Source: Phycisphaerales bacterium
Lineage (GTDB): Bacteria; Planctomycetota; Phycisphaerae; Phycisphaerales; UBA1924
Direction of reading: 5' to 3'
Assembly: GCA_023382935.1 (NCBI GenBank)
Contig: JAHDXL010000001.1
Span: 84,606-148,605 of the forward strand
DNA length: 64,000 nt
The notes under the pieces were generated by a model. It searched no databases. It worked only from the letters and a program-made list of their open reading frames with translations, and had not been told where the DNA came from. Below, in pieces: positions 1-64,000 of the stretch. Position 1 is the first letter of the stretch; each line of letters opens with the position of its first letter. The position numbers were made by a program, and so were the translations under genes.

Positions 1-149
1 CCCCGGCCCCCGGACCCCGGCCCCCGGACCCCGGCCCCCGGACCCCGGCCCCCGGCCCCCGGACCCCGGACCCCGGACCCCGGCCCCGACCCCCGGCCCC
101 GGACCCCGGCCCCGGCCCCCGGACCCGGCCCCCGGACCCGACCTGCCGC
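1..149. repeat. C-rich heptanucleotide repeat tract
   Basis: Almost pure C and G on the plus strand, built from irregular copies of the 7-nt words CCCCGGA and CCCCGGC. The tract begins at the window edge, so its left border is unknown. The minus strand is runs of four to five G separated by short spacers, a composition that can form G-quadruplexes, with an i-motif on the other strand. No convincing gene is seen in it. What follows up to position 270 is ordinary GC-rich sequence without a recognisable gene. Confidence 0.8.
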
Positions 150-270
150 CCCGCGGCCCACCGCCGCGCATCTGGTCCCACAAAAATCGCCCGCGCGGGC
201 CGGAACGGGCGTTGAGGTGAGTTTCTTGGCCGCTTCGGGCGCCGGCCCGGAGACGGCCGCGTCGCCGGCG

Positions 271-522
271 CACGGCGCGGGGAGCGGCCCGCGTGCGGCG
301 GGGAGCGGCCCGCACATGGCGGGGAGCGGCCCGCGTGCGGCGGGGAGCGGCCCGCGTGCGGCGGGGAGCGGCCCGCACATGACGGAGAGCGGCCCGCGTG
401 CGGCGGGGAGCGGCCCGCGTGCGGCGGGGAGCGGCCCGCACATGACGGAGAGCGGCCCGCGTGCGGCGGGGAGCGGCCCGCACATGGCGGGGAGCGGCCC
501 GCGTGCGGCCGGGAGCGGCCCG
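271..522. repeat. 21-bp tandem repeat array, 12 units
   Basis: Twelve head-to-tail 21-bp units, with a partial unit after them. Every unit ends in AGCGGCCCG. The first half has three forms: A starts CGTGCGGCG, B starts CACATGGCG, C starts CACATGACG and continues GAGAG. The order after a degenerate first unit is A B A A C A A C A B A. The array is open in the plus frame from a GTG at 217 to 588 and would encode 7-residue repeats such as [14 protein letters not shown] and ESGPHMT. The differences between unit forms change amino acids radically, there is no good ribosome binding site, and the flanks resemble no known protein, so a noncoding minisatellite is more likely than a gene. Confidence 0.85.
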
Positions 523-613
523 CGTGCGGCAGGTCGCGTCCGGCCAGGGGCGGCGGCCGGCGCCCGTGGGCGGCGCACGGATCTGTGAACGTCCACGGGC
601 CGCGACCGTCTGG

Positions 614-647
614 GAGGGGTGCAGCCGCGCGCAGGCGCGCGCCCCTC
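614..647. promoter_or_regulatory. Nested inverted repeat upstream of gapA
   Basis: GAGGGG (614-619) pairs with CCCCTC (642-647), and inside it GCGCGC (627-632) pairs with GCGCGC (635-640) across an AG loop. It lies in the gene-free stretch before gapA. It could be a terminator of the preceding region or a leader structure; no T-run follows on either strand. Confidence 0.4.
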
Positions 648-680
648 GTGGAAGTCTCCGCCGGAGCCACGCCTGTGTTT

Positions 681-709
681 CACGCCGACCGCATGGGGTG
701 GTCGGCGTG
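681..709. promoter_or_regulatory. Perfect 10-bp hairpin 85 nt before gapA
   Basis: CACGCCGACC (681-690) is perfectly complementary to GGTCGGCGTG (700-709) with a 9-nt loop. It stands alone in the intergenic region and ends 85 nt before the gapA start codon. It may be part of the gapA leader, a terminator or an operator. The sequence alone does not decide. Confidence 0.5.
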
Positions 710-794
710 GTTCATCACCGTACCTTCATGGAAACATCGCCCCGCGTCATCTATCGTTTCCGAGCATCTTTGTGCAGTAGAAAGGACTTTTCTC

Positions 795-1829
795 ATGCCC
801 ATCCGCATCGGCATCAACGGCTTCGGCCGCATCGGCCGCCTGGTCTACCGCGCCGCCGTCCAGACCGGCGAGTTTGAGGTGCTGGCCGTCAACGACCTCG
901 TCCCGGCCGACAACCTGGCCTACCTGCTCAAGTACGACACCATGCACGGGCGCTTCCGCGTCCACGGCCAGCCGGTCGAGATCACCGCCACCGAGAACTC
1001 CTTCACCGTCAACGGCAAGACCACCCGGACCCTGGCTGAAAAAGACCCGGCCAAACTCGCCTGGGGCGACTGGGGCGTGGATTACGTCCTCGAATCCACC
1101 GGCCTGTTCACCACCTTTGAAGACGCCCACAAGCACATCGACCACAACGGCTGCAAGCGCGTGCTCATCTCCGCTCCGACCAAGAGCACCGACAAGGTCA
1201 AGACCCTCTGCTACAAGGTCAACTCCGACCTGTACGACCCCGCGACCGACTTGATCGTGTCCAACGCCAGTTGCACCACCAACTGCCTGGCACCTGTCGC
1301 CAAGGTCATCAACGACACCTTCGGCCTGGAAGAGGGACTGATGACCACCGTCCACGCCGCCACCGCCACGCAGCCGACGCAGGACGGACCGAGCAAGAAG
1401 GACTGGCGCGGCGGACGCAACGCCTACCAGAACATCATCCCCGCCAGCACCGGCGCGGCCAAGGCCGTCACCTTGTGCATCCCCGCCCTCAAGGGCAAAC
1501 TGACCGGCATGGCCTTCCGCGTGCCCACGGCCGACGTCTCGGCCGTCGATCTGACCTTCCGCACCGCCAAGCCCACCACGCTCGACGCCATCCACGCGGC
1601 CATGAAGGCCGCCGCCGAGGGCCCCATGAAGGGCGTGCTGGCCTACACCGACGAGGAAGTGGTCAGTTCGGACTTCATCGGCGACCCGCACTCGTCGATC
1701 TACGACGCCAGGGCCGGCATCGGCCTCAACGACCGCTTCTTCAAGATCGTCTCCTGGTACGACAACGAGGCCGGGTACGCCTGGCGCTGCATTGATATGC
1801 TCCGGTTGATGGCCCGCAGGGACGCCTGA
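795..1829 (+). CDS. gapA: Glyceraldehyde-3-phosphate dehydrogenase, type I
   Basis: Catalyses oxidative phosphorylation of glyceraldehyde 3-phosphate to 1,3-bisphosphoglycerate in cytoplasmic glycolysis. The 344-residue product has the usual family length. It opens with the NAD-binding Rossmann motif [10 protein letters not shown] and has ND near residues 33-34, the pattern of NAD-preferring enzymes. The active-site signature SNASCTTNC places the catalytic cysteine at residue 160, and [10 protein letters not shown] carries the partner histidine. Start chosen at the ATG preceded by AGAAAGGA about 8 nt upstream; longer in-frame starts would add sequence foreign to the family. A hairpin with a T-rich tail follows, so it looks monocistronic. 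Confidence 0.98.
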
Positions 1830-1869
1830 CCCCGACGGACCGCACAGGTCTGGCAGGGAGCACGATCAC

Positions 1870-1906
1870 GGGCGAGCGGCCATCACGCCGTTCGCCCTTC
1901 TTCTTT
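1870..1906 (+). terminator. Rho-independent terminator after gapA
   Basis: GGGCGAGCGG (1870-1879) pairs with CCGTTCGCCC (1888-1897), one G-T wobble, loop of 8, followed by TTCTTCTTT. It sits 40 nt after the gapA stop codon and before the next gene's ribosome binding site. Confidence 0.8.
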
Positions 1907-1919
1907 CACGAGGTCCACC

Positions 1920-2366
1920 ATGTCCTTCGACGATCTCAAGTACAAACTCGGCGACGTCGGCACCAACCTCAGGTACAAACTCGACGACTTGAAGTCCAAC
2001 CCCAACGCCCGGACCTTGCTCATCGGCGGCGGCGCGGCTCTGGTCCTCATCCTCGTCTTCGCGTTCTACACCCTGCCGCGCCTCCTGCCCGGCAGTTCTG
2101 GCCCCGGCGCCCCGGTCGCGCAGTCGAAGGCCTTCAAGGGCTCCGATGACGACTGGATCGCCCAGGCCCGCGCCGCCCTGGCCTCGGACCCCAGGTTCGC
2201 CTCGGTCCGCATCGGAAAGGACGTCAACGACGCCGGCTCGCCCATCATCGTCATCCGCGGGCCCATGATGGATATGCCCGACCGCATCGCGCTGGGCGCC
2301 AAGTTCCAGGGCATCGGGCAGCCGCCCAACCTGGTCTATCAACTCGGGACGCCCGAAGACCCATGA
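1920..2366 (+). CDS. Small single-pass membrane protein of unknown function
   Basis: 148 residues. A charged N-terminal stretch (KYKLGDV, RYKLDDL) precedes one hydrophobic segment at about residues 35-57 (LIGGGAALVLILVFAFYTL), then a soluble C-terminal part of about 90 residues, so it is probably an N-in anchored protein. No known family recognised. GAGGT 6 nt before the ATG supports the start. Its stop overlaps the cinA start (ATGA at 2363-2366), indicating translational coupling. Conserved coupling might tie it to cinA function, but nothing in the sequence says how. Confidence 0.75.
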   Translation: MSFDDLKYKLGDVGTNLRYKLDDLKSNPNARTLLIGGGAALVLILVFAFYTLPRLLPGSSGPGAPVAQSKAFKGSDDDWIAQARAALASDPRFASVRIGKDVNDAGSPIIVIRGPMMDMPDRIALGAKFQGIGQPPNLVYQLGTPEDP

Positions 2367-3649
2367 GCGCCGCCGGTTCGACGGACTTCCCGCACGCGGT
2401 CGCCAGCATCATCGCCTCGGGCGATGAACTGGTGCTCGGGCAGAAACTGGACACCAACTCGCAGTGCATCGCCGATCGACTGGTCAGCCACGGGCTGCAG
2501 GTGCGCGAGCACGTCACCGTGCCCGACGATCAGGCCGCGCTGGTCGAGGCACTGCGGCGAGCGGCGGCGACCAGCCAACTGGTCATTGTGACCGGCGGAC
2601 TGGGCCCCACGGCCGACGACCTGACGCGCCAGGCGCTGGCCGAACTGCTCGGCGAAAATCTGGTCATGGACGAGGACGCGCTGCGCACGCTGGAGGGCTG
2701 GTTCACCTCACGGGGGCGGACGATGCCGCCCGGCAACCGCGTGCAGGCCATGCGTCCGGCTTCAGCCCGCATGTTGACCAACGAGCACGGGACGGCGCCG
2801 GGCCTGCACGCGGTCTGCGAGGGGCGCTGCGACCTTTACTGCCTGCCCGGCCCGCCGCGCGAGATGATCCCGCTGCTCGAACGCGAGGTCATGGGGCACC
2901 TGCGCGTCGCGCCGGCGCTGGCCTGCCGCACGCAGGCGATCCATACCTTCGGCCGCGGCGAGAGCGACGTGGCGGCCCTGCTCGCGGACCTGATGGACCG
3001 CGCACGCCACCCGCTGGTCGGCACGACGGCCAGTCTGGGCGTGGTGAGCGTGCGCATCCGCGCTTCGGGCCCGTCGGCCGAGGCGCTGATCGCGCAGACC
3101 GCCGCCGAAGTGCGCCGGCGCCTGGGGCCGGTGGTGCTGGACGGGGAGCATCTGGCGGCGGAGGTCATCACCCGCCTGCGGGCCGCGGGCCGGACCGTCG
3201 GCACGGTGGAGAGTTGCACCGGCGGAATGCTCGGGCAGTTCATCACGGAAGTCCCCGGCGCCTCGGACGTTTTTGCCGGCGGGCTGGTCACGTACGCGAA
3301 CGAACAGAAGGTCGCGCTGGCCGGCGTGCCCAAGCACATTCTCGACCGTGAGGGAGCCGTCTCGCGTGCCTGCGCCGTGGCGATGGCCGAGGGGGGACGG
3401 GAACGCCTGGGAACAGACCACGCACTCTCCATCACCGGGATCGCCGGCCCCGATGGCGGCACACCGGGCAAACCCGTCGGCACCGTGTGGATCGCGCTGG
3501 CCTCCGGCGGCGCCCCCACCGACGCACGCCGGTTCCTGTTCCGCGGCTCGCGGAGCGCCATCCGCACATGGTCGGGCATGAGTGCGCTGGCCATGCTTCG
3601 CCTGCGCCTGATCGGCGCCGACATGCGGCTGCTCAATCAGCAGGAGTGA
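2363..3649 (+). CDS. cinA: CinA-family protein (competence/damage-inducible; NMN deamidase domain)
   Basis: 428 residues, full two-domain CinA. The N-terminal half is the MoCF-biosynthesis-like COG1058 domain (ASGDELVLGQKLDTNS, then VTGGLGPTADDLT), linked in the family to ADP-ribose pyrophosphatase activity. The C-terminal half is the PncC nicotinamide-nucleotide amidohydrolase domain with TVESCTGGMLGQ, GGLVTYAN and SITGIAGPDGG. PncC converts NMN to nicotinate mononucleotide in pyridine nucleotide salvage. The start overlaps the stop of the upstream membrane-protein gene by four bases, so it is probably translated by coupling. Convergent to sppA, with about 160 bp of gene-free sequence between them. 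Confidence 0.95.
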   Translation: MSAAGSTDFPHAVASIIASGDELVLGQKLDTNSQCIADRLVSHGLQVREHVTVPDDQAALVEALRRAAATSQLVIVTGGLGPTADDLTRQALAELLGENLVMDEDALRTLEGWFTSRGRTMPPGNRVQAMRPASARMLTNEHGTAPGLHAVCEGRCDLYCLPGPPREMIPLLEREVMGHLRVAPALACRTQAIHTFGRGESDVAALLADLMDRARHPLVGTTASLGVVSVRIRASGPSAEALIAQTAAEVRRRLGPVVLDGEHLAAEVITRLRAAGRTVGTVESCTGGMLGQFITEVPGASDVFAGGLVTYANEQKVALAGVPKHILDREGAVSRACAVAMAEGGRERLGTDHALSITGIAGPDGGTPGKPVGTVWIALASGGAPTDARRFLFRGSRSAIRTWSGMSALAMLRLRLIGADMRLLNQQE

Positions 3650-3808
3650 GCGACCGGGATCATGCGTCGAGGGATGAGCAGGGGCGGGCGAAGGCGGAGG
3701 AGTTGGGCGGCGTGCGGCACGCCCTGCCTCGAAGACGCGGTCAAGGCGTGGCACTCGATGAAATGAGTGTGGCACCCCGGGGCGTGGGGAAGACACCGGT
3801 CGCGGGGG

Positions 3809-5590
3809 TCAGCGCACGATGATGACGTTGGGCATGGTCAGGAGGACCGGCTCGCGGCGGAGTTGCATGCCGGCGTTGATGGCGTCGCGAACCATGTCGA
3901 AGCGTCGGGGGCCGAGCACCTCGCTGAGCGTGGCGGCCAGGCCACTCAACTGGGCCTGTCCCATCATCACGCCGGGGGCCTGCACGAAGGAGCCGAACAT
4001 CTCTTCAATCATCTCGGAGAAACTCTTGGGCCCGGGGAAGTCCATGACTTCAAAGTCTTCGAGGCCCACTTCGTCCGCCAGTTCGTAGATGGCATCATCG
4101 AGCCCGCCGATGGCATCGACCATCTTGAGATGGATCGCGTCGGTGCCGACGAAGAGGCGTCCCTCGGCGGTCCTGGAGATGTCGATGCCGGGGCGTCCGG
4201 CCTTCACATGCCCGACAAACTGGTCGTAGGTCTCGGTCATGCGTCGACGGATGAGTGCCCGCTGAGATTCACTCCAGGGGGTGGTGGAACTCTCGAGGGA
4301 GGCCATCGGACCGCGTGCGCGTTCGACAACCCTGATGCGGAGTTTGTCGTAGAGCCCGCCCATGGCGATCTTGCCCCCGACGACACCGATGGAGCCGACG
4401 ATGCTGGACTCGTTGGCGTAGATCCTGGATCCACCGACGGCGATGTAGTACCCGCCGGAGGCGGCCATGGAGCCGACGCTGACCCAGACGGGCTTTTCCT
4501 TCTGGAGGCGTTGGAGGCCCTGCCAGATGATTTCGCTGGCGATGGCCGAGCCGCCGGGCGAGTCGATGCGAACGACGACACCCTTGATCATGTCCTGTTC
4601 GAGGATGTCTTCGATGGCGTTGCGGATGGTGCGGCTGCCGACTTGGGCGCCCCCGAGGAAGCCGCCCGGAGTGGAGTCGCCGTCGATGATGGCACCGTCG
4701 ATGTGGAGTACGGCGATGGTCGGGCTGGTGGCTTTGTGGGTTGGCTGCTTGGAGAGGATCGAGAAGATGGCAAAGGGGTTGGAGGTGTCAAAGGGAGACT
4801 CGGACGTGGTCTCGTTGAGATCGACGGCAACCTCGACGTCGGCGTTGTACTGCTCACCGAGATGGTCGTAAAGCAGCGGCAGATCAACGGCGGCGTCGAT
4901 CAGACCGAGTTTGACAGCCTGTTCGTCCGTTGCCCACCACGCCTGTTCCATGACGCGATCGAGGTCGGAGGCGTCGAAGCCGTAGCCCTGCATGAGCATG
5001 GAGCGCATGTTGGCATACATGCCGTCGAGGAGGGCGGTGATGTTCTTCTCCCAGGCGGGGCTGGGAGCGGAGTTCATATACATTTCTTCGGCGCCCTTGT
5101 AGGCGCCGACCTGCACGAAGTCGGGCCGAAGGCCGACCCACTCCATGGCGTCGCGGAGGAACATTTCTTCCATGTACAGTCCGGGGAGGGAGACGGCGCC
5201 TCCGGACTGGATGAGCACTTCGTCGGCGTAGGAGCCGAGGAGGAGTTCACTGGTGCCGTAGTTTTCGGCAAAGACATGGACCTTTTTGCCGGCTTCGCGG
5301 AGGCGTGCCATCGCCTGGCCGAGTTCCTGGATCTGCGTCACTCCGAGTTCGGCGTCCTTGACGCGGATGACCAGGCCTGGCACGTCGTCGTGGTAGGCGA
5401 CCTCGTCGATCCGTTCGACGAGGCTGCGGAGGGTGTCGGACTCGTCAAAGCCGAGCCAGGCGAAGGGGCTGGGACTCTCGATGGGGGCGCCGGACAGTTC
5501 GAGCCAGGCCAGACCGACGGGCTCTGCTGCCAGAGCCAGAGGCGACAAGAGGCCTGCGACCAGCGGAAACAACGACCTGTTCAGACGCAT
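3809..5590 (-). CDS. sppA: Signal peptide peptidase SppA (long, two-domain S49 type)
   Basis: Membrane-bound serine protease that degrades cleaved signal peptides. About 593 residues, the size of the long 67K form with tandem S49 domains. An N-terminal hydrophobic signal (LFPLVAGLLSPLALA) precedes the first domain, which carries the general-base lysine in VGAYKGAEEMY; the second domain carries the nucleophile serine in GSMAASGGYYIA. Two adjacent ATGs exist at 5593 and 5590; AAGGGGG is well spaced only for 5590. It lies about 100 bp downstream of the zincin gene in the same direction and may share its transcript. Confidence 0.93.
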   Translation of the reverse strand: MRLNRSLFPLVAGLLSPLALAAEPVGLAWLELSGAPIESPSPFAWLGFDESDTLRSLVERIDEVAYHDDVPGLVIRVKDAELGVTQIQELGQAMARLREAGKKVHVFAENYGTSELLLGSYADEVLIQSGGAVSLPGLYMEEMFLRDAMEWVGLRPDFVQVGAYKGAEEMYMNSAPSPAWEKNITALLDGMYANMRSMLMQGYGFDASDLDRVMEQAWWATDEQAVKLGLIDAAVDLPLLYDHLGEQYNADVEVAVDLNETTSESPFDTSNPFAIFSILSKQPTHKATSPTIAVLHIDGAIIDGDSTPGGFLGGAQVGSRTIRNAIEDILEQDMIKGVVVRIDSPGGSAIASEIIWQGLQRLQKEKPVWVSVGSMAASGGYYIAVGGSRIYANESSIVGSIGVVGGKIAMGGLYDKLRIRVVERARGPMASLESSTTPWSESQRALIRRRMTETYDQFVGHVKAGRPGIDISRTAEGRLFVGTDAIHLKMVDAIGGLDDAIYELADEVGLEDFEVMDFPGPKSFSEMIEEMFGSFVQAPGVMMGQAQLSGLAATLSEVLGPRRFDMVRDAINAGMQLRREPVLLTMPNVIIVR

Positions 5591-5694
5591 CATGACCCCC
5601 TTGACTGGCCCGGCCAGGCGCCGGTGCTGCACGTTGCGGTATTGCGACTCACCCGAGATGCTCTTTCGGCCCGAGGGCGGGCGACGCGAGAAAT

Positions 5695-6096
5695 CTAGTC
5701 GTATCCCAGTTCCCACAACTGGTCTTCGTCGAGTCCGAATTCGTGACCAATTTCGTGCAGGAGAGTAATTCGGATCTGCTCCTTGACGCTTTCCTCGCCG
5801 CCGCCTGTGTCAAACCCACCTGCGAGGTCAACAATACCCACCCTGAACAGGTGAATCTGTGAGGGAAGACGCCAGGGTTCGTCGATGCTGCGCTCGGTTG
5901 CCATGGTTCCGGTGTGCAGCCCGCAGAGTTCGTCGGCCTCGGAGGGAGGCATGTCCAGATCGGCGAGCATGGCGGCATCGGGACGATCGAGGACGATGAC
6001 GGGCACCTCGTCGAGGAGATCGGCAATCGGCGCGGGGAGTTCCTTGATGACTTGCTCGAGGAGGGCGTCGAACCTCTGGCGATCCTGCGGGGTCAT
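5695..6096 (-). CDS. Small zincin-like metallopeptidase (PF06262 type)
   Basis: 133 residues. A HExxH motif (HEIGHEFGLDEDQL) near the C-terminus, with the preceding RITLLHEIGH context, matches the small zincin family known as PF06262; the product length fits. The motif supplies two zinc-binding histidines and the catalytic glutamate. No signal peptide, so probably cytoplasmic; substrate unknown. The ATG overlaps the stop of the upstream membrane-protein gene (ATGA at 6093-6096), so the two are translationally coupled. sppA follows on the same strand. Confidence 0.85.
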   Translation of the reverse strand: MTPQDRQRFDALLEQVIKELPAPIADLLDEVPVIVLDRPDAAMLADLDMPPSEADELCGLHTGTMATERSIDEPWRLPSQIHLFRVGIVDLAGGFDTGGGEESVKEQIRITLLHEIGHEFGLDEDQLWELGYD

Positions 6097-7031
6097 GGTC
6101 TGTGCTCGTCAAAGATGTCGGTCAAGCCGATGCCGGGGGCGGCGATGAGCCGCCGGATGCGCCATGCGTCCATGGTGAGGGAGAAGATACCGACGGTCAA
6201 GAGGAAGGAACCGACGGCGATCAGTGCGGCGGCGAGGATGTAGATCAGATCCGAGAGGCCGGTCGAGGCGTAGGGCATGAAGAAGTGGATGAGATCTCCT
6301 GCCATCGCCACGCCAGCGGCCGCCGCGAGGGCGCTCATGGGCTGTCGGTCCACCCTTCCGGTGCGCATGAGGACGCTGCGCTGGGCGAGGCGAACGGCGT
6401 TGGGGCGGAGGAGAAGTGAGGCACCGATGATGGAAAGGCCGGTGAGCAGGCGAAGCGCGGTGCGTTCGGGCGGGACGGAGGTCGGATTGCCGTAGACGCT
6501 GGGGTGAGCGGGATCGACGTGATAGAGGATGAGCCAACTGGCGACAATGAGGGGCAGGTAGCAGAGGACGCCGAGGAGGGGTGGAACGCTGTGGCGAGGG
6601 CGCAGGTCGCGGTGCGGTCGGATGAGGACAATGGCGCCCAGGCCGGAGAGAGCCATAAAGACCAGAGACAGCGCGGGCGCGGGTGCTGGGTCGAGAGGGA
6701 CGGCCAGGACGTCGGAGGCGATCTGGGCGCCGCGCACCACCCAGATCGCGGCGCAGGCGGCAAAGGCAGAGGCGGTCCACAGGAGCAGACCAGCCTGCAC
6801 GAGGCGGGGGTGAGTGATCTGCTTGAGTTCATCGGCGTGGGGATCAACGAGGGCGAGAATGGTGGCCTTGACGGGCAGGCCGCACTCGGGGCAGGCGCCG
6901 AGGATGGAGAGTCCGCGCTGGTTGTAGCCGCAGCGTGCGCAGGGGAGGTCGCCGGTGAGTTCGCGGGCGACGGCGGCGCTGTCGGTTTCGGCGGAGGGCT
7001 CGACCTGACTTGCGGGGATCTGCTCACTCAC
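6093..7031 (-). CDS. Zinc-ribbon polytopic membrane protein of unknown function
   Basis: 312 residues. A cytoplasmic N-terminal zinc ribbon (CARCGYNQRGL ... CPECGLPV) is followed by several hydrophobic segments, about six to eight by eye. This ribbon-plus-membrane layout is frequent in planctomycetes; no biochemical role is known to me. The start is a GTG because AAGGAG lies 8 nt upstream of it; a longer in-frame GTG at 7148 would run through that site and into the divergent moxR region. Coupled by overlap to the zincin gene, which suggests both proteins act in one envelope process, perhaps with SppA (inference). Confidence 0.75.
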   Translation of the reverse strand: MSEQIPASQVEPSAETDSAAVARELTGDLPCARCGYNQRGLSILGACPECGLPVKATILALVDPHADELKQITHPRLVQAGLLLWTASAFAACAAIWVVRGAQIASDVLAVPLDPAPAPALSLVFMALSGLGAIVLIRPHRDLRPRHSVPPLLGVLCYLPLIVASWLILYHVDPAHPSVYGNPTSVPPERTALRLLTGLSIIGASLLLRPNAVRLAQRSVLMRTGRVDRQPMSALAAAAGVAMAGDLIHFFMPYASTGLSDLIYILAAALIAVGSFLLTVGIFSLTMDAWRIRRLIAAPGIGLTDIFDEHRP

Positions 7032-7138
7032 CCGCCCGGCTCCTTGACTCGAGGTGGTGTGAAGGAATGGTTCAGCATACCCGCATGGCCGGAAGGCGGG
7101 GGCAGGCCGGGCGGAGCAGCCCGCGATGGAGCACCAGA

Positions 7139-8068
<930 letters not shown>

Positions 8069-8155
8069 TGGAGGACGACTTCGTGTACGCCTTGAAAGGG
8101 GCGAAGAGGCAAAGCGAGCACACGGCGCAGACGAGTCGATCGGGGGCCGCGGCGG

Positions 8156-8183
8156 CAGCAAAGTCCGAGGACGGACTTTGCTG
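8156..8183. terminator. Perfect 12-bp hairpin between convergent genes
   Basis: CAGCAAAGTCCG (8156-8167), loop AGGA, CGGACTTTGCTG (8172-8183). It lies between the ends of moxR and the UPF0173 gene and would work in both directions. No long T-run follows. A near copy is at 25159-25188, also between convergent genes. Confidence 0.6.
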
Positions 8184-8218
8184 GCACGGGCTCGGAGGAG
8201 ACGGCGGCCGGGCGGAGA

Positions 8219-8893
8219 CTACCGTGCCTTCCAGGATTCGCCGGGCTTCATGACCTTGACCTCGACTCCCTGGGGCTTGAATGCCGAGATGTCGCTGGTG
8301 AGGGCGTCGAAGGTTCCCCAGTGGACGGGGATGGCGATTTTGGGGCGGATCATTTCGGCGGCCATGCGTCCCTGTTCGGGGCCCATGGTGAAGCGATCGC
8401 CGACTGGGATGGCCGAGACGTCGGGGTTGTACAACTCGCCGATGAGTTTGAGATCGCTGAAGAGGGCGGTGTCGCCGCAGTGGTGAAAAGTGAAGTTATC
8501 CTTTGCGAAGTGGAGGACGAGGCCACAGGGCTGGCCCATGTATCGGCCTTCGAAACTGGAGGAGTGGAACGCCTGTGTGAAGGCAATCCATCCAAAGCGG
8601 GTCTTGATGCGTCCGCCGGGGTTGCCGGGTTCGCACTTGACGCCCTTTTCGCCGAGGAACTGGCAGATTTCCCACGCGGCGACGACGGTGGCGCTGTTGG
8701 CCCTGGCGATGGCCTGGGCGTCGCCCAGGTGGTCGGAGTGTCCGTGCGTGAGGGCGATGTAGTCGCACCTGACGTCAGCGCGTTTCTTTTTTGCGACCGG
8801 GTTGCCTTCGAGGAAGGGGTCGATGGCGACTTTGGCGTCGCTGCCGGTGAGGATGAAGCCCGAATGTCCGAGAAACTCGATTTCCATGCTCAT
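8219..8893 (-). CDS. UPF0173 family metal-dependent hydrolase (metallo-beta-lactamase fold)
   Basis: 224 residues, typical for the family. The binuclear metal motif THGHSDHLGDA (HxHxDH) lies near residue 50, and later ligands are in HCGDTALFSD and IPVHWGTFDAL. Family members are Zn-dependent hydrolases of unknown physiological substrate. GGAGG five bases before the ATG at 8893 fixes the start; longer in-frame starts would overlap the upstream gene end. Follows the DUF4139-like gene on the same strand, but a hairpin at 8978-9003 separates them. Confidence 0.92.
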   Translation of the reverse strand: MSMEIEFLGHSGFILTGSDAKVAIDPFLEGNPVAKKKRADVRCDYIALTHGHSDHLGDAQAIARANSATVVAAWEICQFLGEKGVKCEPGNPGGRIKTRFGWIAFTQAFHSSSFEGRYMGQPCGLVLHFAKDNFTFHHCGDTALFSDLKLIGELYNPDVSAIPVGDRFTMGPEQGRMAAEMIRPKIAIPVHWGTFDALTSDISAFKPQGVEVKVMKPGESWKAR

Positions 8894-8977
8894 GGCATCC
8901 TCCGCGCGCCGTGCGCGATGTTGCACGCCACAGTCTACCGCGCGGAGCGGTGCGGGGCACCCCGACAGGAACGCAAA

Positions 8978-9003
8978 CGCCCCGGACCACCTGATCCGGG
9001 GCG
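8978..9003 (-). terminator. Hairpin terminator after the DUF4139-like gene
   Basis: CGCCCCGGA (8978-8986) pairs with TCCGGGGCG (8995-9003), loop of 8. Read on the minus strand it is followed by TTTGCGTT. It lies 33 nt after the stop codon at 9036. Confidence 0.6.
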
Positions 9004-9035
9004 CGAGGAAGTGGAGAGTACAGATCGGAGGGGGA

Positions 9036-11141
9036 TCAGCGCACGTTGAGATTGCGCAGGTACTCATCGAGTTCGGCCTGACGCTGCTGGCGCTGGTTGC
9101 GCAGGTTTTCGAGTTGTCCGACCATCTCTTCGAGACGTGTCTCCTGTTCGCCGAGTTTCTGGAGGTAGCGGGAATAGAGGTCAGTGTTGCGGTCGATGCG
9201 GGTCATGTTTTCGCGCACCCGGCCCTGGTCGGCCATGATCTCGCTGCGCTCCTTCTCGATGCGTGCGATTTGCTGGTCGATATCGAAGACGCGCTGCTGG
9301 AGACGGGCGGCCTCGCGGACAGCGGCCACGACCTGGTCACTGGCCTTGCCGTCGCGTGCGTAGACGAGCAGGTTCTGGAGGTCGTAGGAGGTCAGGGCGA
9401 TCTTCTGGGCATCGGTGCGTTCTATGACGACTTCGAGTAGAGAGGAGGCGTCCTTGTCGACCTTGACCTCGAAGCGATAGGCTGAGTTGGTTTCGGTCTT
9501 GGGCCTTTCGGGCTTGACCAGATCCCAGCCTTCGGACTTGGGGTGCTCGACGACGATGGTGCGGGCGTCGTCCTTGTCGTTGTTCCTGAAGACGTACTTG
9601 GTGGTGAACTGGCTGCGGCGGGTTTCCTCGATCAGCCCGTTGACGATGCGGAGGGCGACGAGGTTCGAATCGCTTCGTTCCTCGGTGTTCACAAGCACTT
9701 CGAGGTCGACGGCGTAGGCGAGCAGACGCTCTTCGCCGGCGGAGATGTGCCCGACCTGTGCGTCGCCGGCGTAGGCGGCGCCGTCGAAGACGGAGATGGG
9801 TCCGGGCATAAGTTGCATGCCGGAGGTGTTGGTCATGTCGATACCGCGCATGGGGTGATCGAGTCCGTCGTTGCGGTTGAAGATGCTCACGCGGTCGCCC
9901 TGGATGGCGGCCGAGAGGATGGGCAGCATGGCCGAGCGACGCCGCTCGATGGTGACCGGCTGGTCGAGTTTGAACTGGAAGACTTCGCCCACCTCACCGG
10001 CCGAGGCCTGGGCCTGGGCAGCGTACTGGGCATAGTCAGCCGCGTTCAGCGCCTGGTCGCGGTTCACTTCCATGGAACTCATTCCGCCGCCCGCCCCACC
10101 GCCTCGGAGCCGTCGCGCGGACATTGCGTCCGCTTCCATCGCCGGAGCCGGGCGACCCGGCGCCATCAGTGACTTGGCTCGCGCCTCTTCCTTGTCCCAA
10201 TCCCCAAACTCGCCCTCGTAGGCTCGGGGGGCCACGCCGGCGGTGACGGGGACGGGGACGATGGGGCGTGTGAGGAAGAGGGGTTGGTAGAGGTCCATCT
10301 GGAAGCCGACGGGCTGGCCGGCGACGAGGGAGAGGCTCACGTCGTTCCAGTCTTCGTCGGTGGTGTTCTCGACGATGGCCCAGCCCTGGAGCGTGGGCTC
10401 GCCGCCCGAGGTGTCGGGGAGGACGAGTCGGTAACTGGTCTTCCAGACGGGCATTTCGTGGACGTAGGCGACGACGATGCGGCGTCCCCCCTGTCCGCGG
10501 AAGGAGAGGTCCACGGTCTTGGTGTTGTCGGCGCGGTGCTCGGCGAGGGCGGCCAAGGCCTTGGAAAGTTCGGCGGCCAATTCCTTGTCAAGGATTTCGA
10601 GGCCGGTGACGGTCGAGAGATCGACACTTCGGATGCCGGTGTCGGTAACGAGGTTGACGAAGGGTCGTTCAACGACGCCCTTTTCGAGCACGGGCACCTG
10701 GCGTTTCTCGACGCCCATGACGACGCCAGCGACCTTGCCTTCCACGGTGCCGACACTGACGCGGGCGCCGCGCAGGCGGTTGAGCAGTTCGCCCATCGGC
10801 GGGTTGTCGGAGATATCGACGGCGAAACTGGCCAGGCGACGTGCCAGCGGTTCCTTGCTGCCGTAACTGGCGGCCTCGATCATGCCGCCGTCGAGATCAA
10901 TGAGGACCATCGATTTGAGGATGTCGTTGATCTGGTCGGTGTTGAAGCGAATCTGCACCTGAGTGTTGTCCTGAACCTGTCCGCGGCGTTCGAAGTAGCC
11001 GACACCGGAGCGATAGAGCGTGATATTGGTCACCGGCAGGGCCGCCTCGTGCTGTGCCAAGGCGGTGGTCGGCAACCCACACACGAGCACCATCGCCAGC
11101 ATCTTGACCCTTGCGCCCACCAGGTTCGCGATTGACTGCAT
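9036..11141 (-). CDS. Secreted DUF4139-like protein with C-terminal coiled coil
   Basis: 701 residues with an N-terminal signal peptide (LAMVLVCGLPTTALA). The middle resembles the DUF4139 mucoidy-inhibitor-like family: VTNITLYRSGVGYFER near the start, then SYRLVLPD and WAIVENTTDEDWNDVSLSL. Between these blocks is a Gly/Met/Ala-rich linker at roughly residues 330-380. The last 100 residues (RLQQRVFDIDQQIARIEKER and following) form a predicted coiled coil. AAGGAG 8 nt before the ATG at 11141 sets the start. Function is unknown; export to the periplasm is inferred from the signal. Confidence 0.75.
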   Translation of the reverse strand: MQSIANLVGARVKMLAMVLVCGLPTTALAQHEAALPVTNITLYRSGVGYFERRGQVQDNTQVQIRFNTDQINDILKSMVLIDLDGGMIEAASYGSKEPLARRLASFAVDISDNPPMGELLNRLRGARVSVGTVEGKVAGVVMGVEKRQVPVLEKGVVERPFVNLVTDTGIRSVDLSTVTGLEILDKELAAELSKALAALAEHRADNTKTVDLSFRGQGGRRIVVAYVHEMPVWKTSYRLVLPDTSGGEPTLQGWAIVENTTDEDWNDVSLSLVAGQPVGFQMDLYQPLFLTRPIVPVPVTAGVAPRAYEGEFGDWDKEEARAKSLMAPGRPAPAMEADAMSARRLRGGGAGGGMSSMEVNRDQALNAADYAQYAAQAQASAGEVGEVFQFKLDQPVTIERRRSAMLPILSAAIQGDRVSIFNRNDGLDHPMRGIDMTNTSGMQLMPGPISVFDGAAYAGDAQVGHISAGEERLLAYAVDLEVLVNTEERSDSNLVALRIVNGLIEETRRSQFTTKYVFRNNDKDDARTIVVEHPKSEGWDLVKPERPKTETNSAYRFEVKVDKDASSLLEVVIERTDAQKIALTSYDLQNLLVYARDGKASDQVVAAVREAARLQQRVFDIDQQIARIEKERSEIMADQGRVRENMTRIDRNTDLYSRYLQKLGEQETRLEEMVGQLENLRNQRQQRQAELDEYLRNLNVR

Positions 11142-11247
11142 GTCCGGACTCCTTGTATGGACCATGTCCACCCTCCCCACAATCTATCGGCCCGAGGGTG
11201 GCGACGCCTGCTGCGGCCAGCAACAAGTGACATCGCCGTGACGCTCG

Positions 11248-11253
11248 TATCAT
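11248..11253 (+). promoter_or_regulatory. Candidate -10 box, leaderless start of the YdiJ-like gene
   Basis: TATCAT ends 7 nt before the ATG at 11261, and no Shine-Dalgarno sequence is present. GTGACA at 11227-11232 could be a -35 with a 15-nt spacer. Confidence 0.45.
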
Positions 11254-11260
11254 CCGCCCG

Positions 11261-14227
11261 ATGCCGGAAACGAGCCTGCCAGAGCATGTTCGCGACCTGA
11301 CGGCCGCCGTGGAAGGGGAGGTGAGGCTGTCGCGGCATGATCGCATGCTGTACGCGACAGATGCGTCGGTGTACCAAGTGGAGCCGCTGGCGGTGGTCAT
11401 ACCTTCGTCGGTGGAGGACGCGGTTCGGGCGGTTCGGTTCTGTTCGCAGCGTGGGCTGCCGGTCCTGCCGCGTGGTGGGGGGACGAGCCTGGCCGGGCAG
11501 TGCACGAACCGGGCGGTGGTGCTGGACTTTTCGGTGCACTGCCGGGGGGTGGTGGAGGTGGAGGCGAGGGCGCGGTGGTGTCGGGTGGAGCCAGGCATCA
11601 CGATCGACGACCTCAACGACGTGCTCAGGCCAACGGGGCTGTTTTTTGCTCCAGATCCGGCGACGAGCAGGCAGGCCAACGTGGGCGGGTGCATCGGGAA
11701 CAACGCGGCCGGGGCGAGGTCGATCGTGTACGGGCGCACCAGCGAAAACCTGCTTGGCGTGGAGATCTGCACAGCCGGGGGGGAACGGCTGACGCTGGAA
11801 GAGGGTGCGGCGGTGCGCGACGCGCGCGTCGGCGACCTGACGCGGCGCGTGGTGGACGTCGTGCGGCGGCACAAGCAGTTGATACGCGATCGATTTCCAA
11901 GGACCATCCGCCGCAACGCGGGCTATGCGCTGGACATGATCTTGGCGCAACTGGACGCTGGAGGGGGCGACCTGTCGCGCGTGAATCTGGCGTCGCTGCT
12001 GTGCGGGAGCGAGGGCACGCTGGGCGTGACGCTGGGCGCGCGCCTGCGGCTGCACCCGATCCCGGCGGCGCGCGGACTGGCGGTGATCAGTTTCGAGACG
12101 CTGGACGAGGCCATTGACGCGGTGGTTCCGATCCTGTCGCTGTCGCCGTCGGCTGTGGAACTGCTGGATGACCTGGTGGTGTCGCTGGCGTCGGCGAACC
12201 ACGAGTATCGGCGCTATGTGGACCTGCTGCCGCGCTGCGATGGGCGCGAGGTGGCGGCGGTGCTGTACGTCGAGTTCACCGCTCGAGAGGATCGGGCCGA
12301 ACTGGAAGAGAAGTTTGCATCATTGCGGGCGACCGTCGGCGCGGGACGCACAGCGTGCTACACCGACGCGGGGGCGATGCTGGCGGCGTGGAAACTCCGC
12401 AAGGCGGGCGAACCGCTGCTGCACGGTATTCCCGGACGCCGCAAGCCGATCACGTTTGTAGAGGACAACGCGGTGCCGCCGGAGAACCTCGCGGAGTTTG
12501 TGCGTCGTTTCCGGGCGATCGTGGAGCGGCACGGGACGCGCGCGGCGTTTTGGGCGCATGCGTCGGTGGGCGTGCTGCATGTGCGGCCGCTGCTGGACAT
12601 TTCCGATGCGGATGATCGAAGGCGCATGACGGAAATGGCCGTCGAAGTGGCGGACCTGGCGCGGGAGATGGGCGGGGTGATGTCGGGCGAGCACGGGGAC
12701 GGGCGGGTTCGCGGGCCGCTGCTGGAGCGCTACTTTGGGCCTGAACTGATGCTGGCGTTCCGCGAGATCAAGGGGATTTTCGATCCAAGGAACCTGCTCA
12801 ACCCGGGCAACATCGTTGAGCCGGGCCCAATCGAGTCGATCACGGCGCACCTGCGTGTGAGGCCGGAAGAGCATGAGGTGCGCGTGCCCGCGGTCGAGAC
12901 GTTTTATCGCTACGAGGATCAGCACGGCTTCGATGCGGCACTGGAGACCTGCAACGGGGCCGGCGTGTGCCGCAAGAAGAGCGGCGGGACGATGTGTCCG
13001 AGTTATCAGGGGACGCTGGATGAACGCCACTCGACGCGCGGGCGAGGCAACGCGCTGCGGCTGGCGATCACGGGGCAGTTTTCGGGCAGGCATCCGGGGT
13101 GGAATGACCCGGAGACGCTGAAGACGCTGGACCTGTGCCTGAGTTGCAAGGCGTGCAAGAGCGAGTGTCCGAGCAACGTGGACGTGGCCAGGCTGAAGGC
13201 CGAGTATCTGGCGCAGAGCGACCGGGCCTCGGGCGGGCCGACGCTGCGCCGGCGCGTGTTCGGTCACATTCACCTGGTCAATCGGCTCGCAGCGATGGCG
13301 CCGGGGCTGGCCAACGCGATCAACGGGTCGAGGCTCGGCAAGCGGGTGCTGGCGGGGTTGCTGGATGTGGACCCGCGGCGCTCGATGCCGGCGTTTCATG
13401 GCTCGCTGAGGCGACGCTGGAAGGCGATGGACGCAGCCAGCCAGAGGCAGCAGGGCGGGAGCGCCGGTTCTCCCGGCAACGAGTCCCCGACGGTGGTGCT
13501 GCTGGTGGACACGTTCACAGCACACAACGAGCCGGAGATTGCGCTGGATGCGCGGCGTGTGCTGGAGGGCTTCGGGTATCAAGTGGAACTGTATCTGGGC
13601 AGTGATTTCGGGCGGGCGCTGATCTCGCAGGGGTTGCTGCGGCAGGCGATCGCCGACGCGGAGGGGCACATCGACCGGCTGTGGCCGATGGTGCAGAACG
13701 AGGCGGGGCCGATCCTGCTGACGCTGGAGCCGTCGTGCCAGAGCGCGATCGTGGACGACTGGGCGGATTTGCGGATCAGCCGCCCGCGTGAGCGCATTGA
13801 ACGGATCAGGGCGCGCACGCGGGACCTGTGCGACTTTCTGGAGCAGCACTGGAACGAGCACCCGCGCACGCCGGCGTGGCGTGCGCTCGACGCGCCGGTT
13901 GCGATTCACGGGCACTGCCATCAGAAGGCGTTGTTCGGGACGGGCGCGGCGCGGGCGCTGCTGCAGCGATTCACCACCGGCACGGTGATGGAACTGGAGA
14001 CGGGCTGCTGCGGGATGGCCGGGGCATTTGGCTTTTCGCGCGGGCATTTCGACCTTTCACGGCAGATTGCGGATCTGTCGATCGTGCCGCGTATTGCAGC
14101 GCTTTCCGAAGACACGCTCGTCGCGGCGAGCGGAACCTCGTGCCGGCACCAGGTTCGCGACTTCTGCCGGCGTTCTGCGGTGCACCCGATTCAGTTCATC
14201 GCGGGCGTCGTCGCAGACTGTTCGTAG
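11261..14227 (+). CDS. FAD-linked / Fe-S oxidoreductase, YdiJ (D-2-hydroxyacid dehydrogenase) type
   Basis: 988 residues joining three parts. The N-terminal PCMH-type FAD domain has LPRGGGTSLAGQ near residue 70 and NVGGCIGNNAAGARS; a FAD-oxidase C-terminal domain ends in SGEHGDGRVRGPLLER. A ferredoxin region follows, with cysteines at 564, 570 and 579 and a classical CLSCKACKSECP at 626-637. A CCG heterodisulfide-reductase-like region has GHCHQKALFG and GCCGMAGAFGF near residue 915. This order and length match YdiJ, shown in enterobacteria to oxidise D-2-hydroxyglutarate; substrate here is inferred. Cytoplasmic or membrane-associated electron donor to quinone. No Shine-Dalgarno. Confidence 0.88.
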   Translation: MPETSLPEHVRDLTAAVEGEVRLSRHDRMLYATDASVYQVEPLAVVIPSSVEDAVRAVRFCSQRGLPVLPRGGGTSLAGQCTNRAVVLDFSVHCRGVVEVEARARWCRVEPGITIDDLNDVLRPTGLFFAPDPATSRQANVGGCIGNNAAGARSIVYGRTSENLLGVEICTAGGERLTLEEGAAVRDARVGDLTRRVVDVVRRHKQLIRDRFPRTIRRNAGYALDMILAQLDAGGGDLSRVNLASLLCGSEGTLGVTLGARLRLHPIPAARGLAVISFETLDEAIDAVVPILSLSPSAVELLDDLVVSLASANHEYRRYVDLLPRCDGREVAAVLYVEFTAREDRAELEEKFASLRATVGAGRTACYTDAGAMLAAWKLRKAGEPLLHGIPGRRKPITFVEDNAVPPENLAEFVRRFRAIVERHGTRAAFWAHASVGVLHVRPLLDISDADDRRRMTEMAVEVADLAREMGGVMSGEHGDGRVRGPLLERYFGPELMLAFREIKGIFDPRNLLNPGNIVEPGPIESITAHLRVRPEEHEVRVPAVETFYRYEDQHGFDAALETCNGAGVCRKKSGGTMCPSYQGTLDERHSTRGRGNALRLAITGQFSGRHPGWNDPETLKTLDLCLSCKACKSECPSNVDVARLKAEYLAQSDRASGGPTLRRRVFGHIHLVNRLAAMAPGLANAINGSRLGKRVLAGLLDVDPRRSMPAFHGSLRRRWKAMDAASQRQQGGSAGSPGNESPTVVLLVDTFTAHNEPEIALDARRVLEGFGYQVELYLGSDFGRALISQGLLRQAIADAEGHIDRLWPMVQNEAGPILLTLEPSCQSAIVDDWADLRISRPRERIERIRARTRDLCDFLEQHWNEHPRTPAWRALDAPVAIHGHCHQKALFGTGAARALLQRFTTGTVMELETGCCGMAGAFGFSRGHFDLSRQIADLSIVPRIAALSEDTLVAASGTSCRHQVRDFCRRSAVHPIQFIAGVVADCS

Positions 14228-14357
14228 CGGGCTCCTTCCTGTCTCCAAGTCGTGACCGAGCCGAGCGTGAGGCGTGCGAGGCCGGCGTTCCCCCGATGAC
14301 ATGCGATCCCGCGCATTTCTCAGACCAGGACCGAAAACTCCGGGCGGGGGTGACCTG

Positions 14358-14363
14358 TATCAT
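14358..14363 (+). promoter_or_regulatory. Candidate -10 box, leaderless start of the phosphatase-cytochrome gene
   Basis: TATCAT ends 7 nt before the ATG at 14371, the same hexamer and spacing as at 11248. No -35 of the TTGACA type is visible. Confidence 0.4.
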
Positions 14364-14370
14364 CGGTGTC

Positions 14371-15330
14371 ATGCCAAGTTTGTTGTTCTCCGTCGCGTTG
14401 GTCGGTGTGGCCCTGATCTTGGTTTCGGGGTGCGGTTCGCAGCCCGTGCAACAGGCCGAGGGCGCCGTCGGAGACTCATCGGAATCGGCGCCAACGCCGG
14501 CGCCATTTGAGAGGCCGGGGCTGCACAACGTGGTGTGGATGAGCCCGAAGGTGTACAGCGGGTCAGTGCCTGATGGGGAGGCCGGGTTTGATTCGTTGGC
14601 GGCCATGGGGATCAGGACGGTCATCTCAGTGGACGGGGCACGGCCGGACCTGGATCGAGCCGGGGCGCGAGGCATGAGGTACGTCCACATTCCGATTCAG
14701 TATTCGGGCGTCAGGGAAGAGGCGGCGGTGCAACTGGCCGCGGCGGTTCGCGACCTGCCCGGCCCGATCTACGTGCACTGTCATCACGGCAAGCATCGGG
14801 GCCCGGCGGCGGCGTGTCTGGCGCTGGTGGAATCCGGGGCGTTTTCGGCCGAGCGCGGGGTGGAGTTGCTGAAGACAGCGGGCACATCGCAGAACTACCA
14901 AGGTCTGTATGAGGCGGTGGGCTGCGCGCGAGCGATCGATCCTTCGTCGCTCGACGGGGTGGCGGCGACGCTGGCGGCGACGGCGCCGGTGCCTGGGTTT
15001 GTATCGGCGATGTCGGGGCTGGAGCATGTGATGGAGCACCTGCGGGCAATCGAGGGGGCGGGGTGGAAGGCGCCGGAGGACCATCCCGACCTCGCGCCTG
15101 CCAGTGAGGCCGGATTGCTGCACGACTTGTTTCGCGCGGCGCGCGATGACTCGGTGAACGAGGCCGACGCGGACGATTTCGCGGCGTGGATGCGGGTTTC
15201 GCTCGATCAGTCGCGGGAACTCGAAGAGGCGTTGTCGCAGGGAGACGGCGTGCGGGCCAGCGCGGCGCTGGGCGCGGTGGCACAGACCTGCACCGACTGT
15301 CACAACCGGTATCGCAACCCAGGCAAGTGA
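14371..15330 (+). CDS. Lipoprotein: tyrosine-phosphatase-like domain fused to cytochrome c'-like domain
   Basis: 319 residues. A lipoprotein signal ends at LVSGCGS (lipobox cysteine 21), so the protein is anchored outside the cytoplasm. Residues 50-190 look like a dual-specificity/tyrosine phosphatase domain, with the P-loop HCHHGKHRG giving Cys137-x5-Arg143. The C-terminal 120 residues are helical and end in CTDCHNRYR (Cys307, Cys310, His311), the heme-attachment pattern and position of class II cytochrome c'. Known members of each family motivate the call; the fusion is what I see. Start at the ATG; a GTG at 14350 is possible. Convergent with the polytopic ferredoxin gene, a possible electron partner. 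Confidence 0.75.
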   Translation: MPSLLFSVALVGVALILVSGCGSQPVQQAEGAVGDSSESAPTPAPFERPGLHNVVWMSPKVYSGSVPDGEAGFDSLAAMGIRTVISVDGARPDLDRAGARGMRYVHIPIQYSGVREEAAVQLAAAVRDLPGPIYVHCHHGKHRGPAAACLALVESGAFSAERGVELLKTAGTSQNYQGLYEAVGCARAIDPSSLDGVAATLAATAPVPGFVSAMSGLEHVMEHLRAIEGAGWKAPEDHPDLAPASEAGLLHDLFRAARDDSVNEADADDFAAWMRVSLDQSRELEEALSQGDGVRASAALGAVAQTCTDCHNRYRNPGK

Positions 15331-15362
15331 CGAGCACGGCGAGGTCCGCGTCCGGGTCTGGC

Positions 15363-17867
15363 TCAAGGTCTTGCCTCGTCCGCCCCTCCGCGACGCACAG
15401 CCTCATCCTGCCAGCGCGTTGCCTGTGCCTGATCGCCAGCATGTCGGTACAACTCAGCGGCGCGGAAAGCCAACACCGCGTTGTTGCTGCCCAACTCGGC
15501 GGCCCGCGCCATGACCGCGGCCGCGTCGTCGAATCGCTGGAGATTCGCCATCGCTGCGGCGCGCTGGGCCAGAAGCCAAGGCGAATCCGGATTCAGGCTG
15601 GAAGCCTGTTCGATCAACTGGAGCCCGCGCTGGGTGGAACGGTCATCGCGGAGACCCATGCCTCGAACGGCCCAGGCCGCACCGACCTGGAGCAGTTCCC
15701 AGGGATTGGTTCGGGCCTTGCTCTCAGCCCGGCGGAGGAGGTTCTCAGCCTCGCCGGGGTGTGCGAGCCGATCCCTGATCTGCGAGGCGGACAGCAGCAC
15801 GCCGACGCCGGCACGCGGAGAGGCCTGCGCAGCGGCGAGGGTGCGCAGCCCGTCGTCGTTTCGTCCCATCTGGAGCAGCAAGGCGGCAAGCCGCAGTTGG
15901 AGGCCCGGATCACGCGGGTCGGCCGCGATTGCCAAATCGGTCAGTCGCCCCGCGCGAGCGATGTCGCCGAGGGCGCCGGCGATTTCGGCGGATTCGATTG
16001 CGGCGGCGGCCTGCGAGCGGCGGCCTGGTGTGATCCTGGTCATGGCTGCGTCGAGCGCATCAGCGGCGCGGGAATTGCCCCCAATGGCGCCCCAGTAGCG
16101 TGCGCGCTCAATCCAGAACCAGGGGTCATCGCGCGCGGTTTCGGGGGCCTGGTCCCAGAGACGCTCGCCGGCTGGTACGCCTTCGCCAGCGGCGGCTTGC
16201 ACGGCCAGTTCGCGCCGCACGGCGTGCAGGTGTTCGTGGCGTGCCAGGGCTGCCTGCATGGCCTGGTCGACCTGAACCTGGCCGCCGCCGCGGGCGCGGA
16301 TGATCTCGGCCAGTTCGAACACGAGCGAGTCGGTCGGCTTGCCGGCGTGGATGACTTGGCGCAGCGCCCCATCGGCCCGCTCGAGATCGCCGAGCACCAG
16401 GCTGAGAAACGCGACGCGCACCAGTTCGTCGGCGTTGAGGTTCCATCCGAATCCACCGCGCGAGGGTGCATCTGTGATTTCGTAGCGGGATAGCGAGCGC
16501 CGCGCTCGCTTGCGCTCAGTGGCCGATGGCGCGAACTCCGGGCGCAGGGCCAGCGACGCGGGCACCTGAACCTGCGCGTGGAGCAGGTCGGCCTGCCAGC
16601 GTTGCCAGCGCACGGCGCCGCTCCATGCGGCGCCTGCGGCGCCGATCAGGCAGAGAAGCATGAACAACAGGCCTGCGGGGCGGAGTCTGCCCCTGAGTTT
16701 GAGTTGCCAAGGCTGGATGCGCACGTTGGCGTCGCGCGCCATTCGGATGAGCACCCAGGCACAGAAGGCGCCGATGCCCGCCATGCCCACGGCCATGAGC
16801 ATGGGCACGCTGCCGGCCATCTGTCGATAACAGACGAAAAGCAGCAGGAAGACGCCGGCGATGAGCAGTTCCTCAGCCAGACTTACGTCAAAGAGACGTG
16901 CGCGTGCCGTGCCGCGCGACCGGTTCCTGGCACCGTCGCGTCTGCGGGAGAAGACGGCCGGGGCACCGAGGCCGATGTAGAGCGCCTGATTGGGACAAAC
17001 CGCCACGCAGTCCATTGTCTTCATGCAGCCGGGGTCAATCACCTTGCCATAGTCTCGAACTTCCTCGTGCACGCGCACGTTGGAGGTGCACGCGGCGGTG
17101 CACTGCCCGCACCCCTCGCAGGCGTCGGTGACGCGGACGCGCGTGGGGCTGACCCTGTCGGCCAGCACGAACAGCCCGCCGTAGGGGCAGCCATAGGTGC
17201 AGAACCCCTTGGCGCCGAGGAAGTAGACGCTGGCGAAGCCGATGACGAAGAGGAAGGGGGCGACCATGTACCATGCGGGGAAGGTGGCCCAGAAGTCGTC
17301 GATGACGAAGTCGCTTTCGAAGCCGTCGAACGGTGCGACGGGCTTCATCCACATCGGCCTTTCGATGCCGGCGGTCTCCATCGTGGGATAGAGCACTTCG
17401 CGCTTGAAACTCGGCCAGACGAACATGTAGAGCGCCAGGCCGAGCGGCACGAGCATGAGCAGGCGCGAGCGGAAGGGCTTTGGGCGAATTCCCACTTTCT
17501 TCAGGAGGTAGAGACACAGATCCTGCAAGGCGATGACGTGGCACGCCCAGCCGCAAACGTAGCGTCCGAGCAGCAGGGTGGCGAGCAAGGCCAGTGCGAA
17601 GAATACGAAGCCGGCGTTGATGACGCCCTGCTCGAGGGTCTGCATGCTCTCGCTGGGCTCGACGGGCGAGATGGTCTTGCCGACCGCAAGCCACCATATG
17701 ATGTGCGCGATGATACCGACGTGTACGGCGATGAGCACGCCGGCTCGCCAATATCCCATGCGCGAACGGCGCGGAGTCTTGGGTTTGCCGGTCGGCTCGC
17801 GGCAGATTCTGAGGGAAACCGTGCCGTCCGACCGGACCCTGGCCACCTGCTTGCTCTTTCGGGGCAT
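15363..17867 (-). CDS. Polytopic 4Fe-4S ferredoxin membrane protein with C-terminal TPR region
   Basis: 834 residues. The N-terminal half is a NapH/NosR/CcoG-type membrane electron carrier: transmembrane segments, RYVCGWACH and GFCTYGCPYGG motifs, then a ferredoxin block with a complete CEGCGQCTAAC site and a second CMKTMDCVAVCP site with one cysteine fewer than the classical pattern. Three more hydrophobic segments follow. The C-terminal 400 residues are Ala/Leu-rich helical pairs reading as tetratricopeptide repeats. It probably passes electrons across the membrane to an unknown periplasmic or assembly partner. Start at ATG 17867 with TATCCT six bases upstream and no Shine-Dalgarno. Confidence 0.8.
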   Translation of the reverse strand: MPRKSKQVARVRSDGTVSLRICREPTGKPKTPRRSRMGYWRAGVLIAVHVGIIAHIIWWLAVGKTISPVEPSESMQTLEQGVINAGFVFFALALLATLLLGRYVCGWACHVIALQDLCLYLLKKVGIRPKPFRSRLLMLVPLGLALYMFVWPSFKREVLYPTMETAGIERPMWMKPVAPFDGFESDFVIDDFWATFPAWYMVAPFLFVIGFASVYFLGAKGFCTYGCPYGGLFVLADRVSPTRVRVTDACEGCGQCTAACTSNVRVHEEVRDYGKVIDPGCMKTMDCVAVCPNQALYIGLGAPAVFSRRRDGARNRSRGTARARLFDVSLAEELLIAGVFLLLFVCYRQMAGSVPMLMAVGMAGIGAFCAWVLIRMARDANVRIQPWQLKLRGRLRPAGLLFMLLCLIGAAGAAWSGAVRWQRWQADLLHAQVQVPASLALRPEFAPSATERKRARRSLSRYEITDAPSRGGFGWNLNADELVRVAFLSLVLGDLERADGALRQVIHAGKPTDSLVFELAEIIRARGGGQVQVDQAMQAALARHEHLHAVRRELAVQAAAGEGVPAGERLWDQAPETARDDPWFWIERARYWGAIGGNSRAADALDAAMTRITPGRRSQAAAAIESAEIAGALGDIARAGRLTDLAIAADPRDPGLQLRLAALLLQMGRNDDGLRTLAAAQASPRAGVGVLLSASQIRDRLAHPGEAENLLRRAESKARTNPWELLQVGAAWAVRGMGLRDDRSTQRGLQLIEQASSLNPDSPWLLAQRAAAMANLQRFDDAAAVMARAAELGSNNAVLAFRAAELYRHAGDQAQATRWQDEAVRRGGADEARP

Positions 17868-17873
17868 GCTGGA

Positions 17874-17879
17874 AGGATA
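17874..17879 (-). promoter_or_regulatory. Candidate -10 box, leaderless start of the ferredoxin-TPR gene
   Basis: On the minus strand TATCCT ends 6 nt before the ATG at 17867, with no Shine-Dalgarno sequence between. Confidence 0.4.
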
Positions 17880-17916
17880 AGGGGCAAAGGTGGAGCGGAG
17901 GCCGAGGGGGCCGACC

Positions 17917-18582
17917 TTACGGGCGGGGCGTCCGAGTCCCCGCCCCTGCGACTTCCAGCACGCGCTGGCCGGTGGTGGCGAAGAGGCGATCGGCGGCGTG
18001 CGCACGCACGCACGACCCGCCCGTGAACAGACTGAAGGCCGGCAGAATCAGCCCTAGCCCGCCCACGAGATGAAAGCACGGGAGTTTGATCGAGTTGGCG
18101 GCCCCGCCAATGCGCACCGCGGGATGCACATGCCCGGCGACCCACGGCCGCGTCCGGCTCGCCTCGAACGGGTCGTGCACCAATTCCAGGCCGTCCTCGA
18201 CCGTCCCCGGCTGCAGCACCCGAAGCGACCATGCCTCGGCCACACCGTCGAGCACGCAGTCGTGGTTTCCGCGCACCACTCGCATATCCCAGCGGTGCGA
18301 GCGTCGCCAGTTCGCGACCGACTCGATCAGGCGTTCGGTCAGGCCGGCGGCTGCGTGCAGCAAGTCACCGAGCACGACGACGCATTCGACACCGGTGAGG
18401 GCAACGAGCCGATCGATGCGGTCAAGTTGCTCGGCCGCGTCGCCGTCACACATCGGCGCACCGGCCGCACGCATGGATTCAGACTTGCCCAGGTGCAGAT
18501 CGGCGACGAGGAGCGTGCCATCGCGCCGGGCGGCCCGCGCGCCGAGCAGTTCGATCTGGATGCCCCCGACGTCGACTCTCAC
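17917..18582 (-). CDS. pdeM: Ligase-associated DNA damage response endonuclease PdeM
   Basis: 221 residues of the calcineurin-like metallophosphoesterase fold. Motifs in order: VADLHLGKSE, VVLGDLLHAAAG, VVRGNHDC and VAGHVHPAV supply the metal ligands. PdeM occurs with the Lhr-type helicase encoded just upstream, an LHR exonuclease and an ATP-dependent ligase in a repair module. The start is GTG 18582: it gives a GTGA overlap with the lhr stop and has AAGGGG at good spacing; a GTG at 18597 is the alternative. The ligase and exonuclease genes are not in this window. Confidence 0.92.
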   Translation of the reverse strand: MRVDVGGIQIELLGARAARRDGTLLVADLHLGKSESMRAAGAPMCDGDAAEQLDRIDRLVALTGVECVVVLGDLLHAAAGLTERLIESVANWRRSHRWDMRVVRGNHDCVLDGVAEAWSLRVLQPGTVEDGLELVHDPFEASRTRPWVAGHVHPAVRIGGAANSIKLPCFHLVGGLGLILPAFSLFTGGSCVRAHAADRLFATTGQRVLEVAGAGTRTPRP

Positions 18583-21041
18583 GTAAGCCCCTTCCACCTG
18601 GCTTCGATGTTTTCGATGCGTTTGTCGACGCTTTCCAGACTCACGCGGCCCCGGATGCGTTCGACCACCAGCGGCAGCGCCAGTGGCGTGGGACGGGCGG
18701 TGTCGACGAGGCGGAGACGGCTCGTGCTCAGCCGGTTGAGCAATCGCCCCATGCGGGACTGCTCGAACTGCCTTTCCAGCACTTCGCGCCGGGCCTGGTA
18801 CATGAGCAGGTTGTCGGGGTCGAACTGCTCGAAGACATCGTAGAGCAGTCCGGCCCGCCCCTGGAGATGCCGCATGCCGCGCTGCGCCCCCGGGTAGTTC
18901 TGAAAGACCAGCCCGGATACGCGCGCGATTTCGCGGAACTGGCTGCGAGCCAGGGCCGAGAGATTCACGCTCTCCAGCGCGTCGTCTGCCAGGTTGGCGA
19001 TGGAGAACAGGTCGTGGTCGATGAGGGCGCCGAATGGATATGGGTCGTCGCTGAGCAGTTCAAATCCATAGTCATTGGCCGAGATGGCGAACGTGCCCGG
19101 TTGGCGCCGACCGAGGCGGAGAGCGACGAGGGCGCCAAGACCCCCATGCACGAGTCGGCCTTCGAAGGGAAAGACGAAGAGGTGATGCCCGTCGCGGGTC
19201 TGGCAGGTTTCACAGAGCAGTTCATCGGGCTGTGGGATGATCGATTCGGTCTGCTGCACGCGCACGAGGCGGGCGGCGGCGCGCAACTCGGGCTCGCGGG
19301 CTTCGCAAGCCGAGGCGAGCGTCTGGCGGACGGCCTGGGAGAGTGACTCGGAGATGGGCAGGCGTGTGCCCGACCAGATGGGGGTGAGACTGGTGCGGCC
19401 GCGGGCCGCGCGAGCGTAGGCGGTCAGGTCGCGCACGGTGACCAGTTCGAGGGTGCGGCCGGCGAAGTAGAATTTCTGCCCTATCTTGAGGTTGGCGATG
19501 AAGTTTTCCTCGATGCTGCCGATGCGTCTGCCGCTCGGGAAGCGCAGTTCCATGGTGGCATCGCCGGTGATGGTGCCGACGTTGAAGCGGTGGAGCGTGG
19601 CGAGGTTACGATTTTCGACGCGGTAGAGGCCCTGGGAATCGGCAACCACGCGCTTGTATTCGGGATAGGCGCCAAGCACGTCGCCGCCGTCTCGCACCAG
19701 GCGCAAGGCCCAATCAAACTCGTCGCGTGTCAGGCCGGCGAAGGCATGGGCGGTGCGGACTTCCTCGTAGAGTTCATCAGGGCGAAAGCCGCCGCCGAGC
19801 GCGCAGGTGACCAGGTGCTGGGTGAGCACGTCGAGCGGCTTGCATTCGCTGACCCGCGGCTCGATGTGTCCAGCGGCGATCGCGCGCCGCACAGCGGCCA
19901 CCTCGATCATCTCCATCCCGTGCGTAGGCACGCAAGTGATGCGGCAGGTCTGCCCCGGCCGATGGCTGGCGCGACCCGCACGCTGCATGAGGCGTGCGAT
20001 CCCCTTGGGCGAGCCGATCTGCACGACATGCTCGACGGGCGCAAAGTCGACTCCCAGATCGAGCGAACTGGTCGCAACGACGATGCGGATGGAGCCGTCT
20101 TTGAGGCCGCGTTCGACCTGCTCGCGCTCGGCCCGGTCGATGGAGCCGTGGTGCAGGGCCATGATCGAGCGCCACTCGGGGCGGGCCAGTTCGATGGCGC
20201 AGAACCAGCGTTCGGCCTGCGAGCGTGTGTTCACGAACACGAGGGTGGACTCGCCCGGATCGAGAGCATGCAGGACGCGATCGAGTTGGTGAATGCCCAG
20301 ATGCCCGGCCCAGGGGAAGCGGTCGTCGACGCCGGGCAGCACGGATTCGATGATGATGGGCCGGTCGATCCGTGCGGTGATGAGAGTTCCGGGGTTGCCC
20401 GCGCCGACAGCCGCCTGCAGGGCCTCGTCAAGGTTGCTGATCGTCGCCGACATGGCCCAGGTGCGCAGATCGGGGTTGAAACGGCGCAGGCGGGCCAGGG
20501 CCAGTTCGGTCTGCGTGCCGCGCTTGGAACTGAGCAACTCGTGCCACTCGTCGAGGACGACGCATCGCAAGCCGCGGAACTTTTCGCGTGCATCCGGCTG
20601 CGTGAGCAGGAGCGTGAGGGACTCGGGCGTGGTGATGAGGATGGAGGGGAGGTGCTGCTTCTGGCGTGCGCGGACGCTGGACGATGTGTCGCCGGTGCGC
20701 GTTTCGACGCACAAACTGGTGATGCCGAGGGCGTCGAGCGGGCGTCGGATGGCCAGTTCCACGTCGCGGCTGACGGCGCGGAGGGGGGTGACGTAAAGCA
20801 TCCCCAGCCCTGCGGGCGGGCGGGCGATGAGATCACCCATCGGTCCGAAACACGCGGCGTAGGTCTTGCCCGCACCGGTCGGCACATGGATCAGCCCGCT
20901 GTGGCCCCGGGCGTAGGCGGACCAGCCCTGCTTCTGGAAAGGAAAGGGTTTCCACCCCAGCGAACTCATCCACTCGGCCAGCGGGCGCACCGATGCGGGC
21001 GTGCGAGCGGCGGGCGTGCGGACTGTGGCAGGGGCGGGCAT
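18579..21041 (-). CDS. lhr: Ligase-associated DEXH-box DNA helicase (Lhr family)
   Basis: 820 residues. ATP-dependent 3'-5' helicase of the Lhr core type. Walker A is VPTGAGKTYAA near residue 55; the DExH box reads DEWHEL; STLVFVNTRSQAE, ATSSLDLGVDF and LMQRAGRASHRPGQ are the later SF2 motifs. A winged-helix and Lhr C-terminal region follows. The length fits the ligase-associated subgroup. Translationally coupled to pdeM. The ATG at 21041 is preceded by TACGCT at 8 nt and no Shine-Dalgarno; divergent from the photolyase gene, so two repair genes share one 88-bp intergenic region. Confidence 0.93.
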   Translation of the reverse strand: MPAPATVRTPAARTPASVRPLAEWMSSLGWKPFPFQKQGWSAYARGHSGLIHVPTGAGKTYAACFGPMGDLIARPPAGLGMLYVTPLRAVSRDVELAIRRPLDALGITSLCVETRTGDTSSSVRARQKQHLPSILITTPESLTLLLTQPDAREKFRGLRCVVLDEWHELLSSKRGTQTELALARLRRFNPDLRTWAMSATISNLDEALQAAVGAGNPGTLITARIDRPIIIESVLPGVDDRFPWAGHLGIHQLDRVLHALDPGESTLVFVNTRSQAERWFCAIELARPEWRSIMALHHGSIDRAEREQVERGLKDGSIRIVVATSSLDLGVDFAPVEHVVQIGSPKGIARLMQRAGRASHRPGQTCRITCVPTHGMEMIEVAAVRRAIAAGHIEPRVSECKPLDVLTQHLVTCALGGGFRPDELYEEVRTAHAFAGLTRDEFDWALRLVRDGGDVLGAYPEYKRVVADSQGLYRVENRNLATLHRFNVGTITGDATMELRFPSGRRIGSIEENFIANLKIGQKFYFAGRTLELVTVRDLTAYARAARGRTSLTPIWSGTRLPISESLSQAVRQTLASACEAREPELRAAARLVRVQQTESIIPQPDELLCETCQTRDGHHLFVFPFEGRLVHGGLGALVALRLGRRQPGTFAISANDYGFELLSDDPYPFGALIDHDLFSIANLADDALESVNLSALARSQFREIARVSGLVFQNYPGAQRGMRHLQGRAGLLYDVFEQFDPDNLLMYQARREVLERQFEQSRMGRLLNRLSTSRLRLVDTARPTPLALPLVVERIRGRVSLESVDKRIENIEARWKGLT

Positions 21042-21049
21042 GGAATCCC

Positions 21050-21055
21050 AGCGTA
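21050..21055 (-). promoter_or_regulatory. Candidate -10 box, leaderless start of lhr
   Basis: TACGCT on the minus strand ends 8 nt before the ATG at 21041; no Shine-Dalgarno sequence intervenes. It is centred in an AGCGTACGCT palindrome (21050-21059). Confidence 0.3.
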
Positions 21056-21129
21056 CGCTGGAATGCGGCGTCGGGAGTGCATCGATGAGGCGACGCCTGG
21101 CGAAGGAGGCCGAGAGCACGGGAGGAGCG

Positions 21130-22554
21130 ATGCGTCCACTGGTCTGGTTCCGAAGCGACTTGCGCGTGCACGACAACCGGGCGTTGGCCCAGGCGTGCCG
21201 CGACGCCGCCGGGCCGGTGCTGGGGGTGTTCACGATCTGCCCGAAACAGTGGGAGGCGCACGACTGGTCAAGCGCGAAGGTCAGCCTGGTGATGCGCACG
21301 CTGGCGGAGTTGTCAGGTGCGCTGACCGCGCTGAACATCCCGCTGCTAATCGTGGAGGAGCCAACTTTCGCCGGGGTGCCTGGGCGACTGCTGGCATTGG
21401 CTGAGCGCCATCAGTGCGACGGGTTGTATTTCAGCCGCGAGTACGAGTGGAACGAGCGTACCCGCGACGAGCAGGTGAGCCAGGCTTTTGAGCGCACGGG
21501 GCGCGTGGTCCGGACCTTCAGCGATCGCGTGCTGTTTGAACCGGGGATACTGCGCACCCAGAGCGGGGGAATGTACACGGTGTATTCGCCGTTCCGCCGG
21601 GCGTGCATCGCGCGATTGCTCGAGGGCGGGCTGCCCGAGGTGGAACCTGCGCCGCGGGCTCGTGCGGGGTCCGTATGCAAGCCGGACCGCGTGCCGGAGG
21701 CGGTTGCCGGGTTTGGTGGGCCGACGCACGCGGACCTGTGGGCGGCGGGAGAGAGCGAGGCAAAAAAACGACTGGATCGTTTTGCGCGCGCGCGAATGGC
21801 GGATTACAGGGAGGCCCGCGATTTGCTGGCCGAGCCCGGAACGAGTGAACTGTCTCCGTATCTTGCGATCGGGGCCATTTCAATCAGGGCGTGTCTGGCA
21901 AGGGCAGCCAGGGCGGCGGAGGGGACGATTGACGGCGGGCCAGCGGGGCCCTGCACGTGGATCAACGAGTTACTGTGGCGCGAGTTCTACACCCATGTGA
22001 TGTGGGGGTTCCCGCGTGTGAGCAAGGGACGGGCTTTTCGGCCGGAAACCGAGTCGATCCGGTGGGAGGAAGATGAGCGGCTGTTTCGGGCATGGTGCGA
22101 GGGGAAGACGGGGTATCCGATCGTGGACGCGGGGATGCATCAAATGGCGCAGACAGGCTGGATGCACAACCGGGCGCGCATGATCGTGGCGTCGTTCCTG
22201 ACCAAGGATCTGGGCATCGACTGGCGAAGCGGCGAGCGGTTTTTCATGCGGCACCTGGTCGATGGCGACCTGGCGAACAACAACGGGGGATGGCAGTGGT
22301 CGGCCTCGACGGGGACGGACGCGCAGCCGTACTTCCGGATATTCAACCCGGTGTCGCAGAGCAGGCGGTATGACCCGAAGGGGGCATACATCCGCCGGTA
22401 TGTGCCGGAACTGGAGAGACTGGACGAGAAGCAGATCCACGAGGGGGGCGGGCTGTTCAGGCCGGGCAGGTATCCGGCGCCCATCGTCGATCATGCGACG
22501 GCGCGAGAGGCGGCGTTGCGACGGTTTGGGGGGAACAGTGAGGCGTCGCGTTGA
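21130..22554 (+). CDS. phr: Deoxyribodipyrimidine photolyase (cryptochrome/photolyase family)
   Basis: 474 residues. Repairs UV pyrimidine dimers using light through FAD. The N-terminal antenna domain begins PLVWFRSDLRVHDNRAL. The FAD-binding domain shows ELLWREFYTHVM, TGYPIVDAGMHQMAQTGWMH and DWRSGERFFMRHLVDGDLA followed by NNGGWQWSASTGTD, all class I CPD photolyase hallmarks. GGAGGAGCG directly before the ATG sets the start. Divergent from lhr, consistent with a small repair neighbourhood. Confidence 0.96.
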   Translation: MRPLVWFRSDLRVHDNRALAQACRDAAGPVLGVFTICPKQWEAHDWSSAKVSLVMRTLAELSGALTALNIPLLIVEEPTFAGVPGRLLALAERHQCDGLYFSREYEWNERTRDEQVSQAFERTGRVVRTFSDRVLFEPGILRTQSGGMYTVYSPFRRACIARLLEGGLPEVEPAPRARAGSVCKPDRVPEAVAGFGGPTHADLWAAGESEAKKRLDRFARARMADYREARDLLAEPGTSELSPYLAIGAISIRACLARAARAAEGTIDGGPAGPCTWINELLWREFYTHVMWGFPRVSKGRAFRPETESIRWEEDERLFRAWCEGKTGYPIVDAGMHQMAQTGWMHNRARMIVASFLTKDLGIDWRSGERFFMRHLVDGDLANNNGGWQWSASTGTDAQPYFRIFNPVSQSRRYDPKGAYIRRYVPELERLDEKQIHEGGGLFRPGRYPAPIVDHATAREAALRRFGGNSEASR

Positions 22555-22682
22555 GTTGAGGCGTCGCCTGCGCGGACGCGAAGTGAACAATGCGGAATTC
22601 TCCCCGGAGTGGTGTCAGTATTGAGGACGGATGGGCGGTACAAGGATGGTCGCTCGGTTTCTCTGATGCGAGGAGAACCCTT

Positions 22683-23003
22683 ATGCAGAACCGCACCGTG
22701 TGGCGTATCGGGTTGGTGGGCTTGCTGGCGTGCGCGTCAGTTGTAGGGGGATGCAGCGATACGGAGGGCATCGCGGTGGGCGCGGCGATCGGTGCGCTGG
22801 CCGGATATGCGGTCAGTTCGCTGGACGACGGCGAGGTGGGAGTGCGGAGTTATTCGTACACGTCGTATTGGTACGGGCCAAGGTGGTATGGACATTCGCA
22901 CTCGTATGGGCGGGGTGGATACACGCGGCACTTGGGATATGGGCATTGGGATCGCGGGTGGGGATGGCGAGGGCCCCGGCCGGCGTATCGATGCGACTAT
23001 TAG
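22683..23003 (+). CDS. Small glycine/tyrosine-rich lipoprotein
   Basis: 106 residues. Lipoprotein signal with lipobox SVVGGC, then a glycine-zipper-like stretch (VGAAIGALAGYAVSS), then a tail rich in Tyr, Gly, His, Trp and Arg. Glycine zippers of this kind sit in membranes. No family recognised beyond that. GAGGAG 7-8 nt before the ATG supports translation. The divergent base use of the tail follows from its amino-acid bias. Confidence 0.7.
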   Translation: MQNRTVWRIGLVGLLACASVVGGCSDTEGIAVGAAIGALAGYAVSSLDDGEVGVRSYSYTSYWYGPRWYGHSHSYGRGGYTRHLGYGHWDRGWGWRGPRPAYRCDY

Positions 23004-23079
23004 CGATGGCGGTTGGGAGGCCGGTGAAACCAGGGGATCTGCGGACGGATTGATCGCTCGTCGGTGGGAGTTGGGGCGG

Positions 23080-23085
23080 TATACT
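23080..23085 (+). promoter_or_regulatory. Candidate -10 box, leaderless start of ogt
   Basis: TATACT (five of six to the sigma-70 consensus) ends 6 nt before the ATG at 23092. No ribosome binding site and no TTGACA-like -35 are visible. Confidence 0.45.
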
Positions 23086-23091
23086 GCGCTC

Positions 23092-23622
23092 ATGCTGCTG
23101 GCCACGGAATCGCGCGCGTTTGGACCTCCGTTCGAGATCATCACGATTGAGATCGTGGAGAGCGAGCGAGGGCCGGCGGTGGGCCGACTGTCGTTCAGCG
23201 GTGAGGGCGAGGCGCGTACCGAGCGCCGGTGCGTGTGTCGCTGCGGAGAGCAGTTGCTCGACCTGTGCTGGGCGGTGCTGGAGACTTTTTTTGCGACGGG
23301 CGAGATCTGCCAGGACTTGCCGGTGCATGCGGAGGGCACGCCGTTCCAGCGGCTGGTGTGGAACGAGTTGCGGACGCTGCGCCCCGGAACGACGGCGACC
23401 TATGGGCAGATCGCGCATCGCGTAGGGTCGCCAGGGGCGGCGAGGGCGGTGGGCGCGGCGTGCGGGAGCAACCCCGTGGCGATATTCATTCCGTGTCACC
23501 GGGTGCTGGATTCGCGGGGCGACCTGCACGGGTACGCCGGGGGCATCGAGCGCAAGGCAGCGTTGCTCACGCTGGAGGGGATGCGGAGCAGGTCGCCGAT
23601 GTTGTTCGCGGGCAGGCTGTAA
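23092..23622 (+). CDS. ogt: Methylated-DNA-protein-cysteine S-methyltransferase
   Basis: 176 residues. Suicidal transfer of methyl groups from O6-methylguanine to its own cysteine. The active site IPCHRVL and the preceding helix-turn-helix with GTTATYGQIA and AARAVGAACGSNPV are intact; GYAGGIERKAALL follows as usual. The N-terminal domain is short. Start at the ATG with TATACT just upstream; longer in-frame reading would enter the preceding lipoprotein gene. Third repair gene in this neighbourhood after lhr/pdeM and phr. Confidence 0.93.
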   Translation: MLLATESRAFGPPFEIITIEIVESERGPAVGRLSFSGEGEARTERRCVCRCGEQLLDLCWAVLETFFATGEICQDLPVHAEGTPFQRLVWNELRTLRPGTTATYGQIAHRVGSPGAARAVGAACGSNPVAIFIPCHRVLDSRGDLHGYAGGIERKAALLTLEGMRSRSPMLFAGRL

Positions 23623-23640
23623 GCGAGCAACAATGAGTCC

Positions 23641-24570
23641 ATGACTGAAGCACAGAACCAGCCGTTGCGTCGCCAGTTGAATCTGCAGGCCGAGCGGATG
23701 CGGGCAGAGTACCTGCGTGGCGGGTTCACGCGCGATGACTACAAGCGGCTGGCCGAGCGCGCCGACGAAGCAATGGATTCGGCGCGGGGGCTGGGGGTGG
23801 CGGTCGAGTCGCTCGACGTGCTGCGGTGCGATCGCGCGGTGCTGGGGTCGGTGCTGGCGCTCCTGAACGACCCCGCGGCCGAGGAGGTGGCGCCGACGAA
23901 CGACCAGGTGTATCAGTCGGCGCTGCGGGTGGCGCGTCTGTCGCGGCTGACGGGGCAGTTCAGGTCAGCGCCGGAGGCGTGGAAGAAGCAGGTGGCTGCG
24001 CTGTTCGGCGAACTGGAGAACGAGAAGGCGGATGCGGCGCGGCGGCTGGTGCTTCTGGAGTTTGCCGGATTGTGTCGGGACGCGGGCCTGCGCATCGAGC
24101 CTTCGGGGGCGCTGGGAGCGGAGATCGAACTGGACGACTGGACGATGGCGGCGGCGCCGGCGCTGGCGGACGGTCCGGGTTCAATCGCAGGAGCGGCGCG
24201 GGTGGGGTGCGAGGCGCTGGTGGCGATGAAGCGACCGGGGATCGTGGTGATCGACGCGGGTTCGGCCCTGCCCGATGCGCCCTCGCTGCGGCGGGTGGGA
24301 AATGACCAGACGGGTGAGATCGAGATGCAGCGGCACGTGGACCAGTTCATCATCGACCACCATGATGCGATGGCCGGCGCGGTGGACACCCGTTTTGCGT
24401 TTGCGGCGGTGATCGGCGCGGTGCTCCAGACGGTAAACGTGAGCGCGGGACGGCTGAACTTTGCGGGTTGCTATCGCGTGGTGAACCTGTGCGAACCGAC
24501 GGATGCGCGCATGCCGCGTCTGCGCCGGTTCATGGACCGCATTTCCAGGGCGGTCGGGCAGGTCCGATGA
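23641..24570 (+). CDS. Unknown soluble protein coupled to a macro-domain gene
   Basis: 309 residues, no signal or membrane segment. The N-terminal 150 residues look helical (RRQLNLQAERMRAEYLRGGF and on); the C-terminal half is alpha/beta with VVIDAGSALPDAPSL and ends in an Arg-rich helix. No family recognised. The stop overlaps the start of the macro-domain gene (ATGA at 24567), so the two are made together and may work together, for example on a nucleotide or ADP-ribosylated substrate (inference). The start has only a weak GAG upstream. Confidence 0.65.
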   Translation: MTEAQNQPLRRQLNLQAERMRAEYLRGGFTRDDYKRLAERADEAMDSARGLGVAVESLDVLRCDRAVLGSVLALLNDPAAEEVAPTNDQVYQSALRVARLSRLTGQFRSAPEAWKKQVAALFGELENEKADAARRLVLLEFAGLCRDAGLRIEPSGALGAEIELDDWTMAAAPALADGPGSIAGAARVGCEALVAMKRPGIVVIDAGSALPDAPSLRRVGNDQTGEIEMQRHVDQFIIDHHDAMAGAVDTRFAFAAVIGAVLQTVNVSAGRLNFAGCYRVVNLCEPTDARMPRLRRFMDRISRAVGQVR

Positions 24571-25094
24571 TTGAACTTGTCCAGGGCGACATCACGGCGC
24601 AGACGACCGATGCGATCGTCAACGCGGCCAACGTCGGGCTGCTGGGCGGGGGCGGGGTGGATGGAGCGATTCACCGCGCGGCGGGGCCGCGGCTGCTGGA
24701 GGCGTGCGCGGCGTTGCCGGAGGTCGAGTCGGGGGTTCGATGCCGCCCGGGCGAGACCCGACTGCTGCCGGGGTTTGGCCTGGCGGCACGACACGTGATC
24801 GCGACGGTCGGGCCGGTGTGGCGCGGGGGCGGACATGGCGAGGATGAGACGCTGGCGTCGTGCTATCGCTCATGCCTGGCGCTGGCCAGCGAGCACGCGC
24901 TTGAATCGATCGCGTTTCCCTCGATCAGCACGGGGGCGTATGGATTTCCGATCGAGCGGGCGGCGCGGATTGCGCTGCGGGAGATCCGCGGGCATCTGCA
25001 CCGGGCCGAGCGGCCTGCGGTGGTGATCTGCGTACTGTTCAGCAAGGCGGATCACGACGTGTACCGGGCGGTGCTGGAGGAAGCGGCCTGGTGA
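24567..25094 (+). CDS. Macro domain protein (ADP-ribose binding / deacetylase type)
   Basis: 175 residues, a stand-alone macro domain. It starts IELVQGDIT and has DAIVNAANVGLLGGGGVDGAIH, the loop that binds ADP-ribose and in the MacroD/YmdB group hydrolyses O-acetyl-ADP-ribose or removes ADP-ribose from protein. The second binding loop reads SISTGAYGFP. Residues of the MacroD catalytic loop are retained. Translationally coupled to the upstream unknown gene by ATGA overlap. Confidence 0.92.
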   Translation: MIELVQGDITAQTTDAIVNAANVGLLGGGGVDGAIHRAAGPRLLEACAALPEVESGVRCRPGETRLLPGFGLAARHVIATVGPVWRGGGHGEDETLASCYRSCLALASEHALESIAFPSISTGAYGFPIERAARIALREIRGHLHRAERPAVVICVLFSKADHDVYRAVLEEAAW

Positions 25095-25158
25095 CCCGAG
25101 CGGCGTCCGCGGCCCTGCCTCCAAACTTACTCGCTTTCGCGCACATGGCTGGCCGACT

Positions 25159-25188
25159 CCAGCAACGTCCGAGGACGGGCGTTGTTGG
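25159..25188. terminator. 13-bp hairpin between convergent genes
   Basis: CCAGCAACGTCCG (25159-25171), loop AGGA, CGGGCGTTGTTGG (25176-25188), two G-T wobbles. It lies between the macro-domain gene and the convergent NHL gene and shares core and loop (GTCCG AGGA CGG) with the hairpin at 8156-8183. Confidence 0.6.
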
Positions 25189-25192
25189 CACG

Positions 25193-27076
25193 TCAATCGG
25201 CGAGGAGTCGGGGCTGGCCGCCGTCGGAGCCGAAGCGGACGCGCCATGCCTTGAAGAACGGGGAGGCGGGCGCTGCGGGCAAGCGATGCAGGCCGAGGCT
25301 GAGTTCGACGAGCAGGACGGAGCGCTCGGTGACGGCGTCGGCGGGCAAGTCAATGGAAAGGGGCAGAGCGTGGGCGTCGGGCAAGCGCGTGGACTGGAAG
25401 AGCGTCTGGCCCGGGTCGGGGCCTTCGAGGATGCAGACGCGGGCACACACGGGCATGTCGGGGCTGATGGCCGAGGCCAGGGCGGGGGCCAGTGCGACTT
25501 CCATGCGGAGCGGGGTGCGCAGGGGAACGTTGAAAGCGGCGCGTTCGGGTGAAGGGGCTGCGCCGGCCGCGGGAGCATGCGGCGCGTGGAGGCCTCCGAT
25601 GCGGAGTTCCTGCCAGGCGCGGGCGTCGGCGTCCATCTGGACGATGCGGTGATGCCCGGTGTCGGCGATGAAGAGTCGCGGGGAGTCCGTGCGGCTGGGT
25701 AGAGCGGCACTCCAGTGCAGCGCGGCGGGCTCGAAGAGCGGCAGCGAGGGGGCCAGTCGTGCCGCCGACTGGGCGCGCAGGTTGACCTGACGCAGGGCGG
25801 CGTTGTAGGTGTCGGCGATGAGCAGGTGCTGATCGGTGTCGGCGTCGATCAAGGTCATGCCGGTGGGGTGGCAGAGTTGGGCCTGGGCCAGCGGGCCGTC
25901 GCGCCAGCCGGTGGAGCCTTCGGGCGAGCCGATGAGGGTGTGGACGGTGCGGGTGGGCAGGTGCATTCGGCGCAGGGCCGAGGCGTCGGCGTCGAGGACA
26001 TAGAGCGTGGCGGCGTCGCGGTCGAGGGCCAGGGCACGCGGCTGCCAGAAAGCGGCTGTGTCGAACGGCCCATCGACGAGTTTCATCGAGCCTGTGCCGG
26101 AAAGAGCGCGTGTGACGAGCGTATCGAGGTCGGCCAGCCACACCTGGTCGAGCCCGGTCATCGCGATGAAGAGGCGATTGCGCGGTGCGTCGAGGACAAG
26201 GTGCGTGGGCGAGTTGAGGGGCTGGTTGGTTCCCGTCGCGCCGCCGCGCCGATCGAAGCCGCGCGTGCCCGAGCCGATGATGGTGGAGACGCAATCATCG
26301 GCGATGCGAATGCGGCGGATGGCGTGGTTGCCGGTGTCGGCGACGTAGAGCAGGGCGTTTTCGGCGTCGAAGGCCAGGCCGGTCGGATCGCGGAAGCGGG
26401 CGCGGGAGGCGGGCCCGTCGGCGTGGCCGGCGCCGCCGCCGAAGACGGTGCGGACGCGGCACAGCCCGTCGGCGGTGGGCCAGGTGGTTTCGACGATGCG
26501 ATGGTGGGCGGTGTCGGCGATGAAGACGCGCCCCGGGCGGCCGACGCTGGGCACTTGTGCGTAGACGGCCGAGGGGAATCGCAGTCCGGTGGCCGGGCGG
26601 TAGCGCGTGACCGAAACTTCGGGCAGCGGCGGGCGCTTGGGGTGCGATTCGATGAGGTGGGCGACGGTGCGGGTGAGCAGTTCGCGGTTGCCGGCGCCGG
26701 CGATGCGGGCGGCGACCGAGCCGTCGGGCGCGATGATGACAAACGTCGGCCACGAGCGGGCCTCGAAGGCGCGAAACACCGACTGGCGCGTGTCGATCGC
26801 GACGGGGAAGGGCACGTCGAGGCGGTCAACGGCGGCGACGATGTGGCGGCCGCTGGCCTCGGCGCGGTACTGCGGCGTGTAGACCCCCACCACCGCCAGG
26901 CCGGAGGGGGCAAAGGCATGCCAGAGGGCTCGGAGGTCGTCGAGCGATTCGACGGCGGGCGAACTGCTGGCGCAGAAGAACCAGACCACGACCGTGCGCC
27001 GCGCCAGTTCGACGGAGAGGCGCGGCGGGCGGTCGGTGTGGAGCCATCCGACGTCGGGCGCGAACTCAAGGGACAT
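25193..27076 (-). CDS. NHLRC2-like protein: thioredoxin-like domain plus NHL beta-propeller
   Basis: 627 residues. The first 170 residues form a thioredoxin-like domain: ARRTVVVWFFCASSSPAVES, then WPTFVIIAPDG with the family's cis-proline. Instead of a redox CxxC there is a single Cys followed by Ser residues. Several NHL blades follow (FIADTAHHRIVE, LYVADTGNHAIRRI, LLIADTYNAALRQV), then a C-terminal beta domain. Domain order matches NHLRC2-type proteins, whose role in bacteria is unknown. GGAG 7 nt before the ATG sets the start; no signal peptide, so probably cytoplasmic. Confidence 0.85.
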   Translation of the reverse strand: MSLEFAPDVGWLHTDRPPRLSVELARRTVVVWFFCASSSPAVESLDDLRALWHAFAPSGLAVVGVYTPQYRAEASGRHIVAAVDRLDVPFPVAIDTRQSVFRAFEARSWPTFVIIAPDGSVAARIAGAGNRELLTRTVAHLIESHPKRPPLPEVSVTRYRPATGLRFPSAVYAQVPSVGRPGRVFIADTAHHRIVETTWPTADGLCRVRTVFGGGAGHADGPASRARFRDPTGLAFDAENALLYVADTGNHAIRRIRIADDCVSTIIGSGTRGFDRRGGATGTNQPLNSPTHLVLDAPRNRLFIAMTGLDQVWLADLDTLVTRALSGTGSMKLVDGPFDTAAFWQPRALALDRDAATLYVLDADASALRRMHLPTRTVHTLIGSPEGSTGWRDGPLAQAQLCHPTGMTLIDADTDQHLLIADTYNAALRQVNLRAQSAARLAPSLPLFEPAALHWSAALPSRTDSPRLFIADTGHHRIVQMDADARAWQELRIGGLHAPHAPAAGAAPSPERAAFNVPLRTPLRMEVALAPALASAISPDMPVCARVCILEGPDPGQTLFQSTRLPDAHALPLSIDLPADAVTERSVLLVELSLGLHRLPAAPASPFFKAWRVRFGSDGGQPRLLAD

Positions 27077-27167
27077 GGCAGACTCCGGCGCGGTGCATGT
27101 GGGCAGTGTACCCGGGGTGCGCGCGGGGCCTGGAATCACTAGACTGAACGGACGAAGGGAGGCAGTC

Positions 27168-28460
27168 ATGTCGCACAGCCGTCGCTCGTTCATCAAGTCC
27201 ACGGCCGCGGGGTTTGCGGGGGCCGCCGGGTTGTCTGCGCTGGCCGGGGGCAGGCCGATGGCGCCGGTGAAGGGATCCGACGAGTTGCGTGTGGGCGTGG
27301 TGGGCGCGGGAGGGCGCGGGATGGGGGCGTGCGTGGACTGTCTGTCCAGTTCGGAGGGCGTGCGCCTGGTGGCGATCGGCGATCTTTCGTTCGACATCTG
27401 CCGCAACGCGCGCGACACGCTCAAGGGCACGAACGTCGGCTCGCAGGCGGACGTGTCGGACACGAGTTTGTTCAGCGGGCTGGACGCCTACCGGGGCGTG
27501 ATCGGGCACGAGGAGGTGGACGTGGTGCTTTTGACGACCTCGCCGGGCTTCCGGCCGGCGCACCTGGCCGAGGCGGTGGCCGCGGGCAAGCACGTGTTCT
27601 GCGAGAAGCCGGTGTGCGTCGATGCGCCGGGCTATCGCTCGTGCATCGAGTCGCACGAGAAGGCGCAGAAGCAGGGCACGGCCATCGTGACGGGCACGAT
27701 GTACCGGCGGCAGCCTTCGTACATCGAGGCGGTCAAGCGCATCCACGCGGGCGAGATCGGCAGGCCGACCGGCGGGCTGGCGTATTACTGCTCGACGGGC
27801 ATCTGGTATCGCCAGCGTCAGCCGGACATGACCGACATGCAGTACCAGTTGTACAACTGGTACCATTTCGTCTGGCTGAGCGGCGACCAGATCGTCGAGC
27901 AGGCGGTGCACAACATCGACGCGATCAACTGGATCATGGGCGGGCCGCCGGTCAAGGCGTTTGGCTCGGGCGGGGGCATGACGCGGCCGGCCGACTCGGA
28001 GATTTACGACCACATCGACATCGATTATCACTACGCCAACGGGGCGATGGTCAGTTTCAAGTGCCGGCAGATCCCCGGTTCGGAGCCGCGCGTCATCAAC
28101 ACAATTGTCGGCGCCAGGGGCATCGCGTATGTGAACCCGGGCGGCTCGAAGATCACCGACCTGGACGGGAAAGAGTCGTTCTCGATGCGGCACGAGAAGG
28201 TCAATCCCTATGTGCAGGAGCACAGGGAGATGATCGAGTCGATCCGGGCGGGCAAGCCGATCGTGGAGTTGAAGGCGACGGCCGACAGTTCGCTCACGGC
28301 GGTGATGGGTCGCCTGGCGGCGTACAGCGGGCAGGAGGTGACGTGGGATTTTGTCACCAAGAGCCAGCAGGACCTGATGCCGAACGAGGAGACCCTGACC
28401 TTCCAGACGCCGGTGCGCAGCCCGGGGATGCAGGTGCCGGGGGCGATGAAACTGGTGTGA
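27168..28460 (+). CDS. Tat-exported Gfo/Idh/MocA-family oxidoreductase
   Basis: 430 residues. A twin-arginine signal (RRSFIKSTAAGFAGAAG) precedes a Rossmann domain with VGVVGAGGRGMG, the family signature CEKPV (Lys next to the active site) and a C-terminal substrate domain with VEQAVHNIDAINW. Members reduce or oxidise sugars and inositols with tightly held NAD(P); Tat export with cofactor is common in planctomycetes. AGGGAGG before the ATG fixes the start. The substrate cannot be read from sequence. Followed by a strong terminator. Confidence 0.93.
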   Translation: MSHSRRSFIKSTAAGFAGAAGLSALAGGRPMAPVKGSDELRVGVVGAGGRGMGACVDCLSSSEGVRLVAIGDLSFDICRNARDTLKGTNVGSQADVSDTSLFSGLDAYRGVIGHEEVDVVLLTTSPGFRPAHLAEAVAAGKHVFCEKPVCVDAPGYRSCIESHEKAQKQGTAIVTGTMYRRQPSYIEAVKRIHAGEIGRPTGGLAYYCSTGIWYRQRQPDMTDMQYQLYNWYHFVWLSGDQIVEQAVHNIDAINWIMGGPPVKAFGSGGGMTRPADSEIYDHIDIDYHYANGAMVSFKCRQIPGSEPRVINTIVGARGIAYVNPGGSKITDLDGKESFSMRHEKVNPYVQEHREMIESIRAGKPIVELKATADSSLTAVMGRLAAYSGQEVTWDFVTKSQQDLMPNEETLTFQTPVRSPGMQVPGAMKLV

Positions 28461-28559
28461 GGGTCGGCGATGCGTGCCGTGCGCGTGTGAGGCGGCGCGG
28501 CCGTGGCGCTGGGCGGCGCGGTTTGGGGCGGGGGCGGGGCGGGCGGATGAGCGCAGAGA

Positions 28560-28587
28560 AAAGAGGCGGCGTGGGCCGCCTCTTTTG
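28560..28587. terminator. Bidirectional intrinsic terminator
   Basis: AAAAGAGGCGGC (28560-28571), loop GTGG, GCCGCCTCTTTT (28576-28587). It has a T-run on both strands and lies between the convergent oxidoreductase and FN3-like genes. Confidence 0.9.
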
Positions 28588-28627
28588 CGTTGCGGGGGTT
28601 TGGGCGCGGAGCGCCGCGGGGGTTGGC

Positions 28628-29284
28628 CTAGGCGGCCATCGACAGTGTGGTGACGGTCGTGCCGGCGCCCGAGCCGAAGTTGACCTGGAAGTAGGGCGAG
28701 TCGACGCGGAAGTCATCGCGTCGGGCCTGGATGTAATAGGTGACGCTGTTGGCGCCGGTGGGGATCGTGAAGTCGTCGTAACTCTTGGCCGCCGGCGAAT
28801 CGACGAGCGTGAAACTCGTCTGGCCCTCCGCCCGGCGATAGACGGAGAAGTACGCCTTCTGCGCGATGGTGCCCTTCCAGGTGAGGCGCAGGCCTCCGCC
28901 GGGGAGGAGTTGGGCCGCCAGGTCGGTGGGCTGCACGGGCGGGCCGGCGGGAGTGGGCGGGGCGGGCGGGGGGATGGAGGCGGTGGAGTAGACGGTGGGG
29001 TTGTTGGTCAGGTCGGCATAGGCCTTGATGACCTTGACGAGGTCTCCGCCGAACTCGCGCAGGGCGTCGGCGGTGATGTGGTAGTTCAGCGTGGCGTCTT
29101 TGGACGCGATGCGTGCGGCGGTGGCGGCGGCCAGCGCGTTCTGGGCCGCGGTGACCAGTGCGGACAACTGCGTGACCTGTGCGGCGGTGAGGCCGATGGC
29201 GGCGGGCGCGGCGGCCCAGTCGTTGTCGCGATCGGCGAACCAGGCGATCATTGCTTCACGAGATGACGGAATCACGTTGGCCAT
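28628..29284 (-). CDS. Fibronectin III-like protein of unknown function
   Basis: 218 residues. The N-terminal half is an Ala-rich helical domain (LTAAQVTQLSALVTAAQNAL and on); a Pro-rich linker (PPPAPPTPAGPP) leads to a beta-rich C-terminal half that reads as a fibronectin type III-like module (LRLTWKGT, AYFSVYRRAEG, YYIQARRDD). No signal peptide. Proteins of this plan are common and numerous in planctomycetes, with no assigned role that I know. AGGAGG before the ATG at 29284 is a strong ribosome binding site. Confidence 0.7.
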   Translation of the reverse strand: MANVIPSSREAMIAWFADRDNDWAAAPAAIGLTAAQVTQLSALVTAAQNALAAATAARIASKDATLNYHITADALREFGGDLVKVIKAYADLTNNPTVYSTASIPPPAPPTPAGPPVQPTDLAAQLLPGGGLRLTWKGTIAQKAYFSVYRRAEGQTSFTLVDSPAAKSYDDFTIPTGANSVTYYIQARRDDFRVDSPYFQVNFGSGAGTTVTTLSMAA

Positions 29285-29740
29285 GAGGGGGCCTCCTGTC
29301 GGGTGTCTTCGCCTTCGGGCGATTGGAATGAGGGTGGTTCGGCGGGCGGAGAGGGGCACTTGAGCGGAATCGCCGATTTGTGCGAAGAAAGACAGGGAGG
29401 CGGAGAGGAGCGCGACGCAGCGACGGGGCGACGATGGCTGGAGGGGAGTTGGGCGCCTCGCCGGGGCGGGGAGAGATAAAGAGACGAAGAGACGGAGAGA
29501 CGAACTGGAAAGGGGCGAGATGGCGAGATGGAAAGATGGCGAGGTGGCAGTCGGGTTCCGGGTCGCTCTCCGAGCGACGGTGCGGCTTCCGCCCGCTCGG
29601 CACCCCGCCGCCCGACGCCCCGGTCAGTCTCCCGGCAGGCCATCGACGCCATAGAGGGCATATACGGCCTCGTCGATGCGGGAGGTGCGGGCGGGCGAGG
29701 CCCAAGCCGCCCCAAAGCCGCCCGACGCCGAAGTCCGTAG
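29285..29740. other. Gene-free stretch with purine-rich tract
   Basis: 456 bp without a convincing gene. From about 29378 to 29550 the plus strand is very rich in G and A, with short imperfect repeats (GAGACGAAGAGACGGAGAGACG; shorter GATGGCGAGATGG copies). A 7-bp hairpin GTCGCTC-TCC-GAGCGAC lies at 29562-29578. The rest shows nothing recognisable. It separates the FN3-like gene from the 3' end of the NACHT gene. Confidence 0.6.
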
Positions 29741-32700
29741 TCATGCAGGGGCAGGTCGAAAGCTCGCGTCGACGATGACTACCCGTATGTCGAAACCGTG
29801 CGTCTCGCGCATCTGCTTCGCTTGCGCATCGAGGTCCGTTCTCGCGTCGTCGATCGTCGCCCACTGCGGACGGTGGGAGTGGCTGAAGCCCGCAGCGTTC
29901 GGGGCGTCCAACCAGACAACGACGTACACCCCGACCGTTGCCCCAATCTGCGGCATGTATCGACTCGCCAACTGATCGACGAGGCCGGTCTTCGCTTCAT
30001 TGTTGCAGGACCGCTTGACTTCGATGCATACCTTCAATGGGCCGAGGCGGCCCGCGTGTGTGGCGGGTTGCTGCACGAGAATGTCAACATTCGAACTGCT
30101 TTGCCCACCCTGCGCTACCGTCCCCGTTCGCCGATAGACCTCAACTTCTCGATTTGCTGTGATAGAGCTCCGCTCGAAATAGCCGCGAATCGCATCCGCG
30201 AGTTTCTGGGAGATCTCTTTCTCGCTCTTGGGGCTCGGCGACTGGTCTCTCGGCGTGTTCCACAGATCGCTCAATCGAAACGGGAACGTGGTGCCGCTGT
30301 CGCCACGGAGAGCGGCCTCGAATCGGCGCAGGGCGTGCTCGATCCCATCGACCATATCGGCCTCCGTGCGATACAGGCGGTCGTCGCTTTGGCGGAGGCT
30401 GCGGGCGATGGTCTCCAGCGGGAACGGCTCCCATCGCGCGAGACGGTACGCGCGCTCGGCGCGGGCCCGAACGCGTCGGAACCAGGGGTACTCCGCCGCA
30501 TACCGATTCTCCAATCTGCGGGTCTCTTCCACAGCCTCCTTTTCCCCTCTATTTGAAAGATGGGTAATGACTTCGGTTCTCAATTCTTGGGCATAGTCGT
30601 CCGGGCCGCAGAAGTAGGCGCCACCACTTGATCGATCTGGGTCCTTCGACGGGGGGAACGCTTCCATGAGGATGACAGCCAGTCGACCCAATTGTCGACC
30701 CGACAGCGACGCCGCGTCCGCCCCGAAGCCTCCGTCCTCCCGTCCGGCGAGGTAGCGGGGGTTGGTGAACCGCTTGAGCACACACGCCGCCAAGTCGGGG
30801 TGTTCCTCCAGAAATCCAACGGCCGCCTCGGCCCCTTCGGGTAGCAGGCGGCAAAGTGTCACGACACATGCGGCTTTGGCAAGCGCCGGCGTCTGCTCCG
30901 AGACCGCCGCCCGCATGGCGGTTTCGCACACCTTGAGAGAGCGATCGGAATCGAAGGTCGCCGCCCACCCCAACACCAACTGCCACGCCCACTCAGCAAC
31001 CTCACCTCGCTCGACGGCGTCAAGCAGTAGGCGCGATAGTGCCACCCCATCCGATTCTGCAGCGTATGACAGGAGGTCGGAAAGGAGGAGGGCTTTCTGG
31101 TCGTCTGAGCCCTTGGCCGCCTTGGCTCCCGTCGCGAGTTGGAGGATGTGTGCATGGACACGTCCGGGTACAGTCGCGTGCAAGCAGCGGAACAGATCTT
31201 GCTTTGCAGCATCCGGCTCGTTGGCCATGCTTCGATGGAACTGGCTGAGGATGTGCCAGGTCCACCTGCCCCACCAATCTGGACCCTGCACGTTGAGCCA
31301 TGAGGGTTGGATCTCCTGCAAAAGGAAGAACGCCGCCATAGGCCCGACCTTGATGGTCGAAAGGTCCGAGTCTCCGTCGTTGCCTTCAATCGGAACATCG
31401 ATTACAAGGAGGCGCTGTGCTGCGCGCACGATGCGCGCTTTCGTAGAATCGTCCGCCTCCGCCCAGCCCGGGCTTGACGTGATGAAACGGGTCCACCCAT
31501 AGTGCGTGCTCGTGGCCTCAAGTGTGACTTCGCAACAGAGGTGATAAAAGTACCGAGCGTCATTCGATTCGCACGCGTCGAGGCACTGCAAGACCCGTTC
31601 CTTCGGGGGCGAGTCGAGGGGCTTGGGCTGTGCCTGCTGGCTTAGGCGTTGGAAACGCCTCCACTCCCTCCGCTCTTGTGCCGCCTCGGAGCTTGCCAGG
31701 TTCACACAGAGCGATCCCGGAAAGAACTCCGCAATCGTGTCGACCTGATGGCGAGCCAGCCACAAGTCAACGCACTTCGCGTTTTCCTGCCACGGCATCC
31801 ACCTGGCCAACGCCGCGTATCGTCGACGAACGTCCTCAGGCAGGCAAGTGTCCGCCGCCTTCCCCAATAGCCAACCAAAGTCGTCGAGGCTGCTCAAGCC
31901 GGGCGTGCGCGACATCAATAAAAAGGACAACCCATCTGGCTTGAATGGGACTCGGGCGATCGCATCCAGCAACGGCCTCCGCAGGTGCGGTTGGACCAGC
32001 AGCGGCGCAGGTGCATCTTCCACCTGTTCCTCCGAGTGCCAGCTGCGGCTTCGAATGGCGCGCAGGGGGGAGTCGGAATGGAGAGCTTTTGCCACCAGAA
32101 GTGTCGCCAACTCGGCGAGGATTGTGGTGTCGTCCGTCCTCTGGACGGCCGCGTGAGCGATCCGCATGGCGATCCGACCCAGTGGGTCGCCGTCGTCAAA
32201 GTGACGTATGCAACGCCGCGCCCACTTCAGGCCTTCGAGCAGATCGTCCTCCGCCGAGAATCCTGTCTTGTCGAGTTCAGACTGAAAGCCCTGGTATGCG
32301 CCGAAGAACATCGGCGCGAGAGTCGGGTGCAGGACCGCAAGGAGATGCGGCGTAGACATCTGGTCGGGCCAGTTACACCGCAGGGCGACACCCTTGAGTT
32401 CCTCCTCGGCCTTGGAGGTGCACGCATCCTTGATGAGCGGCTTAAGACGCGCCCTTGTCTCACTGGTGCCGATCTTGAACAGCGCGTAGCCTGCCGCCAC
32501 GCGCGGGTGTGACGGGGCAGCGTCATCAAGCGTCAGGTCGGCGAGCAGATCGCTCAAGCCCGACAGCTCCCACTGCTTGGCCATGTCTATCGCGAGTTCG
32601 AGAACGTCCTCTGTGCCAAGTGAGCGATCCTTGAGGATCGGCCGCAGGTCATCTTCCGCATCTCGGTACTTCAGGCGCTTGAGCGACCCCAAGTCCCGAC

Positions 32701-34117
32701 CGACCTGTGAGTCGGTGATCTTGTGAAGCCGTGCCTGTTCGAGGAGCGAAAGTGCCGCCTTTCGACGCAGGTCGTCGTTTGCGACGTCGGACAGGGCGAC
32801 CACTTCGGGGTCCGCCTCACACAGCCACCGGGCGATTTCCTCGTTTTCCATCGCCGCGAAAGCCGCCGTCTCGCGCAAGGGCGCGGCGACACCCTCCTTG
32901 TCTCCGAGCGGGCTGGCGAGGAGAGCCTTGGCGCGGTGTGCAGGCATGTCCGCGATGCGGCGGCCCGCAAGATACTCGGCGATCTGCTTGTGCATGAAGC
33001 GAAACGTGTCGTCTGGCTGACCGTCGCACAGGCCGGTGAGCGCGAGCGTTCCCAGTGCCTTCCGGTCCAGACTCGGGCCTGCAAACGCGAACGCTTCCAG
33101 TTCCGACCGCTGGAGCATGCCTTCCAAGCCGACGTCCTCGACGGCGCAGGTGTCCTTGCCAGTCAGCATCATGAAACATGCCAGACGCTCGGCGACATCC
33201 AGCAGATCGCCCTTGGCCAACTGCCGGTCGAGATTCGAGCCGAGCTTGTCGCGCTCGGACTGGTCCTCTGCGAGAAGACCCACCCCGGTACGAAACACTT
33301 CGCCCCGAGTGGAAGGAAGGGCGCCCTTGTGCTTCTTCCATATCTGGAACAGCAGCCCAAGTGTGAGCGGGTGCTCCGCGAGTGTCTCTAGGCCCTGGTC
33401 CACGACCTTCCGCCAGAAATCGGATGGTGGAATGCCTTCAGATTGCGCAGCATGCGCAACGTCGTCATCCGTCAGGGGGACAATGGTGACGATAACTGCG
33501 TCCGGCCCGTACATATCGAGCACGGCTTTTTGCACTTCCGGCTGGAAGGCGGGCCCGCGGGAAGCGACCCGAAGCACCGGGAGGTCGGCCTCGGGCACTT
33601 CGCGAATCCATTGGGAAAAGACGCCCGGCGCCGCCCGATCTCTGGCCATCGCCTCGTCCAACGAGTCGAGGTGGAGAATCGGCTTGGATTTCGAGGTGCG
33701 GACACGCTCAAGTTCCGTGCGCAGGTTCGACGCGGGTGGAGCGAGCATTGCAAGCCGAACCTTGCATACGGCTGGCGCGACCCCACCGGAAGGCGCGGCG
33801 AGCACGTTGTCGATCTCGTGGGACTTGCCAGTCCCCGCCGGGCCGAGCATGATGGTGGCCCGGAACGCCGCGAGTTGGGTGGTGGTGAGCACTTGCCCAA
33901 CTTGGACCTTCGGACGTCCCTCCCCCGATGTCGCAACTTCACGCACGGTTGCCTGCTGCGGCACATCGGACGCAAGCGTATCGCGATCCGAGGACTCGCC
34001 GTCCGTCGCCGGCCTTTCCGGATTTGTCCTCCTCTGCTGTTCCACGGTCGGGTTGCCGCGAGCAATGACGCGCCACCGCCGCGTGATCGGCCACATGACC
34101 TTTGGACGCTCTGCCAT
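29741..34117 (-). CDS. NACHT/STAND NTPase with C-terminal PD-(D/E)XK nuclease-like domain; candidate antiphage protein
   Basis: 1458 residues. Residues 85-300 are a STAND/NACHT ATPase: Walker A GPAGTGKS at 92-99, Walker B PILHLDSLDEA with DSLDE at 151-155, sensor VLRVASRGP, and LAEHPLTLGLLFQIW. Roughly 350-1250 are Leu/Ala-rich helical repeats, HEAT/TPR-like by eye, the usual sensor region. The last 130 residues match a PD-(D/E)XK nuclease: Asp1345 in NVDILVQ, Glu1366-x-Lys1368 in CIEVKRS, and Gln1382 in VDQLASRY. Avs and bacterial NACHT defence proteins combine such parts, usually with the effector at the N-terminus; here it is C-terminal. Defence is inference. GATAAT lies 6 nt before the ATG. 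GC content looks somewhat lower in places. Confidence 0.75.
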   Translation of the reverse strand: MAERPKVMWPITRRWRVIARGNPTVEQQRRTNPERPATDGESSDRDTLASDVPQQATVREVATSGEGRPKVQVGQVLTTTQLAAFRATIMLGPAGTGKSHEIDNVLAAPSGGVAPAVCKVRLAMLAPPASNLRTELERVRTSKSKPILHLDSLDEAMARDRAAPGVFSQWIREVPEADLPVLRVASRGPAFQPEVQKAVLDMYGPDAVIVTIVPLTDDDVAHAAQSEGIPPSDFWRKVVDQGLETLAEHPLTLGLLFQIWKKHKGALPSTRGEVFRTGVGLLAEDQSERDKLGSNLDRQLAKGDLLDVAERLACFMMLTGKDTCAVEDVGLEGMLQRSELEAFAFAGPSLDRKALGTLALTGLCDGQPDDTFRFMHKQIAEYLAGRRIADMPAHRAKALLASPLGDKEGVAAPLRETAAFAAMENEEIARWLCEADPEVVALSDVANDDLRRKAALSLLEQARLHKITDSQVGRDLGSLKRLKYRDAEDDLRPILKDRSLGTEDVLELAIDMAKQWELSGLSDLLADLTLDDAAPSHPRVAAGYALFKIGTSETRARLKPLIKDACTSKAEEELKGVALRCNWPDQMSTPHLLAVLHPTLAPMFFGAYQGFQSELDKTGFSAEDDLLEGLKWARRCIRHFDDGDPLGRIAMRIAHAAVQRTDDTTILAELATLLVAKALHSDSPLRAIRSRSWHSEEQVEDAPAPLLVQPHLRRPLLDAIARVPFKPDGLSFLLMSRTPGLSSLDDFGWLLGKAADTCLPEDVRRRYAALARWMPWQENAKCVDLWLARHQVDTIAEFFPGSLCVNLASSEAAQERREWRRFQRLSQQAQPKPLDSPPKERVLQCLDACESNDARYFYHLCCEVTLEATSTHYGWTRFITSSPGWAEADDSTKARIVRAAQRLLVIDVPIEGNDGDSDLSTIKVGPMAAFFLLQEIQPSWLNVQGPDWWGRWTWHILSQFHRSMANEPDAAKQDLFRCLHATVPGRVHAHILQLATGAKAAKGSDDQKALLLSDLLSYAAESDGVALSRLLLDAVERGEVAEWAWQLVLGWAATFDSDRSLKVCETAMRAAVSEQTPALAKAACVVTLCRLLPEGAEAAVGFLEEHPDLAACVLKRFTNPRYLAGREDGGFGADAASLSGRQLGRLAVILMEAFPPSKDPDRSSGGAYFCGPDDYAQELRTEVITHLSNRGEKEAVEETRRLENRYAAEYPWFRRVRARAERAYRLARWEPFPLETIARSLRQSDDRLYRTEADMVDGIEHALRRFEAALRGDSGTTFPFRLSDLWNTPRDQSPSPKSEKEISQKLADAIRGYFERSSITANREVEVYRRTGTVAQGGQSSSNVDILVQQPATHAGRLGPLKVCIEVKRSCNNEAKTGLVDQLASRYMPQIGATVGVYVVVWLDAPNAAGFSHSHRPQWATIDDARTDLDAQAKQMRETHGFDIRVVIVDASFRPAPA

Positions 34118-34123
34118 GACTCC

Positions 34124-34129
34124 ATTATC
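34124..34129 (-). promoter_or_regulatory. Candidate -10 box directly before the NACHT-nuclease gene
   Basis: GATAAT on the minus strand (five of six to TATAAT) ends 6 nt before the ATG at 34117. A GGAG in the gap is too close to act as a normal Shine-Dalgarno site. Confidence 0.35.
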
Positions 34130-34132
34130 CCC

Positions 34133-34696
34133 CTACCGGGCCGGCGGGGCGGACGGGCGGCCCTCGATGGCCCGCCACGGCGCCTCCACGCTCATGGTCC
34201 ACGATAAGAATCGCGTTCCGGGGGTCGCAGGGGCGATCCGCGCGATCTCGGCCCGAGAAAAGGAGCGCGGCCAGGTCCGCTTTCGTCGCTTTTCTATTTG
34301 AAAACCGGCCTTCAACACAAACTTTTCGATCGTCGAGATGATGTTTTCGATCGTCGAGACAAACTTTCCGGCCTTCAACATCATGTTGCAGGCCTCTTTT
34401 GTTCTCTCACCGGCCTGTTTTGTTCTCTCACCGGCCTGTTTTGTTCTCTCACCGGCCTGTTTTGCTCGCTCGCAGGCCTCCAACCTTCTGTTGAAGGCCT
34501 CAAATATCCTCTCGAAGGCCGCAAACATCTTCTTGAAGGCCTCAAACATCGTGTCAAAGGCCTCCATGACTCTGTTGAAGGCCTCCATGACTCTGTTGAA
34601 GGCCTCCATGACTCTGTTGAAGGCCTCCATTGTCTTCTCGAAGGCCTCATTTGTTCTGTGGACGGCCTCGTGGGTCGTCTCGCAGGTCGGCGACAT
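34133..34696 (-). CDS. Possible heptad-repeat coiled-coil protein upstream of the NACHT gene
   Basis: An open frame of 187 residues from an ATG at 34696 (open further upstream to 34960). Residues 6-130 are 7-residue repeats: EAFNRVM three times, then EAFDTMF, EAFKKMF, AAFERIF, EAFNRRL, EACERAK, QAGERTK three times, ending in a basic tail KRRKRTW. Substitutions between repeats stay compatible with a coiled coil. Its stop is 15 bp before the NACHT-nuclease start on the same strand. Against it: no well-placed ribosome binding site, and the plus strand of the array is also open with heptads such as GLHDSVE. Coding is uncertain. Confidence 0.35.
   Translation of the reverse strand: MSPTCETTHEAVHRTNEAFEKTMEAFNRVMEAFNRVMEAFNRVMEAFDTMFEAFKKMFAAFERIFEAFNRRLEACERAKQAGERTKQAGERTKQAGERTKEACNMMLKAGKFVSTIENIISTIEKFVLKAGFQIEKRRKRTWPRSFSRAEIARIAPATPGTRFLSWTMSVEAPWRAIEGRPSAPPAR
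34307..34684. repeat. 21-bp repeat array, 18 units
   Basis: Exactly 18 units of 21 bp. Sixteen begin GGCC (most GGCCT) on the plus strand; the second and third begin GATC. Two blocks are nearly identical: GGCCTGTTTTGTTC-type units at 34391-34453 and GGCCTCCATGACTC-type units at 34559-34621. The other units share the framework but differ inside. Long frames stay open on both strands because the period is a multiple of three. Confidence 0.9.
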
Positions 34697-34804
34697 CGCG
34701 CCGAAGACCCCATCCTCCTCCCCACCGCCCGCCCCGGCCCGCGCGGCACCCACCCATGCCCGCGCCGAGGACGGCGTGGGCAGGCCACCCGTCGCACACA
34801 CCGA

Positions 34805-34917
34805 CTCCCTCGCCGGCGCTGCGGGCCCGTTGCGCGATGGCGCCATCTCCCTCGCCGGCGCTGCGGGCCCGTTGCGCAATGGCGCCATCTCCCTCGCCGG
34901 CGCTGCGGGCCCGTATG
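34805..34917. repeat. 42-bp direct repeat, 2.7 copies
   Basis: Units start at 34805, 34847 and 34889 with CTCCCTCGCCGGCGCTGCGG and run through GCCCGTTGCGC; the first two differ at one base (GCGATGG versus GCAATGG), the third is cut after GGGCCCGTATGG. The region from 34697 to 34978 otherwise shows no gene. Together with the 21-bp array this makes an 861-bp repeat-rich gap between the NACHT gene and pheS. Confidence 0.85.
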
Positions 34918-34978
34918 GCGATCGCGCGATCTCACAACGCGCCACTTGGCGATGCGCCACTCGCCACGGCGCCCCGCC

Positions 34979-36025
34979 TCACACCTGCTCGAGGAAACGC
35001 AGGTCGTTCTCGAACAACATGCGGATGTCGGGGATGCCGTACTTGCCCATCGCGATCCGCTCGATGCCGAAGCCGAACGCAAAGCCCGTCCATATCTCCG
35101 GGTCGATGCCGCAGGCCTCCAGCACGTTGGGATCCACCATCCCGCACCCGCCCAGTTCGATCCACCGCGCCACCTCGCCGGGCTTCAAGGCGATCATCAT
35201 GTCAAACTCGGCCGAAGGCTCGGTGAAGGGGAAGAAACTCGGCCGCAGACGCACCTGCGCGTCTTCGGCAAAGTAGGCCCGCGCAAAGTGCATCAGCGTG
35301 CTCTTGAGATCCACCATCGACACGCCGCGGTCAATGTACAGGCCCTCGATCTGGTGGAACATGAAACTGTGCGTCGCGTCCACCGTGTCCGGGCGATAGA
35401 CCCGCCCCGGGCTGACAACCTTGATCGGCGGGCCCCAGCCACGCGCCACCGCGTCCTCCATCGTGCGAATCTGCACCGTCGAGGTCTGGCTGCGGAGCAT
35501 GCGCGGCCGCGGCGTGGTCAGCGGGTCATCCACATAAAAGTTGTCGATCGGCTCGCGCGCCGGATGCCCCTCGGGAATGTTGAGTTTGACAAAGTTGTGC
35601 TCGTCATCCTCGAGTTCGGGGCCGGTGGCCACGTCAAAGCCCATGCGCCCAAACACATCCACCAGTTCGTCGCGCACCCGCGAGATGATGTGGCGCCGCC
35701 CCAGCGCCTGCGTGGCGATCATGCCCGGCTCGGTCATGTCCACCTTCGGCTCGCCGCCGCCCCCCGCAAGGCCCCCCCCGCCAGCGGCGATGGCCGCCTT
35801 GCGCGCCTCGAAGGCCTGCTCCAGTTCGCTCTTGACCGCGTTGGCCAGCGCCCCCACCTTCGGCTTGTCGGCCGGGGCCACGTCCTTCATGCCGCCCATC
35901 GCCGCCTTGAGCCGGCCCTTGGTGCCCAGAAAAGCCACCCGCCAGCGCTCGAGCGAGTCGGCGTCGGAAACGGAGGCGAGTTGGGCCAGACCCTCGGTGC
36001 GGATGGAGGCGAGCGCGTCGAGCAT
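34979..36025 (-). CDS. pheS: Phenylalanyl-tRNA synthetase alpha subunit
   Basis: 348 residues. Charges tRNA-Phe together with PheT; class II catalytic core. Motif 2 reads VVSPGRVYRPDTVDATHSFM and motif 3 FGFGIERIAMGKYGIPD; FHQIEGLYID lies between. The N-terminal tRNA-binding coiled coil is present, with a Gly-rich loop (AAGGGGLAGGGG) at about residue 85. pheT is not adjacent, although the two are often one operon. ATG 36025 has TATGAT 8 nt upstream and no Shine-Dalgarno. Confidence 0.97.
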   Translation of the reverse strand: MLDALASIRTEGLAQLASVSDADSLERWRVAFLGTKGRLKAAMGGMKDVAPADKPKVGALANAVKSELEQAFEARKAAIAAGGGGLAGGGGEPKVDMTEPGMIATQALGRRHIISRVRDELVDVFGRMGFDVATGPELEDDEHNFVKLNIPEGHPAREPIDNFYVDDPLTTPRPRMLRSQTSTVQIRTMEDAVARGWGPPIKVVSPGRVYRPDTVDATHSFMFHQIEGLYIDRGVSMVDLKSTLMHFARAYFAEDAQVRLRPSFFPFTEPSAEFDMMIALKPGEVARWIELGGCGMVDPNVLEACGIDPEIWTGFAFGFGIERIAMGKYGIPDIRMLFENDLRFLEQV

Positions 36026-36033
36026 GGGAAGCG

Positions 36034-36039
36034 ATCATA
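36034..36039 (-). promoter_or_regulatory. Candidate -10 box, leaderless start of pheS
   Basis: TATGAT on the minus strand (five of six to the consensus) ends 8 nt before the ATG at 36025; no Shine-Dalgarno sequence is present. Confidence 0.45.
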
Positions 36040-36052
36040 GGTCCGGCCCGAT

Positions 36053-36820
36053 TCAATCATCGTGCTCGACGGCCGCGCCGCCGGGCTGGGCGGGGGCCCG
36101 GGCCGGGCCCGCGACCGCCGCTTGCGGCGCGGGCGCAGTCGCCGTCGGGACGATCTGCGGAACAATCAGCACAATGATCGCCGCACCCAGGTCACTCGAG
36201 GCCGGCAGTTCGCGCAGCCCCAGCAGCGTGTGGCCCGAGGCCGCCGCGGCGATCAGGCCGATGATCGCGCGGTCGCCCACGGGCAGCCCGAGTTCGGCCA
36301 GTTTCACTTCGACCGCCCCGGTCTGCTGCCAGGCGCGCAGCGTGTAGGTTCCGTGCACGGCGCCGCCCGCCAGGGCAACGGCGAGCAGGTCGAGTTCGAG
36401 GTGCAGGGCCCAGGCGGGCGCCGTGCCCACCTGCCCCACCTCGATCGAGGCCTGCTGACCCGAAGGTATCATCGCCGCCGGACTGGAGACGAGGCTCGCC
36501 TGCCCCGCGGCGGCCAGCGTGGCCAGGTCGGCGTCAAAGGCCGCGCGCTGATCGGGCGCAATCACGCCGCCGGCGGCGCGTCGCGCGATGGCGAGCAGGC
36601 TCGCCCCCTCCGGCGTGACCGCGCCGGCGCGGGTGAGCAGCAGCACGCGGGCGCGGACGAGAATCGCATCGGTCGAACGTTCGGCCGTGTCCGCGTGCGA
36701 GGGCGGCGGCTGAATCGGCAGGCGCGCCGGCCCGTGCGCCCTGGCGCATCGTGACAGCGCGATGGCGCCGGCGACCAGCGCGGCGGCCAGCAGCAGCAAC
36801 ACGACGCTCCGCGCGGGCAT
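36053..36820 (-). CDS. Exported or membrane-anchored protein of unknown function
   Basis: 255 residues. An N-terminal hydrophobic segment (SVVLLLLAAALVAGAIAL) serves as signal or anchor. The rest is Ala-rich, alternating helix and strand, with a hydrophobic strand near the end (AAIIVLIVPQIV) and a Pro/Ala tail. No family recognised. GGAG 8 nt before the ATG sets the start. It follows rplQ on the same strand but after a terminator, so it is probably separate from the ribosomal cluster. Confidence 0.65.
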   Translation of the reverse strand: MPARSVVLLLLAAALVAGAIALSRCARAHGPARLPIQPPPSHADTAERSTDAILVRARVLLLTRAGAVTPEGASLLAIARRAAGGVIAPDQRAAFDADLATLAAAGQASLVSSPAAMIPSGQQASIEVGQVGTAPAWALHLELDLLAVALAGGAVHGTYTLRAWQQTGAVEVKLAELGLPVGDRAIIGLIAAAASGHTLLGLRELPASSDLGAAIIVLIVPQIVPTATAPAPQAAVAGPARAPAQPGGAAVEHDD

Positions 36821-36927
36821 GAGTTGGCTCCGAAAAACACAACGCCCGCACAGTGGGCACGCGTCGCACGAGAGTGTACACGCCGGTCGCGCCTGCACAA
36901 GGTCCGCTCTGACCTGTGAACAGGAAA

Positions 36928-36951
36928 GGGATCGGGCCAAAGCCCGATCCC
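36928..36951 (-). terminator. Terminator at the end of the ribosomal cluster
   Basis: GGGATCGGGC (36928-36937) pairs perfectly with GCCCGATCCC (36942-36951), loop CAAA. On the minus strand it is followed by TTTCCTGTT. It lies 35 nt after the rplQ stop codon. Confidence 0.8.
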
Positions 36952-36985
36952 TGCTCGTGCATTGGAAACAATCGCCGGGGTCGGC

Positions 36986-37612
36986 CTACTCGGACTTCTC
37001 GGCGGCCGCGGCCTTGCGCACCTTGGCGGCATAGGCGGTGCGGCGATCGGCCTGGCGGCGACGGGTGCTCGGCTTGCCGCCGATCTCCGGGCCCTCCTCG
37101 TTGCCGACGAACTGGATGACGCACAGTTCGGCCGCGTCGCCGATGCGGTGACGCCCGAGTTTGACGATGCGGGTGTAGCCGCCGTTGCGGTCCTCAAAGC
37201 GCGGCGCCACGTTCTCGAAGATGTGGCGGACCAGTTTGGGGGCCTTGCGCAGTTCGCCGTAGCGGTTGCGCTCCACCGTGTCGGAGGCGGGAATGTCGAA
37301 GAAGCCCTCGACAAAGTCGCGCTTCTCGGTGATGGCCTCCTTCTCGGCGTCGGTGGCGTCCCTGGGGATGTAGGCCCACGCGAAGGCGTTGCGGTCGCCG
37401 CCGAGCATGGAAGCGACGAGTCGGCGCGAGTGCAGGCTGTTGCTCTTGGCGCGGGTGACGATCTTCTCGACAAACGGCTGCAAGGCCTTGGCCTTGGGCA
37501 GCGTCGTGGTGATCTGCCCGTGCTCGAACAAACTGGCGGCCATGTTGCGGAGCATGGCCGCACGGTGGGCCGTGGTCCGGCCGAGTTTGTATCCGCTCTT
37601 GCGGTGACGCAT
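36986..37612 (-). CDS. rplQ: 50S ribosomal protein L17
   Basis: 208 residues, far longer than the usual 120-130. The core is clear: MRHRKSGYKLGRTTAHR, TTLPKAKALQPFVE, and NVAPRFEDRNGGYTRIVK. An insertion of about 45 residues (roughly 73-118, including DATDAEKEAITEKRDFVEGF) sits between RRLVASML and KLVRHIFENV, and there is a basic C-terminal tail. GGGAG precedes the ATG. Last gene of the alpha operon, 48 bp after rpoA, followed by a terminator. Confidence 0.95.
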   Translation of the reverse strand: MRHRKSGYKLGRTTAHRAAMLRNMAASLFEHGQITTTLPKAKALQPFVEKIVTRAKSNSLHSRRLVASMLGGDRNAFAWAYIPRDATDAEKEAITEKRDFVEGFFDIPASDTVERNRYGELRKAPKLVRHIFENVAPRFEDRNGGYTRIVKLGRHRIGDAAELCVIQFVGNEEGPEIGGKPSTRRRQADRRTAYAAKVRKAAAAEKSE

Positions 37613-37660
37613 GACGCACTCCCTGACTGCCCGGGCCACCCGGGCGGCGAATCACTACTT

Positions 37661-38668
37661 TCACCCGATGGACGGGGCCTGGTACCCCTCGGGGAGTTCC
37701 ATACCAAGATCCAGTCCGATGTCCTGCAACTTGCGCTTGACCTCGCGCAGCGAGGTGCGCCCGAACGAACGCAGTTTGAGAAGGTCCTGGTCGGCCTGCT
37801 GGACCAACTGAGCGACCGTCTCGATCCGGGCCGACTCGAGGCAGTTGCTCGCGCGGACGGAAAGATCGAGGTCGGCCACGGGCATATTCAACTTGCGGAT
37901 CAGTTCCTCATCGACGCCCGCGGCGGCGGCGGCCTCTTCGCTGACACGGTCCTCGCCAAGTTCGAAGTACTGCACGAAGGGGTTGAGGTGCTTGCGGAGA
38001 ATCTTCGCAGCCTCGACCAGCGCCAGTTCGGGCGTGGTGGTGCCGTCGGTCCAGACTTCGAGGGTCAACTTGTCATAGTTGGTGCGCTGACCGACACGGG
38101 TGTCCTCGACCTTGTAGCGGACGCGCTGCACGGGCGAGTAGATGGCGTCGACCGGGATGACGCCGATTTCCTGCTCGTCACTGCCCTCATACTGCTCCGA
38201 GGCGGGCACGTAGCCACGGCCCTTGCCGACGGTGAACTCCATCTCGAGCGTGACTTCGCTGGTCAGCGTCGCCAGGACCAGTTCGGGGTTGCGGATGGTG
38301 ATGGCGGTGTCAGCCTCGATGAGGTCGGCCGTGACTTCGCCGGGGCCCTGGGCGGCCAGGCGCATGGTCTTGGGCTCGTCGCCCTCCATTTGGACCACCA
38401 GGCTCTTGACGTTGAGGACAATGTCGGTGACGTCCTCCAGAACGCCGGGCAGAGTGGTGAACTCGTGTTCGGCGCCCTTGATCTTGACAGAGGTGACGGC
38501 CGCACCTTCGAGCGAGCCCAGCAGCACGCGGCGCAGGGCGTTGCCGATGGTGGTGCCGAAGCCGCGCTCGAACGGCTCAATGACAAATCGCCCGTACGTA
38601 TCGGTACGGAACTTGGGGTCGGCCGCGACACGGGCCGGAAGTTCGAAACCTCTCCAGCGAACGCGCAT
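37661..38668 (-). CDS. rpoA: DNA-directed RNA polymerase alpha subunit
   Basis: 335 residues, normal length. The N-terminal dimerisation domain has FVIEPFERGFGTTIGNALRR and the C-terminal domain binds UP elements and activators (LDLSVRASNCLESA, LLKLRSFGRTSLREVK). Sits between rpsK and rplQ as in the alpha operon. rpsD, which normally lies between rpsK and rpoA, is absent; a 131-bp gap with no gene occupies its place. Confidence 0.98.
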   Translation of the reverse strand: MRVRWRGFELPARVAADPKFRTDTYGRFVIEPFERGFGTTIGNALRRVLLGSLEGAAVTSVKIKGAEHEFTTLPGVLEDVTDIVLNVKSLVVQMEGDEPKTMRLAAQGPGEVTADLIEADTAITIRNPELVLATLTSEVTLEMEFTVGKGRGYVPASEQYEGSDEQEIGVIPVDAIYSPVQRVRYKVEDTRVGQRTNYDKLTLEVWTDGTTTPELALVEAAKILRKHLNPFVQYFELGEDRVSEEAAAAAGVDEELIRKLNMPVADLDLSVRASNCLESARIETVAQLVQQADQDLLKLRSFGRTSLREVKRKLQDIGLDLGMELPEGYQAPSIG

Positions 38669-38799
38669 GATTCATCTACCTCGCCGCAGCGGTCTTGGAT
38701 GGACCTTCCCGACTCCGCGTTTCTCGGCTCGCGCCGGGCTGCGACACCCCGGAGAGGCCTTCTGCACGCGTGCGGGTCAACCAGCAGGACGGCCGCGGA

Positions 38800-39177
38800 T
38801 CAGACGCGGCGCTTCTTCGGAGGCCGGCACCCGTTGTGCGGGACCGGGGTGTGATCTTCAATGGCGGTGACACGGATACCGGTGGAGACCAGGCCCTGCA
38901 CGGCCGACTCGCGACCGGCGCCGGTGCCCTTGATGCGGACTTCGACCTCGGAGACGCCCATCTTGCGGACCTTGTGCCCGACCTGCTCGCCAGCGCGGGT
39001 GGCGGCGAACGGGGTGGACTTGCGGGCACCCTTGAAGCCGATGGTGCCGGCCGAGTCCCACGCGAGAGTTTCGCCGTTGGCGTCGGTGACGGTGACGATG
39101 GTGTTGTTCTGGGTCGCCTTGACGTGCGCGATGCCGCGCACGATGTTCTTCCGGACTTTCTTGATCTTCTTGGCCAT
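38800..39177 (-). CDS. rpsK: 30S ribosomal protein S11
   Basis: 125 residues. ARKSTPFAATRAGEQVGHKV and the C-terminal IEDHTPVPHNGCRPPKKRRV are S11 signatures; it builds the platform near the mRNA exit. Start at the ATG of MAKKIKKVRKN, which matches family length; a longer frame would cross the intergenic region to rpsM. Confidence 0.98.
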   Translation of the reverse strand: MAKKIKKVRKNIVRGIAHVKATQNNTIVTVTDANGETLAWDSAGTIGFKGARKSTPFAATRAGEQVGHKVRKMGVSEVEVRIKGTGAGRESAVQGLVSTGIRVTAIEDHTPVPHNGCRPPKKRRV

Positions 39178-39279
39178 GGTCTGCTCGCTCCATGCGTTTC
39201 CACGAATCCCAGGGGGCTGGAAACTTGCGAGGTGTTGTGAAATCCGCCGGGAGGCGTGCATGCCGCCCGGCGTGGTGTA

Positions 39280-39657
39280 TCAGCCCTTGACGCCCTTCTT
39301 GCCGGCCACGGTCTTCTTGCGGCCCTTGCGGGTGCGTGCGTTGCAGCGGGTGCGCTGTCCGTGGACAGGCAGGCCCCGCTTGTGACGGTCGCCGCGGTAG
39401 CAGCGGATGTCGCGGAGGCGCTGGATGTTCTGGCTGGTCTGGCGACGCAGGGCGCCTTCGACGATGTAGTTCGAGTCGATGATCTGGTTGATCATCGCGA
39501 TCTGCTGCTCCGTCAGATCGTGGGCGCGCACGTTCGGGTCGATCTGGGCCTCGGCCAGCAGATCGGCGGCGAACTTGGGCCCGATCCCGTGGATGTACTG
39601 AAGAGCGAAGAGGATCTTCTTGCGATCGGGAACGTCAATACCGGCAATACGTGGCAC
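39280..39657 (-). CDS. rpsM: 30S ribosomal protein S13
   Basis: 125 residues. PRIAGIDVPDRKKILFALQY at the start, RRLRD-like LQRLRDIRCYRGDRHKRGLP and the basic tail RCNARTRKGRKKTVAGKK identify S13, which contacts the P-site tRNA and forms inter-subunit bridges. Preceded by rpmJ with 10 bp between. Confidence 0.98.
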   Translation of the reverse strand: MPRIAGIDVPDRKKILFALQYIHGIGPKFAADLLAEAQIDPNVRAHDLTEQQIAMINQIIDSNYIVEGALRRQTSQNIQRLRDIRCYRGDRHKRGLPVHGQRTRCNARTRKGRKKTVAGKKGVKG

Positions 39658-39667
39658 GTGATGCTCC

Positions 39668-39784
39668 TCAGCCCTGGCGCTGCTTGCAACGGGGGTTCTT
39701 CTTGTTGATCACGAACACCTTGCCCCGCCGACGAACGATCTGGCAGTCCTTCGTCCTTCTCTTGACACTCGACTTGACCTTCAT
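39668..39784 (-). CDS. rpmJ: 50S ribosomal protein L36, zinc-free type
   Basis: 38 residues, starting [20 protein letters not shown] and ending NPRCKQRQG. Compared with the zinc-binding form (ligands C11, C14, C27, H32/33) it has T11, C14, N27 and a Cys at the His position, so it should not bind zinc. The wording KDCQIV and FVINKKNPR resembles the YkgO-like C-minus paralogue. It sits in the normal place before rpsM and is the only rpmJ in the window. secY lies 125 bp upstream with infA and map missing between. Confidence 0.95.
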
Positions 39785-39909
39785 CACCAACCTCCGGGCA
39801 GGGGCCCGTTCGGATTTCACTTCTCTGGCTCGCGGGCCCGTCCAGAAGGTGTCGGTGACGCCCTCGTGGCCGGTCTGAACTCTATGCACCCGACGCCGCG
39901 TCGTCTCGA

Positions 39910-41307
39910 TCAGATTGCCGGGCCGCGCAGCCGCGGTCCCCTTGACTCGTCGGCCCCACCCAGGAACCCCTGGTAGTTCCGCATGAGGAGGCTCGCTTCG
40001 ACGCGCTGGAGGAAGTCCAGCGCCACGGACACCACGATGAGCAGACCCGTGCCCCCCAGGAACTGGGTCACGGCAAAGTCGATGTTCAGACTGCGGTTGA
40101 CCACCATGGGCAGGACCGCGATCACCGCCAGAAAGGCCGCACCGACGAAGGTGATGCGCTCCATGACGGTCTCGATGTATTCTGCGGTGCGCGGACCCGG
40201 ACGCAGGCCGGGGATGAACGACCCGTGGTCCCGCAACTGCTTGGACATCTCCTCCGGGTTGAACTGGACGGTGATCCAGAAGTAACTGAAGAAGTACACC
40301 ATGAGGATGTAGCAAAGGACATAGGGAAACTCGCCCATGGCAAACTCGTCGCTGAGCCACTGCGAGGCGTCGAGCCAGAAGCCGGTGATGCCGGCCCCCT
40401 TGAGGCTGGTGTTGAGCGTGCTGAAGAGCACGGAAGGAAGCATCATGAGGGAACTGGCGAAAATGATGGGCATGACGCCGCCGTGGTTGATCCGCAGCGG
40501 CAGGTAAGAGCGCTGCCCGCCGAAGACGCGGCGTCCGCGGGTGTGCTTGGCCTGCTGGATGGGGATGCGGCGCTGGGCGACGGTGATGATGACCGAGCCG
40601 GCAACGACCAGGACGAAGCCGCCTGCCAGGAGAATCAGTCCGAGCCAGCCCATCTTGTCGGAGTCGGACGGGTCGAAATTGTTGTAGACCGAGACGAGGG
40701 CCTGGGGCATGCCGGTGAGAATGCCGGCCATGATGATGAGCGAGACGCCGTTGCCGATGCCGAAGCGGTCGATCTGCTCACCGAGCCACATGAGGAACAT
40801 GGTGCCGCTGGTCAGGGCGGCGGTGGCCATGAGCCACCAGAGGGGGTTGTTGGCCCAAGTGCTGTAGACCATGCCGGACTGGCGCATGAAGGTGAGCCAG
40901 CCGACGGCCTGGAAGATGCACAGGAGGACGGTGACGTAGCGGGTCCACTCCTGGATCTTCTGCTGCCCGGTCGGGCCTTCGTCCTTGAGGGCTTTCAACG
41001 CCGGTACGACGCCACCGAGCAACTGGAAGATGATGGCGGCGGAGATGTAGGGCATGATGCCCAGGCCGAAGATGGTGCTTTGTCCGAACGAGCCGCCGGA
41101 GAAGATGGCGACATACTCGGCGATGCGCGTGGCGGCACCGCCTTCGGCGGCGGCGCGCTGGAACCAGTCGCGCAGTTGCTCCTGATTGACGCCGGGGAGG
41201 GGAATCCAGAATCCGATGCGGTAGACGACGAGCATCCCCAGCGTGAACAGGATCTTGTTCCGCAGTTCCTGGATCTTGAACACGTTGGTGATGGTCTGCA
41301 ACAGCAT
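39910..41307 (-). CDS. secY: Preprotein translocase subunit SecY
   Basis: 465 residues with ten hydrophobic segments. Central pore of the Sec translocon in the cytoplasmic membrane. [20 protein letters not shown] at the start, then [16 protein letters not shown] and the [19 protein letters not shown] loop are SecY hallmarks. In its standard spc position after rplO. adk, map and infA do not follow. Confidence 0.98.
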
Positions 41308-41325
41308 CGGCTCACGGCACCTGCA

Positions 41326-41934
41326 TTACTTCTTCTTGAGAACCTCGCCCCGCGAGGCGGCCTCGGCCTTGGCCTGCTGGAAGCGACGGCGCTTGGCCTT
41401 CTTGGTCTGGTTCCTGGGCGACTTGTCCTCGGCGTTGCGATCGACCCCGCGGACGCGGTCGCGGCGGGTGCCGCTTTCGGTCACGCGGCCGCCGGCGTCC
41501 TCGATCGCCTTTCGGGCGGCCGAGGTGACGCGACTTGCCTGCACGTCCAGTTTGACGGAGAGAGATTGCCCCTCGTAGAACCCGCCGAGGATCTTGAGGT
41601 CGCGGCTGGTGTCTCGCACCAGGCCGGCGGCGATGAGCGACTCGGCGTTGACGGTGCCGCCCCTGGCGAAGGACTCGTGCTTGAGGATGTCGCCGAGGTT
41701 CACGATCCAGAACTGGGAGCGGAACTTGGCGTTGGAGAAGCCCATCTTGGGCAGGCGGCGGAAGTACGGCATCTGCCCGCCTTCGAACGAGTAGCGCTGC
41801 GAGTTGCCAGAGCGGGCGCCCGCGCCCTTCTGTCCGCGGCCTGACCGCTTGCCCGTGCCGCTGCCCTTGCCGCGACCGATGCGCTTGCGCGCCTTGTAGC
41901 GACCGGCTTGTTCCGTGATCTCATGAATCATCAT
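41326..41934 (-). CDS. rplO: 50S ribosomal protein L15
   Basis: 202 residues, longer than the usual 145-150. The N-terminal KRIGRGKGSGTGKRSGRGQK and GQMPYFRRLPKMGF are diagnostic. A basic C-terminal extension of about 40 residues (KKAKRRRFQQAKAEAASRG) is added. The first of two ATGs is chosen because GGAGG lies 9 nt before it. rpmD (L30), normally just upstream, is absent: rpsE ends 32 bp away. Confidence 0.97.
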   Translation of the reverse strand: MMIHEITEQAGRYKARKRIGRGKGSGTGKRSGRGQKGAGARSGNSQRYSFEGGQMPYFRRLPKMGFSNAKFRSQFWIVNLGDILKHESFARGGTVNAESLIAAGLVRDTSRDLKILGGFYEGQSLSVKLDVQASRVTSAARKAIEDAGGRVTESGTRRDRVRGVDRNAEDKSPRNQTKKAKRRRFQQAKAEAASRGEVLKKK

Positions 41935-41966
41935 GGGTGCTGACCTCCGACACGGGGTCTGTCGAG

Positions 41967-42665
41967 TTAGTTCTCACTGGTTTCCAGGGCGCCATCGCCC
42001 GGGGTCACGGGGGCATCGCCCGCCGCCGCGTCGCCACGACGGCGCCCTCCGCCGGGACGCCCGCGTCCGCCGCCGCGGCGCTCCTGCCCGACGGTGTTGA
42101 CAGGTGCGGCCATCTTCTGCCCGGTGGTCTTGGGCATGAAGCGGGCACCGCGTTCAATGCGAAGTTCGGTATCGGTGGCGCCGAGGGTCAGGCCGCGGAG
42201 TTCTTCAACCTGCTCGCGCTGCTGGAGTTTGGAGATGCCGTCGAAAACCGCCTTGATGACGTTGACCTTGTTGGTCGAGCCGTAGCACTTGGTCAGGCAG
42301 TCGGTGATGCCGGCCATCTCGAGGATGGTGCGGACCGTTCCACCGGCCACAACTCCCGTGCCGGGCGAGGCGGGGAGCAGGCGGACCTTGGCCGAACCGA
42401 AGCGGCCTTCGACCTCGTGGGGGATGGTGCGTCCGGACATGGGGATGGACGACAGAACCCGCTTGGCCTGCTTCTGGGCCTTTTCGATGGCCGAGGGCAC
42501 TTCGTTGGACTTGCCATACCCATAGCCGACTTTGCCCCGTCGATCACCGACGACGACAAGGGCGCCGAAACTGAATCGGCGTCCGCCCTTGACGGTGGCG
42601 GCGGTGCGGGAAATGGCGACCGTGGATGACTCTAGATGACTGGCTTCGTCGAGAACTTCTGCCAT
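41967..42665 (-). CDS. rpsE: 30S ribosomal protein S5
   Basis: 232 residues. RRFSFGALVVVGDRRGKVGY and LLPASPGTGVVAGGTVRTIL identify S5, needed for decoding accuracy. A C-terminal extension of about 50 residues, rich in Gly and Arg (RRGGGRGRPGGGRRRGD), goes beyond the usual 165 residues and is probably disordered RNA-binding tail. Confidence 0.97.
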   Translation of the reverse strand: MAEVLDEASHLESSTVAISRTAATVKGGRRFSFGALVVVGDRRGKVGYGYGKSNEVPSAIEKAQKQAKRVLSSIPMSGRTIPHEVEGRFGSAKVRLLPASPGTGVVAGGTVRTILEMAGITDCLTKCYGSTNKVNVIKAVFDGISKLQQREQVEELRGLTLGATDTELRIERGARFMPKTTGQKMAAPVNTVGQERRGGGRGRPGGGRRRGDAAAGDAPVTPGDGALETSEN

Positions 42666-42702
42666 GACATTTCTCTTCTTGGTATCTGTGTGTTTGGGCG
42701 GC

Positions 42703-43065
42703 TCAGAACTGGAGCCCGCCCTCCCGAGCCGCGTCGGCCAGCGCCTTCACGCGGCCGTGAAACCGGAACCCACCGCGATCGAACGCCACCGCCGTCACAC
42801 CGGCTTCCCTGGCGCGCCGGGCGATCTCTGCCCCGACGAACCTGGCGGCGTCGGTGTTGCCGCCGGTCTTGACCTTGGCGTCCTTGTCGCGCGACGAGGC
42901 CGAGCAGAGCGTGCGTCCGCTCAGGTCGTCGATGACCTGGACGTAGATGTGCTGGAGCGAGCGATACACCGACAGGCGCGGGCGCTCGGGAGTTCCCATC
43001 ACCCGCTTGCGGATGCCGGTGCGGCGCCGCGAACGCCGAAGGGTTTTCTGCTTGTGCTTGTCCAT
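42703..43065 (-). CDS. rplR: 50S ribosomal protein L18
   Basis: 120 residues, normal length. [20 protein letters not shown], then HIYVQVIDD and [20 protein letters not shown] are typical; binds 5S rRNA with L5 and L25. 21 bp after rplF. Confidence 0.98.
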
Positions 43066-43086
43066 GTGCGTACCTCTCCGGCTCGC

Positions 43087-43638
43087 TTAACTGCCGAACT
43101 GCTTGCCCTGCTTGCGTTGGATGACCTCGTCGACGTACTTGACACCCTTGCCGTTGTAGGGCTCGGGCGGGCGCTTGGAGCGCACCTGGGCGGCGAACTG
43201 CCCGACCGCCTGCCGATCGGCGCCGGTCACGGTGATGATCTGCTTGTCCACGGTGACGGACAGGCCGGCGGGAATGGGCACGAGCACCGGATTGGCAAAG
43301 CCGACGTTGAGTTTGAGATCCTTGCCGGCCGGGGCGGCGGTCCAACCGACGCCGACGACTTCCAGTTTCTTCTCGTAGCCTTTGGTCACGCCTTCGACCA
43401 TGTTGCGGAGGATGGCGCGGGTGGTGCCCCACAAGGCGCGGATGAGGCGCTCGTCGAGCCGGGATTGGTCGACGGACACGACGAGCGACTTCTCGCTTTC
43501 GTTCCACTTGACCGACACTTCCGGACGGTGCTCCCACTCGAGTTTGCCCTTGGGGCCTTCGATGTGGACCTTGCGCCCGTTCAGGCTGACCTTCACGTTG
43601 GAAGGCACGGCCACTGGTTTCTTACCGATCCTCGACAT
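43087..43638 (-). CDS. rplF: 50S ribosomal protein L6
   Basis: 183 residues. SRIGKKPVAVPSNVKVSLNG at the start and the end signature RSKRPPEPYNGKGVKY define L6, located near the factor-binding site of the large subunit. A 71-bp gap separates it from rpsH upstream. Confidence 0.98.
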   Translation of the reverse strand: MSRIGKKPVAVPSNVKVSLNGRKVHIEGPKGKLEWEHRPEVSVKWNESEKSLVVSVDQSRLDERLIRALWGTTRAILRNMVEGVTKGYEKKLEVVGVGWTAAPAGKDLKLNVGFANPVLVPIPAGLSVTVDKQIITVTGADRQAVGQFAAQVRSKRPPEPYNGKGVKYVDEVIQRKQGKQFGS

Positions 43639-43709
43639 AGGCCTGTCCTCATCTTCCGTCGCCGGTCGCTGCGGCGCCGGGGATTCCAGTCTGCCTCATT
43701 TCACGCCGG

Positions 43710-44108
43710 TCAGATGACCGTGCACAACAGTTCGCCTCCGACCTTGAGTTCGCGGCAGCGCCGGTCGCTCATCACTCCACTGCTGGTGGAGAGAATGGAG
43801 ATGCCTAGTCCCTGCTGGACGCGATCGAGATCATCGACCTTGCGATAGACGCGGCAGCCGGGCTTGCTCTCACGCTGGAGGGAGTGGAGCAGGGCCTCGC
43901 CGCGCGGACCGTACTTGAGGGTGACGTGGATGCGTCCCTCGCGGCCGTTGTCGACGACCTCGTAACCCGCGATGAAGCCCTCGTCGACCAGGGTCTGGGC
44001 GATGCCGCGGCAGACCTTGGAGTTGAGGCATTCCACCTTCTTGGCGCGGTTGCGGACCGCGTTGCGGATTCTGGTCAGCATGTCAGCGATGGGGTCGTTG
44101 AATGACAT
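43710..44108 (-). CDS. rpsH: 30S ribosomal protein S8
   Basis: 132 residues. Starts SFNDPIADMLTRIRNAV and ends with GLGISILSTSSGVMSDR and ELLCTVI, as in S8, which binds 16S helix 21 and in E. coli represses spc translation. Confidence 0.98.
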   Translation of the reverse strand: MSFNDPIADMLTRIRNAVRNRAKKVECLNSKVCRGIAQTLVDEGFIAGYEVVDNGREGRIHVTLKYGPRGEALLHSLQRESKPGCRVYRKVDDLDRVQQGLGISILSTSSGVMSDRRCRELKVGGELLCTVI

Positions 44109-44143
44109 TCTCGTTCCTCAGCACTTGAGGGTGGACCACCCGT

Positions 44144-44329
44144 TCACCACGAGGCCTTGCGCATACCCGGGATCTTGCCTTCCAAGGCCAGTTTCCGCAG
44201 CATGATGCGGCTGATCCGGAACTTGCGATACACGCCCCGCGCCCGGCCCGTCAACTCGCAGCGGCGAACCGTCCGCGTCGAGAACTTCGGAGTCCTCTTG
44301 CTCTTGGCGACCTGTGCTTTCGTGGTCAT
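44144..44329 (-). CDS. rpsN: 30S ribosomal protein S14, short zinc-free type
   Basis: 61 residues, the length of the zinc-binding short form, with [20 protein letters not shown] and [20 protein letters not shown]. Of the four zinc ligands only Cys24 remains; the others read Thr27, Ser40 and Met43. It is therefore a C-minus protein in a zinc-type frame. Located correctly between rplE and rpsH; ends GMRKASW as usual. Confidence 0.97.
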
Positions 44330-44381
44330 GGTGTCCTGATTCCCTCGGCTGTCTGCTCATGGCTCCGCAGAGCCGCCTTGT

Positions 44382-45023
44382 TCAGTTTGAAGTCTCCGGC
44401 TTGCGGAAGGGCATGCCCAACTCGGCAAGCACAAACCTGCTCAACTCCGCGCTCGAGTTCGAGAAGCAGAAGTTGATGTTCATCCCGTGGGTGAACGTAA
44501 CCTCGGCCATGTTGATCTCGGGGAATACGCCCTGCTCGGTCAGCCCGATCGAGTAACTCCCCTGGCGGTCGAAGGCCTTGTCGCTCAGCCCGCGAAAGTC
44601 CTTGATGCGCGGCGTGGCCAGGTTGATGAGTCGGTCGAGGAAGTGCCACATGCGATCGCGGCGCATGGTCACCATGGCCGACGTCTCGTACCCCTCGCGG
44701 ACCTTGAAGTTCGAAACCGACTTCTTGGCCTTGACCACCACCGGCTTCTGCCCGGTGATGGCCGTCAGGGTGTCAATCACGGTGCTGCGGACGTTGGGAG
44801 GGAGTTTGGTCCCTTCCAGGTGCCGGCCCATGTTGACGTTGATGACGATCTTGTCCAAGCGGGGCATCTGCATGGGATTGGTGATGCCAAACTGGGCGGC
44901 CACCTTCTTGCAGACCTCGTCCTGGTACAACTTCTTGAGGCGCGGGGGACCAGACGGGCGCAGAGCCTCTTCAGCCGCTGCGTTGCCTTCGCCACCCTTG
45001 TGTTTGCCCTTGTCCTTCGCCAT
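44382..45023 (-). CDS. rplE: 50S ribosomal protein L5
   Basis: 213 residues, about 30 longer than usual because of a charged N-terminal extension (MAKDKGKHKGGEGNAAAEEA). The body has MQMPRLDKIVINVNMG, ITGQKPVVVKAKKSVSNFKV and EINMAEVTFTHGMNI; binds 5S rRNA and the P-site tRNA. Confidence 0.97.
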   Translation of the reverse strand: MAKDKGKHKGGEGNAAAEEALRPSGPPRLKKLYQDEVCKKVAAQFGITNPMQMPRLDKIVINVNMGRHLEGTKLPPNVRSTVIDTLTAITGQKPVVVKAKKSVSNFKVREGYETSAMVTMRRDRMWHFLDRLINLATPRIKDFRGLSDKAFDRQGSYSIGLTEQGVFPEINMAEVTFTHGMNINFCFSNSSAELSRFVLAELGMPFRKPETSN

Positions 45024-45035
45024 GGCTGACCTCGA

Positions 45036-45389
45036 TCAGAGCGTGTCCGTGCGGACCTTTTCACCCTTGCGCTTGCGGGCCGATGACGCGATCGGCTGAC
45101 CCGTGCGGACCGCGATCCGCTTCTTCCTACCGTCCGAACCGGTCTCGAAACGGACACGGGTCGGCTTGCCGTCGACCACCGGGCTGACCTTGGAGACGTG
45201 AATGGGGCTCTCACGCTGCACCACGCCTCCCTGCGGGCTCAGGCGTGTCGGCTTGACGTGCTTGGTCCGCAGGTTGATGCCCTTGACGAGCACCTGTTCG
45301 CCGAGCACCCGCAGCACCTCGCCGGTCTGTCCCTTGTGGTCGCCGCTGGTGACGATCACCGTGTCACCTGCTCTCACGTGTCTTGGCAT
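45036..45389 (-). CDS. rplX: 50S ribosomal protein L24
   Basis: 117 residues. The KOW motif GDTVIVTSGDHKGQTGEVLR and VKGINLRTKHVKP identify L24, an assembly initiator of the large subunit. Starts one base after the rplN stop. Confidence 0.97.
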   Translation of the reverse strand: MPRHVRAGDTVIVTSGDHKGQTGEVLRVLGEQVLVKGINLRTKHVKPTRLSPQGGVVQRESPIHVSKVSPVVDGKPTRVRFETGSDGRKKRIAVRTGQPIASSARKRKGEKVRTDTL

Positions 45390-45390
45390 T

Positions 45391-45777
45391 TCAGATCACC
45401 TCCGTGGCGAGCGACACGATCTTCATGTAGTTGCGATCGCGCAGTTCGCGGGCGACGGCCCCGAAGATGCGCGTGCCCTTGGGGTTGCCGTCATCGTTGA
45501 TGAGCACGACCGCGTTGGTGTCGAAACTCACGTACGAGCCGTCCGGGCGGCGCGTCGGGTGCTTGGTGCGCACGATGACGGCCTTGGACTTGTCGCCCGG
45601 CTTGACGTCCGAGCCGGGCAGGGCCTTCTTCACGCTGACCAGCACGCGGTCGCCGACGCCGGCCTGACGACGGGTGAACCCGCCCTTGCGCGTCGATCCC
45701 CCGTACACGCGGATGACATAGGCGATTTTGGCGCCCGAGTTGTCCGCGACTTCACACCTTGATTCCTGTTGGAGCAT
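45391..45777 (-). CDS. rplN: 50S ribosomal protein L14
   Basis: 128 residues. [17 protein letters not shown] at the start and [20 protein letters not shown] at the end are diagnostic. The ATG of MLQQESR is used because it fits the family; a GTG-type start three codons upstream is possible. Lies 39 bp after rpsQ. Confidence 0.98.
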
Positions 45778-45816
45778 GGCTCGCACCGTCCCGCTTCAAG
45801 CCGGGGATCCCCCGGG

Positions 45817-46089
45817 TCAGTCCTGCGTTGAACGCTTCTCCACCACGCGCACCAAGCGCCACGACTTGGTCTTGCTGATCGGGCGGCAGGGCGCGATCTC
45901 GACCACGTCGCCCACGTGCGACTCGTTGGCCGCGTCGTGCACGTGCAGCACCGTGCGCTTCGACACGAACTTTCCGTACTTGGGGTGCTGCGCCCGGTAG
46001 CGGATCACGACCTTGCGGGTCTTGTCGCGCCCGTCGGTCTCCACGACCCCGATCCGGCTGCCCTTCACACTTTCGGCTGCATCGCTCAT
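45817..46089 (-). CDS. rpsQ: 30S ribosomal protein S17
   Basis: 90 residues. [40 protein letters not shown] are S17 signatures; primary 16S binder. Preceded by rpmC. Confidence 0.97.
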
Positions 46090-46117
46090 CGTCTCGTGTC
46101 CTTACCTGGAAAGCCCG

Positions 46118-46321
46118 TCAGCCCTTCTGCGAGGCCAGATCGCGGGAACGACGCTCGGTCATCAGACGCGCGATGTCGCGTTTGACCTTCTGATGCTGCG
46201 AGACGTCTTCCACCTTCTGCGTCACACCCTGCGAGCGCAACCTGAACAACTTCTCACGAAGTTTGACAAGTTCCAGCCCGATTTCCTCGTCGTTCAATGC
46301 GCGAACTTCCTTGCCAGTCAT
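46118..46321 (-). CDS. rpmC: 50S ribosomal protein L29
   Basis: 67 residues of two helices: EVRALNDEEIGLELVKLREK-like start and LFRLRSQGVTQKVEDVSQHQ. Sits near the peptide exit. Eight bp after rplP. Confidence 0.95.
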   Translation of the reverse strand: MTGKEVRALNDEEIGLELVKLREKLFRLRSQGVTQKVEDVSQHQKVKRDIARLMTERRSRDLASQKG

Positions 46322-46329
46322 CGCTCACC

Positions 46330-46755
46330 TCACACGCTCAGCCGACGCTTCACGAACCGGCAGCGAACCGGCATCTTCATCGCCACACGCACCAGCGCTT
46401 CCTTCGCACGCGCCTCCGAGACGCCCGCCAGTTCGAAGAGGATCGTCCCCGCCTTGACCCTGGCCGCCCAGTAGTCCACGTCGGCCTTGCCCTTGCCCAT
46501 GCGCGTTTCCAGCGGCTTCTTGCTGATCGGCTTGTCCGGGAACACGCGGATGAACAACTTGCCCTCGCGCTTGAGGAAGTGGCTGGCGGCGATACGACCG
46601 GCCTCGATGCAATTGCTCTTCAGCCAGCACTGCTCGAGCGCCTGAAGCCCGTAGTCGCCGAACGCGACGTAGTTGCCCTTCGTCGCGTTGCGCTCACGCA
46701 CGCGGCGGAACTCCTTGCGGTGCTTGACTCGCTTGGGAATCTTGTACGGAGGCAT
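46330..46755 (-). CDS. rplP: 50S ribosomal protein L16
   Basis: 141 residues. KHRKEFRRVRERNATKGNYV and RVFPDKPISKKPLETRMGKG define L16, which helps place A-site tRNA. The family's usual start MLxPKRxKxRK reads MPPYKIPKRVKHRKEF here. Confidence 0.97.
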   Translation of the reverse strand: MPPYKIPKRVKHRKEFRRVRERNATKGNYVAFGDYGLQALEQCWLKSNCIEAGRIAASHFLKREGKLFIRVFPDKPISKKPLETRMGKGKADVDYWAARVKAGTILFELAGVSEARAKEALVRVAMKMPVRCRFVKRRLSV

Positions 46756-46808
46756 CTGCTTCGTCCCTCGTCAGTCCCGGCCAGGGCCGGGATCGTGCTC
46801 ACAACTGC

Positions 46809-47510
46809 TCAGCGACGTCCACGCGCGCGGGCCTGCGCGCCGGCCGCCCGAGACTGCTCTTCCTCAGCCTGCTCGGTATATTCACCCTTGTAGATCCACG
46901 ACTTGACGCCGATCTGTCCGTAGGCCGTCCGTGCCTCGGCAAACCCGTAGTCCACGTTGGCCTGCAGCGTGCTCAGCGGCAGCGAGCCGAGTCGCACGTC
47001 GAGCGTGCGGCTCATTTCTGCGCCACCCAGTCGCCCGCTGATCTGGATTTTCACGCCCTGTCCGCCGGCGGCCATGACGGCCTCGGCCCGGCTCTTGACA
47101 ACGCGGCGGAAACTCATGCGCTTGCTCAACTGCTCGGCGACGCTCTCGGCCAGCAGTTGCGCGTTCAGATCCGGGTTCTTGATCTCGATGATCGACAGCG
47201 ACACCTTGCGCCCGGTCATGTACTGGAGTTCCTCGGTCATCCGGTCCACCTCAGCGCCCTTGGGTCCGATGACCAGGCCCGGGCGGGCCGTCTTGAGGAT
47301 GACCTTCAGTTCCTCGCGGGTGCGCTCGATGATGATGTCGCTCACCGCCGCGTTCGGGGGCGTGCGATTGAGCCGGCGGTCCAGGAAGCGGCGGATCTTC
47401 TCATCTTCAATGAGCAGTTCGCCATACAGAGCCTTGGGGGCGTACCAGCGGCTGCGGTGTGCCTCGGTCACGCCGAGCCGGAAACCGAATGGATGCGTCT
47501 TCTGTCCCAT
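46809..47510 (-). CDS. rpsC: 30S ribosomal protein S3
   Basis: 233 residues. GQKTHPFGFRLGVTEAHRSR at the start, a KH domain with GLVIGPKGAEVDRM, and GGAEMSRTLDVRLGSLPLST. Part of the mRNA entry helicase. The rplV stop overlaps its start by one base (TGATG). Confidence 0.98.
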   Translation of the reverse strand: MGQKTHPFGFRLGVTEAHRSRWYAPKALYGELLIEDEKIRRFLDRRLNRTPPNAAVSDIIIERTREELKVILKTARPGLVIGPKGAEVDRMTEELQYMTGRKVSLSIIEIKNPDLNAQLLAESVAEQLSKRMSFRRVVKSRAEAVMAAGGQGVKIQISGRLGGAEMSRTLDVRLGSLPLSTLQANVDYGFAEARTAYGQIGVKSWIYKGEYTEQAEEEQSRAAGAQARARGRR

Positions 47511-48055
47511 CAGCCCCGCTCCTCCACGCCGATCGTGATGTGGCTGGTTCTCTTGAGAATCGCATGCGCGCGTCCGCGGTCCTTGGGGCGGAAGCGCTTG
47601 ATGTGGGGCCCGCCGTCCACGCGGCTCTCGGCCACCACGAGGTTGGACTCGTCAACGCCGAAGGCCTCCGCGTCGGCCATGGCGGCCTGGAGAGCCTTGC
47701 GGACGTTGACGGCGGCCCGCTTGGTGCTGAACGCGAGCATTTCATTGGCGTCCTTGTAGGACTTGCCGCGGATCATCTCGGCGACCAGTCGCGCCTTGCG
47801 CGGGCTGCCCCGGTGATGATGCACATAACTGGCGAAACGGGCGATGGCGCCCACTCCGCATCCCAGCGCGCGAGCGATCGCTTCAACATCCGCCCGGGTG
47901 CACCGGGGATGGTCGCTGCCGCGCAGCCAGTTGCGGAGGGCCGAGAGCGCCCGCGGGCCCTTGAGCCCTTCGCGCTCGACCGCGTCGGCGAGTTGCTCGA
48001 GGCTGACGCCCTGCTCGCTCATGCGCTTCTTGACTTCATCGTGTCGGAGTTTCAC
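47510..48055 (-). CDS. rplV: 50S ribosomal protein L22 with N-terminal helix-turn-helix-like extension
   Basis: 181 residues against about 110 for normal L22. The core begins near residue 70 with SYVHHHRGSPRKARLVAEMI and ends KRFRPKDRGRAHAILKRTSH. The first 66 residues read like an XRE-type helix-turn-helix: GVSLEQLADAVEREG, then ALSALRNWLRGSDHPRCTRA, then VEAIARALGCGVGAI. The start is GTG 48055 with GGGAG 8 nt upstream, 29 bp after the rpsS stop; an ATG at 48022 is the alternative and would still keep most of the extension. L22 lines the exit tunnel; what the added domain does is unknown. Confidence 0.93.
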   Translation of the reverse strand: MKLRHDEVKKRMSEQGVSLEQLADAVEREGLKGPRALSALRNWLRGSDHPRCTRADVEAIARALGCGVGAIARFASYVHHHRGSPRKARLVAEMIRGKSYKDANEMLAFSTKRAAVNVRKALQAAMADAEAFGVDESNLVVAESRVDGGPHIKRFRPKDRGRAHAILKRTSHITIGVEERG

Positions 48056-48084
48056 CGCTTGACTCCCGCTTGACAGGCCCGGCG

Positions 48085-48369
48085 TTACTCGCCGGACTTG
48101 ATGCCTTCCTTCTTGTTCGTGTGCCCGCGGAACGTGCGCGTCAGCGCGAACTCGCCCAACTTGTGCCCAACCATGTCCTCGGTCACGAACACGTCCTGGA
48201 AGTACCGGCCGTTGTGCACCTGGAACGTGTATCCCACGAACTCGGGCACGATGGTGCAGGCGCGCGCCCAAGTCTTGATTGGCGACCGCCGACCCTGCTG
48301 AGCCTGCATCTCCACCTTGCGGTAGACCTTCTCGTCGACGTATGGACCCTTCTTGAGGCTGCGTCCCAT
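48085..48369 (-). CDS. rpsS: 30S ribosomal protein S19
   Basis: 94 residues, normal. [20 protein letters not shown] and [20 protein letters not shown] identify S19, in the head of the small subunit. 13 bp after rplB. Confidence 0.98.
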
Positions 48370-48382
48370 CGTTCACCCTCGA

Positions 48383-49237
48383 TCAACGGAGTTGGCCGTA
48401 GCGCCTGCTGCGGCGACGACGAATGATCAGATCTGACGAATGCTGCTTGCGATTGCGCGTTCCGCCGCCCTTGGCCTGCACGCCGGTGGCGCTGACCGGG
48501 GCGCGCCCGCTCTTGCTTCGGCCTTCGCCGCCGCCCAGCGGGTGCTCGTGGTGGCTCATCGCCACGCCGCGCGTCTTGGGACGACGACCGAGTTTGCGGT
48601 TCAGCCCGGCCTTGCCGATGCGACGGTTCTGGTGGTCGGGGTTGCCGACCTGCCCCACCACCGCGCGGCAGTCAATGGGTACGCGACGGATTTCGCCGCT
48701 GGGCAGCACCAACGTGGCGTAATCACCTTCGCGGTTAGTCAGTCGTGCGTATGAGCCGGCCGAACGGCACATCTGCCCGCCGCGACCGGGGAGCAGTTCA
48801 ATACAGTGGACGCTCATGCCGGTGGGGATGTAGCGCAGCGGCATCATGTTGCCTACCTGCGGCTCGATGGCCTCCCGCGAGGCGAGCACCGTGTCCCCAT
48901 CGGTCATGCCCATCGGACAGACGATGTAGCGCAGCACGCCGTCGGCATACTCGACCAGCGCGATGTGGCATGTGCGGTTGGGGTCGTACTCGACGCCGAT
49001 GACCTTGCCCTCGATGCCGTCACGATCGCGGCGTTTGAAGTCGATCTGGCGGTACATGCGCTTAACGCCGCCGCCGCGACCGCGCACGCAGATGGTGCCG
49101 TGATGGTTGCGTCCACCCTTGCTTGGGCGCGGGCGGAGCAGGCTCTTCTCCGGCGACTTCTTGGTGACTTCTTCGTGCGTGTTCACCGATGCGTTTCGGC
49201 GTCCCGCACTGGTCGGCTTGTAAATCCGGATGCCCAT
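48383..49237 (-). CDS. rplB: 50S ribosomal protein L2
   Basis: 284 residues. GIRIYKPTSAGRRNASVNTH at the start, GRNHHGTICVRGRGGG and the peptidyl-transferase-near GVAMSHHEHPLGGGEGRSKS. Normal length. Confidence 0.98.
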   Translation of the reverse strand: MGIRIYKPTSAGRRNASVNTHEEVTKKSPEKSLLRPRPSKGGRNHHGTICVRGRGGGVKRMYRQIDFKRRDRDGIEGKVIGVEYDPNRTCHIALVEYADGVLRYIVCPMGMTDGDTVLASREAIEPQVGNMMPLRYIPTGMSVHCIELLPGRGGQMCRSAGSYARLTNREGDYATLVLPSGEIRRVPIDCRAVVGQVGNPDHQNRRIGKAGLNRKLGRRPKTRGVAMSHHEHPLGGGEGRSKSGRAPVSATGVQAKGGGTRNRKQHSSDLIIRRRRSRRYGQLR

Positions 49238-49253
49238 TGCTGGTCGTCCTTCC

Positions 49254-49529
49254 TCAGAACAACTCGATCACGTCACCCTCGCGGAGACGCACGATGGCCT
49301 TCTTCGTCGGCGACGGCTTGACGTACCCGAAGCGCGTCCGACGTTCGCGCTCCTTACGGACATGGGTCTGCACGCCTTCCACCTTCACGCCGTACAGCGC
49401 CTCGACCGCTTCCTTGATCTCCGTCTTGGAAGCGCGGCGATCGACCTCGAAGGTGTACCGCCCCGATTCCATCTCCACGGTGCTCTTCTCGGTCAGCAGC
49501 GGCTTCTTGATGAGGTATGTGTGGTCCAT
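49254..49529 (-). CDS. rplW: 50S ribosomal protein L23
   Basis: 91 residues. LIKKPLLTEKSTVEMESGRY, YTFEVDRRASKTEIKEAVEA are L23; forms the docking site for trigger factor and SRP at the exit. Overlaps the rplD stop by one base (TAATG). Confidence 0.97.
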   Translation of the reverse strand: MDHTYLIKKPLLTEKSTVEMESGRYTFEVDRRASKTEIKEAVEALYGVKVEGVQTHVRKERERRTRFGYVKPSPTKKAIVRLREGDVIELF

Positions 49530-50230
49530 TACGCCGCCTCCCCGCCGGCATTTGCACGGCCCATCGGCTCAACCTTGGCCTGCTTATTGGTCTGCGATGA
49601 AGGACCGTTCAGCCAGGCCTCCAGGTCCGCCCGATCGATCACCAGGTACCGGTGATTGAGCATCTCGAAGCACGTCAACTGGTCGGCCCGGCACAGCGTG
49701 ACGTTCTCGACGTTGCGCCCGCTCAGGCGGGCATTGCGACTCTTCTCCGCGTCGGGCGAGAGGGCCACCAGGGCCTTCCTGTCCACGCCGAGCCCCGCGA
49801 TGAGGTTGACGAAGTCGCGCGTGCGCGGCTCGGCGAAATGCAGCCCGTCCACCACCCGCACCTCGTTGTCGATCAACTTGGCGAGCAGCGCATTGCGGTT
49901 GGCCTTGCGCCGCATCTTCTTGGGCATGTCAAGCCGGTAGTCCTCGCGGGTGCGGCGCTTGGCGAAGGCGTGACCGCCGCCGCGGAAAATCGGCACCTGC
50001 CGGTCGCCGTGCCGGGCGCGCCCGGTGCCCTTCTGCTTGTAGAGTTTCTTGCCGGAGCCGGAGACCTCGTGGCGATTGCGGGTGCGCGACGAGCCCTGGC
50101 GCAGGTTGGCGTGATACATCACGTAGGCCTGCTTGATCAGGGCTGGATTGACCGTGCCGCCCAGAGATTGCTCGTCGATCGTCATCGCGCCGACCGACTG
50201 TCCATTCATGTTGTAGACGGGGACATCCAT
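49529..50230 (-). CDS. rplD: 50S ribosomal protein L4
   Basis: 233 residues. RQGSSRTRNRHEVSGSGKKL, KQKGTGRARHGDRQVPIFRG and the core ANRNALLAKLIDN are typical. In E. coli L4 also represses its own operon. The ATG 50230 has AGGAAAG upstream; the frame stays open for 66 more codons into the 235-bp gap after rplC, but those codons do not match L4. A C-terminal tail of about 20 residues extends past the usual end. Confidence 0.97.
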   Translation of the reverse strand: MDVPVYNMNGQSVGAMTIDEQSLGGTVNPALIKQAYVMYHANLRQGSSRTRNRHEVSGSGKKLYKQKGTGRARHGDRQVPIFRGGGHAFAKRRTREDYRLDMPKKMRRKANRNALLAKLIDNEVRVVDGLHFAEPRTRDFVNLIAGLGVDRKALVALSPDAEKSRNARLSGRNVENVTLCRADQLTCFEMLNHRYLVIDRADLEAWLNGPSSQTNKQAKVEPMGRANAGGEAA

Positions 50231-50261
50231 CGTGTCTTTCCTCGCCTGACGCCTCTGCCCT

Positions 50262-50278
50262 CCCCGGAAAGTCCGGGG
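50262..50278 (-). promoter_or_regulatory. Hairpin in the long rplC-rplD gap
   Basis: CCCCGGA (50262-50268) pairs with TCCGGGG (50272-50278), loop AAG. It lies 32 nt before the rplD start in a 235-bp gap that is unusually long for this operon. It could be a leader element or an RNA processing site; no T-run follows. Confidence 0.4.
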
Positions 50279-50465
50279 AACTGTGCTTCGCCTATTCGGC
50301 ACGCCCGCTCTTGCCGGTGTCCCGGCCCGGTTTCCCGGTGCGGCGGCCCGAAATCGACTCGGCCGTCCTCGCCCCTCTGGGGGCACGCTTGTCTTCGTCC
50401 GGCGGTTTCCTTCGGACCTGCCGAACACCCCGGCGGCTCTTCGCCCCGCCGAGGCTGCTTCTCGC

Positions 50466-51149
50466 TTACTGCGAATCCTTCACAATCCGGGTCTTGTGCC
50501 GGTTGAGACGCACCGGCGTGCGGACCATGACCATCGACTTGTTGGCCCCGGGCACCGGGCCCTTGACCAGCATGAGATTTCGCTCGGGGTCGATGCGCAC
50601 CACGTCAAGATTGCGGGCCGTCACCCGGTCGCTGCCCAAGTGCCCGCCCATGCGCTTGCCCTTCTTCAACTTTCCGCAGTGTCCGCGGTTGGTCGCGTGG
50701 GCGCCGATCGAGCCGGGCGAGCGGTGTTTGCGCTCGACGCCGTGGCTGGCGGTCATGCCCTTGAACCCGTGGCGCTTCATCACGCCGGCGAAGCCCTTGC
50801 CCTTGCTGGTGCCGACCACGTCGACGTACTTGGTGCCCTCGAATGCGTCAACCTTGAGCACCTGCCCCAACTGGAAGTTGACCAGTTCACCGGCCTGGCA
50901 GCGAAACTCGCGGTGGTGCCGCAGGACTTCGCTGCCGGCCTTGGCGTCGTGCCCGATCATGGGGATGGTCGAGTTACGAGGCTTCATTTCGCCGAAGCCG
51001 ACCTGGACAGCCGTGTACCCGTCCTTCTCCTCGGTGCGCAACTGCGTCACGACGCACGGACCAAGTTCGATCACCGTGACCGGGACGATCTTGCCGTCGG
51101 CGAAGACGCGCGTCATGCCGAGTTTGGTTCCAATCAACATCAGGGACAT
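50466..51149 (-). CDS. rplC: 50S ribosomal protein L3
   Basis: 227 residues. LIGTKLGMTRVFADGKIVPV at the start, GTSKGKGFAGVMKRHGF and SIGAHATNRGHCGKLKKGKR (GASSxPGRxxKGKRMxG equivalent) identify L3. GAGG precedes the ATG. An intrinsic terminator stands between it and rpsJ, so it probably depends on read-through or its own promoter. Confidence 0.98.
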   Translation of the reverse strand: MSLMLIGTKLGMTRVFADGKIVPVTVIELGPCVVTQLRTEEKDGYTAVQVGFGEMKPRNSTIPMIGHDAKAGSEVLRHHREFRCQAGELVNFQLGQVLKVDAFEGTKYVDVVGTSKGKGFAGVMKRHGFKGMTASHGVERKHRSPGSIGAHATNRGHCGKLKKGKRMGGHLGSDRVTARNLDVVRIDPERNLMLVKGPVPGANKSMVMVRTPVRLNRHKTRIVKDSQ

Positions 51150-51217
51150 CGCAAACCTCGTCGCCCGTTCGGGCCGCTTCTTGAGCAGGCAAGCCTGTCA
51201 GAGGAAGTCTTGTTGCA

Positions 51218-51233
51218 GCCGCCGAAGGGCGGC
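51218..51233 (-). promoter_or_regulatory. Second hairpin between rpsJ and rplC
   Basis: GCCGCC (51218-51223), loop GAAG, GGCGGC (51228-51233). It comes directly after the terminator at 51237-51262 in transcription direction and before rplC. It may be part of the same control element. Confidence 0.4.
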
Positions 51234-51236
51234 ACG

Positions 51237-51262
51237 AAAAAGGCCGTCTGCATGAGACGGCC
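51237..51262 (-). terminator. Intrinsic terminator between rpsJ and rplC
   Basis: On the minus strand GGCCGTCT (51262-51255) pairs perfectly with AGACGGCC (51249-51242) across loop CATGC, and TTTTT follows at once (51241-51237). It begins 9 nt after the rpsJ stop codon. This is a textbook factor-independent terminator inside the S10 operon and should act as a full or partial stop. Confidence 0.85.
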
Positions 51263-51270
51263 GAATACTC

Positions 51271-51579
51271 CTACGCCTTGATCCTCACGAAGACGCCGGC
51301 CGGGACGACCAGGCGATTGAGAGCCTCGACGGTGCGGGCATTGGGTTCGAGAATGTCGATGACGCGCTTGTGCGTGCGAATCTCGAACTGCTCGCGGCTC
51401 TTCTTGTCGATGAAGGGTCCACGCAGCACGGTGTAGCGCTCGATCCGCGTGGGAAGCGGGATCGGGCCTTTGACCTTTGCGTTGGTGCGCTTGGCATGAT
51501 CCACGATCTCCCGTGCCGAAGCATCGAGAGCGATGTGGTCATACGCCTCCATTCGAATGCGGATCTTGCCACCAGTCAT
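51271..51579 (-). CDS. rpsJ: 30S ribosomal protein S10
   Basis: 102 residues. [40 protein letters not shown] and [17 protein letters not shown] are S10; it also serves as NusE in antitermination. First gene of the cluster here: upstream is a divergent gene, not tuf or fusA. A TTGACA promoter with a leader of about 220 nt lies before it and a terminator right after it. Confidence 0.98.
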
Positions 51580-51605
51580 GTGCGACTACGCCTCTGCCTT
51601 CTTTT

Positions 51606-51624
51606 GCCCGACCCACCGTCGGGC
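51606..51624 (-). promoter_or_regulatory. Leader hairpin just upstream of rpsJ
   Basis: GCCCGAC (51606-51612) pairs with GTCGGGC (51618-51624), loop CCACC. It ends 27 nt before the rpsJ ATG, close to the likely ribosome binding region GGCAGAGG. Position fits a translational control structure. Confidence 0.45.
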
Positions 51625-51740
51625 CGACACCATAGGCCCCCCGCGAGGGCGGGACCACCACAACACCCGGAATGCCGGTTCCCCGACATCCCGAACTCGT
51701 CCTTCTCGTTTCCCGGGGGGTCTCGACGAAGGAATCTGAC

Positions 51741-51757
51741 CCCGGGACAATCCCGGG
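51741..51757 (-). promoter_or_regulatory. Leader hairpin near the 5' end of the rpsJ transcript
   Basis: CCCGGGA (51741-51747), loop CAA, TCCCGGG (51751-51757). It falls about 40 nt after the predicted transcription start. A weaker CCCGC/GCGGG pair lies between it and the hairpin at 51606. The rest of 51580-51934 shows no gene. Confidence 0.45.
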
Positions 51758-51803
51758 ACCGAACTTGGGCGCAAAGTCCGAACCTCGCCGTCCCAAGCCT
51801 CGA

Positions 51804-51831
51804 AGGGTATGACACGGGCCTCATATGTCAA
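51804..51831 (-). promoter_or_regulatory. Sigma-70-type promoter for the ribosomal cluster
   Basis: On the minus strand TTGACA (51831-51826), a 16-nt spacer and TACCCT (51809-51804). The -35 is a perfect consensus; the -10 keeps the key T, A and final T. Transcription would begin near 51797, about 220 nt before rpsJ. Confidence 0.6.
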
Positions 51832-51934
51832 CGCAGACCGCCTTCCGCTCCGAACATTTTTCACGACGCGGCAACAGCCCCACGCCGAAATCGCGCGCTG
51901 ACCGGCCAACCACGCCCGCACGGAGATCCCTTTC

Positions 51935-53431
51935 ATGCGAACCATCGCGTGCCTGATCCTCGGCCTGCTCCTCGGTGGGAGCGCCCAAGCCCAGAGCCAA
52001 CCCAAGCCGGCTGCCCAGCCGACACCCGCTCCGGCCGGGACGAGTCCAAGAGACTGGGGTGTTCGCCTCTCCGCCGAACCGCTCGTGGTCGAAGGCGTTG
52101 GAGTGACCATTTCGATCCCCCTTGATTCGGTGATACAGCATGACGTCTACGACACCATCGCCGCCACCAAGGTGCTGCTCCCGGATGACCTAGGCATCGT
52201 CGTGGTGCAGGAGCGGCGGTCGAAGAGACTGGACCTGACGGTCGAGGGTGTGGCCGACGAAATCATCACGCAGTTGCTGGAACTGTCTCCCAAGTTCGAC
52301 ATGAAGAAGGACGCGGGCAAGGCCGTCCGCGACCCTGCGGGTCGCTTGCAGGCAGACGTGGTGGGCACGCGGGCCAAGGTGCTCTCGCGTGAGAAGCAGT
52401 ACCAACTGGCCGGGCGAGTGGCCGACCACGCCTACGTGGCCATTCCGCGCGAGGGGACACTCGAGTACACCATCCGCGGATCGACGCTGCTCCAGACCGA
52501 CCCGGGGCGGTTCATCCTGTTCGAGTTGTACACGTCGGCGTCGGCCTTCACCAAGTCGCGGGAGATGTATGAGGTCATGCTGGCAACGGTAGTGATTGAA
52601 GATCAGGCCAACATCGCGACGCGCCGGGCGGCGATGATCGACGCCGGCGTCAAGGCACTGGCTCAACTGACCGAGTCTGACTATCGGGAGGTGTTCAGCG
52701 CCCATCCGCAGCGCTGGGAGCGCCTTAGCCGACCGGCCTCCACAGGAGCGGCGTCGGATGAGGAGGAACTGGGCTACCGGCGCATCCAGGCCCGCGTCGG
52801 ACAGCGCGGCGACCTGAGCCCCAACAAGCCGAAGGAAAAATGGTCCAAGGACGACAAGCAGGAGGGGTACATCGTGCAAATCGACGCCCGCCTGATCGAG
52901 ATCGACAGCGTCATTGACACCCGGGCGGCCTATTTCTTGTCTCTGGACCGCAACGAGGAGGCGTGGGTGGTCAACATGGCGGTTCGGAAAAACGGAGACG
53001 TCAGCCGGTGGCAGGAGATCGGCGCCCGCATCGGAACGGACATGAGCATCAGCGTGGTTCCCGAGCAATCGCAGGCGACGAAGATCCGCCCGCAAATCCA
53101 GGGAGAAGGCTACATCTCGATGGTCGAGAGTTACATGCTCCCGCAGTTGCTCGTCCACGTCGGCATTCCAGCCGACTTCGCGTTCTACTCATATCAGACC
53201 TCGTCGAGCACGATCCGCCTGCGCACGGACTCGCTGGAAATTCCCAAGAGTGAAGGCAGCCCCTGGACGCTGATCACGCGGCTGAATGCGGATGCCCCCC
53301 CGCAAACCACGGTCATCGCCCCGGACGGCAATATTGTGCGGACGGACTTGGCCGATGGTCGTCGGTGGCGCCCCATCGAGTTTGAAGCCCTGTACAACCT
53401 CTGGAAGAGAAAGGGACTGCCCCTGGACTGA
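51935..53431 (+). CDS. Exported protein of unknown function
   Basis: 498 residues. Signal peptide MRTIACLILGLLLGGSAQA followed by a Pro/Ala/Gln linker (QSQPKPAAQPTPAPA), so periplasmic or surface. The mature part is mixed alpha/beta, with no cysteine pairs or catalytic motif I recognise; the C-terminal 200 residues are richer in strand (YIVQIDARLIEIDSVIDTRA and on). GGAG 9 nt before the ATG sets the start. Divergent from rpsJ across 355 bp and followed by ruvB 49 bp later. Confidence 0.75.
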   Translation: MRTIACLILGLLLGGSAQAQSQPKPAAQPTPAPAGTSPRDWGVRLSAEPLVVEGVGVTISIPLDSVIQHDVYDTIAATKVLLPDDLGIVVVQERRSKRLDLTVEGVADEIITQLLELSPKFDMKKDAGKAVRDPAGRLQADVVGTRAKVLSREKQYQLAGRVADHAYVAIPREGTLEYTIRGSTLLQTDPGRFILFELYTSASAFTKSREMYEVMLATVVIEDQANIATRRAAMIDAGVKALAQLTESDYREVFSAHPQRWERLSRPASTGAASDEEELGYRRIQARVGQRGDLSPNKPKEKWSKDDKQEGYIVQIDARLIEIDSVIDTRAAYFLSLDRNEEAWVVNMAVRKNGDVSRWQEIGARIGTDMSISVVPEQSQATKIRPQIQGEGYISMVESYMLPQLLVHVGIPADFAFYSYQTSSSTIRLRTDSLEIPKSEGSPWTLITRLNADAPPQTTVIAPDGNIVRTDLADGRRWRPIEFEALYNLWKRKGLPLD

Positions 53432-53465
53432 CCAGAATCGGCTGCATCGGCCGGGTCGGGCCCGA

Positions 53466-53471
53466 TACACT
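53466..53471 (+). promoter_or_regulatory. Candidate -10 box, leaderless start of ruvB
   Basis: TACACT ends 9 nt before the ATG at 53481, in the short gap after the exported-protein gene; no Shine-Dalgarno sequence. Confidence 0.35.
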
Positions 53472-53480
53472 CCGCATCGC

Positions 53481-54521
53481 ATGGCCACGGATCGGATCAT
53501 CTCGGCCCAGCCAGCCTCGAACCCCGAGGACGAGCGGATCAACTGGTCGCTGCGTCCCGAGCGGATCAACGACTACGTGGGGCAGACTGACCTGATCGAG
53601 CGTCTGCGGATCGCCATCGAGGCCGTGCGCCGGCGCGCCGAGCCGCTCGACCACGTGCTGCTGCACGGTCCGCCCGGGCTGGGCAAGACAACGCTCGCTC
53701 ATGTGATCGCCCACGAACTGGGGTCGCGCGTGCATGCCACTTCGGGCCCGGCGCTGGCCCGTGGCACCGACCTGGTGGCCGCGCTGACGCGGCTGGAACG
53801 GGGCGACGTGCTGTTCATTGACGAGATTCATCGCCTGCCCGTGGCCGTCGAGGAGTTCATCTACCCTGCGATGGAGGACTTCCGCATCGACATCTGCCTG
53901 GATTCGGGCCTGAACGCGCGCACGGTGCAGATCAACTGCCAGCCGTTCACGCTGATCGGGGCGACGACGCGGGCGGGGCTGATCAGTTCGCCCATGCGAT
54001 CTCGCTTCGGCATCGCGCACCACATCCGGTACTACGACGTGGGGGAACTGCTGGTGATCCTCAAGCGCAGCGCCTCGCTGCTGGGGGTGGCCGCGTCGGA
54101 GGACGCGCTGCGCCGCATGGCCGAGCGAGCCCGCGGTACTCCTCGCATCGCCAATCGCCTGTTGCGGCGCGTGCGCGACTATGCGCAGGTGCGGGCCGAT
54201 GGCACGATCTCGCCGGAGGTGGTCGATGCGGCCCTGGACCTCGAGGGCGTCGATACGCTCGGGCTCGATGAACTCGACCGGGCGTACATGCGCATCATCG
54301 CCACGACCTACGAGGGCGGGCCGGTCGGGCTGGAAACGGTGGCGGCCACGATGAACGAGGACGCGGGCACACTCGAGGACGTGGTCGAGCCGTACCTGCT
54401 GCAGATCGGGTTTCTGTCGCGGACGCGGCGCGGGCGGGCACTGACCGCGGCCGGCGCTGGGCACATCGGGGCCAGGCTCACGGCTCGACCGGATAACCCG
54501 ACCAGTTTGTTCAACACCTGA
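53481..54521 (+). CDS. ruvB: Holliday junction branch migration ATPase RuvB
   Basis: 346 residues. Hexameric motor of the RuvAB complex. Walker A LLHGPPGLGKTTLA, Walker B VLFIDEIHRLP, sensor LIGATTRAGLISSPMRSRFG and the C-terminal winged helix (GGPVGLETVAATMNEDAGTL, then VEPYLLQIGFLSRTRRGR) are complete. Start at the ATG of MATDRIISAQ; a longer frame would overlap the preceding gene by 146 bp. ruvA and ruvC are not nearby. Confidence 0.98.
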   Translation: MATDRIISAQPASNPEDERINWSLRPERINDYVGQTDLIERLRIAIEAVRRRAEPLDHVLLHGPPGLGKTTLAHVIAHELGSRVHATSGPALARGTDLVAALTRLERGDVLFIDEIHRLPVAVEEFIYPAMEDFRIDICLDSGLNARTVQINCQPFTLIGATTRAGLISSPMRSRFGIAHHIRYYDVGELLVILKRSASLLGVAASEDALRRMAERARGTPRIANRLLRRVRDYAQVRADGTISPEVVDAALDLEGVDTLGLDELDRAYMRIIATTYEGGPVGLETVAATMNEDAGTLEDVVEPYLLQIGFLSRTRRGRALTAAGAGHIGARLTARPDNPTSLFNT

Positions 54522-54666
54522 TCGCCCAGTGGGATCCGGCGCAGCCAGAAAGCCTTCGTCTGCGCCCGGGCCGCATTGCGTTTGGTGAACGGGGCGTTCC
54601 CCGAGCCTCGTTCCGACCGACGCTTGAGGCGCGTTTGGCGAGATTGCGAGGTGCCAGGAGGCGCTG

Positions 54667-55425
54667 TTACTTCTTCCCAACGCTGCTGGCCAGCGCTTCG
54701 GCGGTTTCCTCGGTCAGGTAGAGGATGCACCCATCGTTCGGGCTGAGAGTCAGTTTGCCCGAGAGCAGCGACATGGCCGTCTCCATCGGCACCGACATCA
54801 TCGAGGAGCCGCAGATGTACTCGTGCCGCTTGCGATCGACCACTTCCAGGGGCGCCATCGCATCGTCGCCCCGCTCAGCCAGCAGACGCTCGTAGATCTG
54901 CAGCGCGTCGGGGGGCACTTCGGCGACCAGTTCGGCCCGCTGGCGCTTGAGATCCTCCAGCCGATCCCTGATCTCATCCTCGCGCTTCTGCCGATCCTGC
55001 TGGGCTACCTCCCGGAGTTTCAACCGCTCGGCGTGGGCGGCTTCGAGTTCGGCCAGTTGGGCTTCGAGTTTCTCCACCTTTTCGAGATGGCCGAGTTCGG
55101 AGTCATCCAGTGAGCCGCGGCGTTCCTTGAAAGTGTTGACCTCAGTGAGCAGGGCCTTGTATTCCTTGTTGGTCTTCGCCTGATTCATCCGCTCACGCAG
55201 TTCGGCTATGTGAGCGTCGATCTGCTGCGCTTCGCCTTCGAGGTTGGCCACGCTGGCCCGAAGTTGCCTCAGTTGTCCCTGGACACTGGTCCGCGTCGAT
55301 TCGATCTCGGCCAGTTGCCGCACCTGTTCCTTGAGGAAGCGTTCCGCACCCCGCAGTCGCCCCTGGAGCCCCCGGATCTGCTGATCCACCCGGAACACCC
55401 TGAGCAGTTTTCGCGTGACGTCCAT
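54667..55425 (-). CDS. Coiled-coil protein with degenerate C4 zinc ribbon (DUF164-like)
   Basis: 252 residues. About 180 residues of antiparallel coiled coil (for example QLRQLRASVANLEGEAQQID and KTNKEYKALLTEVNTFKERR, the latter typical of the family) precede a C-terminal ribbon. The ribbon should have two CxxC pairs; here they read CGSS and DGCILY, so at most two of four ligands remain and zinc binding is doubtful. TTGGAG 6 nt before the ATG 55425 sets the start; a GTG at 55440 is possible. Convergent with ruvB. Confidence 0.82.
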   Translation of the reverse strand: MDVTRKLLRVFRVDQQIRGLQGRLRGAERFLKEQVRQLAEIESTRTSVQGQLRQLRASVANLEGEAQQIDAHIAELRERMNQAKTNKEYKALLTEVNTFKERRGSLDDSELGHLEKVEKLEAQLAELEAAHAERLKLREVAQQDRQKREDEIRDRLEDLKRQRAELVAEVPPDALQIYERLLAERGDDAMAPLEVVDRKRHEYICGSSMMSVPMETAMSLLSGKLTLSPNDGCILYLTEETAEALASSVGKK

Positions 55426-55543
55426 CCAGTTCTCCAACACCCATCCGGTCCGATCCGCCGATTCATCCTAGCAAAATGGCGCGGCCGATGCGACTTTGAG
55501 GCCCGGGCAACCTGTTTCCACGCGCCGGAACGGACGAGATTTT

Positions 55544-56437
55544 TCACAGATCCCTCATCACTCGGAGGAGCCAGAAGCCCACCGGCGCCGCCAGGAGCAC
55601 CGAATCCAGCACGTCGAGGATGCCCCCGAACCCGGGCAGCGACGAGCCGGCGTCCTTGGCACCGGCGTCGCGCTTGAGCAGACTCATGACCAGGTCGCCG
55701 ATCTGCCCCACCACCGAAAGGGCGACGCCGAACGCCAACCCGCCGAGGGCGCCCATCGGCCACTGGCTGCCCAGTACGACGATGCCCAGAGCCCCCATGC
55801 CCGCGCTGAACGCCACGCCGCCGAACGCCCCTTCCCAGGTCTTGCCGGGGCTGAGCCAGGGGATGAGTTTGTGCCGTCCGATTGACCGCCCGACGAAGTA
55901 GGCCCCGATGTCCGAGGCCTTGGTCGTCGTGATCAGCCAGAGCAGCACCCAGGCCGACCACTCGCGCCGGATCAGAACCATGAACCCGAACATCATGCCT
56001 AGGTAGGCCACGCCGAGCAGCGCCCCGCCCGCCGCGGCTGCGGAGCCCTGCACCTCGCGGTGTCGGGCGTTGAAGGCCAGTGACCCGACCAGAGCGACGG
56101 CCACCACAGTGTTGACCAAGGCCACACCCGTCACCGCGTCGAGGGTCTTGGGTATGAAGGCGACCATCGCCAAGCCCAGGATGGTGAAGGTGATGACCAC
56201 CCGGCGCGAGACCCGAATGCTCTTTTGCCGGTAAAGGGCGGCCAGTTCGAGCGCGCCCAGCCAGGCCAGCGCCGCCACGGCCAGGAGCACGACGATGCCC
56301 GGCGGAAGGGTGCGACGGCCCGTCAGTTCCTCATACCAACCCGAGACTGGCACGCGGTCAAGCGACTGGTCCAGCCACGACCCCAGGATGATGGCGGCGA
56401 TCAGCACCGGACCGAGCAAGAGTCTTTGTCGCAACAC
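55544..56437 (-). CDS. cdsA: Phosphatidate cytidylyltransferase CdsA
   Basis: 297 residues with about eight hydrophobic segments. Makes CDP-diacylglycerol from phosphatidate and CTP at the cytoplasmic membrane. The C-terminal signature reads SLLKRDAGAKDAGSSLPGFG then GILDVLDS; two usually conserved residues of the pattern (His and Arg in HGGxxDRxD) are replaced by Phe and Val. Start GTG 56437 with TATCTT 6 nt upstream and no Shine-Dalgarno. Lies 64 bp after uppS, a common pairing. Confidence 0.94.
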   Translation of the reverse strand: MLRQRLLLGPVLIAAIILGSWLDQSLDRVPVSGWYEELTGRRTLPPGIVVLLAVAALAWLGALELAALYRQKSIRVSRRVVITFTILGLAMVAFIPKTLDAVTGVALVNTVVAVALVGSLAFNARHREVQGSAAAAGGALLGVAYLGMMFGFMVLIRREWSAWVLLWLITTTKASDIGAYFVGRSIGRHKLIPWLSPGKTWEGAFGGVAFSAGMGALGIVVLGSQWPMGALGGLAFGVALSVVGQIGDLVMSLLKRDAGAKDAGSSLPGFGGILDVLDSVLLAAPVGFWLLRVMRDL

Positions 56438-56443
56438 GCGATG

Positions 56444-56449
56444 AAGATA
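56444..56449 (-). promoter_or_regulatory. Candidate -10 box, leaderless GTG start of cdsA
   Basis: TATCTT on the minus strand ends 6 nt before the GTG at 56437. Confidence 0.35.
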
Positions 56450-56501
56450 GCATGAACAACGTCTGGAAGAGGTGAGTTCACGACGAGAAATCGAAGTGTG
56501 T

Positions 56502-57329
56502 TCAGCCGTTCAGTCCGCCGAAACGGCGATCTCGCCCGGCGAACTCTCGGACGGCGTCGTTGAGCGCCTCGGCCCCGAAGTCGGGCCAGTACAGGTCGCT
56601 GACGTGAATCTCTGCGTAACTGATCTGCCAGAGCAGGTAGTTGCTCACGCGCATCTGCCCGGCGGTGCGAATCAGCAGGTCCGGATCGGGAATGTCGTGC
56701 GTATACAGGCGGCGAGCGAAGGCATGTTCATCGATCGAGTCGGGATCGAGGCGCCCGGTCGCTGCTTCGCGTGCCAGCGCCCGGGCCGCGTCGACGATCT
56801 CCGTCCGGGCGCCGTAGTTGATCGCCAGGCACAGGGTGGGACCGGTGCAGGGGGCAGTGGCGCGCTCGAGATCGTCCAGGGCCTCGACGACCTCGGGAGG
56901 AAGGCCGCGCCGGGTACCGATGACCCGGACGCGGATGTTCCGGCGGCGGAGCGCCTCCTGCTCGCCCTGGCAGTACGCGATGCAAAGTTGCATGAGGGCG
57001 TCGATCTCTTCGCGCGGACGTCGCCAGTTCTCGGAACTGAAAGAGAAGAGCGTCAGGTACTCGATGCCCAGCCGCCCGGCCTGCTTGACCACTTCGCGCA
57101 CAGCGATGGCGCCGTTGCGATGCCCGAACACGCGCGGGAAGCCGCGTTCCTCGGCCCAGCGTCCGTTGCCGTCCATGATGATCGCCACGTGGCGCGGGAT
57201 GCGGCGTGGATCGACGTCGGGCAGGTGCGTGAGCGGGTCAGCGTCGGGATTGACGCGCTGCATGCGCTCGATGCACGCCTCCACTTCGGGCGCAAGAGAC
57301 CGGTCCAAACCGCGATCTGCAATGCTCAT
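56502..57329 (-). CDS. uppS: Undecaprenyl diphosphate synthase (isoprenyl transferase)
   Basis: 275 residues. Extends farnesyl diphosphate to the C55 carrier for peptidoglycan. VAIIMDGNGRWAEERG carries the catalytic Asp; LTLFSFSSENWRRP and LLIRTAGQMRVSNYLLWQ follow. In the last motif the usual GGE reads AGQ, so the Mg-binding Glu is replaced by Gln. An N-terminal extension of about 45 residues precedes the core. GGAGG before the ATG sets the start. Upstream of cdsA on the same strand. Confidence 0.95.
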   Translation of the reverse strand: MSIADRGLDRSLAPEVEACIERMQRVNPDADPLTHLPDVDPRRIPRHVAIIMDGNGRWAEERGFPRVFGHRNGAIAVREVVKQAGRLGIEYLTLFSFSSENWRRPREEIDALMQLCIAYCQGEQEALRRRNIRVRVIGTRRGLPPEVVEALDDLERATAPCTGPTLCLAINYGARTEIVDAARALAREAATGRLDPDSIDEHAFARRLYTHDIPDPDLLIRTAGQMRVSNYLLWQISYAEIHVSDLYWPDFGAEALNDAVREFAGRDRRFGGLNG

Positions 57330-57381
57330 CCTGCCTCCATGCCTTGGCCGCTCGCAAGCGACGCATGCGTGCTCATTCGGC

Positions 57382-59046
<1,665 letters not shown>

Positions 59047-59553
59047 TTACAGCGGCGGCTGGTCGTCCTCCTCGTCGTCGAGGTTGAAATCAAACTCAAC
59101 GATCGAACTGGATTCGGGATCATCCGACAAGGTCAACTTCTGCGGCGGCACCACCGCGGTGGGATGCTCGGCCGATTCGTCGCGGTCCTGGCGGGGAGAC
59201 GACGATTCTCCCTGCGGACGTCCCTGCTCGTAGAGCAGCACCGGATCGATGGCGCCGGGATCGCCGTCGATGCGCACAACCACAACAACGGGCCCGACGG
59301 CAATCAAGTCGCCCGCTCCCAGCGACGACTCTTCGACGCGTTCGGAGTTGACCCAGGTGCCGTTGCTTGACTTGAGATCGCGGACGCGAACCGCGTCGCG
59401 ATCGACGGAGATTTCGCAGTGCTGGCGCGAGACCTCGGGACTGGGCACACGGAGGTCGCAGCGGGTGTCGCGCCCGATGACGTACCGCCCGCTCTCGAGT
59501 TGGCGCGATTTGACCTGACCGCCCGCTGTGACGAATACCAGTTCCACGTGCAC
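59047..59553 (-). CDS. FHA-domain protein
   Basis: 168 residues. One forkhead-associated domain at about residues 20-95, with GRYVIGRDTRCDLRVPSPEV, SRQHCEIS and SSNGTWVNSERV, the phosphothreonine-binding pattern (Arg and Ser of GR...SRxH, then N of SSNGT). The acidic C-terminus (FDFNLDDEEDDQPPL) is probably disordered. Start GTG 59553 with GGAAGG upstream; a second GTG at 59547 is almost as good. Suggests a Ser/Thr kinase signalling partner elsewhere. Divergent from hemW. Confidence 0.88.
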   Translation of the reverse strand: MHVELVFVTAGGQVKSRQLESGRYVIGRDTRCDLRVPSPEVSRQHCEISVDRDAVRVRDLKSSNGTWVNSERVEESSLGAGDLIAVGPVVVVVRIDGDPGAIDPVLLYEQGRPQGESSSPRQDRDESAEHPTAVVPPQKLTLSDDPESSSIVEFDFNLDDEEDDQPPL

Positions 59554-59619
59554 GCTCCGCGTATCCTTCCCGGCTTCGGACCGGGGAGATCCCCGTCGCT
59601 TCCGCCGACCAGCGCCGAT

Positions 59620-60849
59620 ATGCCGGACAATACAGTCCAACTCCCTTTTCGGCAACGCCCGGCCGTATATGCCGACGCGATCGTCCGTCGATGCCGGTCC
59701 GACTTGGTACGCTCGCTCTACATCCATGTCCCCTTCTGCAACCACAAGTGTCACTATTGCGATTTTTACAGTCTGGTGGACACGCAGGGTCGATTCGAGG
59801 CCTTCACCGCCCGCCTGATCAGGGAACTGGGTGCTTTGGCCCCCGCCGCCGGGCCCCTGCGGACGTTGTTCGTGGGCGGGGGCACGCCGACGCTGCTGCC
59901 GATCGACTGCTGGAAGCACCTGCTTGGGTGTCTGCATGGTTGCTTCCAACTATCTCATGATACAGAGTTTACGGTTGAGTGCAACCCGGAAACCGCTGAG
60001 GCTGCCCTGTTTGAGGTGCTCGTCGCTGGGGGCGTGAACCGGATCAGTCTCGGGGCCCAGTCATTTCATCTACAGCACCTGGCGACGCTGGACCGGGTCC
60101 ACAGGCCGGAGAGTCTACCGCGTGCCCTCGAGATGGCGCGAGCGGCCGGCATCAAGCGCCGATCGGTCGACCTGATCTACGCCATTCCCGGACAGACGCT
60201 GGAGGAGTGGCGGGCTGACCTACAACAGGCGATCGACTTGGGGACGGATCACCTTTCCTGTTACAACCTGACCTACGAACCCCGGACGGCGTTGACGGCG
60301 CGGCTGGAGCGGGGGCTGGTGCGGCCGATCGAGGAAGAACTCGAGGTGGCGATGTTCGAACTGGCGGGCACGCTGCTCGAGGATGCGGGGTTTGTGCGCT
60401 ACGAGGTGAGCAACTACGCCAGGCCCGGGCAGGAGTGTCGGCACAACTTGGCGTACTGGAGGCAGGAGGAGTGGCTGGCGGCGGGGCCGTCGGCGTCGGG
60501 ACACGCGGGCGGGTTCCGTTGGAAGAACACCCCGCACCTGGACACCTATCTCTCGCATGAGATCGAGGGGTTCGCCCCCGTGGTGGACGTGGAGGAGCCA
60601 GACGCGGGACGGGCCCTCCGTGAACGGATCATGACGGGGCTGAGGCTGCGCGAAGGGCTGGACCGCGCGGACCTGCAGGCGCGGATCGAGTGCGTTTGCC
60701 CACAGAAGTGTGGAGATTTTGAGGCCCGCGTGACCGACCTGATCGCCCGGGGTTGGCTGGTGGAGGAGGCTTCAGTCATCCGACTCGGCGCCAGAGGGAT
60801 CCTCTTCGCCGACGGGGCCGCCTCCGAACTCATGCTCAGTCTCGTCTGA
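59620..60849 (+). CDS. hemW: Radical SAM protein HemW (heme chaperone; formerly HemN-like)
   Basis: 409 residues. The radical SAM site CNHKCHYCDF sits in SLYIHVPFCNHKCHYC; GGGTPTLL, VECNPE, RISLGAQSF and DLIYAIPGQT follow as in HemW, and the HNLxYW motif reads HNLAYWRQEEWLAAGPSAS. HemW inserts heme rather than oxidising coproporphyrinogen. Start at the ATG of MPDNTVQLPF; no clear Shine-Dalgarno. Its last 78 bp overlap the convergent rluA-type gene. Confidence 0.93.
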   Translation: MPDNTVQLPFRQRPAVYADAIVRRCRSDLVRSLYIHVPFCNHKCHYCDFYSLVDTQGRFEAFTARLIRELGALAPAAGPLRTLFVGGGTPTLLPIDCWKHLLGCLHGCFQLSHDTEFTVECNPETAEAALFEVLVAGGVNRISLGAQSFHLQHLATLDRVHRPESLPRALEMARAAGIKRRSVDLIYAIPGQTLEEWRADLQQAIDLGTDHLSCYNLTYEPRTALTARLERGLVRPIEEELEVAMFELAGTLLEDAGFVRYEVSNYARPGQECRHNLAYWRQEEWLAAGPSASGHAGGFRWKNTPHLDTYLSHEIEGFAPVVDVEEPDAGRALRERIMTGLRLREGLDRADLQARIECVCPQKCGDFEARVTDLIARGWLVEEASVIRLGARGILFADGAASELMLSLV

Positions 60850-61596
60850 CGCGGGCTTGAGATCCGGACGGTGGAGGTGCAGGCGTGTGAGCAGGCGGCG
60901 CAGATCGCCGGGCCACCTGGTCCGCACGTCGACCGGCTGGCCTGAGATCGGATGCGTGAACCTGAGGCGGTGGGCGTGGAGAGCCAGGCGGGCGGCGGCT
61001 TCGGAGGTGGCGCGCGGGCCGTACCAGTCGTCGCCAAGTATGCCGCTGCCGATGGCGGCCAAGTGCACGCGGACCTGATGTAGGCGTCCGGTGACGGGGC
61101 GTGCTTCGATCAACGCAGCCAGGTCGTTGGACTCGAGGACGCGATAGGCCGTCAGGGCGGGGCGTCCGGCGTTGGAGACGCGAGACTTCTTCATGCTGAC
61201 CCAGCGGCTGGCGCGTTCCTGGATTTCTTCGATGGGGAACCGGATGACGCCGCTGGGCTCGCGCGGAGCCTTTTGACAGACGGCCCAGTAGAACTTGCCG
61301 ATGGCGCGGCGTTTGAACTGCTCGAAGAGTCCGTCGTAGGCCTGGACAGAGAGGGCGACGATGACCAGGCCACTGGTTTCGCGATCGAGTCGATGGAGCA
61401 GCCCGAAGGAACGCTCACGCCCGAGTTGGGCCAGCCGGTTGCCGTGGGCGGCGAAGAGCCCGTTGAGGAGAGTATCGTGCTCGTGCCCCAGTCCGGGAAG
61501 GGTAACAACGCGCGGAGGCTTTTCGACGACCAGGATCGAATCGTCTTGGTGAGCGACGCGGAAAGTGACACGGGGATTGGGCTGAATTCCCTGCAT
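60772..61596 (-). CDS. RluA-family RNA pseudouridine synthase
   Basis: 274 residues. The catalytic Asp lies in LLHRLDRETSGLVIVA; ILVVEKPPRVVTLPG opens the domain and GRLHQVRVHLAAIGSGILGD closes the active site. No S4 domain, so RluA/RluC-catalytic-only type. The acidic C-terminal 20 residues are encoded in the stretch that overlaps hemW on the other strand. Starts 3 bp after the pgl-like stop, so probably coupled to it. The exact RNA target is unknown. Confidence 0.92.
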   Translation of the reverse strand: MQGIQPNPRVTFRVAHQDDSILVVEKPPRVVTLPGLGHEHDTLLNGLFAAHGNRLAQLGRERSFGLLHRLDRETSGLVIVALSVQAYDGLFEQFKRRAIGKFYWAVCQKAPREPSGVIRFPIEEIQERASRWVSMKKSRVSNAGRPALTAYRVLESNDLAALIEARPVTGRLHQVRVHLAAIGSGILGDDWYGPRATSEAAARLALHAHRLRFTHPISGQPVDVRTRWPGDLRRLLTRLHLHRPDLKPASDETEHEFGGGPVGEEDPSGAESDD

Positions 61597-61599
61597 GGG

Positions 61600-62346
61600 T
61601 CACAGTCCGGCGGCGGCTCGATCGAGATACCAGCGGCGCACGCCGTTGAGTGGAATGAGATCGTTGAAGGCACGTCGATCGGCAGCGCTGGAGGCGAGGC
61701 GCGCAATGTGCGGGCGAGCCGCCCGGCCGCTGGCGAGCAGCGCCAGGAAGCGGGTGCCGCTGACGAACCACGGGGTCATGGCAACCCGGTGGCCTCGGGC
61801 GCCGCCGTGGTAGGTCGTGACGATGCGTCCGCCGGCCAAGTCTTCGCCGGTGCCGATGCCGGCGACGGAGCCATCGGAGTCGAGGGATGCGAGGACGAAA
61901 TCCAGCCGATCATGCCCGCGTTCGCGCCACCCGAGAGATTCGAGGATCTGGCGTTCGTAGTCCTCGTGGGCGGCTTGCCCGGTGGGGACGAGGTGAATCT
62001 GCGAGCGCGGAATTCCGGCAAAGTCGCGGAGCACTTCGTCGATGATCTCGGTGCCGGCGGGTTCATCGGGCAAGGCGCCCTGGGTGGCGACCCAGAGTTG
62101 CGTGCGCGTCCAGGGCAGACTGCGGAACTTCGGGTCGACCATCAGGCGCATGCACAGGTGCTCCTGCACCCTCCCGCCGGTGATGGCCAGGTGAAAGTCG
62201 CCGAAGGTGCGGACGCAGGTGGCGGCCTGGAGGAACAGGTCGGAGGCGGCGGCGTCGATCAACTCTTCCTCTGACTCCGAGAGCACCACCTCGCCGGGCA
62301 GGTCGGGGGTGATGGGCTCGGGGGCCAGTTCGTAGGGATCGGGCAT
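61600..62346 (-). CDS. 6-phosphogluconolactonase-like protein (DevB/NagB fold)
   Basis: 248 residues. The order LAITGGRVQEHL, TRTQLWVATQGALP, GIPRSQIHLVPTG and LDFVLASLDSDGSVAGIGTG follows 6-phosphogluconolactonase (SGGxTP, DExxVP, ENIHxI, GxGxDGHtAS). Several active-site positions differ: the His of DGH reads Ser and the SGGS/T loop reads TGGR. It may have lost or changed lactonase activity. Upstream and probably coupled to the pseudouridine synthase gene; divergent from thiE. Confidence 0.72.
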   Translation of the reverse strand: MPDPYELAPEPITPDLPGEVVLSESEEELIDAAASDLFLQAATCVRTFGDFHLAITGGRVQEHLCMRLMVDPKFRSLPWTRTQLWVATQGALPDEPAGTEIIDEVLRDFAGIPRSQIHLVPTGQAAHEDYERQILESLGWRERGHDRLDFVLASLDSDGSVAGIGTGEDLAGGRIVTTYHGGARGHRVAMTPWFVSGTRFLALLASGRAARPHIARLASSAADRRAFNDLIPLNGVRRWYLDRAAAGL

Positions 62347-62385
62347 GGCCTATTCTGGACAAGTCGCCCGGATATCTCCAGTCCC

Positions 62386-63519
62386 ATGATCGATTCTGCC
62401 CGCATCATCGACGCCAACGCCAATCGTGCCCGCGAGGGGCTTCGCGTGCTGGAGGAGATCGCCCGCTTCCACCTCGACGATGCGTTGTTGTCAGGCGCAC
62501 TCAAGCAGACGCGACACGACCTGATGGACGAGGTGGAGAAACTCCCGATCAGCGTCCGCGATCGAATGATCGCCCGCGACACGCCAGAGGATGTTGGAAC
62601 GGGCATTTCGACGGCCCGCGAACAGGAGCGGAACTCGGTCGACGCACTGGCAGGCTCGAATAGCGCCCGGGTTTCGGAGGCCTTGCGGGTGCTGGAGGAG
62701 ACGGCCAAATTGGCCGGGGCGAGCGGCGCGGGTTTTGAGAGGCTGCGGTACCGGCTTTACGAGATTGAGCGGGCGCTGAGGCTGCGCTTGCAGACGCGGG
62801 CGCCGCAGTGGCGGCTGTGCGTGCTGGTCAGCGAGGGCTTGTGCCGTCGGGCGTGGCAGGAGGTGGTCGAGGGGTCGCTGGCTGGCGGTGCCGACTGCGT
62901 TCAACTGCGTGAGAAGCAGATGGCGGGCGGGGCCCTGCTGGCGCGGGCGCGCGAACTGGTGGCGCTGGTGCAGCGGCGGGCCGTGGTCATCATCAATGAT
63001 CGTCCGGACGTGGCGCTTCTTGCCGGGGCGGATGGCGTGCACCTCGGACGACACGACCTCCCGGTGAGCGAAGTACGCAAATTGGCCCGCGGGAGGCTCA
63101 TCATCGGCTGCTCGGCTTCGTCGGTGGAGATGGCGCGTGCGGCGGCGGCCGGTGGGGCCGACTATCTCGGACTTGGCGCGATGTTCGCCACCCACACCAA
63201 GAATTCCCCCGACGTGGTTGGTCTGGGGCTGATCAGAGAAGTGTTGAGAGATCCGGAGATTTCGAGTTGGCCCCATGTGGCGATCGGGGGGATTACTCCG
63301 CACAATGCGGCGGAGGTGTATTCGGCGGGCGCGCGGGGGGTGGCCGTCAGTTCGTGCGTGTGCTCTGACCCGGACCCCGAACGCATCTGCCGGGCGATTC
63401 TGGCGTATCGAAGCGATGAGGCCGGGGAGTTGGGCCACTCGCCCAAATCGGGCCGGGGCGGAGCAGCGGCAAGGGCGGACGCGAGGCCGGGCCTCTCTGA
63501 CGGAGAAACAGGAACATGA
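62386..63519 (+). CDS. thiE: Thiamine-phosphate synthase with N-terminal ThiD2-type domain
   Basis: 377 residues. The C-terminal 200 residues are ThiE: ADCVQLREKQMAGG, VIINDRPDVALLAGADGVHL, GCSASSVEMARAAAAGGADY and AIGGITPHNAAEV, coupling HMP-diphosphate with thiazole phosphate. The first 130 residues (SARIIDANANRAREGLRVLE, repeated in kind as SARVSEALRVLEETAKLAG) are the extra domain seen in some planctomycete, cyanobacterial and Bacteroidetes ThiE proteins. A low-complexity tail of about 35 residues follows the barrel. The stop overlaps the next start (ATGA at 63516). Confidence 0.93.
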   Translation: MIDSARIIDANANRAREGLRVLEEIARFHLDDALLSGALKQTRHDLMDEVEKLPISVRDRMIARDTPEDVGTGISTAREQERNSVDALAGSNSARVSEALRVLEETAKLAGASGAGFERLRYRLYEIERALRLRLQTRAPQWRLCVLVSEGLCRRAWQEVVEGSLAGGADCVQLREKQMAGGALLARARELVALVQRRAVVIINDRPDVALLAGADGVHLGRHDLPVSEVRKLARGRLIIGCSASSVEMARAAAAGGADYLGLGAMFATHTKNSPDVVGLGLIREVLRDPEISSWPHVAIGGITPHNAAEVYSAGARGVAVSSCVCSDPDPERICRAILAYRSDEAGELGHSPKSGRGGAAARADARPGLSDGETGT

Positions 63520-64000
63520 AGTGGAGCGTCGCGTGTGCGTTGGTGTGTGTGTCGGCTTGCCTGGCGGCCGAGCCGCCGGCCCAGTCGGATCTGCCGCGCC
63601 AGGATCTGTCTCGGATGCGCCCGGATGATCGGACGGCGCTGGAGCGGCTGATCGGCACGGGCTTCGCGGGCATGGGCGAAGACGCGGTGATTGTGTCGGG
63701 GCCGGACGCGGGCATCGAGGTTTTCAACACGCGCGTAGCGGTGATCCAGCCTTGGAGCCTGACCGACGCGGCCTCGCAGAAGGCCGTGGAACAGGTGGGA
63801 GAGGGACTGGCCGGGCTTGAGGACGTGGTGCTGGTGGCGCTGCACGGGCCGGAAGACGTGAACAAGATCAAGCGCCTCCTTGAAAGGCGTGGGCTGCCGG
63901 GGACAGTGGTGCTGGACTCGGAGGATCGGTTTATCACGCCTCTGGGGCTGGGAGCGCGCGGAGCCAACCTGATCGTGGACCGAAACGGCGCGGTGCGCTA
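63516..64000 (+). CDS. Exported thioredoxin-like protein, truncated by the window end
   Basis: The first 161 residues are present; the 3' end lies outside the window. Signal peptide KWSVACALVCVSACLA, then a domain with thioredoxin-like order: VVLVALHGPEDVNKIKRLLE, a LPGTVVLDSEDRFITPLGLG segment and GANLIVDRNG, the strand before the final helix. No CxxC is visible in the part present, so it may be a non-redox or peroxiredoxin-like variant. AGGA precedes the ATG; coupled by overlap to thiE. Confidence 0.65.
   Translation, partial: MKWSVACALVCVSACLAAEPPAQSDLPRQDLSRMRPDDRTALERLIGTGFAGMGEDAVIVSGPDAGIEVFNTRVAVIQPWSLTDAASQKAVEQVGEGLAGLEDVVLVALHGPEDVNKIKRLLERRGLPGTVVLDSEDRFITPLGLGARGANLIVDRNGAVR

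Follow-up and report, generated by a model that had tools for sequence, protein, structure and literature searches.

An exported planctomycete protein that joins a phosphatase-type P-loop cysteine to a class II cytochrome c: a putative redox-coupled enzyme

The sequence analyzed here (the window) is a stretch of 64,000 nucleotides from a Phycisphaerales bacterium (contig JAHDXL010000001.1, positions 84,606 to 148,605). An open reading frame on its plus strand (14371 to 15330) translates into a protein of 319 amino acids with a Cys137-x5-Arg143 loop (HCHHGKHR) and a terminal CTDCHNRYR motif (C307, C310, and H311). On the basis of this translation, Pfam matches, and AlphaFold2 modeling, the whole gene was annotated as encoding an exported PTP-SAK/class II cytochrome c fusion. 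The start codon is uncertain: if translation began at the in-frame ATG at 14296, the protein would be 25 residues longer, with Lys/Arg ahead of the hydrophobic stretch. Read from position 14371, the protein begins with a signal region (14371 to 14433, plus strand), consisting of a hydrophobic leader and a lipobox (LVSG-C21). A cysteine occupies column 21 in 87 of 126 homologues, and many of the members without Cys21 start with an apparent ordinary signal peptide. Judging from these N termini, the fusion protein is probably exported and mostly membrane anchored, in agreement with its earlier designation as a lipoprotein.

Upstream lies a gene for an FAD-linked oxidase/Fe-S protein similar to D-2-hydroxyglutarate dehydrogenase and GlcD (11261 to 14227, plus strand), in which the FAD-linked oxidase and Fe-S parts form a single, YdiJ/GlcD-GlpC-like chain of 988 amino acids. 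At two other loci, L059 and L074, relatives of this oxidase likewise lie no more than about 2.5 kb from the fusion gene, which is more often than we would expect by chance. Downstream and convergent, a gene at 15363 to 17948 (minus strand) encodes a NapH/MauN-like polyferredoxin, a membrane protein that carries a long TPR tail as a fusion, and at L059 a 50%-identical polyferredoxin-TPR fusion is likewise convergent to the phosphatase-cytochrome gene. The next region (17917 to 21338, minus strand) encodes a PdeM endonuclease adjoining a ligase-associated DEXH helicase, a pair that is part of a ligase-associated DNA damage response set, with a photolyase gene beside it (21001 to 22554, plus strand). 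The original prediction had proposed that the adjacent polyferredoxin might supply electrons to the heme. However, a relative was present beside only one (L059) of about 75 homologous loci, and we therefore abandoned the polyferredoxin as a fixed partner. Neither it nor the FAD oxidase is a general neighbor across these loci, and no conserved operon was found among the Pfam-annotated immediate neighbors, none of the families occurring at more than three loci. A gene that is usually solitary suits a self-contained enzyme-plus-carrier and lends no support to a fixed ferredoxin donor.

A search for further proteins with this domain pair yielded the 126 homologues that were aligned, from Planctomycetota, Verrucomicrobiota, and Hydrogenedentota. 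At E ≤ 0.001, 33 of 61 related genomes contained a relative, a few of the weaker matches spanning the phosphatase-fold part only. A species-wide collection contained at least 80 records with relatives, and all of those with a named phylum belonged to one of the same three phyla. Among 294 sampled Planctomycetota genomes, about 96, or roughly a third, contained a phosphatase-fold profile match with E<1e-44, a count taken from the match list for a score class with reading frames of 290 amino acids or longer; a second, weaker score class consisted mostly of shorter, stand-alone relatives with HCxHGxDRTG-like loops. When 33 top-class loci were opened, a CXXCH domain was present in 32, and the remaining sequence (L106) ends inside the domain. 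Essentially all cytochrome-profile matches in the same 294 genomes (E<1e-8) adjoined a phosphatase-fold match, the sole exception (G198:C136) being what is left, at the end of a contig, of a copy that had been split. Since strong cytochrome matches always adjoin a phosphatase-fold match, the two domains are likely to act together. In a tree of the phosphatase-fold domain, all 47 sampled fusions fell on one side of a branch (support, 99/97; 98% of bootstrap trees). This one-branch grouping, in combination with the paired profile matches, indicates that the fusion arose once and that its domains remain joined.

Two atypical loci should be mentioned. L128, from a genome (G321) of the same family as the window genome, encodes a divergent fusion in which the P-loop has changed to CETGRDRAA, with an intact CXXCH domain; a Na/Ca-exchanger-like sequence upstream of this fusion is read in the same open frame. 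At L129 (G200), a phosphatase-fold domain with the loop HCHHGKHRGG lacks the cytochrome and is followed by an apparent second, degenerate copy of the domain. Two other lines of evidence were set aside. Covariation between the domains (MI-APC, 126 sequences) hinted at proximity of cytochrome helix B (residues 245 to 259) to the helix following the P-loop and to residues 182 to 186, a signal that looks phylogenetic, and co-occurrence with heme-copper oxidases was uninformative, as these are present in 60 of the 61 related genomes.

The first domain, residues 46 to 198 (14506 to 14964, plus strand), has a DSP/PTP fold. Pfam placed a PTP-SAK (PF22784) match at residues 61 to 194, just above the cutoff (29.3 versus 27 bits), and the AlphaFold2 model of the full protein, for which an 80-sequence alignment of homologues served as input, showed an alpha/beta DSP fold and, C-terminal to it, a four-helix bundle (mean pLDDT, 90; pTM, 0.82). 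The best solved relatives in fold and profile searches were TpbA, DUF442, PFA-DSP/Siw14, and DUSP23. TpbA matched the fold with a Z score of 15.6 (rmsd of 3.2 over 155 residues), PFA-DSP1 and Siw14 did so with Z scores of about 15, and TpbA was also the nearest solved relative by profile (E of 2.5e-11), with DUF442 behind it (1.5e-6). The P-loop itself, H136-C137-H138-H139-G140-K141-H142-R143 (14776 to 14799, plus strand), is strongly conserved: H136, C137, G140, and R143 are invariant, and the three additional histidines are present in 125 of the 126 homologues. Complete conservation was further observed for P108, Y111, G178, L179, M214, C307, C310, H311, and R315. With C137, R143, C307, C310, and H311 all invariant, the pairing of the two motifs is no accident of sequence.

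The residues that ordinarily assist hydrolysis have drifted. Ser112 (14704 to 14706, plus strand) aligns to the general-acid Asp105 of TpbA, a position at which 85 of the 126 homologues have Asp and the others N, A, S, or H, and Gly144 (14800 to 14802, plus strand) occupies the site next to the P-loop Arg that is ordinarily Ser/Thr and at which the family has Ser (57), Gly (66), or Ala (3). Both helpers occur together in only 33 of 126 members, and the tree requires at least 18 changes at the general-acid position and at least 8 at the post-Arg position. With Ser112 for the acid Asp and Gly144 for Ser/Thr, the window protein departs from the canonical DSP/PTP phosphatases on both counts. It also departs from the PFA-DSP loop HCxxGKHRT, in that HCHHGKHR is kept and Thr follows it in 0 of 126 sequences, and its score against the NCBIfam model for DUF442 sulfurtransferases (TIGR01244) was 16.7 bits, below the cutoff of 85.85. 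From these alignments, the very label "phosphatase" seems doubtful for the window protein, which lacks both catalytic helpers, and the alternative already allowed for in the original prediction, a nonphosphatase use of the fold, is supported. Besides C21, C137, C307, and C310, no widely conserved cysteine was found among the 126 aligned fusions, which makes a classical disulfide switch of Cys137 unlikely.

The second domain, residues 207 to 316 (14989 to 15318, plus strand), is a class II cytochrome c four-helix bundle according to Pfam, AlphaFold2, and fold matches. The Cytochrom_C_2 (PF01322) match, at residues 266 to 315, is just above the cutoff (29.0 versus 26.5 bits). Folded alone, the domain reached a pLDDT of 93, and its structural matches were cytochrome b562 and cytochrome c'. 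The profile, the four-helix bundle, and a C-terminal CXXCH in all 126 homologues together place it in the class II cytochromes c. The heme c attachment site, C307-T-D-C310-H311 with R315 (15289 to 15315, plus strand), is accompanied by the invariant Met214 of helix A (15010 to 15012, plus strand), predicted to be the axial (sixth) heme ligand. In dozens of b562-type entries, positions 6 to 113 of the model align to residues 1 to 106, so that M214, H311, and R315 superpose on Met7, His102, and Arg106, respectively, a register that was read from the end points of the aligned ranges and assumes an ungapped helix A. Sequence-profile registers for helix A (b562, 15 to 114 aligned to 7 to 106; phmmer cytochrome c', 209 to 19) conflict with this structural register, which we preferred. 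In this register the ligand positions are predicted to be those of b562/c-556-like cytochromes, with a helix-A Met and a C-terminal His that are both invariant. Since Met214 occupies the place of the axial Met7 of b562, the simplest reading of the superposition is that the heme is probably six-coordinate, low-spin, and His/Met ligated and relays single electrons.

Pfam, AlphaFold2, and the 126 homologues thus agree with the central part of the original prediction, an exported protein joining a Cys-x5-Arg phosphatase fold to a CXXCH four-helix cytochrome; the two checks set against it, for a missing four-helix bundle and for a CTDCH motif that varies among homologues, did not refute it. Its proposal that the protein is under gas (NO or CO) control fared less well. 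In such a scheme, a five-coordinate cytochrome c' would respond to NO or CO and thereby gate the phosphatase domain. This would fit the naming of PF01322 for cytochrome c', the presence of cytochromes c' with proximal NO among the top matches by sequence and by fold, and the conservation of the Arg four residues after the heme His. A Met near the iron also occurs in some five-coordinate cytochromes c'. However, the invariant Met214 at the place of b562 Met7 predicts an occupied sixth site, the distal residue in cytochrome c' differs between species, and we regard gas control as very improbable. Less remote, although still unlikely, is an exported phosphatase of the PFA-DSP type, hydrolyzing phosphoanhydrides or activated phosphates without a general acid, with His142 as the base and with the redox state of the heme or of Cys137 as the switch. 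PFA-DSP/Siw14 proteins, which are inositol pyrophosphatases, are cytoplasmic eukaryotic enzymes that share the GKHR P-loop and the missing WPD acid with the window protein; unlike the fusion family, they have an essential Thr after the Arg and no heme. The loop of AtPFA-DSP1, which also works without a WPD acid, is HCKRGKHRT, identical to HCHHGKHR at 6 of the 8 places of HCKRGKHR; H155 is its proposed base, with mutants losing 95 to 98% of activity (PMC9038691). Its T157A mutant, changed at the Thr after the Arg, lost more than 97% of activity (PMC9038691), and 69 of the 126 fusions, the window protein included, have Gly or Ala at the equivalent place. The fold matches to PFA-DSP1 and Siw14 and the profile match to the phosphatase TpbA speak for hydrolysis, whereas the lack of a conserved redox partner Cys speaks against such a switch, and a hydrolase needs no fused electron carrier. 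TpbA, a periplasmic DUSP of Pseudomonas aeruginosa belonging to PF22784, resembles the window protein in its DSP fold, export, and HCxxGxxR loop but has the loop HCKHGNNRT, the acid Asp105, and no heme domain, whereas the fusion family has HCHHGKHR(G/S), no conserved Asp, and a heme domain that is always attached. Since TpbA D105A keeps about half of its activity (PMC4409338), the missing Asp is not decisive against a phosphatase.

It seems improbable, finally, that the P-loop is a noncatalytic docking module for a phosphorylated or sulfated partner, to which it would bring the small cytochrome, in a protein that is otherwise an electron carrier. Such a role would be consistent with catalytic helpers that drift while the anion-binding loop stays and with the retention of the heme domain at L128 despite its degenerate loop. 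Yet Cys137 is invariant in all 126 fusions, although mere binding would tolerate Ser, and the stand-alone relatives have full catalytic loops.

We tentatively favor, as more likely than a gas-gated phosphatase, a redox-coupled P-loop-cysteine enzyme, because the Cys/Arg loop has been kept and the hydrolysis helpers drift while a His cluster and a heme have been gained. Consistent with such an enzyme, C137, R143, M214, C307, C310, H311, and R315 are kept together in 126 of 126 sequences. In the proposed mechanism, the intact Cys-x5-Arg loop, rebuilt around three extra histidines, would bind a small oxyanion or an oxyanion-bearing substrate; Cys137 would act as a thiolate nucleophile or as a sulfur/oxyanion carrier; and the tethered heme would take up or supply electrons at the P-loop site and may pass them on to the periplasmic respiratory chain. 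The chemistry is perhaps sulfur based, the nearest chemical precedent being the DUF442 sulfurtransferases (Blh, CstB, and DUF442-SQR), which share the DSP fold, the essential Cys and Arg, the lack of phosphatase helpers after the loop, and fusion to redox enzymes but, unlike the window family, have the loop CRTGTR and no heme fusion. DUF442 is a thiosulfate sulfurtransferase that needs Cys and Arg and is joined to sulfide- or persulfide-oxidizing enzymes (PMC8533005, PMC5823870). Against sulfur or redox chemistry, no conserved operon among the roughly 75 loci appears to point in that direction, the nearest profile relative, TpbA, is a true phosphatase, TIGR01244 scores far below its cutoff, and the GKHR loop is common to PFA-DSP phosphatases. 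The more specific proposal of a new class of exported, cytochrome-linked oxidoreductase, in which a His-ringed Cys of the DSP fold performs redox chemistry on a bound oxyanion (of S, P, or As) with a covalently tethered His/Met heme c as electron partner, is more speculative, and we consider it unlikely at present.

To our knowledge, phosphatase-fold cysteines and c-type hemes almost never occur in one polypeptide, and no description of a phosphatase-fold/cytochrome fusion was found in the open literature that we searched. Each of the two domain families is known, but their fixed fusion, the His-rich loop, and the predicted His/Met heme are apparently undescribed as far as the open literature shows. 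The cytochrome module has the four-helix bundle, the C-terminal CXXCHxxxR, and the Met, His, and Arg places of class II cytochromes c (cytochrome c' and c-556) and b562. Known class II cytochromes, however, are free-standing carriers, while here a 110-residue module is fused to a P-loop enzyme fold, and the conserved W..P..HPDL.P loop joining helices A and B sets it apart from known members. Given a pair that originated once and is fixed in all three phyla, the chemistries of its two halves must be coupled. The invariant key residues and the small, two-domain size of the protein should allow gas sensing to be told apart from redox-gated hydrolysis and from redox chemistry on oxyanions or sulfur. 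If the favored reading is true, the DSP superfamily would gain a redox-linked member, and one of the many uncharacterized exported cytochromes of planctomycetes would acquire a defined, testable role.
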